Positions 1 to 58,130 of a stretch of 58,130 nucleotides of DNA are shown here, piece by piece. Both the position numbers and the translations under genes were made by a program. The stretch's first letter is position 1, and the number at the start of each line of letters is the position of its first letter. Source of the DNA: an uncultured Victivallaceae bacterium (lineage in GTDB: Bacteria; Verrucomicrobiota; Lentisphaeria; Victivallales; Victivallaceae). The notes under the pieces are model-generated. The model was not told the DNA's origin and ran no database searches. It saw only the letters and a program-made list of their open reading frames with translations. The stretch spans positions 1 to 58,130 of the forward strand of contig CALXOD010000020.1 of assembly GCA_944389925.1 (NCBI GenBank). Direction: 5' to 3'.

Positions 1-835
1 CCGACAAACAGAAATAGAACTGTCGCTCGTCCGTCGCGGACTGTCCCAGGGCAAACGGGTCCACCGCCTGCGGAAACTCGACATGATCCCCGCAGATCTT
101 CACTCGTTCCATGTTGGCTTCCGCCAAACGGGCCAGATCATCCGGGCGTTCCCGGAGCGTTCCCGCCTGCCGAGCCGCACGCATCGCCGAAAAATCCTCC
201 CGGGAAAAATTTTCCGTCTCTGCCGCCACCGCGGGAGAGACCCCCAGAATAAAACCGGAATCCATCTCCCCTTTGCCGTCCCTCGTATAAGGACGGGCCA
301 GAATCACACTGGAACGCAGACGCCAATATCCTTCCGCCAGTGCCCGTTCCACCGGTATCCGGTGCAATCCCGCAAGCAGCCGGCCGCCCGCCTCATCCCG
401 GATCGTCAGATCGGCGGGATGCACATTGAGACAGGGAAAATCCCCGGTGAGATTAGTCAACGGAACAAAACCGGCAAGAATCCCGAAGTCAATACGATAG
501 GGTTGCAACAACCGTCGCAGCGCCTCCGTCCATTCTTCACGCAGCTCCCGTCCCCGCTCTGTCGCCAATGAAATCGAAGTCAGACCGCCCCGCCGGTAAA
601 ACTCCCGAATATCCAGAGCCACCAGCGGCTTATCATATTCCCGGGCCAGCCGCGCGGCACTGCTGCGGTCAGGAGCATCGGTTACGATTACAGAAATACG
701 GCAGGCTGGATCGGCGGCGGCCCGGAAGCGGGCCAGCAACTTCTCCGCATTGCTGCCGGTTCCGCTCAGAAAAAGCGCAGCACAGGGTTTTCCATTTCCC
801 TCTGCCGGCAGCAGATTCGTCAATTGCACACTCAT
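1..835 (-). CDS. PurN-like formyltransferase family protein (3' end cut by window edge)
   Basis: Translation from the ATG at 835 gives at least 278 residues and runs off the left edge without a stop. The N-terminal part has the glycinamide ribonucleotide formyltransferase signature FLSGTGSN near residues 22-29. NVHPADLT and GEMDSGFIL supply the catalytic Asn, His and Asp of the family. PurN transfers a formyl group from 10-formyltetrahydrofolate in purine synthesis. The protein is already longer than E. coli PurN (about 212 residues), so a related formyltransferase with a C-terminal extension is possible. A GGAAGAG ribosome site lies 4 nt before the ATG. An earlier in-frame ATG at 892 has its Shine-Dalgarno almost touching it and is less likely. 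No purine gene neighbours it here. Confidence 0.8.
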   Translation of the reverse strand, partial: MSVQLTNLLPAEGNGKPCAALFLSGTGSNAEKLLARFRAAADPACRISVIVTDAPDRSSAARLAREYDKPLVALDIREFYRRGGLTSISLATERGRELREEWTEALRRLLQPYRIDFGILAGFVPLTNLTGDFPCLNVHPADLTIRDEAGGRLLAGLHRIPVERALAEGYWRLRSSVILARPYTRDGKGEMDSGFILGVSPAVAAETENFSREDFSAMRAARQAGTLRERPDDLARLAEANMERVKICGDHVEFPQAVDPFALGQSATDERQFYFCLS

Positions 836-974
836 CGTCTCTTCCAGAAATTCACCCGAAACTCTCTTCTCCTCCGGCTGTTGCCCCCACATTCCTCCCC
901 TCACCAAACGTCAGCGCTCCCTCTTGCTAGCAGGGCACCGTCCGATATCAACCGGAACCATACCGGATAATGTG

Positions 975-996
975 CCGCAGGTGCGGATTTTTTTCA
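975..996 (+). terminator. Small GC hairpin with T-run
   Basis: CCGC-AGGT-GCGG (975-986) is followed by A and seven T. It looks like a weak intrinsic terminator, but it sits between two divergent genes, so what it would terminate is unclear. Confidence 0.3.
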
Positions 997-1027
997 AGTC
1001 TCCGACTGGACGGAATCGGGTTTTTGT

Positions 1028-1055
1028 AAAAAAAAACGCGCCTTCGGCGTTTTTT
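1028..1055. terminator. A-run/hairpin/T-run, bidirectional terminator-like
   Basis: An A-run, then the stem AAAACGC/GCGTTTT (1033-1039 with 1047-1053, 7-nt loop) and a T-run. It lies just upstream of the promoter at 1058-1086. It would insulate that promoter from upstream transcription, or mark an unannotated short transcript. Confidence 0.45.
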
Positions 1056-1057
1056 AT

Positions 1058-1086
1058 TTGCGCGCCGCGCAAACCGGTACTATTTT
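1058..1086 (+). promoter_or_regulatory. Promoter of the 1163 gene
   Basis: TTGCGC (1058-1063), 17-bp spacer, TATTTT (1081-1086). It would give a leader of about 70 nt before the ATG at 1163. Confidence 0.45.
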
Positions 1087-1162
1087 ATGGTATGGATGTA
1101 TCGTGGGTCAATCATTCGGGGTGGAGAATCCACCTGAAATTCAACTTTTGCGAGGTACTGTA

Positions 1163-1840
1163 ATGCGTAATCGGTCAATCAAGGTCATGTTGGCGCTGCT
1201 GGGTCTTTTCTGTTTCGTGGCAAGTTTTGCGGCCAGCTGGCCCTCGGTCGGCCCTGCCCGGGACGTAGTGACTCTGGTGGTCTGCTCCAATAACCAGTCT
1301 CCCCGGCTGCTGGCGGAACTGATCCAGGCGGAAAGCAAACAGCCGTATCTGATTTTCCCGGCCCCGCAGGGCGAAGACACCCGGATCTTCTTTGTGCCGT
1401 CCCGCGGTCCGGCCATCGAAATTCCCGAATCCAAACTGGCGGCGTTTGTCCGCTTTCTGTCGCCGCGGCGGATCGTGGTCCTCGGCAACGAATCCTATGT
1501 GCCCCGTAAATATATCAACAAACTGGACCGCAGCATTCCGCTCTTCATCGCCGATTGCGAAGACTGGGAACGGATCGCCGAAGAACTGGCTTATATGTTG
1601 AACATCTCCAGCCTCCGGTCCGATTACAAAAAACTGCGGGACAAAATGCTCTCCGATTCCCGGCTGTATCGCCCGATCAGCAAACCTGCGCCGAAGCAGG
1701 CTCCCGCTCAGGCGGAACCGGTCATTGAAGAGGTTGCTCTGGAAGAAAACACCGTAAAGGAAGAACCGGTCCAGCCTGCGGAAACAACAGCTCCCGCCGA
1801 TGCGGAAAAAGCGGATCAGGCGGCGGAATCCGCCCGGTAA
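1163..1840 (+). CDS. Exported protein of unknown function, Pro/Glu/Ala-rich tail
   Basis: 225 residues. I start at the ATG at 1163 because GAGG lies at 1152-1155 and the next residues form a signal peptide (MRNRS, then a hydrophobic stretch to about residue 24 ending in FAAS). The middle (about residues 30-160) looks like a compact alpha/beta domain with a 'RRIVVLGNESYVPRKYI' segment. The last 55 residues are low-complexity Pro/Ala/Glu, like a linker or disordered periplasmic tail. No family recognised. It is 39 nt upstream of an ABC-2 permease on the same strand and probably co-transcribed with it. Confidence 0.65.
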   Translation: MRNRSIKVMLALLGLFCFVASFAASWPSVGPARDVVTLVVCSNNQSPRLLAELIQAESKQPYLIFPAPQGEDTRIFFVPSRGPAIEIPESKLAAFVRFLSPRRIVVLGNESYVPRKYINKLDRSIPLFIADCEDWERIAEELAYMLNISSLRSDYKKLRDKMLSDSRLYRPISKPAPKQAPAQAEPVIEEVALEENTVKEEPVQPAETTAPADAEKADQAAESAR

Positions 1841-1879
1841 ATCCGACAGCACCAATCATCACGCCGGGGACGGATTGCC

Positions 1880-2839
1880 ATGTTCAATTTCTTCAAAATC
1901 ACCGACAATACCTTCAAGGAATCCATTCGGGAACCGATCTACTTCCTGATGTTGCTCTGTGCGGTGGTGTTGATCGGACACTTTCCGTCCATGGCGCTGT
2001 TCGTCTTCTCGGAACAGCTCAAACTGGTGGTGGACAGTTCCATGGCAACGTCCCTGCTGTTCGGGCTGTTCTGTGCCGTTCTGTGCGCCAGCCATACCGT
2101 TTCCCGCGAAATGCATAACGGAACGGTGTTGCTGCTGCTCTCAAAGCCGGTATACCGCTGGTCCTTTGTACTGGCGAAAATCTGCGGCATCGTACTGGCG
2201 GCCACGTTGTTCACGGTGATCTGCAACCTGGCCTCGTTCGTCTCCGTCTATATTGCAGTGGATCAGTTCCGAATGGATATGGCGGCCTATTTCTCCTTTT
2301 TCGGAGTCATCATCGCCGCCTGCGTGGTCGGCATGGTGGCCAACTTCTGGCGCGGCAGTTCGTTCTCCGCAGTGGCCACCACGGCCCTGGCGGCCTTCAT
2401 GCCACTGTTCGTGATTTACTGTGTCTTTTCGCGGGAAACACCGGCACTGTCCATGCGCGATCTGAGCGCCGCATTGATTCTGATCAATCTGGCGGTAATC
2501 GCCATGTCCACGCTGGCGGTGGTTTTCGCCACCCGGCTGGATGTAGTGGCCAATCTGACGCTTTGTACGCTTTTCTTCTTCCTGGGACTGATCTCCGGTT
2601 ATCTCTTCGGACGGGACACGGGATCGGAAATCATTAACTTCTTCTTCGGCATTCTCTACGCGGTCCTGCCGAACTGGCAATATTTCTGGCTGGCGGACGC
2701 AATTGCCGCCAATCGGACGATTCCTTTGGCATATGTGGCCTGGGCTGCCGGATATGTGGTTTTTTATGTGGCCATCTGCGCCATGTGGGCGATCGCCATC
2801 TTTCAGAACAAGGAAATCGCCGGCGATATTCGCCAGTAA
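1880..2839 (+). CDS. ABC-2 type transporter permease
   Basis: 319 residues with about seven hydrophobic membrane segments. The segment 'SREMHNGTVLLLLSKPVYRW' near residue 75 matches the cytoplasmic loop after the first transmembrane region in ABC-2 permeases of the NosY/CcmB-like class, where similar 'E...GT...LL.kPv.R' motifs occur. Substrate is unknown. The ATPase subunit that should pair with it is not in the window on either side, which is unusual because the pair is normally adjacent. The gene follows the exported protein at 1163-1840 and likely shares its promoter. Confidence 0.75.
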   Translation: MFNFFKITDNTFKESIREPIYFLMLLCAVVLIGHFPSMALFVFSEQLKLVVDSSMATSLLFGLFCAVLCASHTVSREMHNGTVLLLLSKPVYRWSFVLAKICGIVLAATLFTVICNLASFVSVYIAVDQFRMDMAAYFSFFGVIIAACVVGMVANFWRGSSFSAVATTALAAFMPLFVIYCVFSRETPALSMRDLSAALILINLAVIAMSTLAVVFATRLDVVANLTLCTLFFFLGLISGYLFGRDTGSEIINFFFGILYAVLPNWQYFWLADAIAANRTIPLAYVAWAAGYVVFYVAICAMWAIAIFQNKEIAGDIRQ

Positions 2840-2857
2840 CCCATTCACCCTCCCCGG

Positions 2858-4090
2858 TCACGTCATGGCCGGGGCAGCGTGTGTGCCCGCCAGCATACCG
2901 GAACTGAATGCCCACTGCAGGTTGTAGCCGCCGCAGGGACCGTCCAGATCCAGCACTTCTCCGGCAAAGAAAAGTCCCGGCATCAGTCTGCTTTCCAATG
3001 TTTGCGGATTTACCCGGGCCAGAGCGACTCCCCCGCGGGTCACCATTGCCTTACGCCAGCCTTCGGTTGCAACAACATGCAACCGGAGCCGAGTCAATCG
3101 TGCCGCCAGCCGTTCCCGCCCGGCAGCCGGAAATTCCGCCGCAGTCGTCGCCGCATCCTCCCATAATACGGCAGCAATCCGGGCCGGAAAATATCCACTC
3201 AGCAGCCGGCGGACCGTTTTTCTGCCATCCCGCCGCTGCCAGAGTTGAAACTCCTCCTGCCAATCCGCCGCACTCCGTTCCGGATACAGATTGAATTCCA
3301 GCGGAACCTCCGTCCGCTCCGTAAGCAATTCTCCAATCCGCCCCGAGAGATCCAGCACGGCCGGAGCGGAAACCCCATGATGAGTAAACAGCAGTTCGCC
3401 TCGCCCGGTCTGCTGCTTTTCTCCGGGCAGAGCCACACGCACCGCGACATCCGGCAGTGCAATTCCGGTACAAAACCCCGGCCATTCTTCCCGAGTGCGC
3501 AGACCGACCATTGCCGGTACCGGCGTAACGATTTCATGTCCGGCCTGCCGGGCCAGGGCATACCCCAGACTTCCCCCACCCAGTTGCGGATATCCCATGC
3601 CGCCGGTCGCCACAATCACCGCTCCCGCCGCCAGAAAACCGGAATCGGTTTCCACCCCCGCCACGCCTTCCGGCTTCAGACACAGTGCACGTACCGTACA
3701 GTTGGGACACACTGTCACATGTCGCAGGCGGCACTCTTCCAGCAGCGCATCAAGTACGTCCTTTGCCCGACCGGAGCGTGGAAAGCAATGAAACCCGTCC
3801 GGAAATTCCAGCGGAACCCCTCGGTCTTCAAACCACTGCCGCAACGCCGACGGCGGCAGCAACGTCAACGCCGGCAGCATAAAACGCCACTGCCTGCCAA
3901 ACTTCCGCGCCAACTGTTCCGAATCCAGCGCATTGGTCAGATTGCATCGTCCGCCCCCGGTGGCAGATAATTTGACACCAGGCCGTCCCAGACGTTCCAG
4001 CACCGTTACCGGAACGCCGGATGCAGCGGCAGCAGTCGCGGCAAACAGTCCCGCCGGCCCCGCGCCGACCACCAGAAGCGGCATTTTCAT
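2858..4090 (-). CDS. BaiN/HI0933-family FAD-dependent flavoprotein
   Basis: 410 residues from the ATG at 4090, which has GGGAGG about 9 nt upstream; a longer reading frame to 4183 lacks this and adds no conserved sequence. The N-terminus is a dinucleotide-binding fold (VVGAGPAGLFAAT), followed by the family signature LSATGGGRCNLTN and a C-terminal GGVALARVNP...GLFFAGEVLD...GYNLQWAFSSG. These are diagnostic of the HI0933/YhiN/BaiN group of oxidoreductases, whose physiological substrates are mostly unknown. Its promoter is divergent from that of the UbiB-like gene. It ends 19 nt from the convergent permease gene. Confidence 0.9.
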   Translation of the reverse strand: MKMPLLVVGAGPAGLFAATAAAASGVPVTVLERLGRPGVKLSATGGGRCNLTNALDSEQLARKFGRQWRFMLPALTLLPPSALRQWFEDRGVPLEFPDGFHCFPRSGRAKDVLDALLEECRLRHVTVCPNCTVRALCLKPEGVAGVETDSGFLAAGAVIVATGGMGYPQLGGGSLGYALARQAGHEIVTPVPAMVGLRTREEWPGFCTGIALPDVAVRVALPGEKQQTGRGELLFTHHGVSAPAVLDLSGRIGELLTERTEVPLEFNLYPERSAADWQEEFQLWQRRDGRKTVRRLLSGYFPARIAAVLWEDAATTAAEFPAAGRERLAARLTRLRLHVVATEGWRKAMVTRGGVALARVNPQTLESRLMPGLFFAGEVLDLDGPCGGYNLQWAFSSGMLAGTHAAPAMT

Positions 4091-4130
4091 GCAATCATCC
4101 TCCCTTGTTCCAACTGAAAAATTTTCCTCG

Positions 4131-4158
4131 AATATACTCTGCTCCGGCATTTTTTCAA
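4131..4158 (-). promoter_or_regulatory. Promoter of the flavoprotein gene
   Basis: On the minus strand TTGAAA (4158-4153), 16-bp spacer, TATATT (4136-4131). It gives a leader of about 35 nt before the ATG at 4090. Confidence 0.6.
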
Positions 4159-4177
4159 TCCCCGTCGGAGATTCCAT

Positions 4178-4205
4178 TTGCAATCGCCGGGGAACGCCGT
4201 ATATT
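4178..4205 (+). promoter_or_regulatory. Promoter of the UbiB-like gene
   Basis: TTGCAA (4178-4183), 16-bp spacer, TATATT (4200-4205), about 30 nt before the ATG at 4236. It is back to back with the flavoprotein promoter and one of the clearest cases of the TTGCAA -35 seen across the window. Confidence 0.65.
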
Positions 4206-4235
4206 GGAACGGGGAAAACAGATCAGGGGGTTCTC

Positions 4236-5954
4236 ATGTCGCTGTTGCGGAAATTATCACACATCGACCAGTCCTATGCTAATTTCCGGCGTTATCTGGA
4301 AATTATCGATGCCTTGTTCGTATTCGGATTCGGCGACCTGTTCGCCGGAATTCCAGAAGGAATTGATCATACCAAAAGCCGCTGGAATCTGCTGCGCTTT
4401 CAGCGCCGGGGCGCAGCGCTCGCCCGCAGCCGCACCCGTCCGGAACGAGTTCGGATGCTGTTGGAAACACTGGGACCGACCTTCGTCAAACTCGGCCAGA
4501 TCCTCGCTTCGCGTCCCGACATGCTTCCGGCGGAATATGTCCGGGAACTGACCCGGCTGCAAGATAAGGTCCCTGGTTTTGCCTGGGAGGATGCCCGGAA
4601 AATCATTGAATCGGAACTGAAACGACCGATTGAAGAATGTTTTCGCTCGATTGAGCCGGAACCCTTCGCCGCCGCTTCCATCGGACAGGTGCATCATGCC
4701 GTGCTGCCGGATGGTACTGAGGTGGTAGTCAAGGTACAGCGGCCGGGTATCGAACGCAAGATCGCCATCGATCTGGAAATCATGTATCATCTGGCAACCA
4801 GGCTGGAACATACCGACCTGGATCTGGCTCAGGTCAAGCCAACGCGGATCGTCGAAGAATTTTCCCATGTGCTGACCCGGGAACTTAATTATGTGGTGGA
4901 AGCCACGCATGCGCGACGCTTCGCCACCGACATGGCGCATCAGCCGGGCATTTTCGTACCGAAAGTGTATGAAAATCTTTCCTCCACACGGGTGCTGACC
5001 ATGGAGCGGGTCCCCGGATATCCCGCCGATACCGTACTGGAACAACCGGATTTACGGCAGCAGTTCGATCTGAAGCTGCTGGCAAAATATGGTGCGGACG
5101 CCATGATGGCCCAGATTTTTACGCATGGTTTCTTTCACGCGGATCCTCATCCCGGCAATATATTCTTTCTGGAGGGGAATCGTCTGTGTTTCATTGATTT
5201 CGGCATGATGGGCAGGGTCAGTGAACAGGAGCGCGGGGATTTTGTCCGCACCGTCCAGGTCATCCTGCGCAAGGACCACCAGCAGCTGGTCCGTTGCGTT
5301 CTGCGCCTGTCCACTCAAACCGGTGCCCCCCCCAACCTGATGCTGCTGGAGCGAGACCTGGGCGATCTTGTGGAGGAAAACCTCTATCTGCCCCTGGAAA
5401 AGATCAGTCTGGCGCGGATTCTGGAACAGCTGATGCGTACAATCACCTTCCATCGACTCGTCTTACGCCCGGACCTCTATGTGATGTTCAAGGCTCTGAT
5501 CACGATTGAAACCCTTGCCCGCCGCCTGAATCCAGATTTGCAGATCATGGAAATCCTCCAGTCCGCCATGCATCAGGCCCGCTGGCGAATGCTGAGTCTG
5601 AGACGACGCCGGGAAAACCTGACAGAAACATTGACAGACCTGGAAACGCTGGCCAATGAACTGCCCTATACCGCCGAAATCCTGTTAAATAAACTGCAGA
5701 AAGGAGAAATCTCCTTCCGGCTGGAACACCACGGTCTTTTGCCGCTGCGGGAAACGCTCCGGATCGCCTTTAACCGTCTCGCCTACGCCGTGGTGCTGGC
5801 GGCATTGATCATCGGGTCCTCCCTGATTGTACTGGCCAAGGAACCTCCGCTCTGGAGCGGAATCCCGGTCATCGGCATTGTCGGCTTTATCGGATCGGCG
5901 CTGATGGGATTCGGCATGTTGTTCCGAGCGGTGCGCAAGCCGCCTGAACCGTAA
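4236..5954 (+). CDS. ABC1/UbiB/AarF-family atypical kinase
   Basis: 572 residues from ATG 4236 (CAGGGGG just upstream); the frame opens further upstream but only inside the divergent gene. UbiB hallmarks are in order: KLGQILASRPDMLP (the KxGQ motif, residues 85-88), the Ala-rich nucleotide loop AAASIGQVH (145-153), VVVKVQRPG, HADPHPGN and FIDFGMMG (metal-binding), and two C-terminal membrane helices. Family members are ATPases/kinases that assist lipid-soluble quinone or other isoprenoid lipid metabolism at the membrane. No quinone gene is nearby, so its lipid partner here is unknown. Length is normal for UbiB. Confidence 0.9.
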   Translation: MSLLRKLSHIDQSYANFRRYLEIIDALFVFGFGDLFAGIPEGIDHTKSRWNLLRFQRRGAALARSRTRPERVRMLLETLGPTFVKLGQILASRPDMLPAEYVRELTRLQDKVPGFAWEDARKIIESELKRPIEECFRSIEPEPFAAASIGQVHHAVLPDGTEVVVKVQRPGIERKIAIDLEIMYHLATRLEHTDLDLAQVKPTRIVEEFSHVLTRELNYVVEATHARRFATDMAHQPGIFVPKVYENLSSTRVLTMERVPGYPADTVLEQPDLRQQFDLKLLAKYGADAMMAQIFTHGFFHADPHPGNIFFLEGNRLCFIDFGMMGRVSEQERGDFVRTVQVILRKDHQQLVRCVLRLSTQTGAPPNLMLLERDLGDLVEENLYLPLEKISLARILEQLMRTITFHRLVLRPDLYVMFKALITIETLARRLNPDLQIMEILQSAMHQARWRMLSLRRRRENLTETLTDLETLANELPYTAEILLNKLQKGEISFRLEHHGLLPLRETLRIAFNRLAYAVVLAALIIGSSLIVLAKEPPLWSGIPVIGIVGFIGSALMGFGMLFRAVRKPPEP

Positions 5955-6050
5955 AGGCAGCCATCCCCCCCGGAAGAAAGGAATCGGCGAAAAGGAGCGG
6001 ACTTTTCCTGTATTCGCGGCATTTTCGATCCGAGCACCGGAAAACCGGGG

Positions 6051-6079
6051 TTGTAAAAAAGCACAATACGGTGTACTAT
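6051..6079 (+). promoter_or_regulatory. Promoter of the radical SAM-HPr-glycosyltransferase operon
   Basis: TTGTAA (6051-6056), 17-bp spacer, TACTAT (6074-6079), leader of about 45 nt to ATG 6131. Confidence 0.5.
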
Positions 6080-6130
6080 ATGCCCGCGCTGATCCGGTCA
6101 GAGGGATTGGGCGCATGGAGAAAAAAGTTT

Positions 6131-7129
6131 ATGGTGCGAAGTTGTGTGTTCGGTCCGGTAGCCTCCCGGCGACTGGGTGTTTCTCTGGGGGTGGACCTCG
6201 TCCGCCCGAAAACCTGTTCCCTGAACTGTATCTACTGCGAAGCCGGCGCCACCGACCATCTAACCACGGAACGGCGGGAATATGTGCCGACGGAACAGGT
6301 TCTCAGAGAGCTGGATTCCGTACTGAAGGAACGCCCGGAACTCGATTACATTACCTTTTCCGGAGCCGGTGAACCGACGCTCCATGCCGGTATCGGCCGG
6401 GTGGCGCGATTTCTGAAGGAACATTATCCGGAATATCGGATCTGCCTGCTCACCAACGCAGTTTCCCTGAAAGACCCGGTACTGCGTGCCGAAATCGCCG
6501 CCGTGGACCTGGTCGTGCCGTCTCTGGATGCGTCCAATGAAGAGGAGTTCCGCGCCATCAATCGACCTGCGCCCGGGGTCACTTTCGCGGATCTCGTCGC
6601 CGGACTGAAACAGTTCTGCGCCGAAACCCGTGCCAGAGTTTATCTGGAACTTTTCATCGTCCCCGGAATCAATGATTCCGACGATTCCATCGCACGCTTT
6701 GCCCGGATCATCGGTGAATTGCAGGTGGACAAAGTCCAGCTCAATACGCTGGATCGTCCCGGATGCGTCGATTGGATTCGCCCCTCCACCGCCGCCAATA
6801 CCCGGCGATTTATCGCCGCACTGGAGCCGCTGGTCCCCGTGGAAGCCGTGGGCCCGTTCCGTTACAAAAGCGCCCAACTGCGTCTGCCGGCCGTACAAAC
6901 CGAAGCGGACTGCCGGATTCTGGAACTTGCCGCCCGTCGTCCCGTTACAGCGGAAGACCTGCGCATCGCCGTCGGCATGGATGCCGAGACGTTGCGTCAC
7001 CGGCTTGCCGAACTGGTTCATGCCGGGTTGCTGACGTCGGAACGGGAAGAGCGCGGAGAATTTTTCCATACGCCGGAGCAACAGCGCCATAACGATACTC
7101 AGAACCATCTGGAGGAAACACATAGATGA
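6131..7129 (+). CDS. Radical SAM protein, COG0731 type, with C-terminal winged-helix-like tail
   Basis: 332 residues from ATG 6131 (GGAG at 6116-6119); the frame opens at 6071 but conservation starts at VRSCVFGPVASRRLG. The [4Fe-4S] cluster motif is CSLNCIYC (CxxxCxxC, near residue 35), followed by a GAGEPTL SAM-binding loop and a TIM-barrel core including LELFIVPGINDS. This matches the stand-alone 'Fe-S oxidoreductase' group related to the tRNA wybutosine enzyme TYW1; the bacterial function is not established. The last 65 residues look like a winged-helix domain (AEDLRIAVGMDAETLRHRLAEL). It overlaps the HPr gene by ATGA. Confidence 0.85.
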   Translation: MVRSCVFGPVASRRLGVSLGVDLVRPKTCSLNCIYCEAGATDHLTTERREYVPTEQVLRELDSVLKERPELDYITFSGAGEPTLHAGIGRVARFLKEHYPEYRICLLTNAVSLKDPVLRAEIAAVDLVVPSLDASNEEEFRAINRPAPGVTFADLVAGLKQFCAETRARVYLELFIVPGINDSDDSIARFARIIGELQVDKVQLNTLDRPGCVDWIRPSTAANTRRFIAALEPLVPVEAVGPFRYKSAQLRLPAVQTEADCRILELAARRPVTAEDLRIAVGMDAETLRHRLAELVHAGLLTSEREERGEFFHTPEQQRHNDTQNHLEETHR

Positions 7130-7410
7130 AACTCAGAACCGTCACCATTCACAATGAGGCAGGCATCCATTGTCGCCCGTCCGGTGTGATTCTGAATGCG
7201 GTCAAACAGGAATTTCCCTACCATACCTTTACGGTCAAAACGGAAGACGGGCTGGAAACCGAACTGGACAGCATCCTCTCCCTGATCTCTCTCGGACTTG
7301 GCTGCGGCGACCGTGCCGAACTGCGGGTGGAGGGACCGGATGAGGAAAAAGCCATCCAGCGAATCGGCGATCTATTCGAATATGAATTCGATTTTCCACC
7401 GCGTCGCTGA
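7126..7410 (+). CDS. HPr-family phosphocarrier protein
   Basis: 94 residues. The phosphorylation-site motif GIHCRPS places the active histidine at residue 15, as in canonical HPr (usually GIHARPA). A serine at residue 49 in LDSILSLISLG corresponds to the regulatory Ser46 region of Gram-positive HPr. HPr accepts phosphate from enzyme I and passes it to PTS components or regulators. Neither enzyme I nor an EII is in the window, so a regulatory role is possible. It starts inside the stop of the radical SAM gene (ATGA) and its end overlaps the next gene by 29 nt, so the three are translationally linked. Confidence 0.88.
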   Translation: MKLRTVTIHNEAGIHCRPSGVILNAVKQEFPYHTFTVKTEDGLETELDSILSLISLGLGCGDRAELRVEGPDEEKAIQRIGDLFEYEFDFPPRR

Positions 7411-9313
7411 ATTTTTACACCGCGCCGACAGCAACCGCATCCGCCGGATCATCGTGGGGGGGGTGATCCTCGTTGGAGCATTGCTGCGCTGGGAATATCT
7501 GCGGGAATATGCAGCATCCCCCCTTTTCCCTCTCGCACTGGGCCCGGATATCGCCGAATATGATGCCCGCGCCCGGGAAATTCTGAACGGCGGCTGGCTC
7601 GGCTCTCAACCGGATCTGCATGCACCGCTTTACAGTTTCTTTCTGGCGTTGCAATATCAGTTGAGCGGCTTTTCCATTCCGATCGTCCGGGGACTCCAGA
7701 GCCTGATCAACTGGGCGGCCTGGATCGGTTTTTACCAGTTCCGTCGCCGCCGGGCCGCCCCGCGGGACCTGACACCGGAAATCTTTCTGGCCATTGCCAT
7801 GCTCTATCCGGCGGCCATCTTCCACCAGGCGGAACTGATCTCCGAATCCCTGCTGCTGCCGGTCCTGCTGCTGACTGTGGCCCTGCTTGAAAAAAACGAT
7901 GAAGCCACCACATTGAAAACTCGACTCGCCGGCAGCGCGACAAGTGGATTTGCTGCCGGACTGGCAGCGATCATTCATCCCACCGCCCTGTTCTTCGCCG
8001 GCATTGAAGCTTTGCGCTACGCATGCCTTCGACGGTACACGACCGCCGCTATTTTCACCGCCGCCCTGCTGCTCCCGATTCTGCCGGTCTCCTGGATGCA
8101 AAGCCGTCTGGCAGCCCGCCCGGTTCTGATCCAAACCAACAGCGCCTTCAATCTTTATCTCGGCCATAATCCCGATGCCGACGGCAGTTGTTACTTGCGT
8201 CCGGGCAGCGCCTGGCGGCAGCACCACCGTGACATGGCGGAAAAAGCGCGAAACCGCGGTGTCTCCGAAGACCGGCTCCACCTGGAACAAATCGGTGATT
8301 TTCTGCTGCACCACCCGGGTACGGAACTGTTGCTGCTGGCTCGCAAAGCACTGCTGATCTTTTCGCCCCTGGAACTGCCGGCGGGAGCCGATGGACCGGC
8401 GCTGTTTTATTACACGCCGCTGCAACGCCACGGTGCCGTGGCGGGAACCGTGCTGCTGCTCATCGCGGCGCTGGCGGGCTTGTATCCCACTTTGTCGGAC
8501 TACCGGCAGCGGACCGCCCAGCTCCACCTGCTGCTGCTCGGCGGTGCATTTTTCGCCACCCAGCTGTTGACTGTTACCAGCGGACGTTACCGGCTGGCCA
8601 TGCTTCCCGCGCTCTTCATGCTCGCCGCCGTTTATCTGCAATGGCCGGAAAAACGGTGGCGGCAACGGATTCTTCCGGCTCTGGGAGGAACGCTGGTCGT
8701 ACTTGCTTCCCTGGCAGTTACACCGGAACGATCGCAAACCCGGAGTGAGGCGGTCTCCCTCATCGGCGAAGCTCTCTTCCGCCAGAATCGGCCCCGGGAA
8801 GCCGCTGCACTCCTCACTGGAAATTTTGAATACTCCAATGATTGCGCCCGTGATGCCAATCTGCTCGGCGAAATCCACCGAAGTCTCAATGACCACGAAA
8901 CCGCAGCATCCTGGTACCGGCAAGCTGCAGATAATGATCCGGACGATGCCTACAGCCTGATGAACCTCGGCGCTCTGGCGCTGGAGAGAAATCGTCTGCC
9001 GGAAGCACGCCAATGTTTCGAGGCGGCGCTCCATCGCAATCCTCTTCACGTCGGAGCGGCTTATAATCTGGCGCTGACTCTGGAACGAACCGGCCATACC
9101 GCCGCAGCAGAAAAGGCTTATCTCCGGGTGCTCCAGCTGGATCCGCAAAACCGACCGGCACTGAACTCGCTCGGTTTACTGGCATTCCGGCGAGGCGACT
9201 TTCCGGAAGCCGTCCGCCTTTTCCGTGCCGCCCTGGCACTGGATCCGAAGCACCAGGGAGTACTCCGGAACCTGCATGCCGCAGAAACAGCCGCCGCGGC
9301 AGAAAACAAGTAA
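7382..9313 (+). CDS. Membrane glycosyltransferase-like protein (GT39/ArnT type) with C-terminal TPR repeats
   Basis: 643 residues from ATG 7382, inside the HPr gene. The first ~460 residues are polytopic membrane protein. An acidic motif in the first periplasmic loop (PDIAEYDARA) and HAPLYSFFLAL resemble the Asp and PPLY features of lipid-phosphate-sugar dependent GT39/ArnT-like glycosyltransferases. From about residue 490 at least four TPR units follow (for example 'AYSLMNLGALALERNRLPEA', 'AYNLALTLERTGHTAAAEKA'). The fusion resembles O-mannosyltransferase/TPR proteins that glycosylate exported proteins, but donor and acceptor are unknown. An alternative start upstream (7298) lies deep in HPr and is unlikely. 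Confidence 0.75.
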   Translation: MNSIFHRVAEFLHRADSNRIRRIIVGGVILVGALLRWEYLREYAASPLFPLALGPDIAEYDARAREILNGGWLGSQPDLHAPLYSFFLALQYQLSGFSIPIVRGLQSLINWAAWIGFYQFRRRRAAPRDLTPEIFLAIAMLYPAAIFHQAELISESLLLPVLLLTVALLEKNDEATTLKTRLAGSATSGFAAGLAAIIHPTALFFAGIEALRYACLRRYTTAAIFTAALLLPILPVSWMQSRLAARPVLIQTNSAFNLYLGHNPDADGSCYLRPGSAWRQHHRDMAEKARNRGVSEDRLHLEQIGDFLLHHPGTELLLLARKALLIFSPLELPAGADGPALFYYTPLQRHGAVAGTVLLLIAALAGLYPTLSDYRQRTAQLHLLLLGGAFFATQLLTVTSGRYRLAMLPALFMLAAVYLQWPEKRWRQRILPALGGTLVVLASLAVTPERSQTRSEAVSLIGEALFRQNRPREAAALLTGNFEYSNDCARDANLLGEIHRSLNDHETAASWYRQAADNDPDDAYSLMNLGALALERNRLPEARQCFEAALHRNPLHVGAAYNLALTLERTGHTAAAEKAYLRVLQLDPQNRPALNSLGLLAFRRGDFPEAVRLFRAALALDPKHQGVLRNLHAAETAAAAENK

Positions 9314-9375
9314 AAAACGCTCACCCGGTCCCCACCAGAAGCAAAATTCTCCTTCATTAAACATTGTTCGACATA

Positions 9376-9403
9376 TTGAAAATACACAAAATTCAGCTAT
9401 ATT
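9376..9403 (+). promoter_or_regulatory. Promoter of metX
   Basis: TTGAAA (9376-9381), 16-bp spacer, TATATT (9398-9403). Transcription should start near 9410, giving a leader of about 110 nt. The -10 is overlapped by a perfect palindrome (9400-9417). Confidence 0.65.
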
Positions 9404-9417
9404 ATTTGGAAATAATA
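9400..9417. promoter_or_regulatory. 18-bp perfect palindrome over the metX -10/start site
   Basis: TATTATTT-GG-AAATAATA. It covers the end of the -10 box and the likely start site, the classical position of a repressor operator. It does not match the MetJ box (AGACGTCT repeats). Confidence 0.5.
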
Positions 9418-9477
9418 CCAGTGACTTACGCTGGGTAATGCGTGGCGCCCGGATCGTTTCCGGAGCGGATTCCGCCA
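9418..9477 (+). promoter_or_regulatory. Structured leader of metX (two hairpins)
   Basis: Hairpin 1 is CCAG/CTGG (9418-9421 with 9431-9434). Hairpin 2 is TGGCG/CGCCA (9443-9447 with 9473-9477) enclosing CCGGA/TCCGG (9449-9453 with 9459-9463). I see no conserved core of SAM-I or SAM-II riboswitches, so this is only a structured 5' leader. Confidence 0.3.
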
Positions 9478-9521
9478 TCACGGATACTGGGAAAACGGAA
9501 AAACGGAAGGATCATCCCTTC

Positions 9522-10670
9522 ATGAATCATACATCGGAACCACTGCTGACCATCCCGCGGGACTTCCGCTTCGGAGAAAACGAGGCGGACGCCCTGGAGC
9601 TGGACTGCGGTCGAAAACTCCAGGACGTAAACCTGCGCTATGAATGTGTCGGCGAACTTGCTCCTGACGGCGGCAATGCGGTGCTGATTCTGCATGCTCT
9701 TTCCGGTGACGCCCATGTGTGTGGACGGCATACACCCGAAGACCGCAAGCCCGGCTGGTGGGACGACATGGTCGGTCCCGGGAAACCGATCGACACCAAT
9801 CGTTATTTCGTCATCTGCAGCAACGTGCTGGGCAGCTGTGCCGGGTCCACCGGGCCGCGTTCGATCAATCCGGCAACCGGAAAACGATACAATCTGGATT
9901 TTCCGGTCATCACCATTCGCGATATGGTGCGCGCCCAGAAACGCCTGATCGATCATCTGGGAATCAGCCGGTTGCTTTCCGTGGTCGGCGGTTCCATGGG
10001 TGGCATGCAGGCGCTGGAATGGGCCATCTGTTACCCGGAAATGGTGCAGAGTGCCATCCCGATCGCCACCACGGCTCAGCTCTCGCCGCAAAGCATTGCT
10101 TTCGACTGGGTGGGACGGGAAGCTATCAAATATGACCCCAACTGGAAAAACGGCGATTACGAACCGGACCGGGTCCCGGATCAGGGCCTGGCTACGGCCC
10201 GGATGCTGGCCCACATTACCTATCTCAGCGACGAATCCATGAGCCGGAAATTCGGACGGGAACTGCAGGAACACGATGAATACGGCTTTGACTTCCAGCG
10301 GGATTTCGCAGTGGAAAGCTATCTGGAACACCAGGGACGCCGTTTCGTCGAGCGCTTCGATGCAAACAGTTATTTCTACATCACCCGTGCCATGGATTAT
10401 TTCGATCTGGCGGAACGCGCGGATGGAAATCTGGCCCGGGCGCTGGCTCCGGCACAGGCGGATTTTCTGGTGGTATCGTTTTCCAGCGACTGGCTGTTTC
10501 CGACCGCCCAGTCGCGGGCCATCGTTCACGCGCTGCTGAAAAACCGCCTGAAAGTCAGTTTCTGCGAGATCGAATCCGACTATGGTCATGATGCATTTCT
10601 ACTGGAGACCGACACGCTGGGGCCGATGGTCTCCGCCTTTCTACGCAACCAACGGGAGGGACGGAAATGA
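9522..10670 (+). CDS. metX: Homoserine O-acyltransferase (MetX type)
   Basis: 382 residues from ATG 9522, with GGAAGG about 10 nt upstream. It is an alpha/beta hydrolase with the nucleophile elbow GGSMGG (Ser158). Family signatures include FVICSNVLGSCAGSTGP and LDFPVITIRDMVRAQK. The Asp and His of the triad are in FSSDWLFP (about 326) and DYGHDAFLLE (about 357). It activates homoserine with an acyl group (usually acetyl-CoA) in methionine synthesis; acetyl versus succinyl specificity cannot be read safely. It overlaps metW by ATGA, the typical metXW operon. Confidence 0.95.
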   Translation: MNHTSEPLLTIPRDFRFGENEADALELDCGRKLQDVNLRYECVGELAPDGGNAVLILHALSGDAHVCGRHTPEDRKPGWWDDMVGPGKPIDTNRYFVICSNVLGSCAGSTGPRSINPATGKRYNLDFPVITIRDMVRAQKRLIDHLGISRLLSVVGGSMGGMQALEWAICYPEMVQSAIPIATTAQLSPQSIAFDWVGREAIKYDPNWKNGDYEPDRVPDQGLATARMLAHITYLSDESMSRKFGRELQEHDEYGFDFQRDFAVESYLEHQGRRFVERFDANSYFYITRAMDYFDLAERADGNLARALAPAQADFLVVSFSSDWLFPTAQSRAIVHALLKNRLKVSFCEIESDYGHDAFLLETDTLGPMVSAFLRNQREGRK

Positions 10671-11284
10671 CTGCAGAACAGATTCGCCGACGGGACCTGG
10701 ACATCGTCGCCGCCATTATAGAACCGGGAACACGGGTGCTGGACCTCGGCTGTGGTGACGGCACCTTTCTGCGGCAGCTGCATCAGGAAAAAGCAGTAGA
10801 CGGCCTCGGCGTGGAAATTGATCAGGATATGATCGCCTGCTGTATCGAAAACGGCATTTCCGTCATCCACGGCAATCTGGATGATCCTCTGGATTTTGCC
10901 GAAGATGGAGATTTTGATTTTGTCATTCTCAGCCAGACGCTGCAGCAGGTTCGGTATCCTGACCGGCTGCTGCGGGAAATCGTCCGGGTAGGAAGACGCG
11001 CAATTGTCAGCGTCATCAATTTCGGACATCTACCCTGTCGCTGGCGGCTGCTGGTCTCCGGACGCATGCCGGAGACCGAAACGATTCCCTACCACTGGTA
11101 TGATACTCCGAACATCCATCTCGGTACCGTCAACGATTTCCGTCAGCTCTGCCGGAAACTGGGAATCACAGTGGTGCGGGAATATCCGGTCGGGACCCGT
11201 TTCCAGCTACCGGCGCGACTGCTGCCCAATCTTTTCGCTCCGGGCTGTGTTTTCGAATTGGAAAAACGCCGGAAAGAGCATTGA
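10667..11284 (+). CDS. metW: Methionine biosynthesis protein MetW (SAM-dependent methyltransferase fold)
   Basis: 205 residues with SAM-binding motif I LDLGCGDGTF near residue 24. The MetW-specific stretches SQTLQQVRYPDRLLREIVRVGRRAIVS are recognisable. MetW is always paired with MetX and supports homoserine acylation; its exact chemistry is unsettled. It starts within the metX stop codon. A promoter for the next gene begins at its stop, so the metXW unit likely ends here. Confidence 0.93.
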   Translation: MTAEQIRRRDLDIVAAIIEPGTRVLDLGCGDGTFLRQLHQEKAVDGLGVEIDQDMIACCIENGISVIHGNLDDPLDFAEDGDFDFVILSQTLQQVRYPDRLLREIVRVGRRAIVSVINFGHLPCRWRLLVSGRMPETETIPYHWYDTPNIHLGTVNDFRQLCRKLGITVVREYPVGTRFQLPARLLPNLFAPGCVFELEKRRKEH

Positions 11285-11309
11285 TTCCAGCCTCTTCCGG
11301 AGTTATATT
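11281..11309 (+). promoter_or_regulatory. Promoter of ddh
   Basis: TTGATT (11281-11286), 17-bp spacer, TATATT (11304-11309), about 40 nt before the ATG at 11356. Confidence 0.6.
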
Positions 11310-11355
11310 AAAAGATACAACATCTTATAAATACCCCGGAACAAGGAGGATTTTT

Positions 11356-12360
11356 ATGCAGAAGATCCGTGTACTCATCGTCGGCTACGGCAACATCGGC
11401 CGCGGCGTCCGGCAGGCCATCGAACGCAATCCCGACATGGAGCTGGCCGGGATTGTCAGCCGTTCTCCCGACCGCGTCGCCCGGGAAGTCGCCGGCGCCT
11501 GCCCCGTCATGCCCGTGGCTCCCGCCGAAGCCTGGCTGCAGGCACTTCATCCCGACATTGCCATTCTCTGCGGCGGTTCCAAAAATGACCTGCCGCAGCA
11601 GGGTCCGGAACTCGTCCGCGTCATTGACACTGTCGACAGTTTCGACAACCACAGCCGTATCCCGGAATATTTCGCCGCCATGAACGCGGCAGCCACGGAA
11701 TCAGGGCACGTCTCCATCATCTCCACCGGCTGGGACCCCGGTATTTTCTCTCTGGAACGGGTGTTGGCCAACGCCTTCCTGCCCGGCTCCCGTGCCTACG
11801 GCTTCTACGGACTGACTCCTCGCGGCGGACTCAGCATGGGACATTCGGATGCGCTGCGCACCATCGAGGGAGTTCAGGACGCCCGCCAGTATACCCATGC
11901 GGTTCCGACCGCGATCGAACGTATCCGGAACGGCGAAAATCCCGATTACTGCGCCCGTGAAATGCACACCCGTGAATGCTTCGTCGTCCTGAAGCCCGGC
12001 GCCGATCCGGCTGCGGTTGAAAAAACCATCCGCGAAATGCCCGGTTATTTTGCGCCTTACGACACCACCATCCATTTCGTCAGCCAGCAGGAATTGGACG
12101 AAAAATATGCCGGGTTCCCCCATGACGGCTGTGTCGTGGCCTCCGGCAAAACCGGCGATGCTCAACACGCGGCCGCCATCGAATACCGTTGCGTCTGGGG
12201 CAGCAACCCGGAAGCAACCGCTCAAGTACTGGTCGCACACGCCCGTGCGGCGGTACGCCTGTCCCGCGAAGGTCGGAAAGGTGCGTTCACCATCCTGGAT
12301 ATTCCGCCGGCCTACCTCTCGCTTCACGACCGGGACGAGCTGCTGAAAAACTGGATGTAA
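11356..12360 (+). CDS. ddh: meso-Diaminopimelate D-dehydrogenase
   Basis: 334 residues from ATG 11356 with a strong AAGGAGG. The N-terminus is an NADP Rossmann motif (LIVGYGNIGRGV). The family block STGWDPGIFSLERVL...GLSMGHSDALRTIEGVQDARQYTHAVPT is typical of DAP dehydrogenase. The enzyme converts tetrahydrodipicolinate, ammonia and NADPH directly into meso-DAP, the one-step route to lysine and the peptidoglycan cross-linking residue. The ATG at 11281 in the same frame lies before the promoter and is not used. It has its own promoter and a weak terminator. Confidence 0.93.
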   Translation: MQKIRVLIVGYGNIGRGVRQAIERNPDMELAGIVSRSPDRVAREVAGACPVMPVAPAEAWLQALHPDIAILCGGSKNDLPQQGPELVRVIDTVDSFDNHSRIPEYFAAMNAAATESGHVSIISTGWDPGIFSLERVLANAFLPGSRAYGFYGLTPRGGLSMGHSDALRTIEGVQDARQYTHAVPTAIERIRNGENPDYCAREMHTRECFVVLKPGADPAAVEKTIREMPGYFAPYDTTIHFVSQQELDEKYAGFPHDGCVVASGKTGDAQHAAAIEYRCVWGSNPEATAQVLVAHARAAVRLSREGRKGAFTILDIPPAYLSLHDRDELLKNWM

Positions 12361-12384
12361 CCGGTTTCAAAACCTGTACGGATG

Positions 12385-12416
12385 CCGTCGGAGTCTCCGG
12401 ATTTCGACGGTATTTT
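12385..12416 (+). terminator. Weak terminator after ddh
   Basis: CCGTCG (12385-12390) pairs with CGACGG (12405-12410), with an inner GGAG/CTCC pairing, followed by TATTTT. Confidence 0.4.
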
Positions 12417-12458
12417 CCTGCAGGACAATGAAAAATGCATCTTTTTTATCAAAAAAAA

Positions 12459-12487
12459 CTGGCATATTTTCAAAATTGCGATACATT
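12459..12487 (+). promoter_or_regulatory. Promoter of the rplM-rpsI operon
   Basis: CTGGCA (12459-12464), 17-bp spacer, TACATT (12482-12487), inside an AT-rich stretch. The leader is about 105 nt. I see no clear ribosomal-protein binding mimic in it. Confidence 0.45.
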
Positions 12488-12600
12488 AAAAGGGTCTGAC
12501 TCCACGGGGATCCCGATCATCTCCCCAACGGAAGCGGAACAAAGCGTATCGATCTACTTGTGCGAAAAAGTTTGGACCGTAACTGCAAGGCAAGAAAAAC

Positions 12601-13032
12601 ATGAAAACATATCTGGCCAAAACCGGCGAGATCAAACGGGAACATATCCTGTTCGATGCGTCGGAAGCCCCTGTCGGGCGGCTGGCCGTCCGGATCGCCA
12701 ATGCGCTCCGCGGCAAAGACAAACCGACTTATACCCCGCATATTGATACCGGCGCTTTTGTCATCGTTATCAACGCCGACAAACTGGTTTTCACCGGTCG
12801 CAAAGCCACGGAAAAGGTTTATGCCACCTACAGCGGCTACCGCAGCGGCTACAAGGAAACCACCGCCGCTGAGCTGATGGAAAAGGATCCTGTGCGTATC
12901 ATCAAAGCCGCCGTCTGGGGCATGATGCCGCATGGACGTCTCGGCCGGGCCCAGTTCGCAAAGCTGAAAGTCTACGCCGGCAGCGAACACCCGCATACCG
13001 CTCAGAACCCGACCAAAGTTACTGTGGAGTAA
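12601..13032 (+). CDS. rplM: 50S ribosomal protein L13
   Basis: 143 residues, full length. MKTYLAKTGEIKREHILFDA, SEAPVGRLAVRIANALRGKDK, then TYTPHIDTGAFVIVINADK and WGMMPHGRLGRAQFAKLKVY are the standard L13 blocks. It binds 23S rRNA early in large-subunit assembly. It is followed after 6 nt by rpsI, the near-universal rplM-rpsI pair. Confidence 0.98.
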   Translation: MKTYLAKTGEIKREHILFDASEAPVGRLAVRIANALRGKDKPTYTPHIDTGAFVIVINADKLVFTGRKATEKVYATYSGYRSGYKETTAAELMEKDPVRIIKAAVWGMMPHGRLGRAQFAKLKVYAGSEHPHTAQNPTKVTVE

Positions 13033-13038
13033 TGGAAG

Positions 13039-13437
13039 ATGGCTAAAAAGACTGAAGAAATCTGGGCCACCGGACGGCGGAAATGCGCCGTTGCCCGTGT
13101 GCGGATTAAACCGGGCACCGGCGTCGCCGTCATCAACGGCAAAGCCATGAATGAATATTTCCCGAGCGAAGCACTTTGCGGCTACGTTGCCCAAGTCCTC
13201 CAGACGGTTCACTTCGAAGGCAAGATCGACATTGCCGCCACCTTGAATGGCGGTGGTATGGCCGGTCAGGCCGGCGCTCTCCGTCATGGGGTCGCCCGCG
13301 CTCTGATCCTGATGGACGAAACGCTCCGGCCGGCCCTCAAGGCTGCCGGCATGCTCACCCGCGACGCCCGCGTCAAGGAACGCAAAAAACCCGGTCAGCC
13401 GGGTGCCCGTCGCCGGTTCCAGTTCTCGAAACGCTGA
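13039..13437 (+). CDS. rpsI: 30S ribosomal protein S9
   Basis: 132 residues. ATGRRKCAVARVRIKPGTG, the GGMAGQAGALRHGVARAL core and the basic C-terminus ending FSKR (the tail that reaches the P-site tRNA) are all present. Last gene of its operon; a strong intrinsic terminator follows. Confidence 0.98.
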   Translation: MAKKTEEIWATGRRKCAVARVRIKPGTGVAVINGKAMNEYFPSEALCGYVAQVLQTVHFEGKIDIAATLNGGGMAGQAGALRHGVARALILMDETLRPALKAAGMLTRDARVKERKKPGQPGARRRFQFSKR

Positions 13438-13454
13438 ACTGCGAAAACGGAACG

Positions 13455-13490
13455 AAAAAAGAACGCGGTTTATGCCGCGTTCTTTTTTTT
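13455..13490 (+). terminator. Intrinsic terminator of rplM-rpsI
   Basis: GAACGCGG/CCGCGTTC stem (13461-13468 with 13475-13482) flanked by A-run and an 8-nt T-run. Confidence 0.9.
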
Positions 13491-13603
13491 CCCTCAATCA
13501 GAAAACAACCAGAAAAAAACGGAAACCTGCCACCAAAGTGCCAGATTTCCGTTCTGCCGCCAAGGAATCGGAATCCCCGGCGACACTCTTTCGCTCAGCC
13601 TTC

Positions 13604-13876
13604 TCAGAGGTTGAAAAGCTTTTCCAGATCGAACTTGGATTCCGCCTTGAGCGTCACCAACGTCTTGGTGTGAATAATCCCCTTGATATCCCGAGTCATC
13701 TTGGTCGCAATAATTTCAGCAAGTTCCGCATTGGTATTCACCCGGATCATCACCACGAGATCGTATTCACCGGCAACCGCGTACACTTCGGAGACCCCGT
13801 CCAGGGCCATAATATCATTGATCACCTGCCGGAGCATGGGGCGTTCCACATTGACCAACACAATACCAGTAACCAT
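13604..13876 (-). CDS. Stand-alone Lrp/AsnC ligand-binding (RAM) domain protein
   Basis: 90 residues, equal to the C-terminal half of an Lrp/AsnC regulator: VTGIVLVNVE, DGVSEVYAVAGEYDLVVMIRV and GIIHTKTLVTLK form the alpha/beta sandwich. The N-terminal HTH is absent, so it cannot bind DNA by itself. Such small proteins form amino-acid-binding oligomers or partner with full-length Lrp. Strong GGAG 7 nt before the ATG. An 18-bp perfect palindrome sits 29 nt upstream. It lies downstream of the PLP decarboxylase, on the same strand, but separated by that gene's terminator. Confidence 0.88.
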   Translation of the reverse strand: MVTGIVLVNVERPMLRQVINDIMALDGVSEVYAVAGEYDLVVMIRVNTNAELAEIIATKMTRDIKGIIHTKTLVTLKAESKFDLEKLFNL

Positions 13877-13904
13877 AAGAACTCCTTTCCCGTTGATAGA
13901 GACT

Positions 13905-13922
13905 TTCCGGAGAGCTCCGGAA
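13905..13922. promoter_or_regulatory. 18-bp perfect palindrome upstream of the Lrp-like gene
   Basis: TTCCGGAG-AG-CTCCGGAA. It could be an operator or a leader hairpin. CCGGA is a common word in this genome, which lowers its weight. Confidence 0.3.
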
Positions 13923-14060
13923 GCATGCCGGAACCTCCTTCCGAGTTTACAATAGCCGGAGGCCCGGGGATTGCAAGCCTCTTTCCGGAAAAAATCGCTC
14001 CCGTAAAAGAAAACTTCATGAAAATACCGTCTTCGGTAACAAAACTGCTGCTTTCACTGC

Positions 14061-14090
14061 AAAAAAAATCCGGTTCCGCAAGGGAACCGG
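14061..14090 (-). terminator. Intrinsic terminator of the decarboxylase gene
   Basis: CCGGTTCC/GGAACCGG stem (14070-14077 with 14083-14090), 5-nt loop, and an 8-nt T-run on the minus strand (14061-14068). Confidence 0.88.
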
Positions 14091-14109
14091 AATATCAGAA
14101 AACCAACTT

Positions 14110-15276
14110 TTATTTTACAAAATAGGTCTTCAGCGGTGGGAAACCGTTAAATTCCACCGAGCAGTAACTCGTCGTATACGCTCCGGTGGAAAACCAGTAA
14201 ATGCGGTCTCCGGCCTTGATATAGGCCGGCAGCGGATTCCGGAAAAACTCATACATGATATCCTGACTGTCGCAGGTCGGACCGGCAATGATGAAATCTT
14301 CCGACATCTCACCGCGGGATTCACAATAAAGCGGATAACGGATGCTTTCATCCCAGGTCTCCACCAGACCGTTGAATTTTCCCGTATCCAGATAGACCCA
14401 TTTATCCACTCCCATGGAGGACTTCTGAGAAACCAGAACCACTTCGGAAACCAGCACGCCCGCCTCACCAACCAGCGAACGACCGGGTTCCAGAATGATT
14501 TCCGGGAAATCGTCGCCAAAGTCCTCTTCCAGATATCGGCAGATTTCTTCGGAATAGACCTCCATCGGGTTGGTTTTAGAAATATAGCTGGCAGGGAATC
14601 CCCCCCCCATGTTGATCAAACTCAGCTTGACACCTTCCCCCTTCAGGTAGTCGAAAATATAACGCACTTTGGCAATGGCCGAGTCCCAGGCGCCAATGTC
14701 ACGCTGCTGAGATCCGACATGGAAGGAAATGCCGCACGGCTCCAACCCCAGCTCCCTGGCCAGCAGCACCAGATCAATCGCCATATCCGGATGACAACCG
14801 AACTTGCGAGAAAGCGGCCAGTCGGCGGTCTCCGACCCTTCCGTCAGAATCCGGCAGAAAATCCGCGATCCGGGCGCCTCGCGGGCGATATTGCGAACAT
14901 CCGCCTCGCTGTCAGTGGCAAACAACCGGACACCGCGTTCATAGAAATACCGGACATCACGGGCTTTTTTGATCGTATTTCCGTAACTGATCCGGTCGGG
15001 CGAAACCCCGAGCGAAAGCACCCGGTCAAGCTCATAAATAGAAGCGATGTCGAAACAGGATCCCAGGTCTCGCAGCAATGTAATCACTTCCGGTGCGGGA
15101 TTGGCTTTCACCGCATAATAAATTTTCGCAAACTGGAAGTATTTGCGCAACTCCTCGTATTTCGCCTGGATGATGTTCAAATTGACCACCAGAAACGGCG
15201 ATTCATGACGGTCCGCCTCCGCCCGGATCCGTTCCCAATCCGCCGCGTCATAATAGTCCAGAACGTTGATTCGCAT
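14110..15276 (-). CDS. Type III PLP-dependent ornithine/lysine decarboxylase
   Basis: 388 residues with the alanine-racemase-like fold of eukaryotic-type ODC. The PLP lysine is K57 in YYAVKANP. HVGSQQRD, NMGGGFP and LEPGRSLVGEAG follow. The catalytic cysteine is C335 in GPTCDSQD. It makes putrescine from ornithine and/or cadaverine from lysine; specificity cannot be fixed by eye. It carries a long (about 150 nt) structured leader and its own terminator, so it is monocistronic. The carboxynorspermidine decarboxylase branch is unlikely because the CDSQD motif is of the ODC/LDC type. Confidence 0.9.
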   Translation of the reverse strand: MRINVLDYYDAADWERIRAEADRHESPFLVVNLNIIQAKYEELRKYFQFAKIYYAVKANPAPEVITLLRDLGSCFDIASIYELDRVLSLGVSPDRISYGNTIKKARDVRYFYERGVRLFATDSEADVRNIAREAPGSRIFCRILTEGSETADWPLSRKFGCHPDMAIDLVLLARELGLEPCGISFHVGSQQRDIGAWDSAIAKVRYIFDYLKGEGVKLSLINMGGGFPASYISKTNPMEVYSEEICRYLEEDFGDDFPEIILEPGRSLVGEAGVLVSEVVLVSQKSSMGVDKWVYLDTGKFNGLVETWDESIRYPLYCESRGEMSEDFIIAGPTCDSQDIMYEFFRNPLPAYIKAGDRIYWFSTGAYTTSYCSVEFNGFPPLKTYFVK

Positions 15277-15301
15277 TGCCCCTTCCCCTTCATTGGTTAA
15301 G

Positions 15302-15400
15302 TTGCCAGAGTTCTTTCATGCGGCAAACCCGACGACCGGCTTCGCTCCCTGGAAGCTGCTCCTGTTGCGTGCAGGCATCTGATGTCCCCGCCAGCCGGTC
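15302..15400 (-). promoter_or_regulatory. Structured 5' leader of the decarboxylase mRNA
   Basis: Read on the minus strand, GACCGGCT (15400-15393) pairs with AGCCGGTC (15341-15334) and encloses a CCTG/CAGG hairpin. A second stem-loop, TTGCC/GGCAA (15326-15322 with 15306-15302), follows near the start codon. No known riboswitch class recognised. Confidence 0.35.
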
Positions 15401-15433
15401 TGCTGCCGATTTCATTCAAAAACAAGACTGAAA

Positions 15434-15460
15434 ATATTACACCGATCATCCGGATTGCAA
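15434..15460 (-). promoter_or_regulatory. Promoter of the decarboxylase gene
   Basis: TTGCAA (15460-15455), 15-bp spacer, TAATAT (15439-15434). An 18-bp spacer to TATTTT is an alternative. Confidence 0.45.
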
Positions 15461-15576
15461 ACGTGAAAAGTTTTTTTTTCCGTTTTTTTATCATGAAGAA
15501 AAAACAAAATCGTCCTTGTTTGTTCATCCTGCAGGATGTTGCATCGAAAAATCACCACAAGGAACGTTCTGTCAAC

Positions 15577-15606
15577 AAAAAAGGCCACCCGTTATCACGG
15601 ATGGCC
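15577..15606 (-). terminator. Intrinsic terminator of the HTH gene
   Basis: GGCCA-x-CCGT/ACGG-x-TGGCC stem (15583-15606) with a TATC loop (GATA when read on the minus strand), and six T on the minus strand (15582-15577). Confidence 0.8.
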
Positions 15607-15628
15607 CTCATCCTCCAGATAAAAGTTC

Positions 15629-16153
15629 TCAGAAAAGCTCCCGGCGTTGCTTACGCACCTCCAGCTCGGCATACTCCACCAGCTCCAGCAGCAGAGGTTC
15701 ACGCCGTTCCGGCGGCAGGGCGTCGAAAACCCCCAGTAAGCGGTTTTCATCCGCAGTCAGACTGCTGAGTTCATATGCGGGAGCGTCCCCGCCTGCCGCT
15801 TTCGTCAACCGGTCGAGCCATTCGCTTCGATCGCGTGGCGCCAGGGCTCCGAAAACATCCAGAAGAATTTTCTGATCGCTGACCAGCTCCACCAGATCGT
15901 GATGTCGACGAGCGGTCGGCCCGATCCGCGGCGGCAGAACTGAAGGCGCATCGGCATCGTTGCCGATCAGGTACGGCTTCAGCACTGGATAAATTTTATC
16001 CCATGTCTCCTCGCGAATGCTGTTGGTCTGGCGGGTAGCGAACTTGCGCAAGGTATAAATGCCGATCCCGGTTCTCCGGGATAATTCGTTCAGAGACAAC
16101 GCTTCGACACAACGATCGAAAGCCTTGGAAATATCATCTGTCACCTTTTTCAT
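15629..16153 (-). CDS. HTH (XRE-like) protein of unknown function
   Basis: 174 residues. The first ~65 look like an XRE-type HTH: ALSLNELSRRTGIGIYTLRKFATRQTNSI. A helical region with two similar blocks follows: 'ILLDVFGALAPRDRSEWLDRLTKAA' (about 93-117) and 'RLLGVFDALPPERREPLLLELVEYA' (about 137-161), an internal repeat. GGGAGAA lies 8 nt before the ATG. It follows the small membrane protein gene by 34 nt and probably shares its transcript. Likely a regulator, target unknown. Confidence 0.7.
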   Translation of the reverse strand: MKKVTDDISKAFDRCVEALSLNELSRRTGIGIYTLRKFATRQTNSIREETWDKIYPVLKPYLIGNDADAPSVLPPRIGPTARRHHDLVELVSDQKILLDVFGALAPRDRSEWLDRLTKAAGGDAPAYELSSLTADENRLLGVFDALPPERREPLLLELVEYAELEVRKQRRELF

Positions 16154-16187
16154 CGGAAAAATTCTCCCGCATGCCGCAAACCGCGGC

Positions 16188-16400
16188 TTAAAAAATCACA
16201 AAATACAATCCGGTTGTCAGCAGCAACACAGCAACTCCGGACAAAACCAGACGCGGACGCACACAATCCCGAACCGGACGCTGGGTACAGACAGCCTTCT
16301 GCGCCAGACGATTGAAACTCTGCGTGTGGAGATAACGCTTGAGATTCCGGCGACGCACCCGGCGGCGTTCATTCAACAAGTGAAGTTCTTTGGCAGTCAC
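16188..16400 (-). CDS. Small basic protein with C-terminal membrane anchor (GTG start)
   Basis: 70 residues from a GTG at 16400. An Arg-rich N-terminal half (ERRRVRRRNLKRYL) is followed by one hydrophobic helix at residues 50-69 ending at the C-terminus (tail-anchored look). There is no strong Shine-Dalgarno. Its spacing to the HTH gene and the membrane segment make it plausible rather than proven. Confidence 0.4.
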   Translation of the reverse strand: MTAKELHLLNERRRVRRRNLKRYLHTQSFNRLAQKAVCTQRPVRDCVRPRLVLSGVAVLLLTTGLYFVIF

Positions 16401-16584
16401 GATTCCGGAGATTCCCCCTTCCTGTCTCAGGCCTGTTTTCGGCTATGCGGGAATATATCGTGTTTTATCTGCAAATCAATCCCGGAAAGGCATTAATTGC
16501 CGAAAAATCCCGACAGCATTCAGGTTTTTCGCGACTCTTTTCCGGATTCTCCGCCAAGAATTCGATCAGATGCGGAAAAAGCAT

Positions 16585-16613
16585 TTGCCGGACCCGGTCT
16601 TTCCTGCTATATT
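16585..16613 (+). promoter_or_regulatory. Promoter of the PSP1-zincin-Nif3 operon
   Basis: TTGCCG (16585-16590), 17-bp spacer, TATATT (16608-16613), about 40 nt before ATG 16660. Confidence 0.6.
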
Positions 16614-16659
16614 ACCATATGAATCAGGAACCAACACTCCGAAAGCGAATCTCAAACGA

Positions 16660-17676
16660 ATGGAACGCATCTATACCATAAAACTGGATAACGGCGCCTC
16701 CTACCAGGTGCGCGCCGCCGAAGAATTGAACCTCGCGGTGCACGATCAATGTGTCATCCGCAAGGACTTCTACTATGACTTCGGCACCATTGCCCGTATC
16801 GGCGTGGCTCTGGAAGCCGGCAAGGGGTTGGAAATGCCGGTAGTCCAGCGTAAGGCCGACGCCAACGATCTGACCAATGCCGCGGCCAACCAGGGTCGCT
16901 GCCGCGGTGCCATGCGTTCCGCCCAGCAGATGGTGGAGCACCTGGGCCTGCCGATGAAGCTGCTCAACGCTCATTACTCGTTGGACGGGAAACTGCTGAC
17001 CATCCAGTTCACGGCGGACGGACGGGTGGATTTCCGGGAACTGGTCAAAGAACTTTCGCGGGCGCTGAATACCCGGATCGAACTGCGTCAAATCGGCGTG
17101 CGGGATGAAAGCGCCATTCACGGTGGCATTTCCGTATGTGGCCAGGTACTCTGCTGCTGTCGTTTTCTCAAAGAATTCAATTCCATTAATGTACGCATGG
17201 CCAAGGATCAGGATTTGTCGTTGACTCCAGCGACCATTTCCGGCGTATGTGGCCGACTGAAATGCTGTCTCAAGTTTGAGCATGAAGGCTATCTGGAGCT
17301 GGAGAAAAACATGCCGCGACGCGGTGACTGGTGCGAATGCTCCGCCGGGCGCGGCCGGGTCAGCGACCGGAATCTATTGACGCAGGAGGTGACCCTCTGC
17401 CTGGAAAACGGTAATCAGATCCGTTGTAAACGCGACGAAGTACAGATTCTTCCTCCGGACAAAAATCGCCAGCATCCCCGTAAAAACAACGATCGAAAAT
17501 CTCCTCCCTCCACAACACAGGAACAGGAACCCCGTCGGAACGGGCGAGATCGGAATCCCCGGCAGGGCAATCCTCCAGGCAAACGTGATCAACGCCCTCC
17601 GAAACAGGAAAAACCCCAGACCGCTCCGCAGCAGAATGCTGCCCCGGATGGGGCCGCCAGTCAATCAGCGGAGTAA
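16660..17676 (+). CDS. PSP1-domain (RicT/YaaT-like) protein
   Basis: 338 residues from ATG 16660; the frame extends upstream but the family starts at a short beta-strand like MERIYTIKLDNGASYQV. PSP1 hallmarks are the Cys-rich blocks GGISVCGQVLCCCRFLKEF and ISGVCGRLKCCLKFEH, which bind Fe-S or other metals in B. subtilis RicT. RicT with RicA/RicF controls RNase Y-dependent mRNA maturation. The last ~95 residues are a low-complexity basic, Pro/Gln/Asn-rich tail, not part of the usual family. First gene of an operon with a membrane zincin, Nif3 and a lipoprotein. Confidence 0.88.
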   Translation: MERIYTIKLDNGASYQVRAAEELNLAVHDQCVIRKDFYYDFGTIARIGVALEAGKGLEMPVVQRKADANDLTNAAANQGRCRGAMRSAQQMVEHLGLPMKLLNAHYSLDGKLLTIQFTADGRVDFRELVKELSRALNTRIELRQIGVRDESAIHGGISVCGQVLCCCRFLKEFNSINVRMAKDQDLSLTPATISGVCGRLKCCLKFEHEGYLELEKNMPRRGDWCECSAGRGRVSDRNLLTQEVTLCLENGNQIRCKRDEVQILPPDKNRQHPRKNNDRKSPPSTTQEQEPRRNGRDRNPRQGNPPGKRDQRPPKQEKPQTAPQQNAAPDGAASQSAE

Positions 17677-17682
17677 AATAAA

Positions 17683-18636
17683 GTGCCGGATGTCCCTCCC
17701 CATCTCCCGGAAACCGGTCCCGTCGAACTGGAATTGCTGACCGCCCTGGACGCTGCCGGACTGCCGGCCGGTCCCGGCGAAACACTGGACACCTATCGTG
17801 CCCGGCTGCAGGAACGCCGCAGGCTGCTCGAACAACTGGACCAGGATCTGGAAAAGCACCAGGAGGTTACGGTATTTGAATCAGTAAAAGTATCGGCGGC
17901 GGATCGTATTCCGAACGAGATCATTGCTGAGGCGGCGGAGATCACAGAGCCGCTTTATGGGTTCTCCGTGCATCAATTTCCCGGTTTTTTTCTGTCACGC
18001 GATGTCGGGTTACTCTGGGGAGGATGTCTGATCAGTGATACGGAAATGCCACTGGCAGTATTTTTCATTCGGGCAAGTTTTCGAAAAAAACACCGCTTTT
18101 TCATTTACAACCGCCGGGAGCTACTGGCACACGAACTCTGCCATTCCTTCCGACAGGAATTGCGGGATATTGCGCTGGAGGAATTTTTTGCTTACCAGAC
18201 CAGCCCGTCCTGGTTGCGGCGCTATCTGGGAAACTGTTTCATCCGGCAGCGTGATGCACTCTTCTTCACGATTCCCGCGCTGCTGCTGATGACGGTTCAG
18301 GTACTTCAATCGTTTGTCTGGCCGCATTTTCCAGTATGGCCGTTCTGGCTGCCGGCATTGGGATACCCCTGCTGGCTGCTGTTACGCAACGCCCTGAGCC
18401 GCAGAGAATATTTTCGCGCCTACCGAAAGCTGGCGGCCTTTGGTGTGACCAATCCACGCGCCGTGCTTTTCCGGCTGACCGGCGGGGAGCGCCGCGCCAT
18501 CGCCGCCATGCGGGAACAAACGGAACTGAAGGCCATGACCGATGCGGCCGCAGCTGCCGGCGAAATACGCTGGCAGGTGATTCAACATCGTTTTTTCAAG
18601 CCATTGCCGGCTAAAGGAGAAAGTGCATGCAACTAA
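17683..18636 (+). CDS. Membrane-anchored zinc-metallopeptidase-like protein (GTG start)
   Basis: 317 residues from GTG 17683 (GGAG at 17670-17673). After a helical N-terminus, residues 135-160 hold RRELLAHELCHSFRQ, an HExxH zincin motif (HELCH). EEFFAYQTS downstream supplies a possible third ligand in the gluzincin manner. Two hydrophobic helices near residues 200-235 would anchor it. Family not recognised; substrate unknown. It begins 6 nt after the PSP1 gene and overlaps Nif3 by 10 nt, so it is translationally tied to both. Confidence 0.7.
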   Translation: MPDVPPHLPETGPVELELLTALDAAGLPAGPGETLDTYRARLQERRRLLEQLDQDLEKHQEVTVFESVKVSAADRIPNEIIAEAAEITEPLYGFSVHQFPGFFLSRDVGLLWGGCLISDTEMPLAVFFIRASFRKKHRFFIYNRRELLAHELCHSFRQELRDIALEEFFAYQTSPSWLRRYLGNCFIRQRDALFFTIPALLLMTVQVLQSFVWPHFPVWPFWLPALGYPCWLLLRNALSRREYFRAYRKLAAFGVTNPRAVLFRLTGGERRAIAAMREQTELKAMTDAAAAAGEIRWQVIQHRFFKPLPAKGESACN

Positions 18637-19388
18637 AAGGACTGACTTGTTTTCTGAACCGGACACTGGAGCTGGAGGCTTTCGCTTCCGACCACTCCAA
18701 CAATGGTCTGCAGGTGGAAGGACGGCCGGAAATCCGCAAAGTGGTTGCCGGGGTCGATGCCTCGCTGGCTCTTTTTGAAGCCGCAGCCGCAACTGAAGCG
18801 GATCTGGTGCTGGTGCATCACGGCCTGAGCTGGGGTGCAGAGCCACGCCGGTTTACGGGGATCACGGCGCGACGGCTGGAGACCTTGTTTCGCAATGGAA
18901 TGTCGCTGTATGCCGTTCACCTGCCGCTGGATGCCCATGCGCTTTACGGCAATAACGCCCGCCTGGCCGCCTTGGGGCGACTGACCGATCTGCAGCGCTG
19001 CTGTCATTACGATGGTGTGGATATCGGATTTCTCGGAAATCTTCCGGAGGCGATGAAGGCGGCGGATTTTGCCGCCATTTACGAACAGGCGCTCTCCTGC
19101 CGGGCCGAAGTCTTCGCGCCGTCGAATCGTCTGCTCCGGTCAGTATCTGTTGTTTCCGGCGGCGGCGGCAGCGAGGCGCTGCAGGATGCGGCAGCTCATG
19201 GATGTGACGCGCTGCTGACTGGGGAATTTACTCATACCATGTACCACGCGGCCCGGGAACTGGATCTTGCCGTGATTGCCCTGGGCCATTACGCTTCCGA
19301 AACCGTCGGCGTTCGGGCTCTGCTCCGACTGCTCGAAGAGAAATTTCAACTGGAAACAGAATGGATTGATCTGCCAACCGGACTTTGA
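18627..19388 (+). CDS. Nif3/YbgI-like dinuclear metal center protein
   Basis: 253 residues, the compact length of E. coli YbgI. Metal-site motifs are present: SDHSNNGLQVEG, LVHHGLSWG (His-His), AVHLPLDAH and the C-terminal GEFTHTMYHAARE with ALGHYASE. The family (DUF34/NIF3) forms toroidal hexamers with two metal ions per subunit; proposed as a GTP cyclohydrolase-like or housekeeping metal protein, function unresolved. It overlaps the upstream zincin gene by 10 nt. Confidence 0.92.
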   Translation: MQLKGLTCFLNRTLELEAFASDHSNNGLQVEGRPEIRKVVAGVDASLALFEAAAATEADLVLVHHGLSWGAEPRRFTGITARRLETLFRNGMSLYAVHLPLDAHALYGNNARLAALGRLTDLQRCCHYDGVDIGFLGNLPEAMKAADFAAIYEQALSCRAEVFAPSNRLLRSVSVVSGGGGSEALQDAAAHGCDALLTGEFTHTMYHAARELDLAVIALGHYASETVGVRALLRLLEEKFQLETEWIDLPTGL

Positions 19389-19391
19389 ACG

Positions 19392-19847
19392 ATGAGAAAC
19401 TTTTTTTTATTTTGTCTGTTGCCCGCCGCCGCACTGCTTGTCTGTGCGGGTTGTCGAACCGCTGTTACCACAGAGGGGAAACCCTGCTACGGCCTGAGCC
19501 GTTCCGAACAAGAGGAACTCATCGAGATCGCCCGCGCCTCTCTGCTGCGCCCGAATAAAATCGTCACGCCGGAAGAAACAGTGCGGATTCGAACCAACGA
19601 ACCGGAGATCGATATCCGCTATAACGGCGACCAGTCCGGAAAGGCAAAAATCACCTGGGATCTGCCGCAACGGAAGATTGCCGTTATTTTTGCCGACGAC
19701 CTTCTTGATGAACATACCCGACGCCTGATGGTGGAAGTAACACCGAAGGAAACCGAAGTCATCCACAATTACCGACCGGAAAATTCTGAATCACCTACTT
19801 TGAGATCCCGCAGACCTCGTTCATCCCGCAGTTCCGGATCCCGTTAA
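19392..19847 (+). CDS. Lipoprotein of unknown function
   Basis: 151 residues. A signal peptide ends in a lipobox LLVCAGC with Cys21. The mature part (GKPCYGLSRSEQEELIEIARASLL and onward to about 125) has predicted beta-strands such as KITWDLPQRKIAVIF. The tail is Ser/Arg-rich (RSRRPRSSRSSGSR). It starts 3 nt after Nif3, so it is the last gene of that operon. No family recognised. Confidence 0.75.
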   Translation: MRNFFLFCLLPAAALLVCAGCRTAVTTEGKPCYGLSRSEQEELIEIARASLLRPNKIVTPEETVRIRTNEPEIDIRYNGDQSGKAKITWDLPQRKIAVIFADDLLDEHTRRLMVEVTPKETEVIHNYRPENSESPTLRSRRPRSSRSSGSR

Positions 19848-19900
19848 AACCGCATCCAGCCGGTGGGGCAACAGGCAACGGGCATTCAATGAACGCTGCC

Positions 19901-19935
19901 AAAAAACAGCCCGGAAGCATATAGCTTCCGGGCTG
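19901..19935 (-). terminator. Intrinsic terminator of the 19965-20453 gene
   Basis: A 12-bp perfect stem CAGCCCGGAAGC/GCTTCCGGGCTG (19907-19918 with 19924-19935) with six T on the minus strand. The hairpin may also stop the convergent operon, but that side has no T-run. Confidence 0.88.
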
Positions 19936-19964
19936 CTCCTCCTCTTCTAACCACAGCTCACGAA

Positions 19965-20453
19965 TCAATCGTTGCCGCGGGGCCCTCCTTTGCGGGGGCC
20001 TTTTCCTCTGCCGCCGCGTTCACCGGGACCAGCTTCCCTGCCGGACTTCGGATCCATCGCCCGCTTGAGCATGGCTTCCGTGGCGGTTTCCTTTTCCTTG
20101 GTCATTTTTTCCAGCTGTTCATTGAGATTCCGGGTAACGGAAGACTTGGTAACGGCAATGCGCACATCGTATGCGGCATTTACCGCAGCCTTCAATGCCG
20201 CAAGATTTTCTTCACTCTTGTCTTCCCGATAGGCTTTTGTTGCCTTTCGCACGGCCTCCTGGGCATCCTTGAGTTTCGTCCGTTCCTCCTCATTCAAGCG
20301 CCCGAACATTCCTCCTCGCGGTCCGCCGTGGCGTTCCGCCAATCCGGGTTCCGGACGGTCTTTCGGCGGCGGTGCGGGTTTTTCCGGTTCTGCGGCGGAC
20401 AGACTGCCGACCAGCAACAGGGCGGCAACAGCTGAAAGCATTTTTCCCATCAT
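19965..20453 (-). CDS. Exported highly charged helical protein with Arg/Gly tail
   Basis: 162 residues from ATG 20453 (GGAG 8 nt upstream). The signal peptide is MMGKMLSAVAALLLVGSLSA, then a Pro-rich linker. Residues 55-130 are a charged, helix-forming stretch (LNEEERTKLKDAQEAVRKAT... NEQLEKMTKEKETATEAML) recalling the CpxP/Spy-like periplasmic group without the LTxxQ motif. The last 20 residues are Gly/Arg/Lys-rich (GGRGKGPRKGGPRGND). Periplasmic location is inferred; function unknown. Confidence 0.7.
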   Translation of the reverse strand: MMGKMLSAVAALLLVGSLSAAEPEKPAPPPKDRPEPGLAERHGGPRGGMFGRLNEEERTKLKDAQEAVRKATKAYREDKSEENLAALKAAVNAAYDVRIAVTKSSVTRNLNEQLEKMTKEKETATEAMLKRAMDPKSGREAGPGERGGRGKGPRKGGPRGND

Positions 20454-20566
20454 TTTTCCTACTCCTTTTCCCCGGGGGGTTGATCTCCCGGACTCATACG
20501 GATATAACGGACCATGGGGGAAAATATTATTTAATTTGAAAAAAACACCGCAAATTTCAAAATACA

Positions 20567-21979
20567 TCAATGTTTATCCCGGCATTCCACAGGCAGAATA
20601 TTCTCCAGTGCCATACCGCGCGATCCCTTCAGAAAAACCGTATCTCCGGGGTGTACCAGCTTTTCCAGCATTGCTGCCGCGGCAATACTGTCCTGCGCCT
20701 GCAAAATAGCCGGATCCACCTCCTGCGCCGCAGCAGCGAAGCGCGGCCCCACCGCTAACAGCCGGGCACCAGGCAGCTGAAGCCGCACTGTTTCCAACAT
20801 CTTCCGATGTTCTGCTGCCTCTACGGCCCCCAACTCCAACATGTCGCCCAGCACCAGCAGCAGACGTTTCGGCTCCATGCTCTCAGCTAATTGCCGGAAA
20901 GCGGCCAGCATGCTCTCCGGACTGGCGTTGTAGGCATCATTGATATAAATCACCCCCCCCGCCTCCCTGCGGGCCATGCGCATCCCCGGTAACGTGGTTC
21001 CCGGCAACCCGGCAGCAATCACCTCGGGAGCCACCCCCAGCGCCCATGCTGTCGCTGCGGCGGCAGCGGCATTCAGTGCCTGATGCGCCCCGGATAACTT
21101 CCACTGAATCTCCCAACTGCGTCCGGCCATGTGCAATCGAAAGCGGCTTCCGACAAGATCGCCACCCAGATATTCAGCCGTCACCTCCGCGCCAGATGCG
21201 GGCAGGCCAAAACGATAAATCCGGAATTGTGCCGCACGTTCTGCGAGTATGCCCTGCCCCGCGCAATTTGCGGGCATCACCGCCGCTCCTCCGGGCGGCA
21301 AGCCGTCCCATATATGCGCTTTTTCCCGGGCAACGCCCTCGAGAGAGCCCAGGAACTCCAGATGACAAGGAGCAATCGCACTGATTACAGCACATTCCGG
21401 CAGAGCAGTCCGGCTCAACGGTGCGATTTCACCAGGATGATTCGTTCCCATCTCAATAACGGCAAAACGATGCCATTCCCGGAGACGCAGCAGATTCTGT
21501 GGTACTCCGATCTGGTTGTTCGTGTTGCCTGCAGTAGCCAGGACCTTTTCGTCATCACCGTCGCAGGCCGCGCGGAAAATTGCCCGCAACATCTCCTTGA
21601 CGCTGGTCTTGCCCACACTTCCGGTGACTGCGGCCACTTTCAAATCCGGAAAACGCAGACGGTGAAATCGACCGAGGGCCTGATAGGCCTCCAGAGGATC
21701 TGTCACCAACAATACCGGCACAGGACAATCAGCGGGAATCTTCTCCACCTTGTCCGCTGCCACGCACAATGCCGCGGCACCGGCCATCAGGGCCCGGTCC
21801 AGAAAATCGTGCGCGTCAAAATTCTCCCCGCACAGTGCCAGAAACATTTTTCCCGTCAACGACAGACGCGTATCCGTACCGATACCGGAAATCACTCCCG
21901 GCATCACACCGTTCCACCAGACACCTCCGACAGCTTCCCTCAAATCCTCCGCGCTGAAACACGGTTCATAGTCTTTCAT
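20567..21979 (-). CDS. murF: UDP-N-acetylmuramoyl-tripeptide--D-alanyl-D-alanine ligase
   Basis: 470 residues from ATG 21979. The Mur-ligase ATP loop is VTGSVGKTSVKEML (TGSVGKTS at 119-126), followed by ATAGNTNNQIGVPQ, EMGTNHPGEI, DAYNASPESM and VLGDMLELG, all MurF-specific. It adds D-Ala-D-Ala to UDP-MurNAc-tripeptide in the cytoplasm, finishing the peptidoglycan precursor. The frame opens further upstream to 22051 without conserved sequence. No mur cluster surrounds it. Confidence 0.95.
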   Translation of the reverse strand: MKDYEPCFSAEDLREAVGGVWWNGVMPGVISGIGTDTRLSLTGKMFLALCGENFDAHDFLDRALMAGAAALCVAADKVEKIPADCPVPVLLVTDPLEAYQALGRFHRLRFPDLKVAAVTGSVGKTSVKEMLRAIFRAACDGDDEKVLATAGNTNNQIGVPQNLLRLREWHRFAVIEMGTNHPGEIAPLSRTALPECAVISAIAPCHLEFLGSLEGVAREKAHIWDGLPPGGAAVMPANCAGQGILAERAAQFRIYRFGLPASGAEVTAEYLGGDLVGSRFRLHMAGRSWEIQWKLSGAHQALNAAAAAATAWALGVAPEVIAAGLPGTTLPGMRMARREAGGVIYINDAYNASPESMLAAFRQLAESMEPKRLLLVLGDMLELGAVEAAEHRKMLETVRLQLPGARLLAVGPRFAAAAQEVDPAILQAQDSIAAAAMLEKLVHPGDTVFLKGSRGMALENILPVECRDKH

Positions 21980-22056
21980 GATCCCATGATCCTTCCATTG
22001 AGTTCCCGATTCGTCGCGGTATATGATACCCGTCCTCCTTCCATTTATCAAGGAAG

Positions 22057-22097
22057 AAAAAAAGGAAGAGAAGACTTTTCGCCTTCTCTTCCCTTTT
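22057..22097 (-). terminator. Intrinsic terminator of the hexosamine operon
   Basis: A 10-bp stem GGAAGAGAAG/CTTCTCTTCC (22064-22073 with 22083-22092), flanked by A-rich sequence (T-run on the minus strand) and CTTTTT on the other side. It separates nagB from murF. Confidence 0.85.
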
Positions 22098-22114
22098 TCA
22101 GACTCTCTGACGGA

Positions 22115-22906
22115 TCAGATATTCCGATAGGCCGCCCACTTGGGTTCATTCTGGAAAATCCAGTCGTAATATTCCCGTCCCTTGAGCAGGGCGCCGGCTT
22201 CCTCGTCCGCCACAACCACCGCCCGCGGGTGCAGCTGCAGCGCCGTAGCAGAAATCATGGAGGTCACCGGTCCTTCAACGGCGGCAGCCAGGATCTCAGC
22301 TTTTTCCCGTCCAGTCACCAGCATCAATACATTGCGGGCATCCAGAATGGTCCCCACCCCCATAGTGAAGGCACGCTTCGGCATATCTTCCGGCCGATCG
22401 AACAGCGGCGAATTTTGCGCGAAGGTTTCCGGCGTCAACGCCTTGGCACGGGTGCGGGACGCCAGCGAAGACAGCGGTTCGTTGAAGCCGATGTGACCAT
22501 CACGCCCAATGCCGAGCAACTGGATATCGATCCCGCCGGCTTCCCGGATCGCCTGTTCGTAACGCTCCCCTTCATGCTCAATATCATCGGTCAGACCATT
22601 GGGCAGACAGGTATTCCGCTTGTCGATATTGATATTGTTGAACAAATGATAATTCATGTAGTAGCGATAGGAATTTTTGTTGTCCGGACCGAGCCCGATA
22701 TATTCGTCCAAATTGAACGAACGAGCCAACGAAAAATCCAGATATTCCTGCCGGTGCATCCGGGCCAGCTCCGCATAAACCGCTTCCATGGTCCGGCCTG
22801 TGGCCAGTCCGAGACAGATGTTCGGTTTGGCGCGAAGGGCGTCGGCGATCAAAGTGGCGGTCAATTTCACCGCGGATTCAGTAGTCGGACGAATGATGAC
22901 TTCCAT
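22115..22906 (-). CDS. nagB: Glucosamine-6-phosphate deaminase
   Basis: 263 residues, the standard length. MEVIIRPTTE, LATGRTMEAVYAEL, SFNLDEYIGL (catalytic Asp), LLGIGRDGHIGFNEP (Asp/His/Glu site) and AFTMGVGTIL are the NagB blocks. It converts glucosamine-6-P to fructose-6-P and ammonia. A good AAGGAAG site precedes the ATG. It lies 64 nt downstream of the epimerase with no terminator between, so it is probably the last gene of the nucleotidyltransferase-nahK-epimerase operon. NagA is encoded separately at 55452-56597. Confidence 0.95.
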   Translation of the reverse strand: MEVIIRPTTESAVKLTATLIADALRAKPNICLGLATGRTMEAVYAELARMHRQEYLDFSLARSFNLDEYIGLGPDNKNSYRYYMNYHLFNNINIDKRNTCLPNGLTDDIEHEGERYEQAIREAGGIDIQLLGIGRDGHIGFNEPLSSLASRTRAKALTPETFAQNSPLFDRPEDMPKRAFTMGVGTILDARNVLMLVTGREKAEILAAAVEGPVTSMISATALQLHPRAVVVADEEAGALLKGREYYDWIFQNEPKWAAYRNI

Positions 22907-22970
22907 TTTTCTGCTTCCTTGTTTTGTGAATCCCTAAAATAAAGGTGCTTTAAAAAGCCCGGAAAAAAAA

Positions 22971-23894
22971 TTACGCTTTCCCTGTTTTCGAAATAAAGTA
23001 GTCAATGGTGGCCCGCAACCCTTCATCGAAGGTGTGCGCGGGACGGAATCCGGTCGCCTGCAGCTTCTCCACCGCCGCCATCGAATGCCGAACGTCCCCG
23101 GCACGTTCCGGCTGGTACTCCACTTTCGAGTTCGACCCCGTGAGCCGCAGGATCGTCCGCACCAGATCGTTGATGGTAATCCGCCCACCGTACGCCACAT
23201 TATAGACACCGGTATATTCGCTCATCGCCATGAAGGCATTGGCCGCCGCAATATCCTTGACGTAAATAAAATCGCGCGTCTGCTCACCGTCTCCGTAAAT
23301 GGTGATCGGTTCTCCGGCCACGGCCCGGGCCGTGAAAATCGGCACAGCCGCCGCATACGCGCTCTTCGGATCCTGACGCGGTCCGAACACGTTGAAATAA
23401 CGCAGACAGGCCGTCTGCAACCGCCCGGACTCGGTGAACATCCGACAGTAATATTCCCCGTCGAGCTTGGTAATCGCATACGGACTTTTCGGCTCCGGCA
23501 GCATGGTCTCCCGCTTGGGCACTTCCGGATTGTCGCCGTAAATGGCGGCGCTGGTGCTGAAACAGAGTTTCTTCACGCCGGCCCGGGCGGCCTCTTCCAG
23601 CACAATCACCGTCCCCTGCGTATTGAGATCCACGCACTCAATAACTTTCGTCATGGACTCCGGAACGCTGATCATGGCCGCCAGATGAAACACATAATCC
23701 ACCCCTTCCATCGCCGCCGCCACCGTCACCCGGTCCCGGACGTCGCCCCGCACAAATTCCACATTCAGCCCGGCAAGATTTTCCAAGTGTCCTGAACGCA
23801 GATTGTCCAACACCCGGACCTCCGCCTTACCCTGAAAGTATTCGGCAATGTGACTGCCGATAAATCCGGCGCCTCCGGTAATGAGAATGCGCAT
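22971..23894 (-). CDS. NAD-dependent UDP-hexose/HexNAc 4-epimerase
   Basis: 307 residues of the extended SDR type: GGAGFIGS (7-14), the STSAAIYGD strand, YAITKLDGEYY (YxxxK catalytic pair), CLRYFNVFGPRQDP and DFIYVKDIAAAN. Closest in character to the WbpP/GalE group that interconverts UDP-GlcNAc/UDP-GalNAc or UDP-Glc/UDP-Gal. The neighbouring HexNAc kinase favours a UDP-HexNAc substrate, but that is inference. It follows nahK by 27 nt. Confidence 0.88.
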   Translation of the reverse strand: MRILITGGAGFIGSHIAEYFQGKAEVRVLDNLRSGHLENLAGLNVEFVRGDVRDRVTVAAAMEGVDYVFHLAAMISVPESMTKVIECVDLNTQGTVIVLEEAARAGVKKLCFSTSAAIYGDNPEVPKRETMLPEPKSPYAITKLDGEYYCRMFTESGRLQTACLRYFNVFGPRQDPKSAYAAAVPIFTARAVAGEPITIYGDGEQTRDFIYVKDIAAANAFMAMSEYTGVYNVAYGGRITINDLVRTILRLTGSNSKVEYQPERAGDVRHSMAAVEKLQATGFRPAHTFDEGLRATIDYFISKTGKA

Positions 23895-23921
23895 AATCCC
23901 TCGTTCCGTTCCCGTGAATGT

Positions 23922-25019
23922 TTACAGTGTTTTCAACAGGGCATGCATCCGATCAAACTGCGCCTCAATGGATTCCACCAGTTTGAACTGGGTTCGGCAG
24001 CGATCCAGATTGTGCCCTTCACGATGCGTCTTGAAATAAACGTCCCCTTCCAGATAATCGGTCAGGAAGCGAACTCCGATTTCCAGTGTAATAAGTTTGC
24101 CTGCAAACGGCAACTGCTCGCGCTCCACTGACGTCAGAAACTGCCCGGCGCTGGCCATGTAACCGCGCAACAGCGCTTCGAACATCGGGAACTGCATGGT
24201 CACCCGTTCCAGATTGCGCTCATCCTCCGCAGCCGGACTGGTTCCGGTCCGCACCATATCGCCAAAGTCGTAATGCGCCAGTCCCGGCATAACCGTATCC
24301 AGGTCAATCACACAGATCCCCTGGCCGGAAATATCGTCGATCAGCACATTGTTCAGCTTGGTATCATTGTGCGTGATCCGTTCAGGGATCAAACCCTCGG
24401 CATTCAACTGCAACAGCAGTCCTGCATCCGCCCGGCGGGACAGAGCAAAATCAATTTCACGCTGCACCAGTTTGGCCCTTCCGCACGGATCCGCAGCCAC
24501 AGCGCGCTCCAGCGCATCCATCCGTTTGGGCGTATTGTGAAAATCGGGAATCGTCTCGTGCAGCCGCGGGCCCGGCAGATCCACCAGATCCAACTGAAAC
24601 GTGCCGAACGTACGAGCCGCCTGATAGGCCTGATCGACGCTCTCCAGCACATCGTATGTCCGGGCGTTCTCAATGAAAATATAAATCCGCCAGTATTCTC
24701 CCTCCGAATCCTGCACATAAGGCAGCCCTGCCCGGGATTCCAGCAGGCGGATGGTCCGTTTGTAAGTCTCCTGTCCGGTGGAACGAATTTTGTGCAGCAC
24801 ATGCCGGGTGACCCGGTCAATGTTTTCCATCACCTGCGCCGGATTCTGGAAGACATTGTGATTAATCCGCTGCAGGGTATAATGCAACCGCACCCCGCCC
24901 TGGTCGTAGGTAACCTGATAGGTATCGTTGATATGGCCGGACCCGAAGGGCACCGCCACTACGTAGTCACCGTAAATTTTGAACTGTTCGCAAATATTTC
25001 TGAGTTTCTTCTGAATCAT
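23922..25019 (-). CDS. nahK: N-acetylhexosamine 1-kinase (NahK-like phosphotransferase)
   Basis: 365 residues from ATG 25019; a TTG at 25034 with a nearer GGAG is an alternative. It closely follows Bifidobacterium NahK throughout: GSGHINDTYQVTYD, RVTRHVLHKI, THNDTKLNNVLIDD (catalytic Asp), VIDLDTVMPG (metal Asp), YDFGDMVRTGTS and RFLTDYLEGDVYF. NahK phosphorylates GlcNAc or GalNAc at C1, giving HexNAc-1-P. The upstream nucleotidyltransferase and downstream epimerase complete an NDP-HexNAc salvage route. AmgK (MurNAc/GlcNAc kinase) is the main alternative but shares less of these blocks. Confidence 0.85.
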   Translation of the reverse strand: MIQKKLRNICEQFKIYGDYVVAVPFGSGHINDTYQVTYDQGGVRLHYTLQRINHNVFQNPAQVMENIDRVTRHVLHKIRSTGQETYKRTIRLLESRAGLPYVQDSEGEYWRIYIFIENARTYDVLESVDQAYQAARTFGTFQLDLVDLPGPRLHETIPDFHNTPKRMDALERAVAADPCGRAKLVQREIDFALSRRADAGLLLQLNAEGLIPERITHNDTKLNNVLIDDISGQGICVIDLDTVMPGLAHYDFGDMVRTGTSPAAEDERNLERVTMQFPMFEALLRGYMASAGQFLTSVEREQLPFAGKLITLEIGVRFLTDYLEGDVYFKTHREGHNLDRCRTQFKLVESIEAQFDRMHALLKTL

Positions 25020-25048
25020 GCTGTCATCCCGCAATTTCTCCGGGGCGG

Positions 25049-25960
25049 TTATGAAAATAACTTTTCAGGGTACATCCCCGCCTTCACCAGCTGCTGCAGT
25101 CCATCCACCACCACCGGACGATCTTCCCGGTAAGTAACACCGAACCATTCCGCCTCGCTGGTCAACATCCGCACCGACGCCCGGCCTTCGGCGATCAGCT
25201 GATCCGCCACTGACGGTATGTAAAACTCACTCTTAAGCTCCGTACCATGTTTCTCCAGAAATGCCGCGAACAGCCGCTCCAGCTCTCCAAACAGCGAACA
25301 GGAAAATCCCCAGCAGTTCATTGACACCAGTTCGTTCCCGGTAAAACGTTCCGTCCTGCCGTCTTCCAGTGTACTCAGCACCCCGCCGTCCGGCAGCCGC
25401 TCCAACCTGGTATGTTCCACCACTTTGGCCAGATTGCCCGCTTCATCCATCTGGCAGACACCGCGGGACACTGTGCCGTTGGCAGATAACGTATTCTTCA
25501 TCAGGAATCCGCACATGCAACCATCAATCGGCATGCCGTTGCGACAATTCGCAAGATACGCGGCCAGTTTCCGATAACTGTCTGCTCCGTAAAAGTCATC
25601 TGCGTTGATCACGGCAAAGGGTTCCCGCACCACATCCCGCGCAGCATAAACCGCCTGCCCTGTCCCCCACGGCTTGGTCCGTCCTTCCGGCACGGAAAAA
25701 CCTGCCGGCAGATCCTCCAGGCTCTGAAACGCATAATCAACGGCTACCCGGCCGGCATACCGGCTGCCGACCACCCGCCGGAATTCCTGTTCAATATCAC
25801 GCCGGATGACAAACACCACTTTGCTGAAGCCGGCCCGGACCGCATCATAAATGGAGTAATCCATCAGCGTCTCGCCGGACGGCCCAAGCGGATCCAGTTG
25901 TTTCAAACCGCCGTAGCGGCTGCCCATCCCGGCGGCGAGAACCAGCAGCGTCACACTCAT
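25049..25960 (-). CDS. Sugar-phosphate nucleotidyltransferase
   Basis: 303 residues. N-terminal nucleotide-binding signature VLAAGMGSRYGGLKQLDPLG, substrate Lys/Asp region in KPWGTGQAVYAARDV and metal motif AVINADDFYGADSY (DD). It has the Rossmann-like core of hexose-1-phosphate nucleotidyltransferases without the left-handed helix acetyltransferase domain of GlmU. In this operon it likely couples HexNAc-1-P with an NTP, replacing the GalT-type LnpC of the bifidobacterial pathway. Base and sugar specificity cannot be read. GGAG lies 6 nt before the ATG. First gene of the operon. Confidence 0.85.
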   Translation of the reverse strand: MSVTLLVLAAGMGSRYGGLKQLDPLGPSGETLMDYSIYDAVRAGFSKVVFVIRRDIEQEFRRVVGSRYAGRVAVDYAFQSLEDLPAGFSVPEGRTKPWGTGQAVYAARDVVREPFAVINADDFYGADSYRKLAAYLANCRNGMPIDGCMCGFLMKNTLSANGTVSRGVCQMDEAGNLAKVVEHTRLERLPDGGVLSTLEDGRTERFTGNELVSMNCWGFSCSLFGELERLFAAFLEKHGTELKSEFYIPSVADQLIAEGRASVRMLTSEAEWFGVTYREDRPVVVDGLQQLVKAGMYPEKLFS

Positions 25961-25993
25961 TGTCTACTCCGGTATTTTTCCATATGAATTGAA

Positions 25994-26008
25994 CTTTTTG
26001 ATAAAAAG
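25994..26008. promoter_or_regulatory. Palindrome at the start of the hexosamine operon transcript
   Basis: CTTTTT-GAT-AAAAAG, just downstream of the predicted transcription start. Candidate operator or leader hairpin. Confidence 0.35.
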
Positions 26009-26015
26009 ATACTTT

Positions 26016-26043
26016 AATGTACCCGGATTCCGCGGGATTGCAA
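26016..26043 (-). promoter_or_regulatory. Promoter of the hexosamine salvage operon
   Basis: TTGCAA (26043-26038), 16-bp spacer, TACATT (26021-26016), about 50 nt before ATG 25960. Confidence 0.6.
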
Positions 26044-26046
26044 CTG

Positions 26047-28122
26047 TCAGGACGTTTTTTTCCGCAAATCCGCCGGTGTTTCCACCCGATAGCGGAGACG
26101 GCAGTACTCCCGCAAATACCGGCGCCATTCCTCCCTGCACTCCGGCTCCAGCTGCAAGTTTTCCAGGATGGCAAGCAACTCACCCGCGGTCGGTTCCATT
26201 CGGCGCGGCAGAACTCCGGATCGCCGAAGACGCCGCAGCCGCTTTCGATATTCCGCCGCAAGCTTTCGCCGTTCCGGATCCGGACCGTAACGCAGAATAC
26301 GGGCTCGACGTTTCCGATATCGCCATATCCACCATCCCAGCAGTCCCCCCGGCACCAGATAGAAAAAAGGACAGCGCAACACCGCCAGTCCCAGATCCCC
26401 CAACACCGTGCCCACTTCCAGCAGAGCACTGGCAAAACGCCCGCGACGCAGATGTGCCAGCAGCTGCCGAGCCAGCAGTGTCCCCCATTCTCCGTATTGC
26501 CGAAGCATCTCATAATCGCGCGGCTGCACCGCCGGAATCGACGGAGTGGGCTCCAGCAGCACCCATTCCCGGCGGTCCCGGTCGTAAGCCTCCACCCAGG
26601 CATGGGCATTGCCCAGACGCGCCAGATAACTGCGTCCGGAAACATGCGGTTCCTCGCAGATGAATCCCGTCACATAACGTGCCGGAACTCCCGCCTGCCG
26701 CAGCAACAGTACCATGGCTGAGGCAAACAGCTCACAATGCCCCCGCCGGGAACGATTGAGAAAATAAAGAACTGGATCCATATCCCCCTCCCCCTTCACA
26801 TCCAGTGAATACTGGAATGAATTTCGGAAAAATTCCAGCAGCCGCCGGAACTTTTCCGCATCCGGCATTCCATGACGGATGCCGTTGACATACAACACCT
26901 CCTGCAGCGTCGGCCGCAGTGCTTCCGGCACCTGCCGCAGATACGGTGAAAGTTCGCTTCCATCCGGGTACGGCGACGCCACCTCTCCACGCCGGCCGAA
27001 AACCGTGCACCCGCCATCCCGCACAAAATCCGTTATCTCCAGCGAGCCTTCCCGCGACATGTTGACCCGATCGGCAATCAGCGCAAAATGCGTCGCCCCC
27101 CCTGGATGATAAAGCAGAAAAGTACGCAGTCGGGAAGAGAGAAATAAATCCCATCGCTCCGTTCCGGACGCTTCCGGATCCAACCGGAATATCCGTTCCG
27201 CCAGCGCTCCCGGAGATTCCGAAAACGGCAGAGCAACCGACGGCTCCATCAGCGACGTCCATTCCCCGTCTGCATACGCCACATATACCCGTCCCCGCAA
27301 ATACCCAGGCGGAGTCCGTCCCACCGCTTCAATCATAATCGAGGACTGGTCTTCCTGCAGTTCCGGCGACAGCGTCTGCTTCAAATCAACCCGGGAATCC
27401 ACGAACACGCCCGCACGTTGCCGCCAACCGGACGCGCGGCGCATGCCTGCTCTCAATAAAAAAGATTCCAGTTGCCGCAGCTCACTTTCCCAGGTCCGGT
27501 ACCCCCAATACAAGCCGCAGACCAGCAGCAGCACCAGCACCATGGCGCCCGGGGCCAGCAGCCGTCTCCGCCAGGAGCCGCCGCGCGGCATTTCCAGCCA
27601 CCGGATCGAACCAAGCACAGCCAGGAGAGAGAAAAGAATCGCCCCAGGATAAAGCAGCCCGAAATAAAGAAATAGAATGGATACGCTCTTCCCTTCTCCA
27701 GAAGCCGGTATTTTATACGCCCCTCCCTGAATATCCCCGCAGAAAGTCAATCCTGTCAGCGCCGCTGCCGCCGCCAGCCCCAGCGTAATCGCATCCCGCC
27801 GGAAGAAAGTCGAAATTGCCGCGGAATAAAAAAGCACCGGCACCACAATTTCCGGTTGCAGCAACAGTGACAGAAAACCAAAACGGTCGTCACTCATCGG
27901 AAAGACGTAATCCAGCAGCACCGTCAGCAGGATTGCCAACAGGCTGCTGTAAATCAATGTCCGGTGCGTAACCGGCAGAGGGCGCCGTCGAAAACAGGAT
28001 GCCGCCAGCAGCAATCCGGTCAGCACCGCCACGTGCGGCAGGGAAGCCGCCGTGCAGAAAAACCATACCGCCGGCGCCAGAATGACGGCAACAACGACAA
28101 TCAGTTTACGACTGCCGGTCAC
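26047..28122 (-). CDS. Membrane transglutaminase-like protein (TgpA type), GTG start
   Basis: 691 residues. About six hydrophobic helices in the first 205 residues, then a periplasmic region with a transglutaminase core: GHCELFASAMVLLLRQAGVPARYV holds the catalytic Cys463 and NAHAWVEAYD holds His507, with VLLEPTPS as the third element. A further membrane helix follows near 575-595, then an Arg-rich cytoplasmic tail. The plan matches the TgpA/DUF3488-transglutaminase family; P. aeruginosa TgpA is essential, substrate unclear. Start overlaps the end of pgsA by 17 nt. Confidence 0.85.
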   Translation of the reverse strand: MTGSRKLIVVVAVILAPAVWFFCTAASLPHVAVLTGLLLAASCFRRRPLPVTHRTLIYSSLLAILLTVLLDYVFPMSDDRFGFLSLLLQPEIVVPVLFYSAAISTFFRRDAITLGLAAAAALTGLTFCGDIQGGAYKIPASGEGKSVSILFLYFGLLYPGAILFSLLAVLGSIRWLEMPRGGSWRRRLLAPGAMVLVLLLVCGLYWGYRTWESELRQLESFLLRAGMRRASGWRQRAGVFVDSRVDLKQTLSPELQEDQSSIMIEAVGRTPPGYLRGRVYVAYADGEWTSLMEPSVALPFSESPGALAERIFRLDPEASGTERWDLFLSSRLRTFLLYHPGGATHFALIADRVNMSREGSLEITDFVRDGGCTVFGRRGEVASPYPDGSELSPYLRQVPEALRPTLQEVLYVNGIRHGMPDAEKFRRLLEFFRNSFQYSLDVKGEGDMDPVLYFLNRSRRGHCELFASAMVLLLRQAGVPARYVTGFICEEPHVSGRSYLARLGNAHAWVEAYDRDRREWVLLEPTPSIPAVQPRDYEMLRQYGEWGTLLARQLLAHLRRGRFASALLEVGTVLGDLGLAVLRCPFFYLVPGGLLGWWIWRYRKRRARILRYGPDPERRKLAAEYRKRLRRLRRSGVLPRRMEPTAGELLAILENLQLEPECREEWRRYLREYCRLRYRVETPADLRKKTS

Positions 28123-28735
28123 CTTGTGCCGCCGTTTTCATAAAAACGCCACGGTACCGGACGAAATATCCCACTCCGGAAAAAACCGTCACCGCCACAA
28201 TCCCGGTTAAAAAGACCATCCAGATACTCCACAACCGGATCCCGGCAACCACCGTATGGTGCAAATCGAACCAGCCCACCCAGGATGCCCCGGCCAACGC
28301 CAGCATCAGCATCTGCAGAAATGTCTTCAGTTTTCCCCACCGGTCCGCCGAAATGACGATCCCGCGCTTGGCCGCCAGAGTCCGCAGCCCGGTCACCATG
28401 AATTCACGACTGATCACCAGCACCACGATCCACGCCGGCATCAGCCGGTACTCCACCGCCATCAGCATGGTAGCGGTAATAAACACTTTGTCCGCCAGCG
28501 GATCCATCAGCGCTCCGAAATCGGTAATCTGATTCCACTTCCGGGCCAGATAACCGTCCAGCAGATCCGTCACGCCCGCCAGAATGGCCAGCACATAAGC
28601 GGTCATACGGATGGCCAGCACCCGATCCGGCATGCTGCCATCCGGGAAAAACACCTTGCCGGCATTGGCAGCCAATACAACGAAAATCATTACCAGCACC
28701 ATCCGGCCCACAGTCAAAATATTCGGCAGATTCAT
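28106..28735 (-). CDS. pgsA: CDP-diacylglycerol--glycerol-3-phosphate 3-phosphatidyltransferase
   Basis: 209 residues, polytopic. It starts MNLPNILTVGRM, typical for PgsA, and has the complete CDP-alcohol phosphotransferase motif with D57, D60-G61, A64-R65, G74, D78 and D82. It makes phosphatidylglycerol phosphate, the committed step to phosphatidylglycerol and cardiolipin. It lies 18 nt after rimO and overlaps the transglutaminase gene. Another CDP-alcohol transferase specificity cannot be fully excluded. Confidence 0.92.
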   Translation of the reverse strand: MNLPNILTVGRMVLVMIFVVLAANAGKVFFPDGSMPDRVLAIRMTAYVLAILAGVTDLLDGYLARKWNQITDFGALMDPLADKVFITATMLMAVEYRLMPAWIVVLVISREFMVTGLRTLAAKRGIVISADRWGKLKTFLQMLMLALAGASWVGWFDLHHTVVAGIRLWSIWMVFLTGIVAVTVFSGVGYFVRYRGVFMKTAAQGDRQS

Positions 28736-28753
28736 CCACTCTTCCTCAGAAAA

Positions 28754-30139
28754 TCATCTCCGGATGGCGGCACACCCGTCTGTTCCGGCTTTCCATTCTC
28801 CGCGCATTTCGTAAGCATCCGCGGCGGTTATGACTATATCATAAAAGTTCCCCACTTTCAAGCGTCCCCCGCGGGAAATCACCACTCGATTGTCGATATC
28901 CGGCGCATCCGCCGTCCCCCGCCCGAACGCCCGGCTCCCGGAAACCGCGTCAATCAGCACCCGGTCAACGCGCCCGATCCATTCCTGATGGCGCTCGCAC
29001 ATGATCTCCTGCTGCAATGCCATCAGAGCCGCTGCCCGTTCTGCAGCGACTTCGCCCGGCACCTGATCCGGCATGCGCGCCGCCGGCGTTCCCGGCTCCG
29101 GAGAAAAGGCGAAAACCCCGCAGCGTTCGAAACGCTGTTCACGCATAAACGTCTCCAGTTCCGCAAACTCCGCTTCCGTTTCCCCCGGCAGACCGGCAAT
29201 GAACGTCGTACGCAACACCAATCCCGGAATGCGTTCCCGCAATGTCTGCAAAAGTTTTTCCACATCAGCGCGGCCGACTTTGCGTCCCATTGCCCGTAAA
29301 ATCCGATCATTGATGTGCTGCAGCGGGATATCCAGGTACGGCGTCACATGGCGACATCCCGCCACCGCGTCAATAAAATCCGCGGTATAATGCGCCGGAT
29401 GGGTATAAAGCAACCGCAATCGGAAATCCCCGTCAAGCGCATCCAATGCCCGGATCAGCCCCCCCGCACTCTCTCCTGCCGTCGGACGATCCTGCCCGTA
29501 AGCCGTAATATCCTGCGCCACGACTACCAGTTCCCGCACGCCACCCTCCAGCAGCTGCCGAGCTTCGACCAGCACCGATTCGACGGAGCGACTCCGCAAG
29601 CCGCCGCGAATCCCGGGAATCGAACAATACGCACAGCGATTGTCACAACCGTCGGCAACTTTGAGATAAGCGACATGCGGCATCGTCAGCAGCAGACGCG
29701 GCATGGTATGGTCGCAGAGAAATACCGGTTCGCCCCCGCATTCCGGCGCCGGCGCGCCGTCAAGCACTGCCGCCAGCTGCGGTATCGCGTCCACCCGCAA
29801 CCAGATATCCACCTGCGGAAAACGTTGGCTCAAGGACCCGTCCCGGAATTTTTCCGGCAGACACCCGGTCACCACGATCCGGCGGCCGGGACGACGTTTT
29901 TTCCAGCGCACCGCATCCCGGATCGCCGTATAAGCCTCCTCCCGGGCAGCAGGCAGAAATGCGCAGGTATTGATCAGATAAAAAGAGGCCGAGTCTTCAT
30001 CCAGCGTCAACCGGTAACCGGAAGTCGCCAGCATCCCCGCCATCACCTCGGTATCCACCAGATTTTTCGGACATCCCAGGCTGACGGGAAACACCCCGCG
30101 GGGATCCGCACCGTTCCGGCGGCGTCCGTAATTTGTCAT
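28754..30139 (-). CDS. rimO: Ribosomal protein S12 methylthiotransferase RimO
   Basis: 461 residues from the ATG at 30139; GGGAGAGG sits 9 nt upstream, whereas the ATG at 30148 touches it. Methylthiotransferase N-domain: SLGCPKNLVDTEVM, NTCAFL and VTGCLPEKF give the three auxiliary-cluster cysteines. Radical SAM motif: CDNRCAYC. A TRAM domain closes the C-terminus. RimO, not MiaB, because of GCPKN and YLKVADGCDNRCAYC. It methylthiolates the S12 aspartate at the decoding centre. First gene of a rimO-pgsA-transglutaminase unit divergent from xseB. Confidence 0.95.
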   Translation of the reverse strand: MTNYGRRRNGADPRGVFPVSLGCPKNLVDTEVMAGMLATSGYRLTLDEDSASFYLINTCAFLPAAREEAYTAIRDAVRWKKRRPGRRIVVTGCLPEKFRDGSLSQRFPQVDIWLRVDAIPQLAAVLDGAPAPECGGEPVFLCDHTMPRLLLTMPHVAYLKVADGCDNRCAYCSIPGIRGGLRSRSVESVLVEARQLLEGGVRELVVVAQDITAYGQDRPTAGESAGGLIRALDALDGDFRLRLLYTHPAHYTADFIDAVAGCRHVTPYLDIPLQHINDRILRAMGRKVGRADVEKLLQTLRERIPGLVLRTTFIAGLPGETEAEFAELETFMREQRFERCGVFAFSPEPGTPAARMPDQVPGEVAAERAAALMALQQEIMCERHQEWIGRVDRVLIDAVSGSRAFGRGTADAPDIDNRVVISRGGRLKVGNFYDIVITAADAYEMRGEWKAGTDGCAAIRR

Positions 30140-30178
30140 TTTTTTCATCCTCTCCCGGGAAAATCTCCATCCCCGTAC

Positions 30179-30207
30179 TTGACAAAGCCTGCCGGATGCG
30201 ATAGTTT
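30179..30207 (+). promoter_or_regulatory. Promoter of xseB
   Basis: TTGACA (30179-30184), 17-bp spacer, TAGTTT (30202-30207). Confidence 0.55.
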
Positions 30208-30236
30208 TTCTCCTGAAAAAAAGAAACAGGAGAAAA
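30206..30236 (+). promoter_or_regulatory. Inverted repeat covering the xseB ribosome binding site
   Basis: A perfect 10-bp inverted repeat, TTTTCTCCTG (30206-30215) with CAGGAGAAAA (30227-30236), around an A-rich 11-nt loop. The AGGAG Shine-Dalgarno is in the 3' arm, so the hairpin would hide it. The predicted start site lies close to the 5' arm, so part of that arm may be missing from the RNA. Confidence 0.45.
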
Positions 30237-30244
30237 CTCAAAAC

Positions 30245-30526
30245 ATGACCGCATCCGCAAATGAATTCGAGTCACTGAAATTCGAAGAGGCGCTTTCCCG
30301 CCTCGAAGAACTCGTCACCAAAATGGAAAGCGGCAAACTGCCGCTGGAAAATCTGATCTCCGATTACGAAACCGGCAGTCGTCTCCTCGCCGTCTGCCGT
30401 GCCCGGCTCGCAACCATGGAGCGGAAAATTCAGATTCTCTCCCACGACGATGGGAAAACCGGCGAATGGCATGACTTTACCCCGGACACCCCGCCGCGCG
30501 GTGCTGGAGGAGAACTCCCCTTCTGA
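30245..30526 (+). CDS. xseB: Exodeoxyribonuclease VII small subunit
   Basis: 93 residues from ATG 30245 with AGGAG at 30228-30232. LKFEEALSRLEELVTKMESGKLPLENLISDYETGSRLL is the XseB coiled-coil signature. It partners XseA in degrading single-stranded DNA; xseA is not in the window. The longer open frame upstream is antisense to rimO and not coding. Its 3' end faces the convergent lipoprotein gene with only 23 nt between and no clear terminator. Confidence 0.93.
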   Translation: MTASANEFESLKFEEALSRLEELVTKMESGKLPLENLISDYETGSRLLAVCRARLATMERKIQILSHDDGKTGEWHDFTPDTPPRGAGGELPF

Positions 30527-30549
30527 CACCTGCGTTCCGCAACCGGACT

Positions 30550-31134
30550 TCACTCGTTGGTGTTGATGATATTGCGCACCTTGTCGTTACGGAAGACCAC
30601 CCGGATGGTCTGCTCCGGCGCAATCCAGTAAATCCAGGTTTCGTTGCGCAGGCTCGGCGTCCGGCAAGCCGGGGGCGGACCGTAGGCAAACAGCACCTCC
30701 TGCCGTGACATGCCCGGCACCACTTCGCCGCGCCGGATATAGGGCAAGGCCTCGGCGCGTATTCCCTCGAACTGCTTTTCCGGCGAATCCAGCGTCAGGA
30801 ACTCCCGGATGAAATCACGCATCGCACACATCCGCATGCCGGCATCAAAATCAATCACATAACGCGCCCCCTGCTCATCCCGGAACACCAGTTCCTTCTC
30901 TGTCGCAAATTCCGGTTCCACCCGGCTCCCGACCGGCAGGAAACGCCCCTGCTGAACGTTGAGAGAAGAAATATCCGACGGATCAGAATACCACAGATTA
31001 AAACGCGTATAAATCGCCGCATCCTTCGGCTGCTGCAGGACTTCCGGCACCACCACCTGCGTCGCGCATCCAGCCGCCGCCAGCAGCAAAGCCGCCATAC
31101 CGGACAACCCGGCAAACATTCTGGTCATAAACAA
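30550..31134 (-). CDS. Lipoprotein with BamE/SmpA-like C-terminal domain
   Basis: 194 residues if started at TTG 31134, whose GGGAG is 8 nt upstream; ATG 31128 is the alternative. Signal peptide with lipobox LAAAGC. The middle holds a beta-rich region (VEPEFATEKELVFRDEQGARYVIDF). The C-terminal ~60 residues (VVPGMSRQEVLFAYGPPPACRTPSL...WIYWIAPEQTIRVVFRNDKV) follow the BamE/OmlA pattern 'GMs..eV...lG.P....g...W.Y'. Role in outer-membrane assembly is possible but not shown. Has its own promoter. Confidence 0.75.
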   Translation of the reverse strand: MFMTRMFAGLSGMAALLLAAAGCATQVVVPEVLQQPKDAAIYTRFNLWYSDPSDISSLNVQQGRFLPVGSRVEPEFATEKELVFRDEQGARYVIDFDAGMRMCAMRDFIREFLTLDSPEKQFEGIRAEALPYIRRGEVVPGMSRQEVLFAYGPPPACRTPSLRNETWIYWIAPEQTIRVVFRNDKVRNIINTNE

Positions 31135-31180
31135 CGATGAGACTCCCGTATGTAATGCTTACTTCTTCTGATAGAAGTAT

Positions 31181-31209
31181 AATGTATACCGCCGCGCCTG
31201 CCTTGACAA
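31181..31209 (-). promoter_or_regulatory. Promoter of the BamE-like lipoprotein gene
   Basis: TTGTCA (31209-31204), 17-bp spacer, TACATT (31186-31181); leader of about 40 nt. Confidence 0.55.
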
Positions 31210-31239
31210 GTCCCTTCCGGCAAAATCCCGGAAAAACCC

Positions 31240-32553
31240 TTATAACCGCAGCAGTTGCCGCGCCTCGGCATCCCCCGCTTCGGCAGCCCGCTGCAGCAAC
31301 CGCAACCCTTCACGCGGGTCCCGCTGCACTCCGATTCCGGAAATCAGACAAAGTCCGTACTCACGCATGGCGCGAATATTTCCCTGCTCGGCCGCACGCC
31401 GAAACCAGTAAGCGGCAGCTCCGGGATCGGCGGCCTGTCCTCGTCCATCCCGGTACGCCAGTGCCAGATTGACCTGACCATTCACATCGCCGACCCGGGC
31501 GGCCCGAAGAAAATAGCGGAATGCCTCCTGGTCGTTTTTCTCCAATCCGATGCCTTCAGCGGCACAGACGCCGAGCCGGAACAACGCATAACCATTTTCC
31601 CGTTCGGCAGCCGCGCGATAAAGCTCGATTGCCTTCGGCACGTTCTGCGGCACCAGTCGACCGTTCCAGTAATACTCCCCCAATTTAGCCAGAGCCATCG
31701 GCAATCCGGACTCAGCGGCAATGCCAAGCCAGCGGAAAGCTTCCTTCTCATCCGTTTTCACCCCGATACCGTTCTCGTAACAATAGGCCAGTTTCCCGGC
31801 AGCCTCCGGATCTCCCGCCTCCGCGGCACGCCGTAACAAACTCGCCATGCGCGGATGATCCGGTGCCATACCGATCCCGCCGTAACAGCAATCGGCCAAA
31901 AGCCGCATGGCTCCGGCATCTCCGGCCTCCACTGCCTCTTCCAGCAGCACAATGGCTTCCCGCAATTCTTCCGGGCGGCGCTCCTCCGCTTTCCGATCCA
32001 GCGTCAGGGCCGCCAGTTCCCGCTTGGCCGGCATGTATCCGGCAGTCGCCAGTTCCCGCAGCAAACTTTTCGCCTTTTCCGGGTCGGCATTCACACCGGG
32101 CAGTACCGTACTCTGTTCCGTTTCCGGCGGGATACCGGTCAGCAACAGCATGGCCCGGCGGAATTTTGCCGGCACCACCCCTGCCGCCGCCGCTGTTTCA
32201 TATTCCCGGTAGGCTTTCAGGCGGGATGGGATCGCGCCGATCCCTCCCTCCAGACATATCCCCAGATTATAATGGGCTTCAGCACTGCCTCCTGCGGCGG
32301 CCTTCCGGAACCAGTACACCGCCAGTTCCGGATTGCGCGGACGATTGACACCATGAAAAAATTCACTGCCCAGCCGCAACTGGGCCTCCACCTCGCCCCG
32401 CAGCGCCGCTGCCCGCAAGGCATCAGGCACCACCGACTCTTCCCCGCCGACAGGCCCCGGAAGCAGTAAAACGGCGGCGCTGCCGCACAGCAGTGCCAGC
32501 CAACTCCGCCGCATATTCCGCCGAAAATGTCCGACGGCTGATTTCCGCATCAT
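31240..32553 (-). CDS. Exported Sel1-repeat protein
   Basis: 437 residues. A signal peptide (SWLALLCGSAAVLLLPGPVGG) is followed by a chain of about nine Sel1/TPR-like repeats of roughly 36 residues, such as 'AVYWFRKAAAGGSAEAHYNLG', 'AFRYFLRAARVGDVNGQVNLA' and 'AAYWFRRAAEQGNIRAMREYG'. Such repeats make a protein-binding solenoid, here in the periplasm. It starts inside the lpxD stop codon (ATGA), so it is co-translated with lpxD; a link to envelope biogenesis is inference only. Confidence 0.88.
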   Translation of the reverse strand: MMRKSAVGHFRRNMRRSWLALLCGSAAVLLLPGPVGGEESVVPDALRAAALRGEVEAQLRLGSEFFHGVNRPRNPELAVYWFRKAAAGGSAEAHYNLGICLEGGIGAIPSRLKAYREYETAAAAGVVPAKFRRAMLLLTGIPPETEQSTVLPGVNADPEKAKSLLRELATAGYMPAKRELAALTLDRKAEERRPEELREAIVLLEEAVEAGDAGAMRLLADCCYGGIGMAPDHPRMASLLRRAAEAGDPEAAGKLAYCYENGIGVKTDEKEAFRWLGIAAESGLPMALAKLGEYYWNGRLVPQNVPKAIELYRAAAERENGYALFRLGVCAAEGIGLEKNDQEAFRYFLRAARVGDVNGQVNLALAYRDGRGQAADPGAAAYWFRRAAEQGNIRAMREYGLCLISGIGVQRDPREGLRLLQRAAEAGDAEARQLLRL

Positions 32554-33584
32554 TTCTTCTTGAGTTCTTCCACTTCCGCCTTGAGTTCCTTGACCTTGGC
32601 GGCGAGTTTTTCAAACCGGCTGGGCAGCGTGTGCCGCGCCATGAATTCGCGCTGGGTTTCCGCCGGAGTACCCACCGCGATGGCGCCCGCAGGCAGACTC
32701 TTGACCACGCCGGAGGTCCCTGCCACCTGAACGCCGTCGCCGAGCGTGATATGACCATTGACACCGGCTTTGGCGGCAAGAATCACACCCCGGCCGAGTT
32801 CGGCGCTTCCTGCAATGCCGCTCTGGGCGACCAGAATCGAGCTTTCGCCGATCACCACGTTATGGGCAACCATGACCTGATTGTCGATCTTGACGTTGGA
32901 TTTGATCCAGGTCTTGTCAAACCGGGCACGGTCCACCGTGGTATTGGCCCCAATTTCCACATCATCATCGATCCGGACAATCCCGGTCTGCGGCACCTTC
33001 ACCAGCCCCTTCGGTGTCGGAATAAAACCGAAACCATCGGCCCCGATCACCACGCCCGGGTGCAGCACCACTTTGTTCCCGAGAATACAGCGGTACATGA
33101 CTGTTACATTGGGATAGAGCAGACACTGGGCACCGATTTTCACCTCATGACCGATATAACAGCCGGCGGCGATGACGGTTTCGTCTCCGATTTCCGCTCC
33201 GGCGTCGATCACTGCGTTGGGTCCGATATGAACATCCCGCCCGATTTTGGCAGTGGGATCGACCACTGCGCTCGGATGAATCCCCGGCGCAAACCGGACC
33301 GGCGGTGGAGCAAACACCATGATGGCCTGGCTGAACGCGTAATCGACATTTTCACAGACAATGAACGTCTTATCGCCGCGCTCCTCGCCCGCCATATCCC
33401 GGGATACCAATACCACGCCGGCCCGGGAAGTCGCCAGCTGATGCTGGTATTTTTTATTTCCCAGAAACGACACTTGATGTTCATTGGCATCTTTCAGGGA
33501 GGCAACCCCGGTGATTTCTCGCTCCGCGCAGCCGAGCAATTCCCCCTTGACGATTTCCGCAATTTTTCCGGCCGTGATCATCAT
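32550..33584 (-). CDS. lpxD: UDP-3-O-acylglucosamine N-acyltransferase
   Basis: 344 residues from ATG 33584 (AGGAG 10 nt upstream; a TTG at 33590 is less likely). An N-terminal uridine-binding domain (LKDANEHQVSFLGNKKY) is followed by the left-handed beta-helix of hexapeptide repeats. The catalytic His is in VMVAHNVVIGESS, and the signature HPGVVIGADGFGFIP is present. A short charged coiled coil (KLAAKVKELKAEVEELKKK) ends it. It N-acylates UDP-3-O-acyl-GlcN in lipid A synthesis, so the cell has LPS. It is followed by the Sel1 gene with an ATGA overlap. Confidence 0.96.
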   Translation of the reverse strand: MMITAGKIAEIVKGELLGCAEREITGVASLKDANEHQVSFLGNKKYQHQLATSRAGVVLVSRDMAGEERGDKTFIVCENVDYAFSQAIMVFAPPPVRFAPGIHPSAVVDPTAKIGRDVHIGPNAVIDAGAEIGDETVIAAGCYIGHEVKIGAQCLLYPNVTVMYRCILGNKVVLHPGVVIGADGFGFIPTPKGLVKVPQTGIVRIDDDVEIGANTTVDRARFDKTWIKSNVKIDNQVMVAHNVVIGESSILVAQSGIAGSAELGRGVILAAKAGVNGHITLGDGVQVAGTSGVVKSLPAGAIAVGTPAETQREFMARHTLPSRFEKLAAKVKELKAEVEELKKK

Positions 33585-33630
33585 ACTCAAAAAACTCCTG
33601 TCTGGTTGATGTTTTCATTGTTTCTCTTAC

Positions 33631-33658
33631 AATGTAATCGTTTTCGGAGGGTTTGCAA
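33631..33658 (-). promoter_or_regulatory. Promoter of lpxD
   Basis: TTGCAA (33658-33653), 16-bp spacer, TACATT (33636-33631), about 45 nt before the ATG. Confidence 0.6.
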
Positions 33659-33704
33659 ATTTCCGGCAGGATTTTCGGCGGGGACGGCGATATTTTTCAG
33701 CGCC

Positions 33705-33737
33705 AAAAAAGGCAGGAATGCCCATGACATTCCTGCC
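33705..33737 (-). terminator. Intrinsic terminator of lexA
   Basis: Perfect 10-bp stem GGCAGGAATG/CATTCCTGCC (33711-33720 with 33728-33737) and six T on the minus strand. Confidence 0.9.
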
Positions 33738-33824
33738 TCCGTCATTTTTCACGAAGCGCTTCCATCGCCCTATGCCGTGAACGGTACCCCCCCTCTTCGC
33801 GATGAACCGCCCCGCTGCCCCCAA

Positions 33825-34457
33825 TCAGTATTTTCGCTGCAGGGCAATTACCCGTCCCTGAATTTTGACCTGATCCGCCGCGTAATATTGCGGCAGATAA
33901 GCAGGATTGGCCGGGCGCAGTTCCACGGCACCTCCCGCTGCGGGGAAATAGCTCTTCACCGTGGTCTCTCCTCCCTGTACCAGCGCCACTACGATATCGC
34001 CGGGACGCAAAGTATCCTCTACGGGAGCGACAATCACCACGTCTCCCTCAAACATGCCGAGATCCCGCATGCTTTCCCCCTGTATCCGCAAAGCGAACAG
34101 CTTTTCCGGAGAAGTTCTCCCCGCAAAACCGGCAGGAATCCGCCATTCGGCCTCCATGTATTCCAGACTTTCCGCAGGAACTCCGGCAGAAACCCGTCCC
34201 AGCAGAGGGATCGTCCAGATCCCGGACGGCATCCGGGACAGTGGCAGGCGCTGTCTGGTCAGGCTGATGCTGCGGGCCTTCGAGCTGCGTTCCAGCTGGT
34301 TCTTGCGCTGAAGAGCCCGCAGATGAGCAAAAATAGTCGAACTTTTTACCTTGAAATGATCTGCTATTTCCTGAACGGTCGGAGGCATTCCGGCCCGTTC
34401 CTGAAAATCTTCGATAAAATTCAATATTTCCCGTTGTTTTTCCGTCAAACCACGCAT
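33825..34457 (-). CDS. lexA: LexA repressor
   Basis: 210 residues. N-terminal winged HTH starts LTEKQREILNFIEDF. Self-cleavage site is Ala91-Gly92 in RVSAGVP. The serine-lysine dyad is Ser129 in QGESM and Lys168 in GGETTVKSY. It represses DNA-damage genes and cleaves itself when RecA is activated. I recognise no standard LexA box upstream; operators in this phylum may differ. The gene begins 18 nt after a lipoprotein gene, so its expression may come from further upstream rather than only from an autoregulated promoter. Confidence 0.96.
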   Translation of the reverse strand: MRGLTEKQREILNFIEDFQERAGMPPTVQEIADHFKVKSSTIFAHLRALQRKNQLERSSKARSISLTRQRLPLSRMPSGIWTIPLLGRVSAGVPAESLEYMEAEWRIPAGFAGRTSPEKLFALRIQGESMRDLGMFEGDVVIVAPVEDTLRPGDIVVALVQGGETTVKSYFPAAGGAVELRPANPAYLPQYYAADQVKIQGRVIALQRKY

Positions 34458-34475
34458 TTTTTCACCTGTACCGGA

Positions 34476-34949
34476 TTAATTGAAACCACAGGCGGCAATC
34501 TGATAACGACCGTCCTTCTTGATAATCCGCAGCGAGAAAAGCAGATCGCCGGTAATCACTTTCCCGGCATGTTTCTCCGACTGCGCTGCCCGCTCCACCG
34601 TAACCTTCCATAAATAACTGTTGATCAACGGTGTTTGCAACTCCGTCAAAAACTCGTAACGCACAATGCGCCCAAGTCCCTTGCAGGTTTCGGAAAACAC
34701 CTTCCCGGTCAGTCGCTGCTTGAGCTCCTCCGGAAAATGGCGGACCGTGGCTTCATAATTCCCGGATTGAAATCCGGCAAGAATTTCCTCCCCGTAACCG
34801 ATCCCCAGCTTCCGAACCTCCTCCTGTTCGGATTGCGTCATGGGCGCGGGCGGCGACACTGCCGCCTCCTCGCCTCCGGTCTTGCAGCCGGCAAGCGGCA
34901 AGACCATGGCCGCCGATGATACAACGGCGGCAATCAGTCTCTTCATCAT
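34476..34949 (-). CDS. Lipoprotein, DUF3887-like
   Basis: 157 residues from ATG 34949 (GGAGGAG just upstream). Signal peptide with lipobox LAGC. The mature part has IGYGEEILAGFQSGNYEATVRHFPEELK... a cystatin-like pattern seen in DUF3887-type proteins ('gdy...v..f...lk..l'), ending RIIKKDGRYQIAACGFN. Function unknown. It lies between the aminotransferase gene (50 nt) and lexA (18 nt), all on the minus strand. Confidence 0.75.
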   Translation of the reverse strand: MMKRLIAAVVSSAAMVLPLAGCKTGGEEAAVSPPAPMTQSEQEEVRKLGIGYGEEILAGFQSGNYEATVRHFPEELKQRLTGKVFSETCKGLGRIVRYEFLTELQTPLINSYLWKVTVERAAQSEKHAGKVITGDLLFSLRIIKKDGRYQIAACGFN

Positions 34950-34999
34950 GCCAAGTCTCCTCCTCAAAAGACTTTTCCGGCCAGGCCCCCCGGTGTGGG

Positions 35000-36184
35000 T
35001 TATTTTAATTTGGCGCACAGCTGGGCCAGCCGTTGCGCCGCGGCCCGGATGTTCTCCTCAGAACACGCATAAGACAGTCGAATCGCCCCCTCCGCCCCGA
35101 ATGCGCCGCAGGGAATGACCGCCAGCCGCTCCTCTTCCAGCAGCCGATGGCAGAATTCCTCCGACGACAATCCGAATGAACTCACATCACAGAACAGATA
35201 AAACGCCCCCTGCGGCTTCACGCACTTCACGCCGGGAATCGCGCTGACCAGCGCATAAATCAGATCCCGACGTGCGGCAAACGCCTTGCACATCATTGCT
35301 ACTTCCGCTTCCGCCGCCCCCTGCAACGCCGCAACCGCACCGTACTGGGCGAAAGTAGTGGCATTGCTGGTCGTATGACTCTGGAACGCAATGATTTTCT
35401 TAGCCAGCCAGCGAGGCGCGGTCAGGTAGCCGAGACGCCACCCGGTCATGGCATAGGTCTTGCTGAAGCCGTTCACGGTCACTGTACGTTCACCGATTTC
35501 GTCCCCCAGCGCGGCGATGCTGACGTGCGGCTTGGCAGCGTCATAGACGAGCCGTTCATAAATTTCATCGGCAATTACCATGATATTGCGCCGCACCACC
35601 ACTTCGGCAATCCGTTCCAACGTCTCTTTCCGATACACAATCCCGGTCGGATTGGAAGGCGTATTGAGAATCAGTGCCCGTGTATTGTCCGTGATCAACC
35701 GCTCCAGTTCCGCCGGATCCACCTCATAATTGTTCTCCGCGCGGGTGGGCAGTTCCACCACTTTGGCCCCCGTGGCACGGATCATTTCCGGATAACTCAA
35801 CCAGTAAGGCGCCGGCAGAATCACTTCATCTCCGGGCCCGCAGAGTGCTGCCAGTGCACTGAAAACAGAAAATTTCGCTCCGGGAGCCACCACGGTCTGC
35901 TCCCAGGTGGTCTTGATACCGTTGTCCCGCACAAACTTTTCCGCCACCAGTTTCCGCAATTCCACCAGACCGCTGGCGGGAGTGTAAGTCACCTTACCGG
36001 CATTCAGTGCGTCGATGCAGGCATCCTTGATGGCGCGGGGAGTATCGAAATCCGGTTCTCCCGCACACATGCTGCAAACATCCAGCCCCTGTGCTTTCAA
36101 TTCCTTGGCCTTGGCGGTAATAGCCAATGTAGCAGACGGGGTCATATGGCACATGAAGCCTTGGGAAGACTGAAGATCCTTCAT
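35000..36184 (-). CDS. Class I/II pyridoxal-phosphate aminotransferase (aspartate aminotransferase type)
   Basis: 394 residues, full length for the I-gamma aspartate aminotransferase group. TPSATLAITAKAKELKAQG, AGEPDFDTP, TPASGLVELR, APGAKFSVF, NTPSNPTG, ADEIYERLVYD and the PLP lysine in GFSKTYAMTGWRLGY are all present. It likely transfers amino groups between aspartate/glutamate and oxoacids; a prephenate or aromatic role is possible in this group. GAGGAG lies 9 nt before the ATG. Confidence 0.92.
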   Translation of the reverse strand: MKDLQSSQGFMCHMTPSATLAITAKAKELKAQGLDVCSMCAGEPDFDTPRAIKDACIDALNAGKVTYTPASGLVELRKLVAEKFVRDNGIKTTWEQTVVAPGAKFSVFSALAALCGPGDEVILPAPYWLSYPEMIRATGAKVVELPTRAENNYEVDPAELERLITDNTRALILNTPSNPTGIVYRKETLERIAEVVVRRNIMVIADEIYERLVYDAAKPHVSIAALGDEIGERTVTVNGFSKTYAMTGWRLGYLTAPRWLAKKIIAFQSHTTSNATTFAQYGAVAALQGAAEAEVAMMCKAFAARRDLIYALVSAIPGVKCVKPQGAFYLFCDVSSFGLSSEEFCHRLLEEERLAVIPCGAFGAEGAIRLSYACSEENIRAAAQRLAQLCAKLK

Positions 36185-36233
36185 TCGAAAATACTCCTCA
36201 AAAAACGTAATTCACGACAACAGTTCAATCTAT

Positions 36234-36262
36234 AAAATAGTACCATTCCGCAACTTTTGCAA
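36234..36262 (-). promoter_or_regulatory. Promoter of the aminotransferase gene
   Basis: TTGCAA (36262-36257), 17-bp spacer, TATTTT (36239-36234), leader of about 43 nt. Confidence 0.6.
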
Positions 36263-36299
36263 ATCCCGAAGTGTATGAGAAGTGGTTATTTTCCGTTTT

Positions 36300-37292
36300 T
36301 CAGAAAGAATCGGTCCGGATAACTGCCGCCTGAGTCCGCAATGCCGCACTTTCTCTGCGCCAGAAACGATCGTCCCCCCAGTCTGGAAAACGATCGTGAA
36401 AATTGTAATCCTCACTCTGCCGCCCGCACCAGTCCAGAAAGTAAATCATCCGCATGGCCCGCAGCAGTTCAATCCTTCGGCATTCCCGCTGCGGAAATTC
36501 CCGGAATCTACGGTATCCCTCCAGCAGTAACGCCAGCTCCCGGCGGCAATCCCCGGCGTATCCGGGCAGAAGCAGCCAGAGATCCTGTGCGGCCGGACCA
36601 AGCAGCATATCGTCAAAATCAATCAGCATCAACCCTTCGTCCGGACGGCTTAAGATATTGCCTCCGTGACAGTCGCCATGCAGCCGGATCTCCTCCGCCG
36701 GTTCATACCGGTCGATCAGCAGTTCCATCACGTCACTGGCCGCATCTTCAAACTCCCGATATGGCGCAGAACCGATCAAACCGGAATCCAGCAGATGATT
36801 CAATTCCGCTGCCGTACTTTCCAGCGGATCAAGCCGCACCCGAAAGCGCCCGGCGCGTTTTTCTCCGACCACGTGAAGACGCCCCAACAGGCTGCCCAGC
36901 TGTCGCCATTGATCGTCTTCGGTGATTTCCAGCGCCCGCCCCCATCGCTTGGGATAGGCGGCGAAAAATATCCCGTCAGCCGTTTCCTGCAACGTTCCTC
37001 CTCCCGGGAACCGCAGGGGCGCCACCACCGGAATCTCCGCCGCACGACAATCCAGCACGAACAGGTGTTCCTCCAGCAGCGCCCCCCGACTCCAGCGTCC
37101 GGGACGGTAGAATTTGAAAATCAGCCGTTCGCCGTCAGAACGCTCCAGTTCATACACCCGGTTAATGTAACTCGGCAACGGCAGCACAACCCCGGAAAAA
37201 CGGCAATGCATCGCCTCTTCCGCGACAGCAAGAATGGTTTCCGGCACCAGACCGTCGAAATTTCCGACGCAGCCGGACATCAACGGATCCAC
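36300..37292 (-). CDS. srkA: SrkA/RdoA-like Ser/Thr protein kinase (YihE family)
   Basis: 330 residues of aminoglycoside-phosphotransferase fold. INRVYELERSDGERLIFKFYRPGRWS carries the ATP-lysine, RLHGDCHGGNIL the catalytic Asp and LMLIDFDDMLLGPAAQDLWLLL the metal Asp. This combination is characteristic of YihE/SrkA, a stress-response protein kinase. It overlaps the exported-protein gene upstream by 13 nt and is the last gene of an operon that also encodes a PP2C phosphatase. Target proteins are unknown. Confidence 0.88.
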   Translation of the reverse strand: MDPLMSGCVGNFDGLVPETILAVAEEAMHCRFSGVVLPLPSYINRVYELERSDGERLIFKFYRPGRWSRGALLEEHLFVLDCRAAEIPVVAPLRFPGGGTLQETADGIFFAAYPKRWGRALEITEDDQWRQLGSLLGRLHVVGEKRAGRFRVRLDPLESTAAELNHLLDSGLIGSAPYREFEDAASDVMELLIDRYEPAEEIRLHGDCHGGNILSRPDEGLMLIDFDDMLLGPAAQDLWLLLPGYAGDCRRELALLLEGYRRFREFPQRECRRIELLRAMRMIYFLDWCGRQSEDYNFHDRFPDWGDDRFWRRESAALRTQAAVIRTDSF

Positions 37293-38029
37293 CAGTTCCG
37301 GGAGATCCGGTAACCGCTGTCCTGCCAGGATTTCTGCGCCTCAATCCGGTTTTTCCCCCAGGCAACCAGATACCAGGCGATAATCCGCTGCTTTTTAATA
37401 CCGTCCAGTTTGAAAGTGGCGAGCCGGTCTCCGCCGATACCGGCATTGCGCGGCGCGGGACGACCGAGTCGGCCCCGGTCCTCGGGATAATAAGTCGGGC
37501 GGTCAAGCGCGATGACTTTTTCCAACATTTTAGCCTCATCGTAGGCTTTCATCGACACCCGCGCCTTATCCGGATAGGAATAGCTGTAGAAATTCCGGTC
37601 TCCGCTGTCGCCGCTGGTCAGAACGAATAAATACAGATACGGCACCCGCAATTCATTCTTCTGCGCTTCGCCCGGCTTGCGGTGGACGGTATAGCCGATC
37701 GTGAATTCCGCTGTTTTCCGTTTTTCGGAACTGCCCTGATAGCCATCCGTCGGGCACTTTTCCGTCCCCAGGGTAATATTGTACGCTGCGGTATTGTCCT
37801 CAAACTCGCCGCCGCCACGAATATCGGTGTCGTAATACTTGACCAGGGAACGGAGCGGGATGGTTTCGGTACCGCTGTCGATCTTGAGTGTCAGCATCTG
37901 ATTGGCAATACTGATAATGGTCACCTGCGAAACAATCTTCTCCTGTCCATCCGCAGTTTTGTAAATCAGCGTTCCGGCCGACAACGGCAGACCGGCAGCC
38001 AGCAGTCCCAGCAATAAAAAAATACGCAT
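37280..38029 (-). CDS. Exported protein of unknown function
   Basis: 249 residues from ATG 38029 (AAAGGAG 8 nt upstream). Signal peptide MRIFLLLGLLAAGLPLSA. Residues 20-70 (TLIYKTADGQEKIVSQVTIISIANQM and onward) look like a small beta-barrel 'SH3/SLA1-like' segment often found in PVC exported proteins. The rest contains beta-strands (AEFTIGYTVHRK, YLYLFVLTSGDSG) and ends in a WYLVAWGKN...RNWWIR region. No family recognised. Sits between the flavodoxin and SrkA genes. Confidence 0.7.
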   Translation of the reverse strand: MRIFLLLGLLAAGLPLSAGTLIYKTADGQEKIVSQVTIISIANQMLTLKIDSGTETIPLRSLVKYYDTDIRGGGEFEDNTAAYNITLGTEKCPTDGYQGSSEKRKTAEFTIGYTVHRKPGEAQKNELRVPYLYLFVLTSGDSGDRNFYSYSYPDKARVSMKAYDEAKMLEKVIALDRPTYYPEDRGRLGRPAPRNAGIGGDRLATFKLDGIKKQRIIAWYLVAWGKNRIEAQKSWQDSGYRISRNWWIR

Positions 38030-38049
38030 GGCTACTCCTTTCTCCAAAC

Positions 38050-38634
38050 TCATTCCGCGGCTATCGCAGCGCCGAAAGCGGCGGCCTGACGTTTCCGCTC
38101 CGGATCCCGGCGAAACTCCGCCGCCTCCGGCCCACAATGCGGGAAATAACTCTCTCCGACATTCGCCGCTCCGAAATAACCGACGATATGCCGATAACTC
38201 TGCAGCACCGCATCATAGCCACTGTTCGCCTCGCCGTCCCCGGAGGTCACCAGCAATGCGAAACGCAGCCCCGACAACGGCGATTGCATCACGTCCCCCT
38301 CATATTTCACCTGCGAGTAAAACCGGTCGATCACGCCTTTCAGCTGTGTGCTGAACGAAAAGAAATAGATCGGCGTCGCCAGCACCACCGTATCAAACGT
38401 CGCCAGCCGTGCCATCAGCCGCGCCACCTCATCGCCCACCACACAGCGGAATTCCGTCGACCGCTGACAACCGAAACAACTGACGCAACCGCGCCCCACG
38501 CCGTCCAGCTTGATGGCTTCGACGATTTCCACCGTCGCTCCGGCGGCAGCGGCTGCCGCAGCAGCTTCCCGAACTGCGGCAATGGTATTTCCGTCCCGTC
38601 GGCCCCCGCTGATGAAAAGAATGTTCCGTCCCAT
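38050..38634 (-). CDS. NAD(P)H-dependent FMN reductase-like flavoprotein
   Basis: 194 residues of flavodoxin fold. FMN phosphate loop ISGGRRDGNTIAAV, then a Cys cluster CVSCFGCQRSTEFRC as in iron-sulfur flavoproteins (Isf), and VVLATPIYFFSFSTQLKGVIDRFY, the family's second FMN motif. It likely moves electrons from NAD(P)H or ferredoxin to an unknown acceptor. It begins 11 nt after the PP2C gene and ends 20 nt before the exported-protein gene. Confidence 0.87.
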   Translation of the reverse strand: MGRNILFISGGRRDGNTIAAVREAAAAAAAAGATVEIVEAIKLDGVGRGCVSCFGCQRSTEFRCVVGDEVARLMARLATFDTVVLATPIYFFSFSTQLKGVIDRFYSQVKYEGDVMQSPLSGLRFALLVTSGDGEANSGYDAVLQSYRHIVGYFGAANVGESYFPHCGPEAAEFRRDPERKRQAAAFGAAIAAE

Positions 38635-38645
38635 GATGACTCCTC

Positions 38646-39410
38646 CTATATATGGTTACGTCCGGGATAAGCGCAGATCACCGTGATATTATCTCTGCCT
38701 CCGGCGATCAGCGCCGCGCGCATCAGGGCATTGACCGCCGCACGCGGCCCGTCGGACTCACAAAGTGCAGTGGCAATCACTTCCGATTCCAGATAACGGG
38801 AAATGCCGTCAGAACAGAGCAGATAACGGGTCTGCGGCAGACGCGGAATCCGCTTCAATTCCAGTTCCAGCCGGGGCCGGGGCCCCAGTGCGCGGGAAAT
38901 CACATTTCCCAACACGGCCGGTGGCGGCATGATACGGCTGCCGCGTTCCGCCAATTTGGCCAGCAAAGTATGGTCCTCTGTCAGCTGCTCCAGCCCCGTA
39001 TCCGGATGGAACTGGTAAATCCGGCTGTCGCCGGCATGCACCAGCACCGCCTCTTCCGGGAAAAAAACCGCCGCCGCCACCGTTGTACCCATGGGCGCAC
39101 CATTGCGCTCCCGCCGGTTGTGTTCAAACAATTCCCGGTTGATGTCCGTTAATTCCCGCTGCAGAAATTCCGCCGCTTCATCGGAATTCAAACGCTTCGC
39201 GTCCAATTTTCGCCAGGCACCGAGCAATTTCCGGCAGCAGACAAAACTGGCCACGTCTCCGTCCCGATACCCGCCGATACCGTCCGCTACTGCCGCCAGC
39301 GCGGCACGATCGCCGGGACAGGCTGCCCAACAGAAATTATCCTCGTTGCGCTCCCGCACCAGACCGCGGTTGCTTTCCCCGGCAAGCCGGATATCGGCCT
39401 GTTCCTTCAC
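38646..39410 (-). CDS. PP2C-family Ser/Thr protein phosphatase
   Basis: 254 residues, the compact bacterial Stp/PppA length. Metal and catalytic motifs are in order: ESNRGLVRERNEDNF, VADGIGGYRDGDVAS, MGTTVAAAVF, LVHAGDSRIYQF and GGRDNITVICAY. It removes phosphate from Ser/Thr. Its start overlaps the membrane glycosyltransferase gene by ATGA. SrkA three genes downstream could be the counteracting kinase. Confidence 0.93.
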   Translation of the reverse strand: MKEQADIRLAGESNRGLVRERNEDNFCWAACPGDRAALAAVADGIGGYRDGDVASFVCCRKLLGAWRKLDAKRLNSDEAAEFLQRELTDINRELFEHNRRERNGAPMGTTVAAAVFFPEEAVLVHAGDSRIYQFHPDTGLEQLTEDHTLLAKLAERGSRIMPPPAVLGNVISRALGPRPRLELELKRIPRLPQTRYLLCSDGISRYLESEVIATALCESDGPRAAVNALMRAALIAGGRDNITVICAYPGRNHI

Positions 39411-40933
39411 GGTCTCGTTCTCTCCTCTCTCTGATACAGCAGAAACGGCGCTTCCCGATCGTCTCCGGCAAACACCACCCGGTCTCCAGGCCGGGGCGCC
39501 AGCGGAACGCCGAAATCGCGAAAAAATTCAAACGTATTACATACGAAAATATAAATCGTCTCCGGCCTTGTGTCCAGTTCTTTTCCGGTATATTTCCGCA
39601 CTCGCGGCAGGTAACGCGGCACGATTCCCGCCGAATACAGCTCCGGCAACGGCTGCCGGACATACCCGAAACGCGCTTCCCCCAGCATCTGCACATACGG
39701 CCACTTGGCCACCACCGGCGTTCCGGTTGCCTCCTGCGACAGCGCCTCCGTCACCCGGCGGTCCAGTTCGATCTGCCGAAGAAATTCCCGGCTCCGTTCC
39801 AGAAATTCTCCCGAATACCGACGTGGCGGCGGAAGTTTTGGAAAAAAAGCACCACCGCACAACAGCAGATTCGCCGCCAGCAGCAGCGCTCCGCCGCCGA
39901 GACGCCATGTCCGGACTTCCGGCAGCAGCAGAGCCAGCAGCAGAATCAACGGCATCACTGCAAACGCCGCATAACGCGGCAACGGAACTGAATAGAAAAA
40001 ATACGCCCCCCAGAATCCTCCCTGAAACAGCCATAAAAACAATCGGAAACGATCCGGTTCCGTCTCCGTCCCTCCCTCCCGGATCAACCGCCACACCCGC
40101 CATCCCGTCAATGCCCCAGCCATCACCAACAGCACTGCCAGCTGCGGAAAATACAACGAAAAATGTTCCCGCATCCGCCCCAGTACCATCGCCATAAGAC
40201 TATGTACCGTCATCGTCTGCGCCGCTCCGTCGGAATCATGAATCAACAGCCATGCCGTCAGAATCGTCAGGACTCCGGCCCAGGCGGCATCCTGCAGCAT
40301 CTCCCGCCGCCGCGATGCCGACCGCCAGGCACGAAACAGAAAATACCCCAGCAGCGCCGCTGCCGGCACCACCGCCATGAGTTTGATCGCCGCCACCGCC
40401 ACCACCGCCGCCAGTGCCAGTTGCCAGCGGCCGAAACCGGCGGCGGCCACCACCATCATTCCGGCCAGTACCAGTGGCGGCTCCTGACCGAGTGCGGCTC
40501 CCTGCGCAGCCAGCAGCGGCTCAGCCAGTGCCGCTGCACCCCACCCCAGCGCTGCCCACCAGCTGAACCGGAAATGTCGCAAAACCAAGACCATCAATGT
40601 CGCGGCAGCGGCCAGACAGCCGATATTGAAGACGTGTCCGATTCCGTGTACCATCTCTGCCGGCAGCAGCCGATACAGTACCGCATACCCCCACGGCAGG
40701 ATATTCCAGCGATACACCATCGCCCCCCCCTCCCAGAACGTCCCGGAGTCGCACAGTGCCGTGCGACTGAATCCGTGATCGGCCAGAAACAGCGCCTGTG
40801 CATGCAGTCCCAGAATATCGTCCCAGAACGGCGGATTCCCCAGAATCGCGGCATTGCACACCAGCAGCCCCGTTAACAATGCAACGGCAGCCGAAACCGG
40901 CGTCCAGACAAAGATTGTATTGACTTTTTTCAT
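39407..40933 (-). CDS. Polytopic membrane protein, glycosyltransferase-like (GT-C)
   Basis: 508 residues with about ten membrane helices in the first 400 residues. The first external loop has NPPFWDDILGLHAQALFL, where the DD resembles the acidic GT-C motif. The soluble C-terminal ~130 residues are extracytoplasmic. Sugar donor and acceptor unknown; a different membrane transferase is possible. The start ATG 40933 has AGGAG only one nt away, and a TTGCAA-17-TATAGT promoter ends 7 nt before it, so the mRNA may be leaderless. No later Met would preserve the first helix. Confidence 0.65.
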   Translation of the reverse strand: MKKVNTIFVWTPVSAAVALLTGLLVCNAAILGNPPFWDDILGLHAQALFLADHGFSRTALCDSGTFWEGGAMVYRWNILPWGYAVLYRLLPAEMVHGIGHVFNIGCLAAAATLMVLVLRHFRFSWWAALGWGAAALAEPLLAAQGAALGQEPPLVLAGMMVVAAAGFGRWQLALAAVVAVAAIKLMAVVPAAALLGYFLFRAWRSASRRREMLQDAAWAGVLTILTAWLLIHDSDGAAQTMTVHSLMAMVLGRMREHFSLYFPQLAVLLVMAGALTGWRVWRLIREGGTETEPDRFRLFLWLFQGGFWGAYFFYSVPLPRYAAFAVMPLILLLALLLPEVRTWRLGGGALLLAANLLLCGGAFFPKLPPPRRYSGEFLERSREFLRQIELDRRVTEALSQEATGTPVVAKWPYVQMLGEARFGYVRQPLPELYSAGIVPRYLPRVRKYTGKELDTRPETIYIFVCNTFEFFRDFGVPLAPRPGDRVVFAGDDREAPFLLYQREERTRP

Positions 40934-40939
40934 ACTCCT

Positions 40940-40968
40940 ACTATAGGCTGCGGAGAGAGCGGTTGCAA
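40940..40968 (-). promoter_or_regulatory. Promoter at the start codon of the GT-C gene
   Basis: TTGCAA (40968-40963), 17-bp spacer, TATAGT (40945-40940). The start site predicted 7 nt downstream is the A of the ATG at 40933. Confidence 0.55.
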
Positions 40969-40998
40969 AAAATACCGATGTAAAAGCTCTTTTTTTGA

Positions 40999-41027
40999 TT
41001 GAAAAAAACGGGTTTTGCCAGTATCTT
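40999..41027 (+). promoter_or_regulatory. Promoter of the pyr operon
   Basis: TTGAAA (40999-41004), 17-bp spacer, TATCTT (41022-41027); leader of about 45 nt to pyrR. Confidence 0.55.
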
Positions 41028-41080
41028 TTCCATCAGACAAAACGGGCGGAAAGCAAATCCGCGAAAACTTCAGACACAAT

Positions 41081-41659
41081 ATGACCGAACAGAAACAACT
41101 TTTTGACGCCGCAGCCATCGCTGCGGCCATCACCCGCATGGCCGATGCCATCGTCGCCGAATTCCATCCGGAATCCGACAACGGCGGCTTTGCCCTGATC
41201 GGCATTTACAAACAGGGCGTTCCGCTCGCGGAACGATTGATCGAAGCCATCGCCGAGCGTAGTGGAGGCTGCCGTCCGGAACTGGCCAAGCTGGACATCT
41301 CCATGTACCGGGACGACGTCGGACTGCGCAGCGGTCTGCCGCTGATCCGGGAAACGGTCATCCCGTTCAACATGGAAAACAAACGCGTCATTCTCGTCGA
41401 TGACGTGCTCTCTTCCGGCCGCAGTATCCGCGCCGCGCTGGACGCGGTAACCGATTACGGTCGCCCGGCTCTGATCCGGCTGGCGGTGCTGGTTGACCGG
41501 GGTATGCCGGAATATCCGATCCGGGCCGATTACGTCGGCTTGCGCGTCGAGGCGCCCGCCGATCGGAAAATCCGGGTTGACTTCAAGGAAAATGACGGCA
41601 TTGACGCGATCCGCGAAGTGTCGTGGCACCGGGATGCAATGCCCCAAAATACGGACTGA
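41081..41659 (+). CDS. pyrR: PyrR bifunctional pyrimidine regulator / uracil phosphoribosyltransferase
   Basis: 192 residues from ATG 41081. PRPP-binding motif VILVDDVLSSGRSIRAALDA, the IGIYKQGVPLAERL and LDISMYRDD blocks, and the C-terminal RADYVGLRVEAPADRKIRV fit PyrR. It senses UMP and PRPP and, in Bacillus, binds pyr mRNA to cause termination; it may also make UMP from uracil. The leader here is short and I see no convincing PyrR-binding loop or terminator, so RNA control is not demonstrated. First gene of pyrR-pyrB-pyrC. The longer frame upstream (41015) crosses the promoter region. Confidence 0.93.
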   Translation: MTEQKQLFDAAAIAAAITRMADAIVAEFHPESDNGGFALIGIYKQGVPLAERLIEAIAERSGGCRPELAKLDISMYRDDVGLRSGLPLIRETVIPFNMENKRVILVDDVLSSGRSIRAALDAVTDYGRPALIRLAVLVDRGMPEYPIRADYVGLRVEAPADRKIRVDFKENDGIDAIREVSWHRDAMPQNTD

Positions 41660-41664
41660 CCGCT

Positions 41665-42597
41665 ATGGAATTCAGATGGCATCGGAAAGATCTGCTCAGT
41701 CTCTACGACCTGAGCCGTGAAGAAATCGAATACATTCTCGACACCGCTGAGGAATTTAAAAAGGTGTCGGAACGCAACGTCAAAAAAGTTCCCGCGCTCC
41801 GCGGCAAAACCGTGGTGAACTTCTTCGTGGAACCCTCCACCCGCACCCGCATCTCCTTTGAGCTGGCCGAGCAACGGCTCAGCGCAGACATCATCAACGT
41901 CGCCGTCGACGCCAGCAGCCTGAAAAAAGGCGAAACCCTGCTGGACACCGTGCGTAATATTGAAGCTCTTCAGGTGGACTTGCTGGTCATGCGCCATCGG
42001 GCTACCGGAGCTCAGAATTTCATCGCCCAGAACGTCCGCTGCGGCGTCATCAACGCTGGTGATGGAGCGCACAGTCACCCGACGCAGGCCCTTCTCGACA
42101 TCTTCACCATCCGCCAGCGCAAAGGGCGGGTGGCAGGTCTGAACGTCACCATCGTCGGCGACATTCTCCACAGCCGGGTTGCCCGCAGCAACATCTGGGG
42201 ACTGCTCAAACTCGGCGCGCGGGTCACCCTTGCCGGCCCCGCCACGCTGGTGCCGCGTGAATTTGAGAAAGTCGGCGTCCGCGTCTGCCATAACCTCCGG
42301 GATGCGCTCCGGGACGCAGATGTGGTCAATCTGCTGCGCATTCAACATGAACGGCAAACGGCGGGATTTTTCCCGAGCGTCAATGAATACGCGCGGTTTT
42401 TCGGTCTGAATCAGGAAACCTTTCAATATCTCCGCCCCGACGCGCTGGTCATGCACCCGGGGCCGATCAATCGCGACGTGGAACTGGACTCCGCCGTGGC
42501 GGACGGGCCCAATTCGGTCATTCTCGAACAGGTCACCAACGGCCTGGCAGTGCGTATGGCGGTTCTGTTCCTGGTAGCGGGGTGTGGCAACAAATGA
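41665..42597 (+). CDS. pyrB: Aspartate carbamoyltransferase catalytic subunit
   Basis: 310 residues from ATG 41665 (an upstream ATG at 41623 lies in pyrR). Carbamoyl-phosphate site FVEPSTRTRISFE, then HRATGA, GDGAHSHPTQALLDI, VGDILHSRVARSN, HPGPINRDVE are all present. It makes carbamoyl-aspartate, the committed pyrimidine step. No regulatory subunit gene (pyrI) is adjacent, in line with the pyrB-pyrC type complexes. Overlaps pyrC by ATGA. Confidence 0.97.
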   Translation: MEFRWHRKDLLSLYDLSREEIEYILDTAEEFKKVSERNVKKVPALRGKTVVNFFVEPSTRTRISFELAEQRLSADIINVAVDASSLKKGETLLDTVRNIEALQVDLLVMRHRATGAQNFIAQNVRCGVINAGDGAHSHPTQALLDIFTIRQRKGRVAGLNVTIVGDILHSRVARSNIWGLLKLGARVTLAGPATLVPREFEKVGVRVCHNLRDALRDADVVNLLRIQHERQTAGFFPSVNEYARFFGLNQETFQYLRPDALVMHPGPINRDVELDSAVADGPNSVILEQVTNGLAVRMAVLFLVAGCGNK

Positions 42598-43880
42598 AAT
42601 CATCCAACTTCATTCTCAAGGGCGGACGGGTCATCGACCCGGCCCGCGGTATCGACCGCGTCATGGACATCGGCGTTTCCGATGGACTCATCACGGCTCC
42701 GGAAACCGTCCGGAATCCGGAAATCATCGATGTTTCCGGTCTGGTCGTCACCCCGGGACTGATCGACCTGCATGTTCATCTGCGCCAACCCGGCAATACT
42801 GCCGCAGAAACCATCGCCACCGGCACCATGGCAGCCGCGGCGGGCGGTTTTACCGCCATTGTCGCCATGCCGAATACCACCCCCGCGGCGGATACCCCCG
42901 GCGCCATCGAATACCTCCGCCAGACTGCCGCCCGGCAGGGCGTGGTCCGGGTTCTGCCCTGCGGCTGCCTGACCCGCAACCGCGCCGGAAAGGAAATGGC
43001 CGGAATCGGCGGCCTCCATTCCGCCGGGGTGGTAGCGTTAAGTGACGACGGCGGCTGCATCCAGGATCATGCGCTGATGCGTCATGTGGCCGAATACGCT
43101 CATTCCTTCGGATTGCCGATTCTCGATCATTGCGAAGACGCCTTTCTGGCGGCCAACGGCGTCATGCACGAAGGCGAATGGTCGGTGCTGCTCGGCATGA
43201 ACGGCATCGCCTCGGCTTCCGAAGAACTGATGGTGGCCCGCGACATCATTCTGTCCCGTCTCACCGGCGCCCGCATTCACGTTCAGCACGTCAGTGCCCG
43301 CGAAAGCGTCGATCTGATCCGGCAGGCCCGACGCCAGGGACTGCCCGTCACCGGGGAAGCCACGCCGCACCACATCGCCCTCACCGACGAATGTATCAAA
43401 ACGTATGACACGAATTACAAAATGAATCCGCCGCTGCGTTCCGAAGCGGACCGGCAGGCGTTGATCGCCGGACTGGCCGACGGCACCATCACGGTGATCG
43501 CCACCGACCATGCGCCGCATACGGCAACGGCCAAACTGGTGGAATTCGACGATGCGCCGTTCGGCATCATCGGGCTGGAGACGGCACTGCCGATCACGTT
43601 GACGCTGCTGGTGCACAGCGGCATTCTCACTCTGCCGGATCTGATTGCAAAATTCACCACCGGCCCGGCGGAAGTTCTCGGTCTCGGGCACTGTGACCTG
43701 GCCGAAGGCCATCCCGCCGACATCACCGTTTTCGATCCGGACTGCGCCTACGAAATCGATCCGTCGACCTTCCACTCGAAAGCGCGCAACACGCCTTTCG
43801 GCGGCATGAAAGTTCGCGGCCGGGTACGGCAGACAATCGTCGGCGGCCGTACCGTCTACCGCTATCCGGAGCAGGCATGA
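42594..43880 (+). CDS. pyrC: Dihydroorotase (class I)
   Basis: 428 residues from ATG 42594, overlapping the pyrB stop. Metal motif LHVHLRQPG, then MPNTTPAADTP, HCED, GEATPHH and ATDHAPHT with the catalytic Asp. C-terminal FHSKARNTPFGGMKVRGRV is typical. It closes carbamoyl-aspartate to dihydroorotate. It overlaps the next gene by ATGATG. An in-frame GTG at 42582 is an alternative start. Confidence 0.96.
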   Translation: MKSSNFILKGGRVIDPARGIDRVMDIGVSDGLITAPETVRNPEIIDVSGLVVTPGLIDLHVHLRQPGNTAAETIATGTMAAAAGGFTAIVAMPNTTPAADTPGAIEYLRQTAARQGVVRVLPCGCLTRNRAGKEMAGIGGLHSAGVVALSDDGGCIQDHALMRHVAEYAHSFGLPILDHCEDAFLAANGVMHEGEWSVLLGMNGIASASEELMVARDIILSRLTGARIHVQHVSARESVDLIRQARRQGLPVTGEATPHHIALTDECIKTYDTNYKMNPPLRSEADRQALIAGLADGTITVIATDHAPHTATAKLVEFDDAPFGIIGLETALPITLTLLVHSGILTLPDLIAKFTTGPAEVLGLGHCDLAEGHPADITVFDPDCAYEIDPSTFHSKARNTPFGGMKVRGRVRQTIVGGRTVYRYPEQA

Positions 43881-45052
43881 TGAATACCGGAAATATTGAT
43901 GCGCTGGTGGAAGCGATTCTGCCGGACATCATCGAATGGCGGCATCGGCTGCATCGGATCCCGGAAATCGCCGGTCAGGAACGGCAAACCGCCGCTCTGA
44001 TCCGCGAGGCCCTGGCCGAAACACCGATTGTCTGGCACACTCCGTTACTCAAGACCGACGTAATCGGCGACCTCGCCGGTGCACGGCCGGGACGGCATGT
44101 CGCGCTGCGGGCGGATATGGACGCGCTGCCGCTGGAAGAACAGAACGACCTGCCTTACCGTTCGGAACACCCCGGCATGATGCATGCCTGCGGCCATGAC
44201 GGTCATATGGCCATGCTGATTGGGGCGGCACGGGTGCTGTCGCAGATGCGTCAGGAGGTTTCCGGCAGTATCCGCTTCATTTTTCAGCCTGGCGAAGAGG
44301 TTCGTTCCATGGGCAAGGAACTGGTAGAAGCCGGCGTGCTGGAACAACCGAAAATCGATTTCGTCGCCGCACTCCACGGCTGGCCGGAGACACCGGTGGG
44401 TGTCATTGCCACCCGCCCCGGCGCGATCATGGCATCGGCGGCGCATTTCACGATCCGGATTTTCGGGCGCGGCGGGCACGGCAGCGCACCGGAGCAGACC
44501 GTTGACCCGCTGGTGACCGGCTGCATGGCGGTTTCGGCGCTCCAGACGATCGTTTCCCGTAACTTCGATCCACAGGACGCGGCGGTGCTGAGCGTCTGTC
44601 GCTTCGTTGCCGGAAACAGCTCCAACGTGATTCCGGATTCCGCGGAACTCAACGGGACCTGCCGGGCACTTTCACCGGAGGCCGCCGCCCGTTTTGAACC
44701 GGCCATCCGCCGAATCATGGACGGCATCTGCGCCGCCACCGGAGCAAGCTGCGAAATCGATTACCGGGAGAACTACCGCGTGACCGTCAATGCCGAATCG
44801 GCCTTCCATCTGGCGGAAGAAGCGGCAAAAAGCGTTCTCGGGCAGGAATTTTTCCAGAAGCTGGACCGTCCGGCCATGGCGGCGGAGGATTTTTCCTATT
44901 ATCTGGAACGCTGTCCGGGAATTTACGCCCGGATCGGCATGGGCATGGACAGCCCGGGTCTGCATCATCCCCGGTACAATTTCAACGACGCGGCGCTCGG
45001 AAACGGGATCCGGTTTCTGGTGGCCGTCGCTCTGGCCGCGGGACGGCAGTGA
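43877..45052 (+). CDS. M20-family amidohydrolase/carboxypeptidase
   Basis: 391 residues. M20D signatures are WRHRLHRIPEIAGQE, LRADMDALPLEEQND, MMHACGHDGHMAMLIGAA (metal ligands), FQPGEE and the lid-domain region FGRGGHGSAPEQTVDP. Members hydrolyse N-acyl amino acids, hippurate or indole conjugates. Its place directly after pyrC (4-nt overlap) suggests co-expression with pyrimidine synthesis, though not a pathway role; carbamoyl-amino-acid hydrolysis would be a specific guess that the sequence cannot settle. Confidence 0.9.
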   Translation: MMNTGNIDALVEAILPDIIEWRHRLHRIPEIAGQERQTAALIREALAETPIVWHTPLLKTDVIGDLAGARPGRHVALRADMDALPLEEQNDLPYRSEHPGMMHACGHDGHMAMLIGAARVLSQMRQEVSGSIRFIFQPGEEVRSMGKELVEAGVLEQPKIDFVAALHGWPETPVGVIATRPGAIMASAAHFTIRIFGRGGHGSAPEQTVDPLVTGCMAVSALQTIVSRNFDPQDAAVLSVCRFVAGNSSNVIPDSAELNGTCRALSPEAAARFEPAIRRIMDGICAATGASCEIDYRENYRVTVNAESAFHLAEEAAKSVLGQEFFQKLDRPAMAAEDFSYYLERCPGIYARIGMGMDSPGLHHPRYNFNDAALGNGIRFLVAVALAAGRQ

Positions 45053-46161
45053 AAAACGACGCGCTGCAAGTCTACATCCATATCCCCTTCTGTCGGCGGA
45101 AATGCGCCTACTGTGCTTTTTATTCCGAACCGGCGGCCACACCGGAAGCCGTCCGGCTTTATCTGGACAAGCTGGAACGGGATCTCGACGCCGCAGACAT
45201 CCATACGCCGGTGGAGTCGGTTTATTTCGGCGGGGGGACGCCGTCCCTGCTGACGGAAGCTGATCTGGAACGGCTTTTCGACTTGATCGCGCGACGGCTG
45301 CCGCTGATGCCGGACGCGGAAATTTCGCTGGAGGCCAATCCGGAGACGCTGACCCGTGAAAAAATCCGCCTGATTGCCGCGCACGTCACCCGGATCAGTC
45401 TCGGCATACAGTCTTTCGACCGGGAACTGCGTTCACGCCTCGGCCGGGACTGCTCCGACCGGGCGATCGCAGCCGCCCTGGAGTGGATCGGTGACGCCGG
45501 TTTTCCGCATTGGAACTGCGACTTCATCTACGCCATCCCGAGTCAAACCCGGGCACAGTGGGAAAAAGAACTGCGCTGGGCGGCGGATTGCGGTGCGGAT
45601 CATCTGTCGCTCTATGCGCTGACTCCGGAAGAAGGAACCAGGCTGGCGGCCGATCCGGCATTGCAAATTGACGATGATCTCGCCGCCGACCTGTGGAAAA
45701 CAGCAGGCGAACGGCTGGCGGAACGAGGAATCTTCCGGTACGAAGTTTCCAATTACGCCCGTCCCGGAGGGGAATGCCGCCACAACCAGCGTGTCTGGCA
45801 GGGCGGACGCCTGGCGGGCTTCGGTCCCGCCGCAGCCTCCTATGACGGTGAATGCCGTTTTCAGGAACCCGCCTCACTTTCGCGTTGGCTTGTGGGCGAA
45901 CCGCCCACTGTCGACCGCCTGCCGCCGGAGCGGCGCCGCCGGGAAATTCTGGTGATGAACCTGCGTACCGTCGCCGGCTGGCAGCGGGAAAATTATCTGG
46001 CGCTTCCGGGAGCAACACCGGCGGAATGGGAACAGATACTGACCGCTGCCCGTCATCTGGAAGCACGCCTGCCGGGTCTGCTGGAAAACGACGCCAATCA
46101 CCTGCGCCTGACTCCCCGGGGCCTCTCCTTCTGGGACGAAGTAGCCATGGAATGGCTGTGA
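45049..46161 (+). CDS. hemW: HemW-like radical SAM protein (coproporphyrinogen III oxidase-like), GTG start
   Basis: 370 residues from GTG 45049, overlapping the M20 stop (GTGA). Radical SAM motif IHIPFCRRKCAYCAFYS, then YFGGGTPSLL, SLEANPE, RISLGIQSF and the HemW-specific CRHNQRVWQGGRLAGFGPAA. HemW is a heme chaperone; the true oxygen-independent oxidase HemN has an additional cysteine and different C-terminus. Family assignment by these motifs; heme use in this organism is not shown. Confidence 0.9.
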   Translation: MKNDALQVYIHIPFCRRKCAYCAFYSEPAATPEAVRLYLDKLERDLDAADIHTPVESVYFGGGTPSLLTEADLERLFDLIARRLPLMPDAEISLEANPETLTREKIRLIAAHVTRISLGIQSFDRELRSRLGRDCSDRAIAAALEWIGDAGFPHWNCDFIYAIPSQTRAQWEKELRWAADCGADHLSLYALTPEEGTRLAADPALQIDDDLAADLWKTAGERLAERGIFRYEVSNYARPGGECRHNQRVWQGGRLAGFGPAAASYDGECRFQEPASLSRWLVGEPPTVDRLPPERRRREILVMNLRTVAGWQRENYLALPGATPAEWEQILTAARHLEARLPGLLENDANHLRLTPRGLSFWDEVAMEWL

Positions 46162-46185
46162 AAATATGCAAATTCAGGAAAATCT

Positions 46186-47010
46186 ATGACTGCAATCGAA
46201 GCAACTTCTTACACTCCGGCACGACGTTTTCTGCTGGAAATCTGTTTTGACGGCTCCGGATACAGCGGCTGGCAGATCCAGCCACACAAACTCGCGGTTC
46301 AGGAAGTAGTGCAGCGGACACTGGCCCGGTTGTATGGCGGCACCCCCATTCACGTCATCGGCAGCAGCCGGACAGATGCGGGAGTGCATGCGCTGGGTTT
46401 CGCCGCAACGTTTCTGGCTCCGGAACGTCCCGCCATCCCGATGGAGAAAGTCCGTTCCGCCCTCAACCGTCTAATGCCGTCCGACGTGCGCATCGCCTCC
46501 ATTCGGGAAGTCCCGCTGGAATTTCACGCCCGGTACGATGCACTGGGCAAGGCGTACACCTATGTATTGAATCTTGGCGAAGACACGCCGTTTTCGGCCC
46601 GGTACAGCTGGCGGCCGCGCCGCCCGATCCGCCCGGAATGGATCCGGGAAGCGGCACAGTATCTGGTGGGCACACACGATTTTTCCAGTTTCGTGGTGGA
46701 ACGCAGCAAAATCGAAGAAGCAGTTCGTACCATCTATCGGATCGAACAGGACTGCTTCGGCAATTACCTCTGTCTGACCTTCGTCGGAAACGGTTTCCTG
46801 TACAAGATGATCCGCTGCCTTACCGGCGCGCTCGAAGCGGCCGGTGCCGGTGCGATCACCCCGGAGGCAGTCGGTACGATCCTTGCCGCCAGAAACCGCG
46901 TGGCCGCACCGGAAACCGCACCGCCGCACGGGTTGTTTCTGGACAAGGTCTTTTACGATGAGGAGGAACTGCATCATTTCCGGCTGGAACGAGTCCCTTT
47001 TTTCCAATGA
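46186..47010 (+). CDS. truA: tRNA pseudouridine(38-40) synthase
   Basis: 274 residues. EICFDGSGYSGWQIQP, the catalytic SSRTDAGVHALG (Asp in TD), YVLNLGEDTPFSARYSW, GTHDFSSF and GNGFLYKMIRCLTGAL are the TruA blocks. It modifies uridines 38-40 of the tRNA anticodon arm. It follows hemW after 24 nt and likely ends the pyr operon transcript. Confidence 0.96.
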   Translation: MTAIEATSYTPARRFLLEICFDGSGYSGWQIQPHKLAVQEVVQRTLARLYGGTPIHVIGSSRTDAGVHALGFAATFLAPERPAIPMEKVRSALNRLMPSDVRIASIREVPLEFHARYDALGKAYTYVLNLGEDTPFSARYSWRPRRPIRPEWIREAAQYLVGTHDFSSFVVERSKIEEAVRTIYRIEQDCFGNYLCLTFVGNGFLYKMIRCLTGALEAAGAGAITPEAVGTILAARNRVAAPETAPPHGLFLDKVFYDEEELHHFRLERVPFFQ

Positions 47011-47014
47011 AGGC

Positions 47015-47043
47015 TTGATTTTTTCAGAAAACGGCAATATATA
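47015..47043 (+). promoter_or_regulatory. Promoter of the exported-protein/I42 operon
   Basis: TTGATT (47015-47020), 17-bp spacer, TATATA (47038-47043), about 40 nt before ATG 47088. Confidence 0.6.
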
Positions 47044-47087
47044 GACAATGCGGTATTCAACCAACACCGCGGAAAGGAATTTCTGCC

Positions 47088-47714
47088 ATGAAAAAGATCT
47101 GGATGTCCCTCCTGGCCGCCGGAGTCGTACTGACGCTCCAGGCGGACGAACTCGAACTCAAATCCGATGCCTGGACCCTTCGCAAAGGCTGGACCGCGAT
47201 CGAAGATGGCATTCAGGTCAATGGAAACCGCTATGATCAGATTCTCACATTGAAAAATCCGGTGGAATACCGCTCCGCCACCGTCACCGCAGAAGTGAAA
47301 ATCATGGAGAAAAACGCCCCGGCCGATGCCTGGAAAATCTGCGGTCTCCTGCTGATGCGCGACAAGAAAAACTTCATTCAACTTGCCCTGGTGGAGCCGC
47401 CGGACCAGACCGGACGCAAGGGGTTCATTGAATTCGGCCAGATGAAGGAAGGCAAATGGGGATCCGAAGCCGGTATCATCAAGGGAAAAGTCCGGGAAGC
47501 CTTCCAGTGGCAATACGGCGTGGAATACAAACTCCGTATGAAGCTTACGCCGGAATCGGTTATCGGAGAAGTACTTGACGACCAGGGGAAAGTCCTGACC
47601 ACGCTCTCCATGAGCTTCACCTCGGATGAGGCGGTCAAATCCGGTTCGGTGGCATTCCGCTGCGCCTGGGTAAAGGCTGATCTCACGGATGTGGAAGTGG
47701 AGAACGCACAATGA
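47088..47714 (+). CDS. Exported beta-sandwich (ConA/LamG-like) protein
   Basis: 208 residues. Signal peptide MKKIWMSLLAAGVVLTLQA. The mature protein is almost all beta: VEYRSATVTAEVKIMEKNAPADAW, ICGLLLMRDKKNFIQLALVEP, YGVEYKLRMKLTPESVIGEVLDD, SGSVAFRCAWVKADLTDVEVE. The order resembles DUF1080/LamG-type lectin or glycan-binding sandwiches, without a recognised catalytic site. GGAAAGG precedes the ATG. Overlaps the next gene by ATGA. Confidence 0.75.
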   Translation: MKKIWMSLLAAGVVLTLQADELELKSDAWTLRKGWTAIEDGIQVNGNRYDQILTLKNPVEYRSATVTAEVKIMEKNAPADAWKICGLLLMRDKKNFIQLALVEPPDQTGRKGFIEFGQMKEGKWGSEAGIIKGKVREAFQWQYGVEYKLRMKLTPESVIGEVLDDQGKVLTTLSMSFTSDEAVKSGSVAFRCAWVKADLTDVEVENAQ

Positions 47715-48907
47715 ATGCCCCCTCCCCCGTTCTGACTGGTCTTCTCCTGCTCATCACCTGTGGAGGTCTGCTCTGCGCCGCGGAGCCGGTAATGCTGTAT
47801 GCCGCGCCGCAGGCGCAGGGCACCGGCGACGCACGCTCTCCGGAAAACGCGGCAGCGTTCCGCGCCCCCGCATTCTGGAAACAGGTCAACACCCTCCTGC
47901 AGGAAGCTCCGGTAACGGTTCGCCTTGCCGCGGGGAAATACCTTACCACTTACCCCGGCGACCGCACCAGCAGCGTATCGATCAGCAGAGTCGGCCATCC
48001 GGAAAACCGCCTGACGATTCAGGGCGCACCGGACGGCGGATCTGTTTTCTCCCGGGACCCCGGAGATAATCCGGATCCGACCGACCGGAACAACTGGCCC
48101 AATCTGATCACGTTCCGCAACAGTCAGAACGTCACGGTCGAGAATCTGCATTTCACCGGCAAAGGCGTCGTCGGTTATGCCATTCAGTTCCGGGACACCC
48201 CGAACGTCACGGTGCGCCACTGCCAGTGGAAAGATATGCCGAACCTGATCTTCGGCGCCAGTGGAGCCAATGGGCAAGGTTGCCGAAACGTCACCTGGGA
48301 AGACAATGTCTTCGACACCATCGGCTATGATTCGCACGCCCATATGCTTTACAATGCCAATCACTGCACGGGATTGACCGTCCGGCGAAACTTCTTCCGC
48401 GACTGTGCCGGCGACTATGTGCGTTTCCGGAATAACATCAATGACATCGTCGTGGAAGACAACCGTTTCGAGGATACCGGACATTATCCGGGGGCACCGT
48501 TCGTGTCAATGCCGCTTTTCGTCGATTACGACGAACCGGCGCATTATGAATATTTTTCCCAGAAATTCGCACTCCGGAATAACCTGTTTGAATACCACAA
48601 ACCCTCGCCGCGCAGCATGATGCTGCTTTACCACCACAGTGGCTACAACCCGCCCGGGAAGTCCTATCTCATTCATGATAAAGAAGCGAAGGCTTTCCAA
48701 AAAATGTCGGTGGAAGAGGCCCGCCGGTTCCTGTCCGAACGGCTCGGGTTCGACCCGTCGACGATGGAAATCTCCGGCAACCGGACAAAAGGATGCCGCC
48801 GCAACATCGTCTACGAATCACGCCCCCAGTACGGCTCGGAAAAACAGTTCCCGGAAAAGGAGTACAGCAACGACCTGATCCTGGACCGTTGCTTCATCAT
48901 TCAATGA
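47711..48907 (+). CDS. Exported right-handed parallel beta-helix protein
   Basis: 398 residues with a signal peptide ending near LLCAA. From residue ~100 it has stacked short strands with Asn ladders: 'NLITFRNSQNVTVENLHFTG', 'IQFRDTPNVTVRHCQW', 'CTGLTVRRNFFRDC', 'INDIVVEDNRFEDT'. This is the pectate-lyase/polysaccharide-lyase-like fold used by many glycan lyases and epimerases. Catalytic residues cannot be assigned. It starts inside the previous stop and its own stop overlaps the I42 gene. Confidence 0.82.
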   Translation: MNAPSPVLTGLLLLITCGGLLCAAEPVMLYAAPQAQGTGDARSPENAAAFRAPAFWKQVNTLLQEAPVTVRLAAGKYLTTYPGDRTSSVSISRVGHPENRLTIQGAPDGGSVFSRDPGDNPDPTDRNNWPNLITFRNSQNVTVENLHFTGKGVVGYAIQFRDTPNVTVRHCQWKDMPNLIFGASGANGQGCRNVTWEDNVFDTIGYDSHAHMLYNANHCTGLTVRRNFFRDCAGDYVRFRNNINDIVVEDNRFEDTGHYPGAPFVSMPLFVDYDEPAHYEYFSQKFALRNNLFEYHKPSPRSMMLLYHHSGYNPPGKSYLIHDKEAKAFQKMSVEEARRFLSERLGFDPSTMEISGNRTKGCRRNIVYESRPQYGSEKQFPEKEYSNDLILDRCFIIQ

Positions 48908-49335
48908 ACCGGTATCCCTTCATCCAGCGCAGTTTCATCCTGCTTCCTGCCGTCATGCTGCTGACGGCATTGCTGGCTGCCGGATGCGGTTCCCTCGGAA
49001 ACGGCCCCGTGGTATTGACCGAAAAGGTTGCCAACGGGACCGTTTCCGTCCAGCGAGGAGACACGGTACGAATTCTTCTCCCGGCCAATCCAGCCACTGG
49101 TTATCAGTGGCACTGGGAAATCCAGGGAGACGCGGTCCAGAAGGAGAGCGAAGAGTTTCTGCCACCTGCCGCTTCCAGCCATCTGGTGGGCGCCCCCGGC
49201 AGCATACAACTGAATCTGCGTGCGGTACAGACCGGAACGACGACGATTATCGCCCGTTACTACCGCCCGTGGGAAGCCTTCCAACCCGACCGTGATCGGC
49301 AAATCATTTTCACCATCCGGGTCCAAGCGGAATAA
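48904..49335 (+). CDS. Chagasin-like (inhibitor family I42) lipoprotein
   Basis: 143 residues from ATG 48904, overlapping the previous stop by ATGA. Lipobox LLAAGC with Cys28. The three inhibitor loops of chagasin are visible: NPATGYQW (62-69, canonical NPTTGY), LVGAPGSIQLNLRAVQTGTTTI (the GxGG-like loop, weakly kept) and RPWE (121-124). Chagasins are immunoglobulin-like tight inhibitors of papain-family cysteine proteases. Placed on the cell surface or in the periplasm, it could protect exported enzymes or resist host proteases. No cysteine protease gene is nearby. Confidence 0.85.
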   Translation: MNRYPFIQRSFILLPAVMLLTALLAAGCGSLGNGPVVLTEKVANGTVSVQRGDTVRILLPANPATGYQWHWEIQGDAVQKESEEFLPPAASSHLVGAPGSIQLNLRAVQTGTTTIIARYYRPWEAFQPDRDRQIIFTIRVQAE

Positions 49336-49350
49336 CTGAAAAGTAAAAAG

Positions 49351-49397
49351 AATAACCGGCAACGGGAACCACGTTCCAGTTGCCGGTTATTTTTTTC
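49351..49397. terminator. Bidirectional intrinsic terminator between convergent genes
   Basis: AATAACCGGCAAC/GTTGCCGGTTATT (49351-49363 with 49379-49391), T-run to 49397 on the plus strand and a T-rich tail on the minus strand. It serves the I42 operon and the heparinase-like gene. Confidence 0.88.
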
Positions 49398-49404
49398 TCT
49401 GTGA

Positions 49405-49428
49405 GGCTTCCCCTTTTCCGGGGAAGCC
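49405..49428. repeat. Second hairpin between the convergent genes
   Basis: Perfect 9-bp stem GGCTTCCCC/GGGGAAGCC with a 6-nt loop. No T-run directly adjoins it on either strand; it may act as an RNA-stabilising 3' hairpin for the heparinase mRNA. Confidence 0.45.
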
Positions 49429-49437
49429 CCCTGTTTT

Positions 49438-52101
49438 TCAGCGCAAAGGCGCCACCCGGTATTCTCCACCGGGCAACCGGAAAAATGCCGTCGTCTTCTC
49501 GGCATCAACGGTAAATTCCCGATTTTCATTCGCTCCGGTAAGCCGCCATTTGCCAGGGGCCAATCCCGCCAGCAAAACTCGGTAAGACGCGTTTTCACCA
49601 GTTTTTACGGTGAATTCCCGCTTGACCGCGTCATTTTCCGTGCCAAGCACCACCACAAAATCCTTGACATCAATCTGGATATTTTCCGCATTCCGTCGCC
49701 AGTTCACCGCCGGAGCCGCAGCCGTCGCCGGTCCCACCGTCATGGCCGCCACAAAAAGATCATCCGCCTGCTTCTTCCGGGGAGTGAACATAGTCCGGAA
49801 CCCTTTCGCCTGCGGGCGATTCGGCACCGGAGCAGTCAGCTGCGTACCAAAAACATTCCAGGTTTCAGGCCCTTGCGCCACGGTCACTTCCGGATTTTCC
49901 GGGAGCAGCATCCGTACCGTCAGTCTTCCGGGACGGGGACGGTCGGTGGTAATTTCCCAGGCGTCACCGTTCTGTTTCGGTTCAAACAACGAATTGAGCG
50001 AATAATACTTGGAAAATTCCGGTTTCGAACTGATCACCCGATCCACCGTCAACAGCACCGCCGGGGTTTCGGCATCACCGATACTCAGGGCGCAGAATGT
50101 CCGGGTGTACGCCTTGATCTTCTTCGAATACGCCGGCGCGAGATCGGATTTAAGATAAGCGTATTCGGGGCGCTGCGCATCCGGCCCGAAATCAGCCCCG
50201 AGGGTGCGCCCGGTCAGAAACTCCGGATCGGTAGTCAGCATTTTCACGCTGGTCGGCGTCCTCTCCACGACTCGCTGTCCGCCGTCATTGGAGGGATTGC
50301 CGCGTCCGAATTTCTCCTGCGGATCGTACACCAGCATTACGTTGTGCGCGATGGAACGCTTGTTGAATCCGTAATCATATGGTGTTCCGGAAAATTTGTA
50401 CATGCCGAGATCGGTCGCGAGATAGCCGCGGTAGAAAATCTGAAACGCCCCGGCATCCACATGCTGGTGGTTGGCGAAGCCATAACCGCCCCCCTTCATT
50501 TCGATGAAGACGTCATTCGAATCCGGTCCGATATCCCAGCCGGTCCGGAAAATAATGGACGGCAGCACATCCCGGAAATAATGCGCGGTCGGCAGCGACT
50601 CCAGACTCTTTTCCGCCTTCAGATCCGGGTCGTTCAGTAACAGAAACAGCAACGGGTCGTCTACCTTCGCACCCTGTTTTTCAAATTCTCCCTTGAACAG
50701 CGGGTCGGCGGCGTAGCTGTAACACATGAACGCCGTCAACGGCCGCCGGAAATACCCCCGCGACAGACTGCCGTCGCCATCCAGCATCGCCGACCCGTCC
50801 GGCAGCCGTCCGTACAGCCAATGAAAATAAACCGTTTTAATCGAAGGATCGAACACCTCCCGTCCGGCCATCCGCCGCATCAGCCATGCGGCATGCATTT
50901 CAAAGGGGAAGCGGTAAGCTCCGTATCCCCAGCCCTGATTATGCCGATTCGAACGGTATTCAAAAGCCCGCATCGGCACTAACTCCTCCAGAATCCGGTA
51001 CGAACAATAGCGATACGGCTCGTCGTCTTCTCCATAAATCGCAATCGCCATCGTCAGCAGATCGCGGTTGACCTGCGCTTCAGCACCGTGCCCGTTCACA
51101 ATGGTCTGCCTGAAGGGCGGCCAGCCGATTTCCATATCATCGGCGATGCGTACTAGATTGCTGCTCATGATGCGCCGTTCCTCCGGCGTCATCAGATCAT
51201 AACAGTAATCATACACCAGCGATCCGGCCATCAGCGCCCGACCGATCTCCCGGGTGATATCCAACAGGTTGTTGAACTGCACCTGGGACAGGTATTCCAG
51301 CATGAAATCGACGGCTTCCCGACCGATCTTCCGATCGCCGGTCATCAGAAATACAAACGCCTTATCCTGTGCCGCACGTTCCAGCTTCGGCTTGTACTGA
51401 ATGTCCTCTTCGGGATCGTACTGATATTCAATCGGCGCGGCAGCAGAGGCCTGCACTTTTTCCCACACGGCCTGGTTCTCGCCCCGCGTCAGATTGCGCC
51501 GGACCCGTTCCAGTTCGGCGGGATTGACCAGCACCCGGGGGTGCTCCGCCGCCGGGACAATCGGCGGCTGATAATTCCGGGCTGCTTTCGGCACTGCCGG
51601 CGGCGTGTAAGGTTCCAATTCAATCCGATCGAGCATCACACCACGCGGCAGCCAGATCTTCAATTCCGAACCGGGTTTCAAATCGTACTTCCCCGTCGTC
51701 TGGAGCGGACGGTTCCAAGGCACATAAACCACTTTCTTGCCGGGCTGGCGATCGTCCTGCTGCACCTGCATGAAAAGAGATTCGTATTTGGTTTTCGCCT
51801 TGGCCATAAGCGCTTCCCCTTCGGCGTCAGTAACGGCGTAGGTTCTCATGACGTACCGCCCCGCCGGCACCTTCACCCGGATCGACAGATCCGGCGCACT
51901 GCCTCGTTCATGCACGCGGGAAGCGACGCCGGAGCGTAAAACCACAGCTCTCCCGTCCTTCGGCAATTTCCCGCTGTTGAGCACTTCCACCCGATCGGAA
52001 TCCAGTTTTGCAGATTCCGCTTCGATTACCGTCGTCCGGGGGGCACCCCATAGCGTCGAAGCCAGAAGGCACGCGCCCGTTGCTGCAAAAATCTTTTTCA
52101 T
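49438..52101 (-). CDS. Exported heparinase II/III-family polysaccharide lyase-like protein
   Basis: 887 residues from ATG 52101 (GGAGAG just upstream). Signal peptide MKKIFAATGACLLASTLWG. An N-terminal beta-sandwich (~20-165) is followed by an (alpha/alpha) toroid with HPRVLVNPAELERVRRNL and NGHGAEAQVNRDLL. The heparinase II/III signature is NHQHVDAGAFQIFYRGYLATDLGMY, and a C-terminal beta-sandwich closes it. Such lyases cleave uronic-acid-containing glycans such as heparan sulfate or alginate-like polymers; substrate cannot be told. Monocistronic, with a strong promoter. Confidence 0.88.
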   Translation of the reverse strand: MKKIFAATGACLLASTLWGAPRTTVIEAESAKLDSDRVEVLNSGKLPKDGRAVVLRSGVASRVHERGSAPDLSIRVKVPAGRYVMRTYAVTDAEGEALMAKAKTKYESLFMQVQQDDRQPGKKVVYVPWNRPLQTTGKYDLKPGSELKIWLPRGVMLDRIELEPYTPPAVPKAARNYQPPIVPAAEHPRVLVNPAELERVRRNLTRGENQAVWEKVQASAAAPIEYQYDPEEDIQYKPKLERAAQDKAFVFLMTGDRKIGREAVDFMLEYLSQVQFNNLLDITREIGRALMAGSLVYDYCYDLMTPEERRIMSSNLVRIADDMEIGWPPFRQTIVNGHGAEAQVNRDLLTMAIAIYGEDDEPYRYCSYRILEELVPMRAFEYRSNRHNQGWGYGAYRFPFEMHAAWLMRRMAGREVFDPSIKTVYFHWLYGRLPDGSAMLDGDGSLSRGYFRRPLTAFMCYSYAADPLFKGEFEKQGAKVDDPLLFLLLNDPDLKAEKSLESLPTAHYFRDVLPSIIFRTGWDIGPDSNDVFIEMKGGGYGFANHQHVDAGAFQIFYRGYLATDLGMYKFSGTPYDYGFNKRSIAHNVMLVYDPQEKFGRGNPSNDGGQRVVERTPTSVKMLTTDPEFLTGRTLGADFGPDAQRPEYAYLKSDLAPAYSKKIKAYTRTFCALSIGDAETPAVLLTVDRVISSKPEFSKYYSLNSLFEPKQNGDAWEITTDRPRPGRLTVRMLLPENPEVTVAQGPETWNVFGTQLTAPVPNRPQAKGFRTMFTPRKKQADDLFVAAMTVGPATAAAPAVNWRRNAENIQIDVKDFVVVLGTENDAVKREFTVKTGENASYRVLLAGLAPGKWRLTGANENREFTVDAEKTTAFFRLPGGEYRVAPLR

Positions 52102-52149
52102 GCATCTCTCCATTTTTTCAGCTGCATCCTTAGAAAGCGAAACGCTGGA

Positions 52150-52178
52150 AATATAACGCCCCTGTTTCCGGATTGCAA
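52150..52178 (-). promoter_or_regulatory. Promoter of the heparinase-like gene
   Basis: TTGCAA (52178-52173), 17-bp spacer, TATATT (52155-52150): a near-ideal promoter. Leader about 45 nt. Direct-repeat pairs lie 40-160 bp upstream. Confidence 0.65.
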
Positions 52179-52216
52179 ATGCCCAAAGAGTCCGAATCCT
52201 TAATTTTTACCCCCCC

Positions 52217-52336
52217 AAAAGTAACATTTTTGTAACTTTTCAGCAGCTTCCACTCCCAACTGCAAGTTCCCACCTTCAAAAATAACATTTTTGCAACAAT
52301 TCTATCCAGAGCGACATTTTTGTAACTTTTTTCTTG
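52217..52336. repeat. Three direct-repeat pairs with 11-bp period (candidate activator sites)
   Basis: Each unit reads (G/A)YRAC-ATTTTT-GYAAC: GTAAC at 52221 and 52232; ATAAC at 52282 and GCAAC at 52293; GCGAC at 52311 and GTAAC at 52322. Within a unit half-sites are exactly 11 bp apart, one helical turn, like the boxes of PhoB/PhoP/OmpR-family regulators. Confidence 0.55.
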
Positions 52337-52405
52337 TAATCAAGTACCTGTTTCTATGCTTTTCTTTCCTGTTTTTATCCTGAAAACGCTCCGTTTTTAA
52401 AAACT

Positions 52406-52430
52406 GGCACAAATCATGCTGTGCCTTTTT
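52406..52430 (+). terminator. Terminator-like hairpin in the gdhA leader
   Basis: GGCACA/TGTGCC (52406-52411 with 52420-52425), loop of 8, then TTTTT. It lies 62 nt before the gdhA start codon, so it could be an attenuator. Confidence 0.5.
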
Positions 52431-52491
52431 GTTGTTTTCATAAATTGTAAAAAGACGGCCTTGCCGCCGGGCATGTGAAAGGATGATACGA

Positions 52492-53835
52492 ATGAATGCT
52501 TATGTTCAGGAAGTTTTGGAAAAACTCTATCAGCAAAAAAGCCACGAAAAAGAATTTCTGCAGAGCGTAACCGAAGTTCTCAGCTCTCTCTGCCCCCTGC
52601 TCGACCGGGAGGACAAATATCGGAAAAATCGGATCCTGGAGCGGCTTGTCAATCCGGAACGTATCATTATTTTTCAGGTGCCGTGGCTCGATGACGCGGG
52701 AGAAATCCAGGTCAATACCGGATACCGTGTTCAGTTCAACAGCGCGATCGGGCCCTACAAGGGGGGACTGCGCTTTCACCCGTCCGTCAATCTGAGTATC
52801 TTGAAATTTCTCGGGTTTGAGCAGATTTTCAAAAACAGCCTGACTACGCTTCCCATGGGAGGCGGCAAAGGCGGCAGCGACTTCGACCCCAAAGGCAAAT
52901 CCGACCGGGAAGTCATGGTTTTCTGCCAGAGTTTCATGCGGGAACTCTTCCGGCATATCGGTCCATCAACCGACGTTCCCGCCGGCGACATCGGCGTCGG
53001 GGCCCGGGAAATCGGCTATCTCTTCGGCCAGTACAAAAAGATCGTCAATTCTTATGACAGCGTCCTCACCGGCAAGGGAGTCAACTGGGGTGGCAGCCTG
53101 ATCCGTCCGGAAGCCACCGGTTACGGAAACGTCTATTTCGCCACCGAAATGCTCCATACCCGCGGCGCCTCTTTCGACGGTCGCCGGGTGCTGATTTCCG
53201 GTTCCGGCAACGTGGCCCAGTATGCGGCCAAAAAAGCCGCTGAACTGGGGGGGAAAGTCATTTCCATGTCCGATTCCAGCGGCACGATAATCGACGAATC
53301 CGGCATCGACGCCGAAAAACTCGCCTTCATCATGGAACTCAAAAACCTGCGCCGCGGCCGCATCAGCGAATACGTCCAGCAATATCCCTCCGCCCGCTTC
53401 GTGCCCGGCGAACGCCCCTGGCGGCTGGCCCCGGCGGAAATCGCCCTGCCCTGTGCCACTCAGAATGAACTGGACGGCGCCGACGCCCGCGAACTGGTCA
53501 AGAACGGCTGCATCTGCGTTTCCGAAGGTGCCAACATGCCGTCCACCTTGGAAGCTACCGAAATCTTCCTCAGCGCCGGCGTCCTCTTCGGCCCCGGAAA
53601 AGCCGCCAACGCCGGCGGCGTCGCCACCAGCGGGCTGGAAATGAGCCAGAATTCCATCCGCCTCAACTGGACCGGCGAAGAAGTCGATCAGCGGTTGCGC
53701 GGCATCATGGTCAACATCCACAACGCGGCACGGCGCGCCGCCTCTGAATTCGGACAACCGGACAATTATGTACTCGGCGCCAATATCGCCGGCTTCCGCA
53801 AGGTGGCCGACGCCATGATCGACCTCGGCATCTGA
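52492..53835 (+). CDS. gdhA: NADP-type glutamate dehydrogenase
   Basis: 447 residues from ATG 52492 (AAAGGATG upstream), exactly the usual GdhA length. [44 protein letters not shown] (catalytic Lys), [22 protein letters not shown] and [13 protein letters not shown] (nucleotide fold) are present. It joins ammonia to 2-oxoglutarate with NAD(P)H. The hexameric small-GDH class is clear; NADPH preference is inferred from the class. Confidence 0.96.
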
Positions 53836-53871
53836 CGGTACGGCATCGCGTTGCCTGAAAACGGCAACTTC

Positions 53872-53912
53872 ACGGGAAGCGCCTCCACGCGGGGCGTTTC
53901 CCGTATTTTTTT
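53872..53912 (+). terminator. Intrinsic terminator of gdhA
   Basis: ACGGGAA-GCGCC paired with GGCGT-TTCCCGT (53872-53904), followed by an AT8-rich T-run. Confidence 0.85.
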
Positions 53913-53951
53913 CTGCCCAAAGAATTTTTCCGACTTTCGGAAAATTGCCGC

Positions 53952-53979
53952 TTGCCTATTGCCAAAGCCACGCTATATT
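53952..53979 (+). promoter_or_regulatory. Promoter of the ROK-nagA operon
   Basis: TTGCCT (53952-53957), 16-bp spacer, TATATT (53974-53979), about 40 nt before ATG 54024. Confidence 0.6.
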
Positions 53980-54023
53980 GATTTTCAGATGGTTTTTAAA
54001 CCTATTATCAAAGGAGTTTAAAA

Positions 54024-55418
54024 ATGAATGTTTCAGTACATCCCGCCATTCGCCCGGAACTTGATCCGGAATACTTGCCGGCCGTATTGTGGAATCGCGA
54101 ATATCGCCGCATGGTCCGGGAATCCGGCAACGGCGTCGATATTACGATCGCCCTGTACCGCCCCAACGGCACGATTTCCACGCTGAAAACTGCAATCTTC
54201 CCGCATACTGGTGATGCGGCTGCGCTCAACGTGAAATATGTGGAACGATTGATCAAGTTCCTGCTCTGGATGAAGGGCGGTTATAAAGTTCTTATCGCCG
54301 GCTGCGATGCCCTGGCCGACGACATCCGGAAAATTTATTCCGCAGACGGCGCGCGTGCTTTTGACTATAAAATCATGGGAGAACGTATTTACGGCCGCCC
54401 CTTCGAGGTAGTTGCCGCGCCCGCTTCCGCCGCGCCGGAATCCCATGAAATTTCCATGAAACTCGGTGGCCATCTTGACGGCTGCCGGATCGGCTTTGAC
54501 CTCGGCGGTTCCGACCGGAAATGCGCCGCTACCATTGACGGAAAAGTTGTTCACACGGAAGAGGTTGTCTGGGATCCCTATTTCCAGAAGGACCCGGAGT
54601 ACCATCGTGCCGGCATTCTCGATTCTCTGCGCCGCGCAGCCGAAAAACTGCCGCGCGTGGACGCCATCGGCGGTTCCGCGGCCGGCGTGTATGTGGACAA
54701 TCAGCCTCGTATCGCCTCCCTCTTCCGTGGCGTGCCCGAAGAGGAATTCAAAAAAACCGTTGTACCGATGTTTGATGAAATCAGCAAGGTCTACGGTGTT
54801 CCCTTCATTGTTGCCAACGACGGAGAAGTAACTGCTCTGGCCGGCGCCATGTCCATGGAAGCCACCGGTGTAATCGGCATTTCCATGGGTACCAGCGTGG
54901 CGGCGGGTTACGTCAACCTTAACGGCAACATCACCGACTGGCTCAACGAACTGGCCTTCACCCCGGTGGATTACCGCGAAAACGCCCCCGCTGATGAATG
55001 GTCCGGGGATATCGGTTGCGGAGTCCAGTATTTCTGCCAGCAGGGAGTGGCGCGCCTGGCCAAGGTTGCCGGTCTCGGCTTCCCTGCGGACATGCCGTTC
55101 CCGAAACAGCTGGAGGCGGTACAGGCGCTGATGAAGGAAAAAGATCCCCGTGCCGCGGCGATCTACCGGACGATCGGGGTCTGCTTCGGCTACGCGATCG
55201 CGCATTATGCGGAATTTTACGAAATCCGCAATCTGCTGATTCTTGGCCGAGTCTCCTCTGGCGAAGGCGGCGAAGTCATCATTGAAGAAGCCCGTAAGGT
55301 GCTGGAAACCGAATTTCCGGAACTGGCCCGCCAGATTACGTTCCGCGTGCCGGATGAAAAATTCAAACGCCACGGTCAGGCCGTCATCGCCGCCAGTCTT
55401 CCGGAAATCAGGAAATAA
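54024..55418 (+). CDS. ROK-like sugar kinase with long N-terminal extension
   Basis: 464 residues; AAAGGAG precedes the ATG. About 150 N-terminal residues of unknown fold, then the ASKHA phosphate-1 motif GFDLGGSDRK (157-166), AIGGSAAGVYVDN, FIVANDGEVTALAGA (catalytic region) and GISMGTSVAAGYV. The usual ROK zinc motif (CxCGxxGC) is not seen; GDIGCGVQYFCQQG stands in its place. Next to nagA, a GlcNAc kinase giving GlcNAc-6-P is the natural guess, but ManNAc or other sugars are possible. Confidence 0.75.
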   Translation: MNVSVHPAIRPELDPEYLPAVLWNREYRRMVRESGNGVDITIALYRPNGTISTLKTAIFPHTGDAAALNVKYVERLIKFLLWMKGGYKVLIAGCDALADDIRKIYSADGARAFDYKIMGERIYGRPFEVVAAPASAAPESHEISMKLGGHLDGCRIGFDLGGSDRKCAATIDGKVVHTEEVVWDPYFQKDPEYHRAGILDSLRRAAEKLPRVDAIGGSAAGVYVDNQPRIASLFRGVPEEEFKKTVVPMFDEISKVYGVPFIVANDGEVTALAGAMSMEATGVIGISMGTSVAAGYVNLNGNITDWLNELAFTPVDYRENAPADEWSGDIGCGVQYFCQQGVARLAKVAGLGFPADMPFPKQLEAVQALMKEKDPRAAAIYRTIGVCFGYAIAHYAEFYEIRNLLILGRVSSGEGGEVIIEEARKVLETEFPELARQITFRVPDEKFKRHGQAVIAASLPEIRK

Positions 55419-55451
55419 CCCCCGCAGGGAAAATCGGAAAGGAATACGAAG

Positions 55452-56597
55452 ATGAAAACGTTGATTCGCAACTGTCGTCTGATCTCCCCTGACGTTGATC
55501 TTCAGAACGCTTCGATTCTGATTGAAGACACCAGAATTGCGCGGGTTTTCGCTGCGGGCGACCCCTTGCCCGGCGCGGACCGGGTTGTTGACGCTACGGA
55601 TCTGATGGCGTTGCCGGGATTCATCGACATTCACTGTCACGGACGTTCGGGTGTGGATTTCAGCGATGCGACAGATGCTGCGATCACCACCATTGCGACG
55701 GATAAACTCAAGGAAGGGGTGACTACCCTTCTCCCAACCACCCTGACTCTGCCGGAACAACAGCTGGCTGCCGCGATGCAGACGGCACGTCATTATGTCG
55801 AAGCCGGCTCGCCGGGCTGCAAGGTCCCCGGGGTGCATCTGGAAGGGCCGTTCATCAATCCGAAATGCCTTGGGGCGCAAAATCCGGCCTATGTCCGTAA
55901 GCCGGACATCCAGGAAGTGTTGCGTCTGGCAGCTATTTTCCCGGTGCTGAAAGTTTCCTATGCCGTAGAGGTGGAAGGCGGCGCACAGTTTGCGGCGGAA
56001 CTTCTCTCCTGCGGCATCACGCCGTCCTGCGTCCACAGTGCTGCGACCTATTCAGACTTCCGCAAAGCGTATGAACACGGTCTGGTCAATCTGAGCCATT
56101 ACTGCAATCAGATGACGGCCTTGCATCACCGGGACATCGGTCTGGTTGGAGCGGGGCTGCTGCACCGGGAGGTGTTCATCGAGTTCATCTGCGACAAGCT
56201 GCATATCTGTCCGGACATGATCAAACTGATTTTCCAGTTGAAGGGTGCGGAACACATTCAGTTGATCAGCGATGCGATGCGCGCCTCCGGGTTGCCGGAC
56301 GGACCGTCCGATCTGGGCGGACTGGCGGTAATCGTCAAAGACGGAGCGGCCCGTCTGGCCTCCAACGGTGCACTTGCCGGAAGTACGTTACAGCTGGCGG
56401 ATGCCTTGCGGAACGTAGCGGAAGTAACCGGACTTCCGCTCCGGGAGCTGGTGAAATCGACCTCCTGGGCACAGGCTCAGGCACTGGGCTTGCCGGGAGT
56501 GGGACGTCTGGCTCCGGGCTATGCGGCGGACATCGTACTGTTGAATGCGGACTTCAAAGTGCAATCGGTATTGGTGGACGGTGTGGAAAAACTTTAA
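55452..56597 (+). CDS. nagA: N-acetylglucosamine-6-phosphate deacetylase
   Basis: 381 residues, amidohydrolase fold. GFIDIHCHGRSGVDFSDAT, VHLEGPFINPKCLGAQN (metal Glu), VHSAATYSDF (metal His) and LISDAMRASG (catalytic Asp) follow NagA. The usual THLYNAM block reads SHYCNQMT here: the metal His is kept but the surrounding substrate loop differs. It removes acetate from GlcNAc-6-P; NagB (22115-22906) takes the product. It follows the ROK-like gene after 33 nt. Confidence 0.92.
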   Translation: MKTLIRNCRLISPDVDLQNASILIEDTRIARVFAAGDPLPGADRVVDATDLMALPGFIDIHCHGRSGVDFSDATDAAITTIATDKLKEGVTTLLPTTLTLPEQQLAAAMQTARHYVEAGSPGCKVPGVHLEGPFINPKCLGAQNPAYVRKPDIQEVLRLAAIFPVLKVSYAVEVEGGAQFAAELLSCGITPSCVHSAATYSDFRKAYEHGLVNLSHYCNQMTALHHRDIGLVGAGLLHREVFIEFICDKLHICPDMIKLIFQLKGAEHIQLISDAMRASGLPDGPSDLGGLAVIVKDGAARLASNGALAGSTLQLADALRNVAEVTGLPLRELVKSTSWAQAQALGLPGVGRLAPGYAADIVLLNADFKVQSVLVDGVEKL

Positions 56598-56616
56598 CGG
56601 TTCCGAAAACGTTCAC

Positions 56617-56649
56617 AGATCCGATCGAGAACGGTCGGATCTTTTTTTT
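56617..56649 (+). terminator. Intrinsic terminator of ROK-nagA
   Basis: AGATCCGATCG/CGGTCGGATCT (56617-56627 with 56632-56642), AGAA loop, 8-nt T-run. Confidence 0.9.
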
Positions 56650-56682
56650 CGGATACCTTGCCTAGAAAACAGGGAAAAAAAC

Positions 56683-56710
56683 TTGCAATCGCCCGAAAGT
56701 CGATTATATT
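56683..56710 (+). promoter_or_regulatory. Promoter of tRNA-Pro
   Basis: TTGCAA (56683-56688), 16-bp spacer, TATATT (56705-56710), 25 nt before the tRNA. Confidence 0.65.
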
Positions 56711-56735
56711 AGAACTGCTTTCGAAAGAAAGCTGT

Positions 56736-56814
56736 CGGGATATAGCGCAGCCTGGTCTAGCGCGTTTGACTGGGGGTCAAAAGGTCGAGAGTTCAAATCT
56801 CTCTATCCCGACCA
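56736..56814 (+). tRNA. tRNA-Pro (anticodon GGG)
   Basis: 79 nt with encoded CCA. Acceptor stem CGGGATA/TATCCCG, D-arm GCGC/GCGC, anticodon stem TTTGA/TCAAA with loop CTGGGGG (anticodon GGG at 56772-56774), T-arm GAGAG/CTCTC with loop TTCAAAT. It reads CCC/CCU proline codons. The DNA on its 3' side changes character, so its 3' end is a likely integration site. Confidence 0.96.
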
Positions 56815-56831
56815 TTTTTATGCCGAAATTC

Positions 56832-56870
56832 CGGGAATCTGAGCTCAAACTCGGGGTCCCGTATTTTTTT
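56832..56870 (+). terminator. Intrinsic terminator downstream of tRNA-Pro
   Basis: CGGGAATCTGAG paired with CTCGGGGTCCCG (56832-56843 with 56850-56861, three non-Watson-Crick pairs), 6-nt loop, then TATTTTTTT. Confidence 0.65.
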
Positions 56871-56918
56871 GCCCACTGTTGCCGATTCTCTCCCCAAGTG
56901 CCCGATTCGAGGAGAAAA

Positions 56919-56939
56919 TGCCACATTTCTGCCACATTT
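56919..56939. repeat. Tandem 10-bp direct repeat TGCCACATTT
   Basis: Copies at 56919-56928 and 56930-56939 (11-bp period), with a possible degenerate third (GCTACACAA) just after. Position and form suit integrase arm-type sites. Confidence 0.45.
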
Positions 56940-57120
56940 TTTTGCTACACAATTTTCCCGCCGACAAATAACTCAAAAATAATTGATTTTTTTCATTTGG
57001 ACGACTCGGGTTCATTCCGTCGGAAAGAATCCGAAGAACCTGAAATTTCGGTTTCCAGCCGAATCGTTCCGATTACCATCTGCGGGAATATGCTGGTTGG
57101 CGGAGTATTTACGGTAGTGT

Positions 57121-57161
57121 TACCTTTTCCGCATTTGACGATTTCAACCTGCGGAAAGGTA
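57121..57161 (+). promoter_or_regulatory. Inverted repeat covering the primase ribosome binding site
   Basis: TACCTTTTCCGCA (57121-57133) pairs with TGCGGAAAGGTA (57150-57161), one bulged base. The GGAAAGG Shine-Dalgarno of the ATG at 57169 is in the 3' arm. Confidence 0.45.
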
Positions 57162-57168
57162 TTTCACT

Positions 57169-58130
57169 ATGAATGAGATCATTCACAAAATCGAAGAGAA
57201 GTATGGATCGCTTCTCATGAGTGACGGTTCTAAATTCATCCTCGGCTTGCAGAGCTTTGCCGAACTTTACCGTCAGCAAACCCGCTGCATCTATCTGCCC
57301 AACGAGAAGCAGTTTTATCAATATTCGCCGGCAAGCGGTCTGTGGCAACCTCAAAGACAGAGTGAGATGATCTCACAAGTCGGTCTTGCGGTTCGGGAAT
57401 TTGCGAGCCGACGCGGAATCGAATGTGAACTCGCCCGATATCAGCGTCCTGCGGCGATCCGAGATATCCTGACCTATCTGGAAGTTCAAGCTGAAGTGGA
57501 AACCGCCTTTTTCTCTTCCTCGGGGAACTGGGTTCACTGCCGGAACACGATGGTGGAACTTACAGACTCCGGCGAATGGGAAATGCGTCCGTTTTCGCCG
57601 GATTATCACAGCCGCCACCGCTGCGATATCTTTTACGATCCAGCCGCGGATTGTTCCCGGTTCAAGGAACAACTGCTGTCTCCATTGATGGAAGAAGATG
57701 ATGTGGAGCTTCTGCAAAAGTATTTTGGTCAATGCCTGCTGGGGCGAAATCTCACGCAGAGTATTCTCCTGCTGACCGGTTCCGGCGGCAGTGGAAAAGG
57801 AACGGTCGCGAACCTCCTTGAGTTACTGGTGGGACCTCTCAACAGCATGCAGATCCGTCCCGGCTGTATCGGAAGCCGCTTTGAAACCAGCGCCTTTCTC
57901 GGCAAGACATTGTTGACAGGGAAGGAGTCGCAAACTTCGTTCTTTACCTCCCACGGCATGGGAATTCTGAAGTCTCTGGTGGGGGACGATACCTTGCGGG
58001 TTGAGCTGAAACACTCCAATGAGCAGCAGATGATAGAGGGAACCTTCAACGTTTTCATCGTCGGGAATGCCATTCCGCTTCTGGAGTTCGAGAGCAACGA
58101 TGACCTCACGGCCTGGCATCGACGCCTGCG
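57169..58130 (+). CDS. D5/P4-type phage or plasmid primase-helicase (3' end cut by window edge)
   Basis: 320 codons visible from ATG 57169, open at the right edge. The N-terminal 170 residues match the D5_N-type region (YFGQCLLGRNLTQSILLLTG at its end). Walker A is GSGGSGKGT (204-212). FETSAFLGKTLLTGKES and LKSLVGDDTLRVELKHSN follow, then FNVFIVGNAIPLLEFESNDDLTAWHRRLR, the sensor/arginine region of the SF3 helicase of P4 alpha and poxvirus D5-like proteins. It would start replication of a satellite phage, plasmid or integrative element. Its place beside tRNA-Pro supports an integrated element. Confidence 0.88.
   Translation, partial: MNEIIHKIEEKYGSLLMSDGSKFILGLQSFAELYRQQTRCIYLPNEKQFYQYSPASGLWQPQRQSEMISQVGLAVREFASRRGIECELARYQRPAAIRDILTYLEVQAEVETAFFSSSGNWVHCRNTMVELTDSGEWEMRPFSPDYHSRHRCDIFYDPAADCSRFKEQLLSPLMEEDDVELLQKYFGQCLLGRNLTQSILLLTGSGGSGKGTVANLLELLVGPLNSMQIRPGCIGSRFETSAFLGKTLLTGKESQTSFFTSHGMGILKSLVGDDTLRVELKHSNEQQMIEGTFNVFIVGNAIPLLEFESNDDLTAWHRRL

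Follow-up and report, generated by a model that had tools for sequence, protein, structure and literature searches.

Repeat pairs upstream of gdhA in an uncultured Victivallaceae bacterium form a predicted sigma-54 enhancer for an activator of the NifA/AnfA/VnfA family

In enteric bacteria the NtrC enhancer of glnA consists of dyads about three helical turns apart, located 100–140 bp 5' of the sigma-54 promoter of this ammonium-assimilation gene, and NtrC itself is a phosphorylated response regulator that recognizes a dyad other than the one described here. The boxes that we analyzed upstream of gdhA resemble the glnA sites in layout; unlike NtrC, their candidate activator has a GAF domain. 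For AnfA of Rhodobacter capsulatus the consensus site is given as TAC-N6-GTA (PMC7294313), and for VnfA of Azotobacter vinelandii the sites are GT(T/A)C-N6-GTAC, mostly two per promoter (PMC9542535). Both resemble our system in combining a GAF-AAA-HTH activator, a dyad of one of these two forms and a sigma-54 promoter 3' of it (PMC7294313, PMC9542535); however, they serve alternative nitrogenases, whereas the candidate targets here are gdhA, glnN, gltB and amtB, and the left half of our three gdhA boxes reads AAC, AAC and GAC rather than TAC. NifA, the best curated family match (TIGR01817) of our candidate proteins, has the upstream activator consensus TGT-N10-ACA (PMC7294313), while the site here is ACA-N4-TGT. 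In Desulfovibrio vulgaris, DVU1949 is a one-component enhancer-binding protein predicted to regulate nitrogen metabolism and transport through nine operons, and DVUA0143 is a plasmid-borne AnfA/VnfA-like regulator (PMC4641369). DVU1949 resembles our candidates as a one-component enhancer-binding protein with a predicted nitrogen role, in a different phylum; in a plasmid collection, our regulator a was most similar to a plasmid-encoded D. vulgaris protein (42% identity), which is presumably DVUA0143. Predicted sigma-54 promoters have also been reported for COG0334 (glutamate dehydrogenase) genes, but for those of Bacillota, and the term Lentisphaer does not occur in that paper (PMC12316311). 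Our searches of the open-licence literature found no on-topic sigma-54 work on Lentisphaerae or Victivallales.

The DNA analyzed here, referred to as the window, is a stretch of 58,130 nucleotides from contig CALXOD010000020.1 of an uncultured Victivallaceae bacterium. An earlier note had described three repeat pairs in it, with an 11-bp period of the half-sites and spacings of 61 and 29 bp, and these are indeed present: the copies occupy 52216-52241, 52277-52302 and 52306-52331, with identities to the first of 85% for the second and 81% for the third, and their half-sites, with 11 bp between halves in each box, are GTAAC/GTAAC, ATAAC/GCAAC and GCGAC/GTAAC. A zero-mismatch search of the 2.8-Mb genome (2,804,345 bases) with ACATTTTTGYAAC returned three matches, all of them these boxes, and thus the cluster is not a product of chance. 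The boxes, read as dyads, and the genes and promoters around them are listed in Table 1.

Table 1. Positions of the gdhA boxes and of the neighbouring genes and predicted promoters in the window
Feature	Position	Strand	Details
Heparinase-like gene	49438..52113	-	NF045571 HepB 435 bits, below cut-off 600; neighbour only
Sigma-70-like promoter of divergent lyase gene	52150..52178	-	TTGCAA-17-TATATT, 9/12 match
Dyad 1	52219..52238	no strand	Core TAACA-TTTT-TGTAA at 52222-52235, centred near -202 relative to the predicted start
Dyad 2	52280..52299	no strand	Core TAACA-TTTT-TGCAA at 52283-52296, centred near -141; the weakest dyad
Dyad 3	52309..52328	no strand	Core CGACA-TTTT-TGTAA at 52312-52325, centred near -112
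Sigma-54 (-24/-12) promoter of gdhA	52405..52420	+	TGGCACAAATCATGCT; GG-N10-GC; about 72 bp 5' of gdhA
gdhA, NADP-specific glutamate dehydrogenase	52492..53835	+	NF006929 749.6 bits, cut-off 536

The earlier note had reported the promoter at 52150-52178 and had missed the plus-strand sigma-54 element, a -24/-12 promoter with GG-N10-GC that lies 3' of all three dyads. From it the gdhA transcription start would be placed near 52430, 12 bp after the -12 element. The dyads are ~85–175 bp 5' of this promoter, with dyads 2 and 3 lying 29 bp (about three helical turns) apart, and the genome encodes RpoN (PF04552 match) as well as activators with a sigma-54 interaction domain. For gdhA the start at 52492 (MNAYVQEV) was preferred over 52483, and relatives begin at the same residue. 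In an alignment of the window with the sister species (G002), 62 of 76 positions are identical within the dyads and the sigma-54 promoter, compared to 145 of 301 in the intergenic DNA outside these elements; dyad 1 retains 19 of its 20 bases there and dyad 2 is represented by TGACATTTTTGTAA. A hairpin (GGCACA..TGTGCC) followed by a T-run at 52406-52425 overlaps the sigma-54 promoter, but an intrinsic terminator was rejected since the sister species and other genera keep the promoter and not the hairpin (by eye), and we take the hairpin as a coincidence. Elsewhere in the window, a tRNA gene (Rfam) at 56736-56811 lies inside a 172-aa frame, and due to this the frame is probably not a gene.

Genome-wide, the promoter pattern TGGCAYN5WTGCW had 24 matches against three for the reversed control. 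In the 23 contexts that we inspected (L047, near a contig end, was left out) many matches fell within long frames, and five were read as lying just 5' of genes, namely gdhA, glnN, clpB, dnaK and an rtcB-like gene; the family assignments of clpB and dnaK were confirmed, and the rtcB-like gene, which adjoins RtcR, was named by eye. The sigma-54 promoters directly 5' of dnaK (C51:13926-13941, L063) and clpB (C26:45808-45823, L051) come without nitrogen dyads, which suggests that the chaperones are under sigma-54 control, with the response regulator on C57 perhaps being their activator. RtcR and the rtcB-like gene with its own sigma-54 promoter (C37:131050-132300; L071, L059) show the classical RNA-repair layout.

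The earlier note had read the boxes as direct repeats of the OmpR/PhoB class. As GTNAC is its own reverse complement, an inverted repeat of such half-sites resembles an 11-bp direct repeat, and in our boxes alone the two readings are indistinguishable. We therefore turned to relatives, taking the 220 bp 5' of 27 sigma-54 promoters (seven of gdhA and 20 of glnN); removal of our own genus left 23, which are related by descent and hence are not independent events. A motif-free search through every spaced pair of trimers, with shuffles giving the expectation, ranked ACA-N4-TGT first, at 22 of these 23 promoters (1.45 expected). The AnfA/VnfA-type dyad TAC-N6-GTA occurred at 16 of the 23 (1.0 expected from shuffles), and our own glnN/gltB dyad also fits this form, while our gdhA boxes depart from it in the left half; in a second test TNACA-N4-TGTNA was likewise found at 16 of 23 (shuffle mean 0.12). 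By contrast, the direct form [AG][TC][AG]AC-N6-[AG][TC][AG]AC was present at one of the 23 (shuffle mean 0.32), so that the relatives do not bear out direct-repeat symmetry with an 11-bp period of one half-site. Nor did the genome scan for GTAAC-N6-GTAAC, which the earlier note had proposed, reveal an enrichment: there were three sites versus ten for the reversed control, hence this form is not a genome-wide signal. Of the two sites outside the boxes, that on C25 has a score of -4.8 with our dyad matrix and is embedded in long frames; that on C37 scores 8.5 and is likewise within open frames, of 153 and 212 codons (unconfirmed as genes). The dyad matrix was built from 43 foreign sites, excluding our genus, and run across the 58-kb window. 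Its top three positions were precisely the three boxes (dyad 1, 17.8; dyad 3, 17.0; dyad 2, 10.2), and the best match outside them scored 6.3.

The same combination of elements recurs at other nitrogen genes. In our genome glnN encodes a type III glutamine synthetase (GSIII_N, 252 bits) and gltB the large subunit of glutamate synthase (1672 bits, cut-off 1047), and the interval between them contains the opposed sigma-54 promoters TGGCACGCGAAATGCT and TGGCACAGAATCTGCT with the dyad TTACAAAAATGTAA between them; opposed promoters were also found in the glnN interval of G002, G003, G020, G014, G010, G006, G021, G023, G007, G008 and G009. Among the 30 glnN loci tested (our own included; 39 genomes have a glnN match), 21 had a sigma-54 promoter, 20 of which also had a matrix match, the exception being that of G023. 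Six other loci were read separately and stand outside these counts; of these, G026 has a promoter but lacks a strict dyad, dyads with no promoter match occur in G025 and G038, and G015, G033 and G031 have neither. For amtB, which was not found in our own genome, there was a sigma-54 match in 22 of the 29 loci scanned and, further upstream of it, a dyad with a score of 11 or more in 20 of the 29. A scan of our genome with TNACAWWWWTGTNA identified four sites (gdhA, glnN/gltB, a LacI-type regulator and one orphan) against two in the reversed control, and in six relatives there were 26 sites against 11. The LacI-type site (C52:2175-2188, L157), a strong TTACAAAAATGTAA dyad between a sigma-70-like promoter and the gene with no sigma-54 element, may have arisen by chance or may mean that the motif has a further use. 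The leader of glnN (L189; also L190), 262 nt from the sigma-54 promoter to the gene, is long and G+C-rich and has two similar segments in our genus; a structured leader RNA was considered and set aside, as the fold was strong but had a z of -0.65 (for a stretch shifted ~40 bases from the leader) and there was no Rfam match.

Four clear enhancer-binding proteins are encoded in our genome (four strong PF00158 matches): RtcR (733 bits, cut-off 650), the response regulator (C57:57009-58070), and two paralogues, a and b, each of which unites a GAF domain, a sigma-54 AAA+ domain and a Fis-type HTH domain, as AnfA/VnfA regulators do, with GAFTGA visible in both. The genes of this pair lie at C30:30836-32386 and C34:15338-16861. 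Their best curated family was NifA, at 469 and 470 bits, which is below the cut-off of 528.85 and does not qualify them as NifA. A search with the nifH family gave no match in our genome at E 0.001, and thus the alternative nitrogenase expected beside an AnfA/VnfA regulator did not appear. The nifH cut-off was exceeded in four of the 41 genomes compared, G005 and G039 having an extra NifA-like copy near nifH; with nifH so rare and our own genome lacking a match, the glnN dyads cannot generally represent a nif signal, and a true NifA with nif targets was rejected. A collinear row (L221) of gltB, gltD and two frames taken by eye for dapF and dapL ends with the gene for paralogue a. A full NifA-like protein was found in 30 of the 41 genomes; in the remaining 11 there was no more than a fragment or activators of more distant kinds. 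A glnN gene with both a sigma-54 promoter and a matrix match occurred in 18 of 22 genomes positive for a NifA-like protein and in two of eight negative ones (p 0.007; such tests of joint presence ignore shared ancestry). The two exceptions with promoter and dyads at glnN, G003 and G032, are 87 and 80% complete.

The distribution of paralogue b goes with that of sigma-54 gdhA promoters. In a tree of the regulators (without rows L174 and L185), group b comprised copies from G000, G002, G006, G009, G010, G014, G015 and G023, and the second copy of G020 fell just outside it. With G020 counted, a paralogue-b copy was present in all eight genomes with a sigma-54 gdhA and in none of the other 19 usable genomes (p 4.5e-7), a comparison that was made post hoc and likewise takes no account of ancestry. 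G014 has paralogue b and no gdhA match, and G017, which lies among the sigma-54 rows of the GdhA tree, has neither paralogue and no promoter or matrix match at gdhA or glnN. A single dyad is located 5' of paralogue b in G009, G023 and G006 (L296, L297, L298) and none in G000, G002 and G020; autoregulation of paralogue b is possible. Half-sites with a G before ACA made up 14 of 38 at gdhA and 11 of 76 at all glnN loci (p 0.009), but against glnN of the same genomes (four of 20) the difference had a p of 0.24, and we therefore regard a preference for TGACA at gdhA and TTACA at glnN as a hint only and reject it as proof of two specificities.

We consider it unlikely that a sigma-54 enhancer is present and is bound by some activator other than the NifA-like pair, for example the response regulator on C57. 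While the genome does have this further uncommitted activator, and three genomes (G029, G027 and G037) have the NifA-like regulator and no promoter match at glnN, the dyad agrees in form with that published for AnfA, its presence and absence track those of the NifA-like proteins, and of the 30 genomes with a full protein of this kind, 10 carry its gene no more than 10 kb from glnN; in our own genome such a gene follows gltBD. We would give a similarly low weight to control, additional or principal, of the divergent heparinase-like gene, which the earlier note had offered as a target. The dyads do lie between the two genes, and in the sister species the lyase gene is still present, as are recognizable promoter hexamers. 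This promoter, near-ideal in the words of the earlier note, is a 9/12 match and is probably not part of the enhancer. A lyase homolog adjoins gdhA at only two of 30 gdhA loci, both in our genus, and six genomes of five other genera (G009, G010, G020, G006, G015 and G023) have a sigma-54 gdhA with two to three matrix matches at each locus and no lyase neighbour. The enhancer therefore goes with gdhA; of what the earlier note proposed, clustered regulator sites with a possible action on gdhA stand, and the lyase gene as the main target does not.

Still less probable is that the dyads serve as operators for a repressor or for a nucleoid-type protein acting at gdhA and other nitrogen genes independently of sigma-54. 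After exclusion of three gdhA rows with too little or masked upstream sequence (L016, L033, L039), a sigma-54 element with dyads was found at eight of the 27 usable gdhA loci (eight genomes, our own included). Matrix matches occurred at 14 gdhA loci, six of which lack the element (G034, G012, G013, G007, G008 and G027), and thus dyads can occur without such a promoter; those of G007 lie 53 and 72 bp before the gene, and the strong dyad before the LacI-type gene of our own genome likewise has no sigma-54 match. Against an action independent of sigma-54, the dyad core is upstream of the sigma-54 element in all but one of the 23 foreign promoters, and a spacing of ~28–33 bp between paired dyads recurs. 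The gdhA matches without a sigma-54 promoter, such as those of L017 (G034), L038 (G007), L041 (G027) and L027 (G012), may be remnants or may indicate a different mode of action. The weakest reading, in which OmpR/PhoB/PhoP-class boxes act by way of a sigma-70 promoter to activate gdhA or the lyase gene, has in its favor the 11-bp half-site distance and the sigma-70-like lyase promoter 40 bp from the boxes, but was dropped as highly improbable given the inverted form in relatives, the unenriched GTAAC-N6-GTAAC, the enhancer-type layout of boxes recurring at nitrogen genes with sigma-54 promoters, and the lack of a lyase gene beside gdhA outside the genus.

We thus think it probable that the boxes are the upstream enhancer of a nitrogen-controlled gdhA, acting through an activator of the NifA/AnfA/VnfA family and a sigma-54 promoter. 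As predicted from sequence, a protein of this family, with GAF, AAA+ and Fis-type DNA-binding domains, would bind each dyad as a dimer, oligomerize, loop out the intervening 85–175 bp and, at the expense of ATP, convert the closed complex that sigma-54 RNA polymerase forms at 52405-52420 to an open one. The dyad binders would be the NifA-like proteins and their effect would be activation, the signal presumably being the nitrogen state, sensed through the GAF domain or a partner. The same regulator group would serve glnN, gltB and, in relatives, amtB, which would place gdhA in an ammonium-assimilation regulon; with no nifH match in our own genome, an AnfA-like site and activator would here have assimilation targets. 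On the GdhA tree the sigma-54 label has to change about six times, and hence the gdhA enhancer has been repeatedly gained or lost. Paralogue b would act at gdhA and a at glnN/gltB, and we tentatively propose, as a conjecture that may well prove wrong, that in Victivallales a duplicated AnfA/VnfA-type activator replaces NtrBC, with a (behind gltBD) driving glnN/gltB, and b recruited for the sigma-54 gdhA and lost together with the gdhA enhancer.

These results propose, for an order whose members are mostly uncultured, a concrete circuit of nitrogen control, and suggest that dyads and regulators of the AnfA/VnfA type are not confined to nitrogen fixation. If an activator of the NifA/AnfA/VnfA type does work in assimilation here, a family that switches nitrogenases would have a role in the absence of any nitrogenase. 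If paralogue b governs gdhA, a gene duplication and a promoter change could be traced together across species, with G017, G007 and G008 as candidate natural cases of loss.
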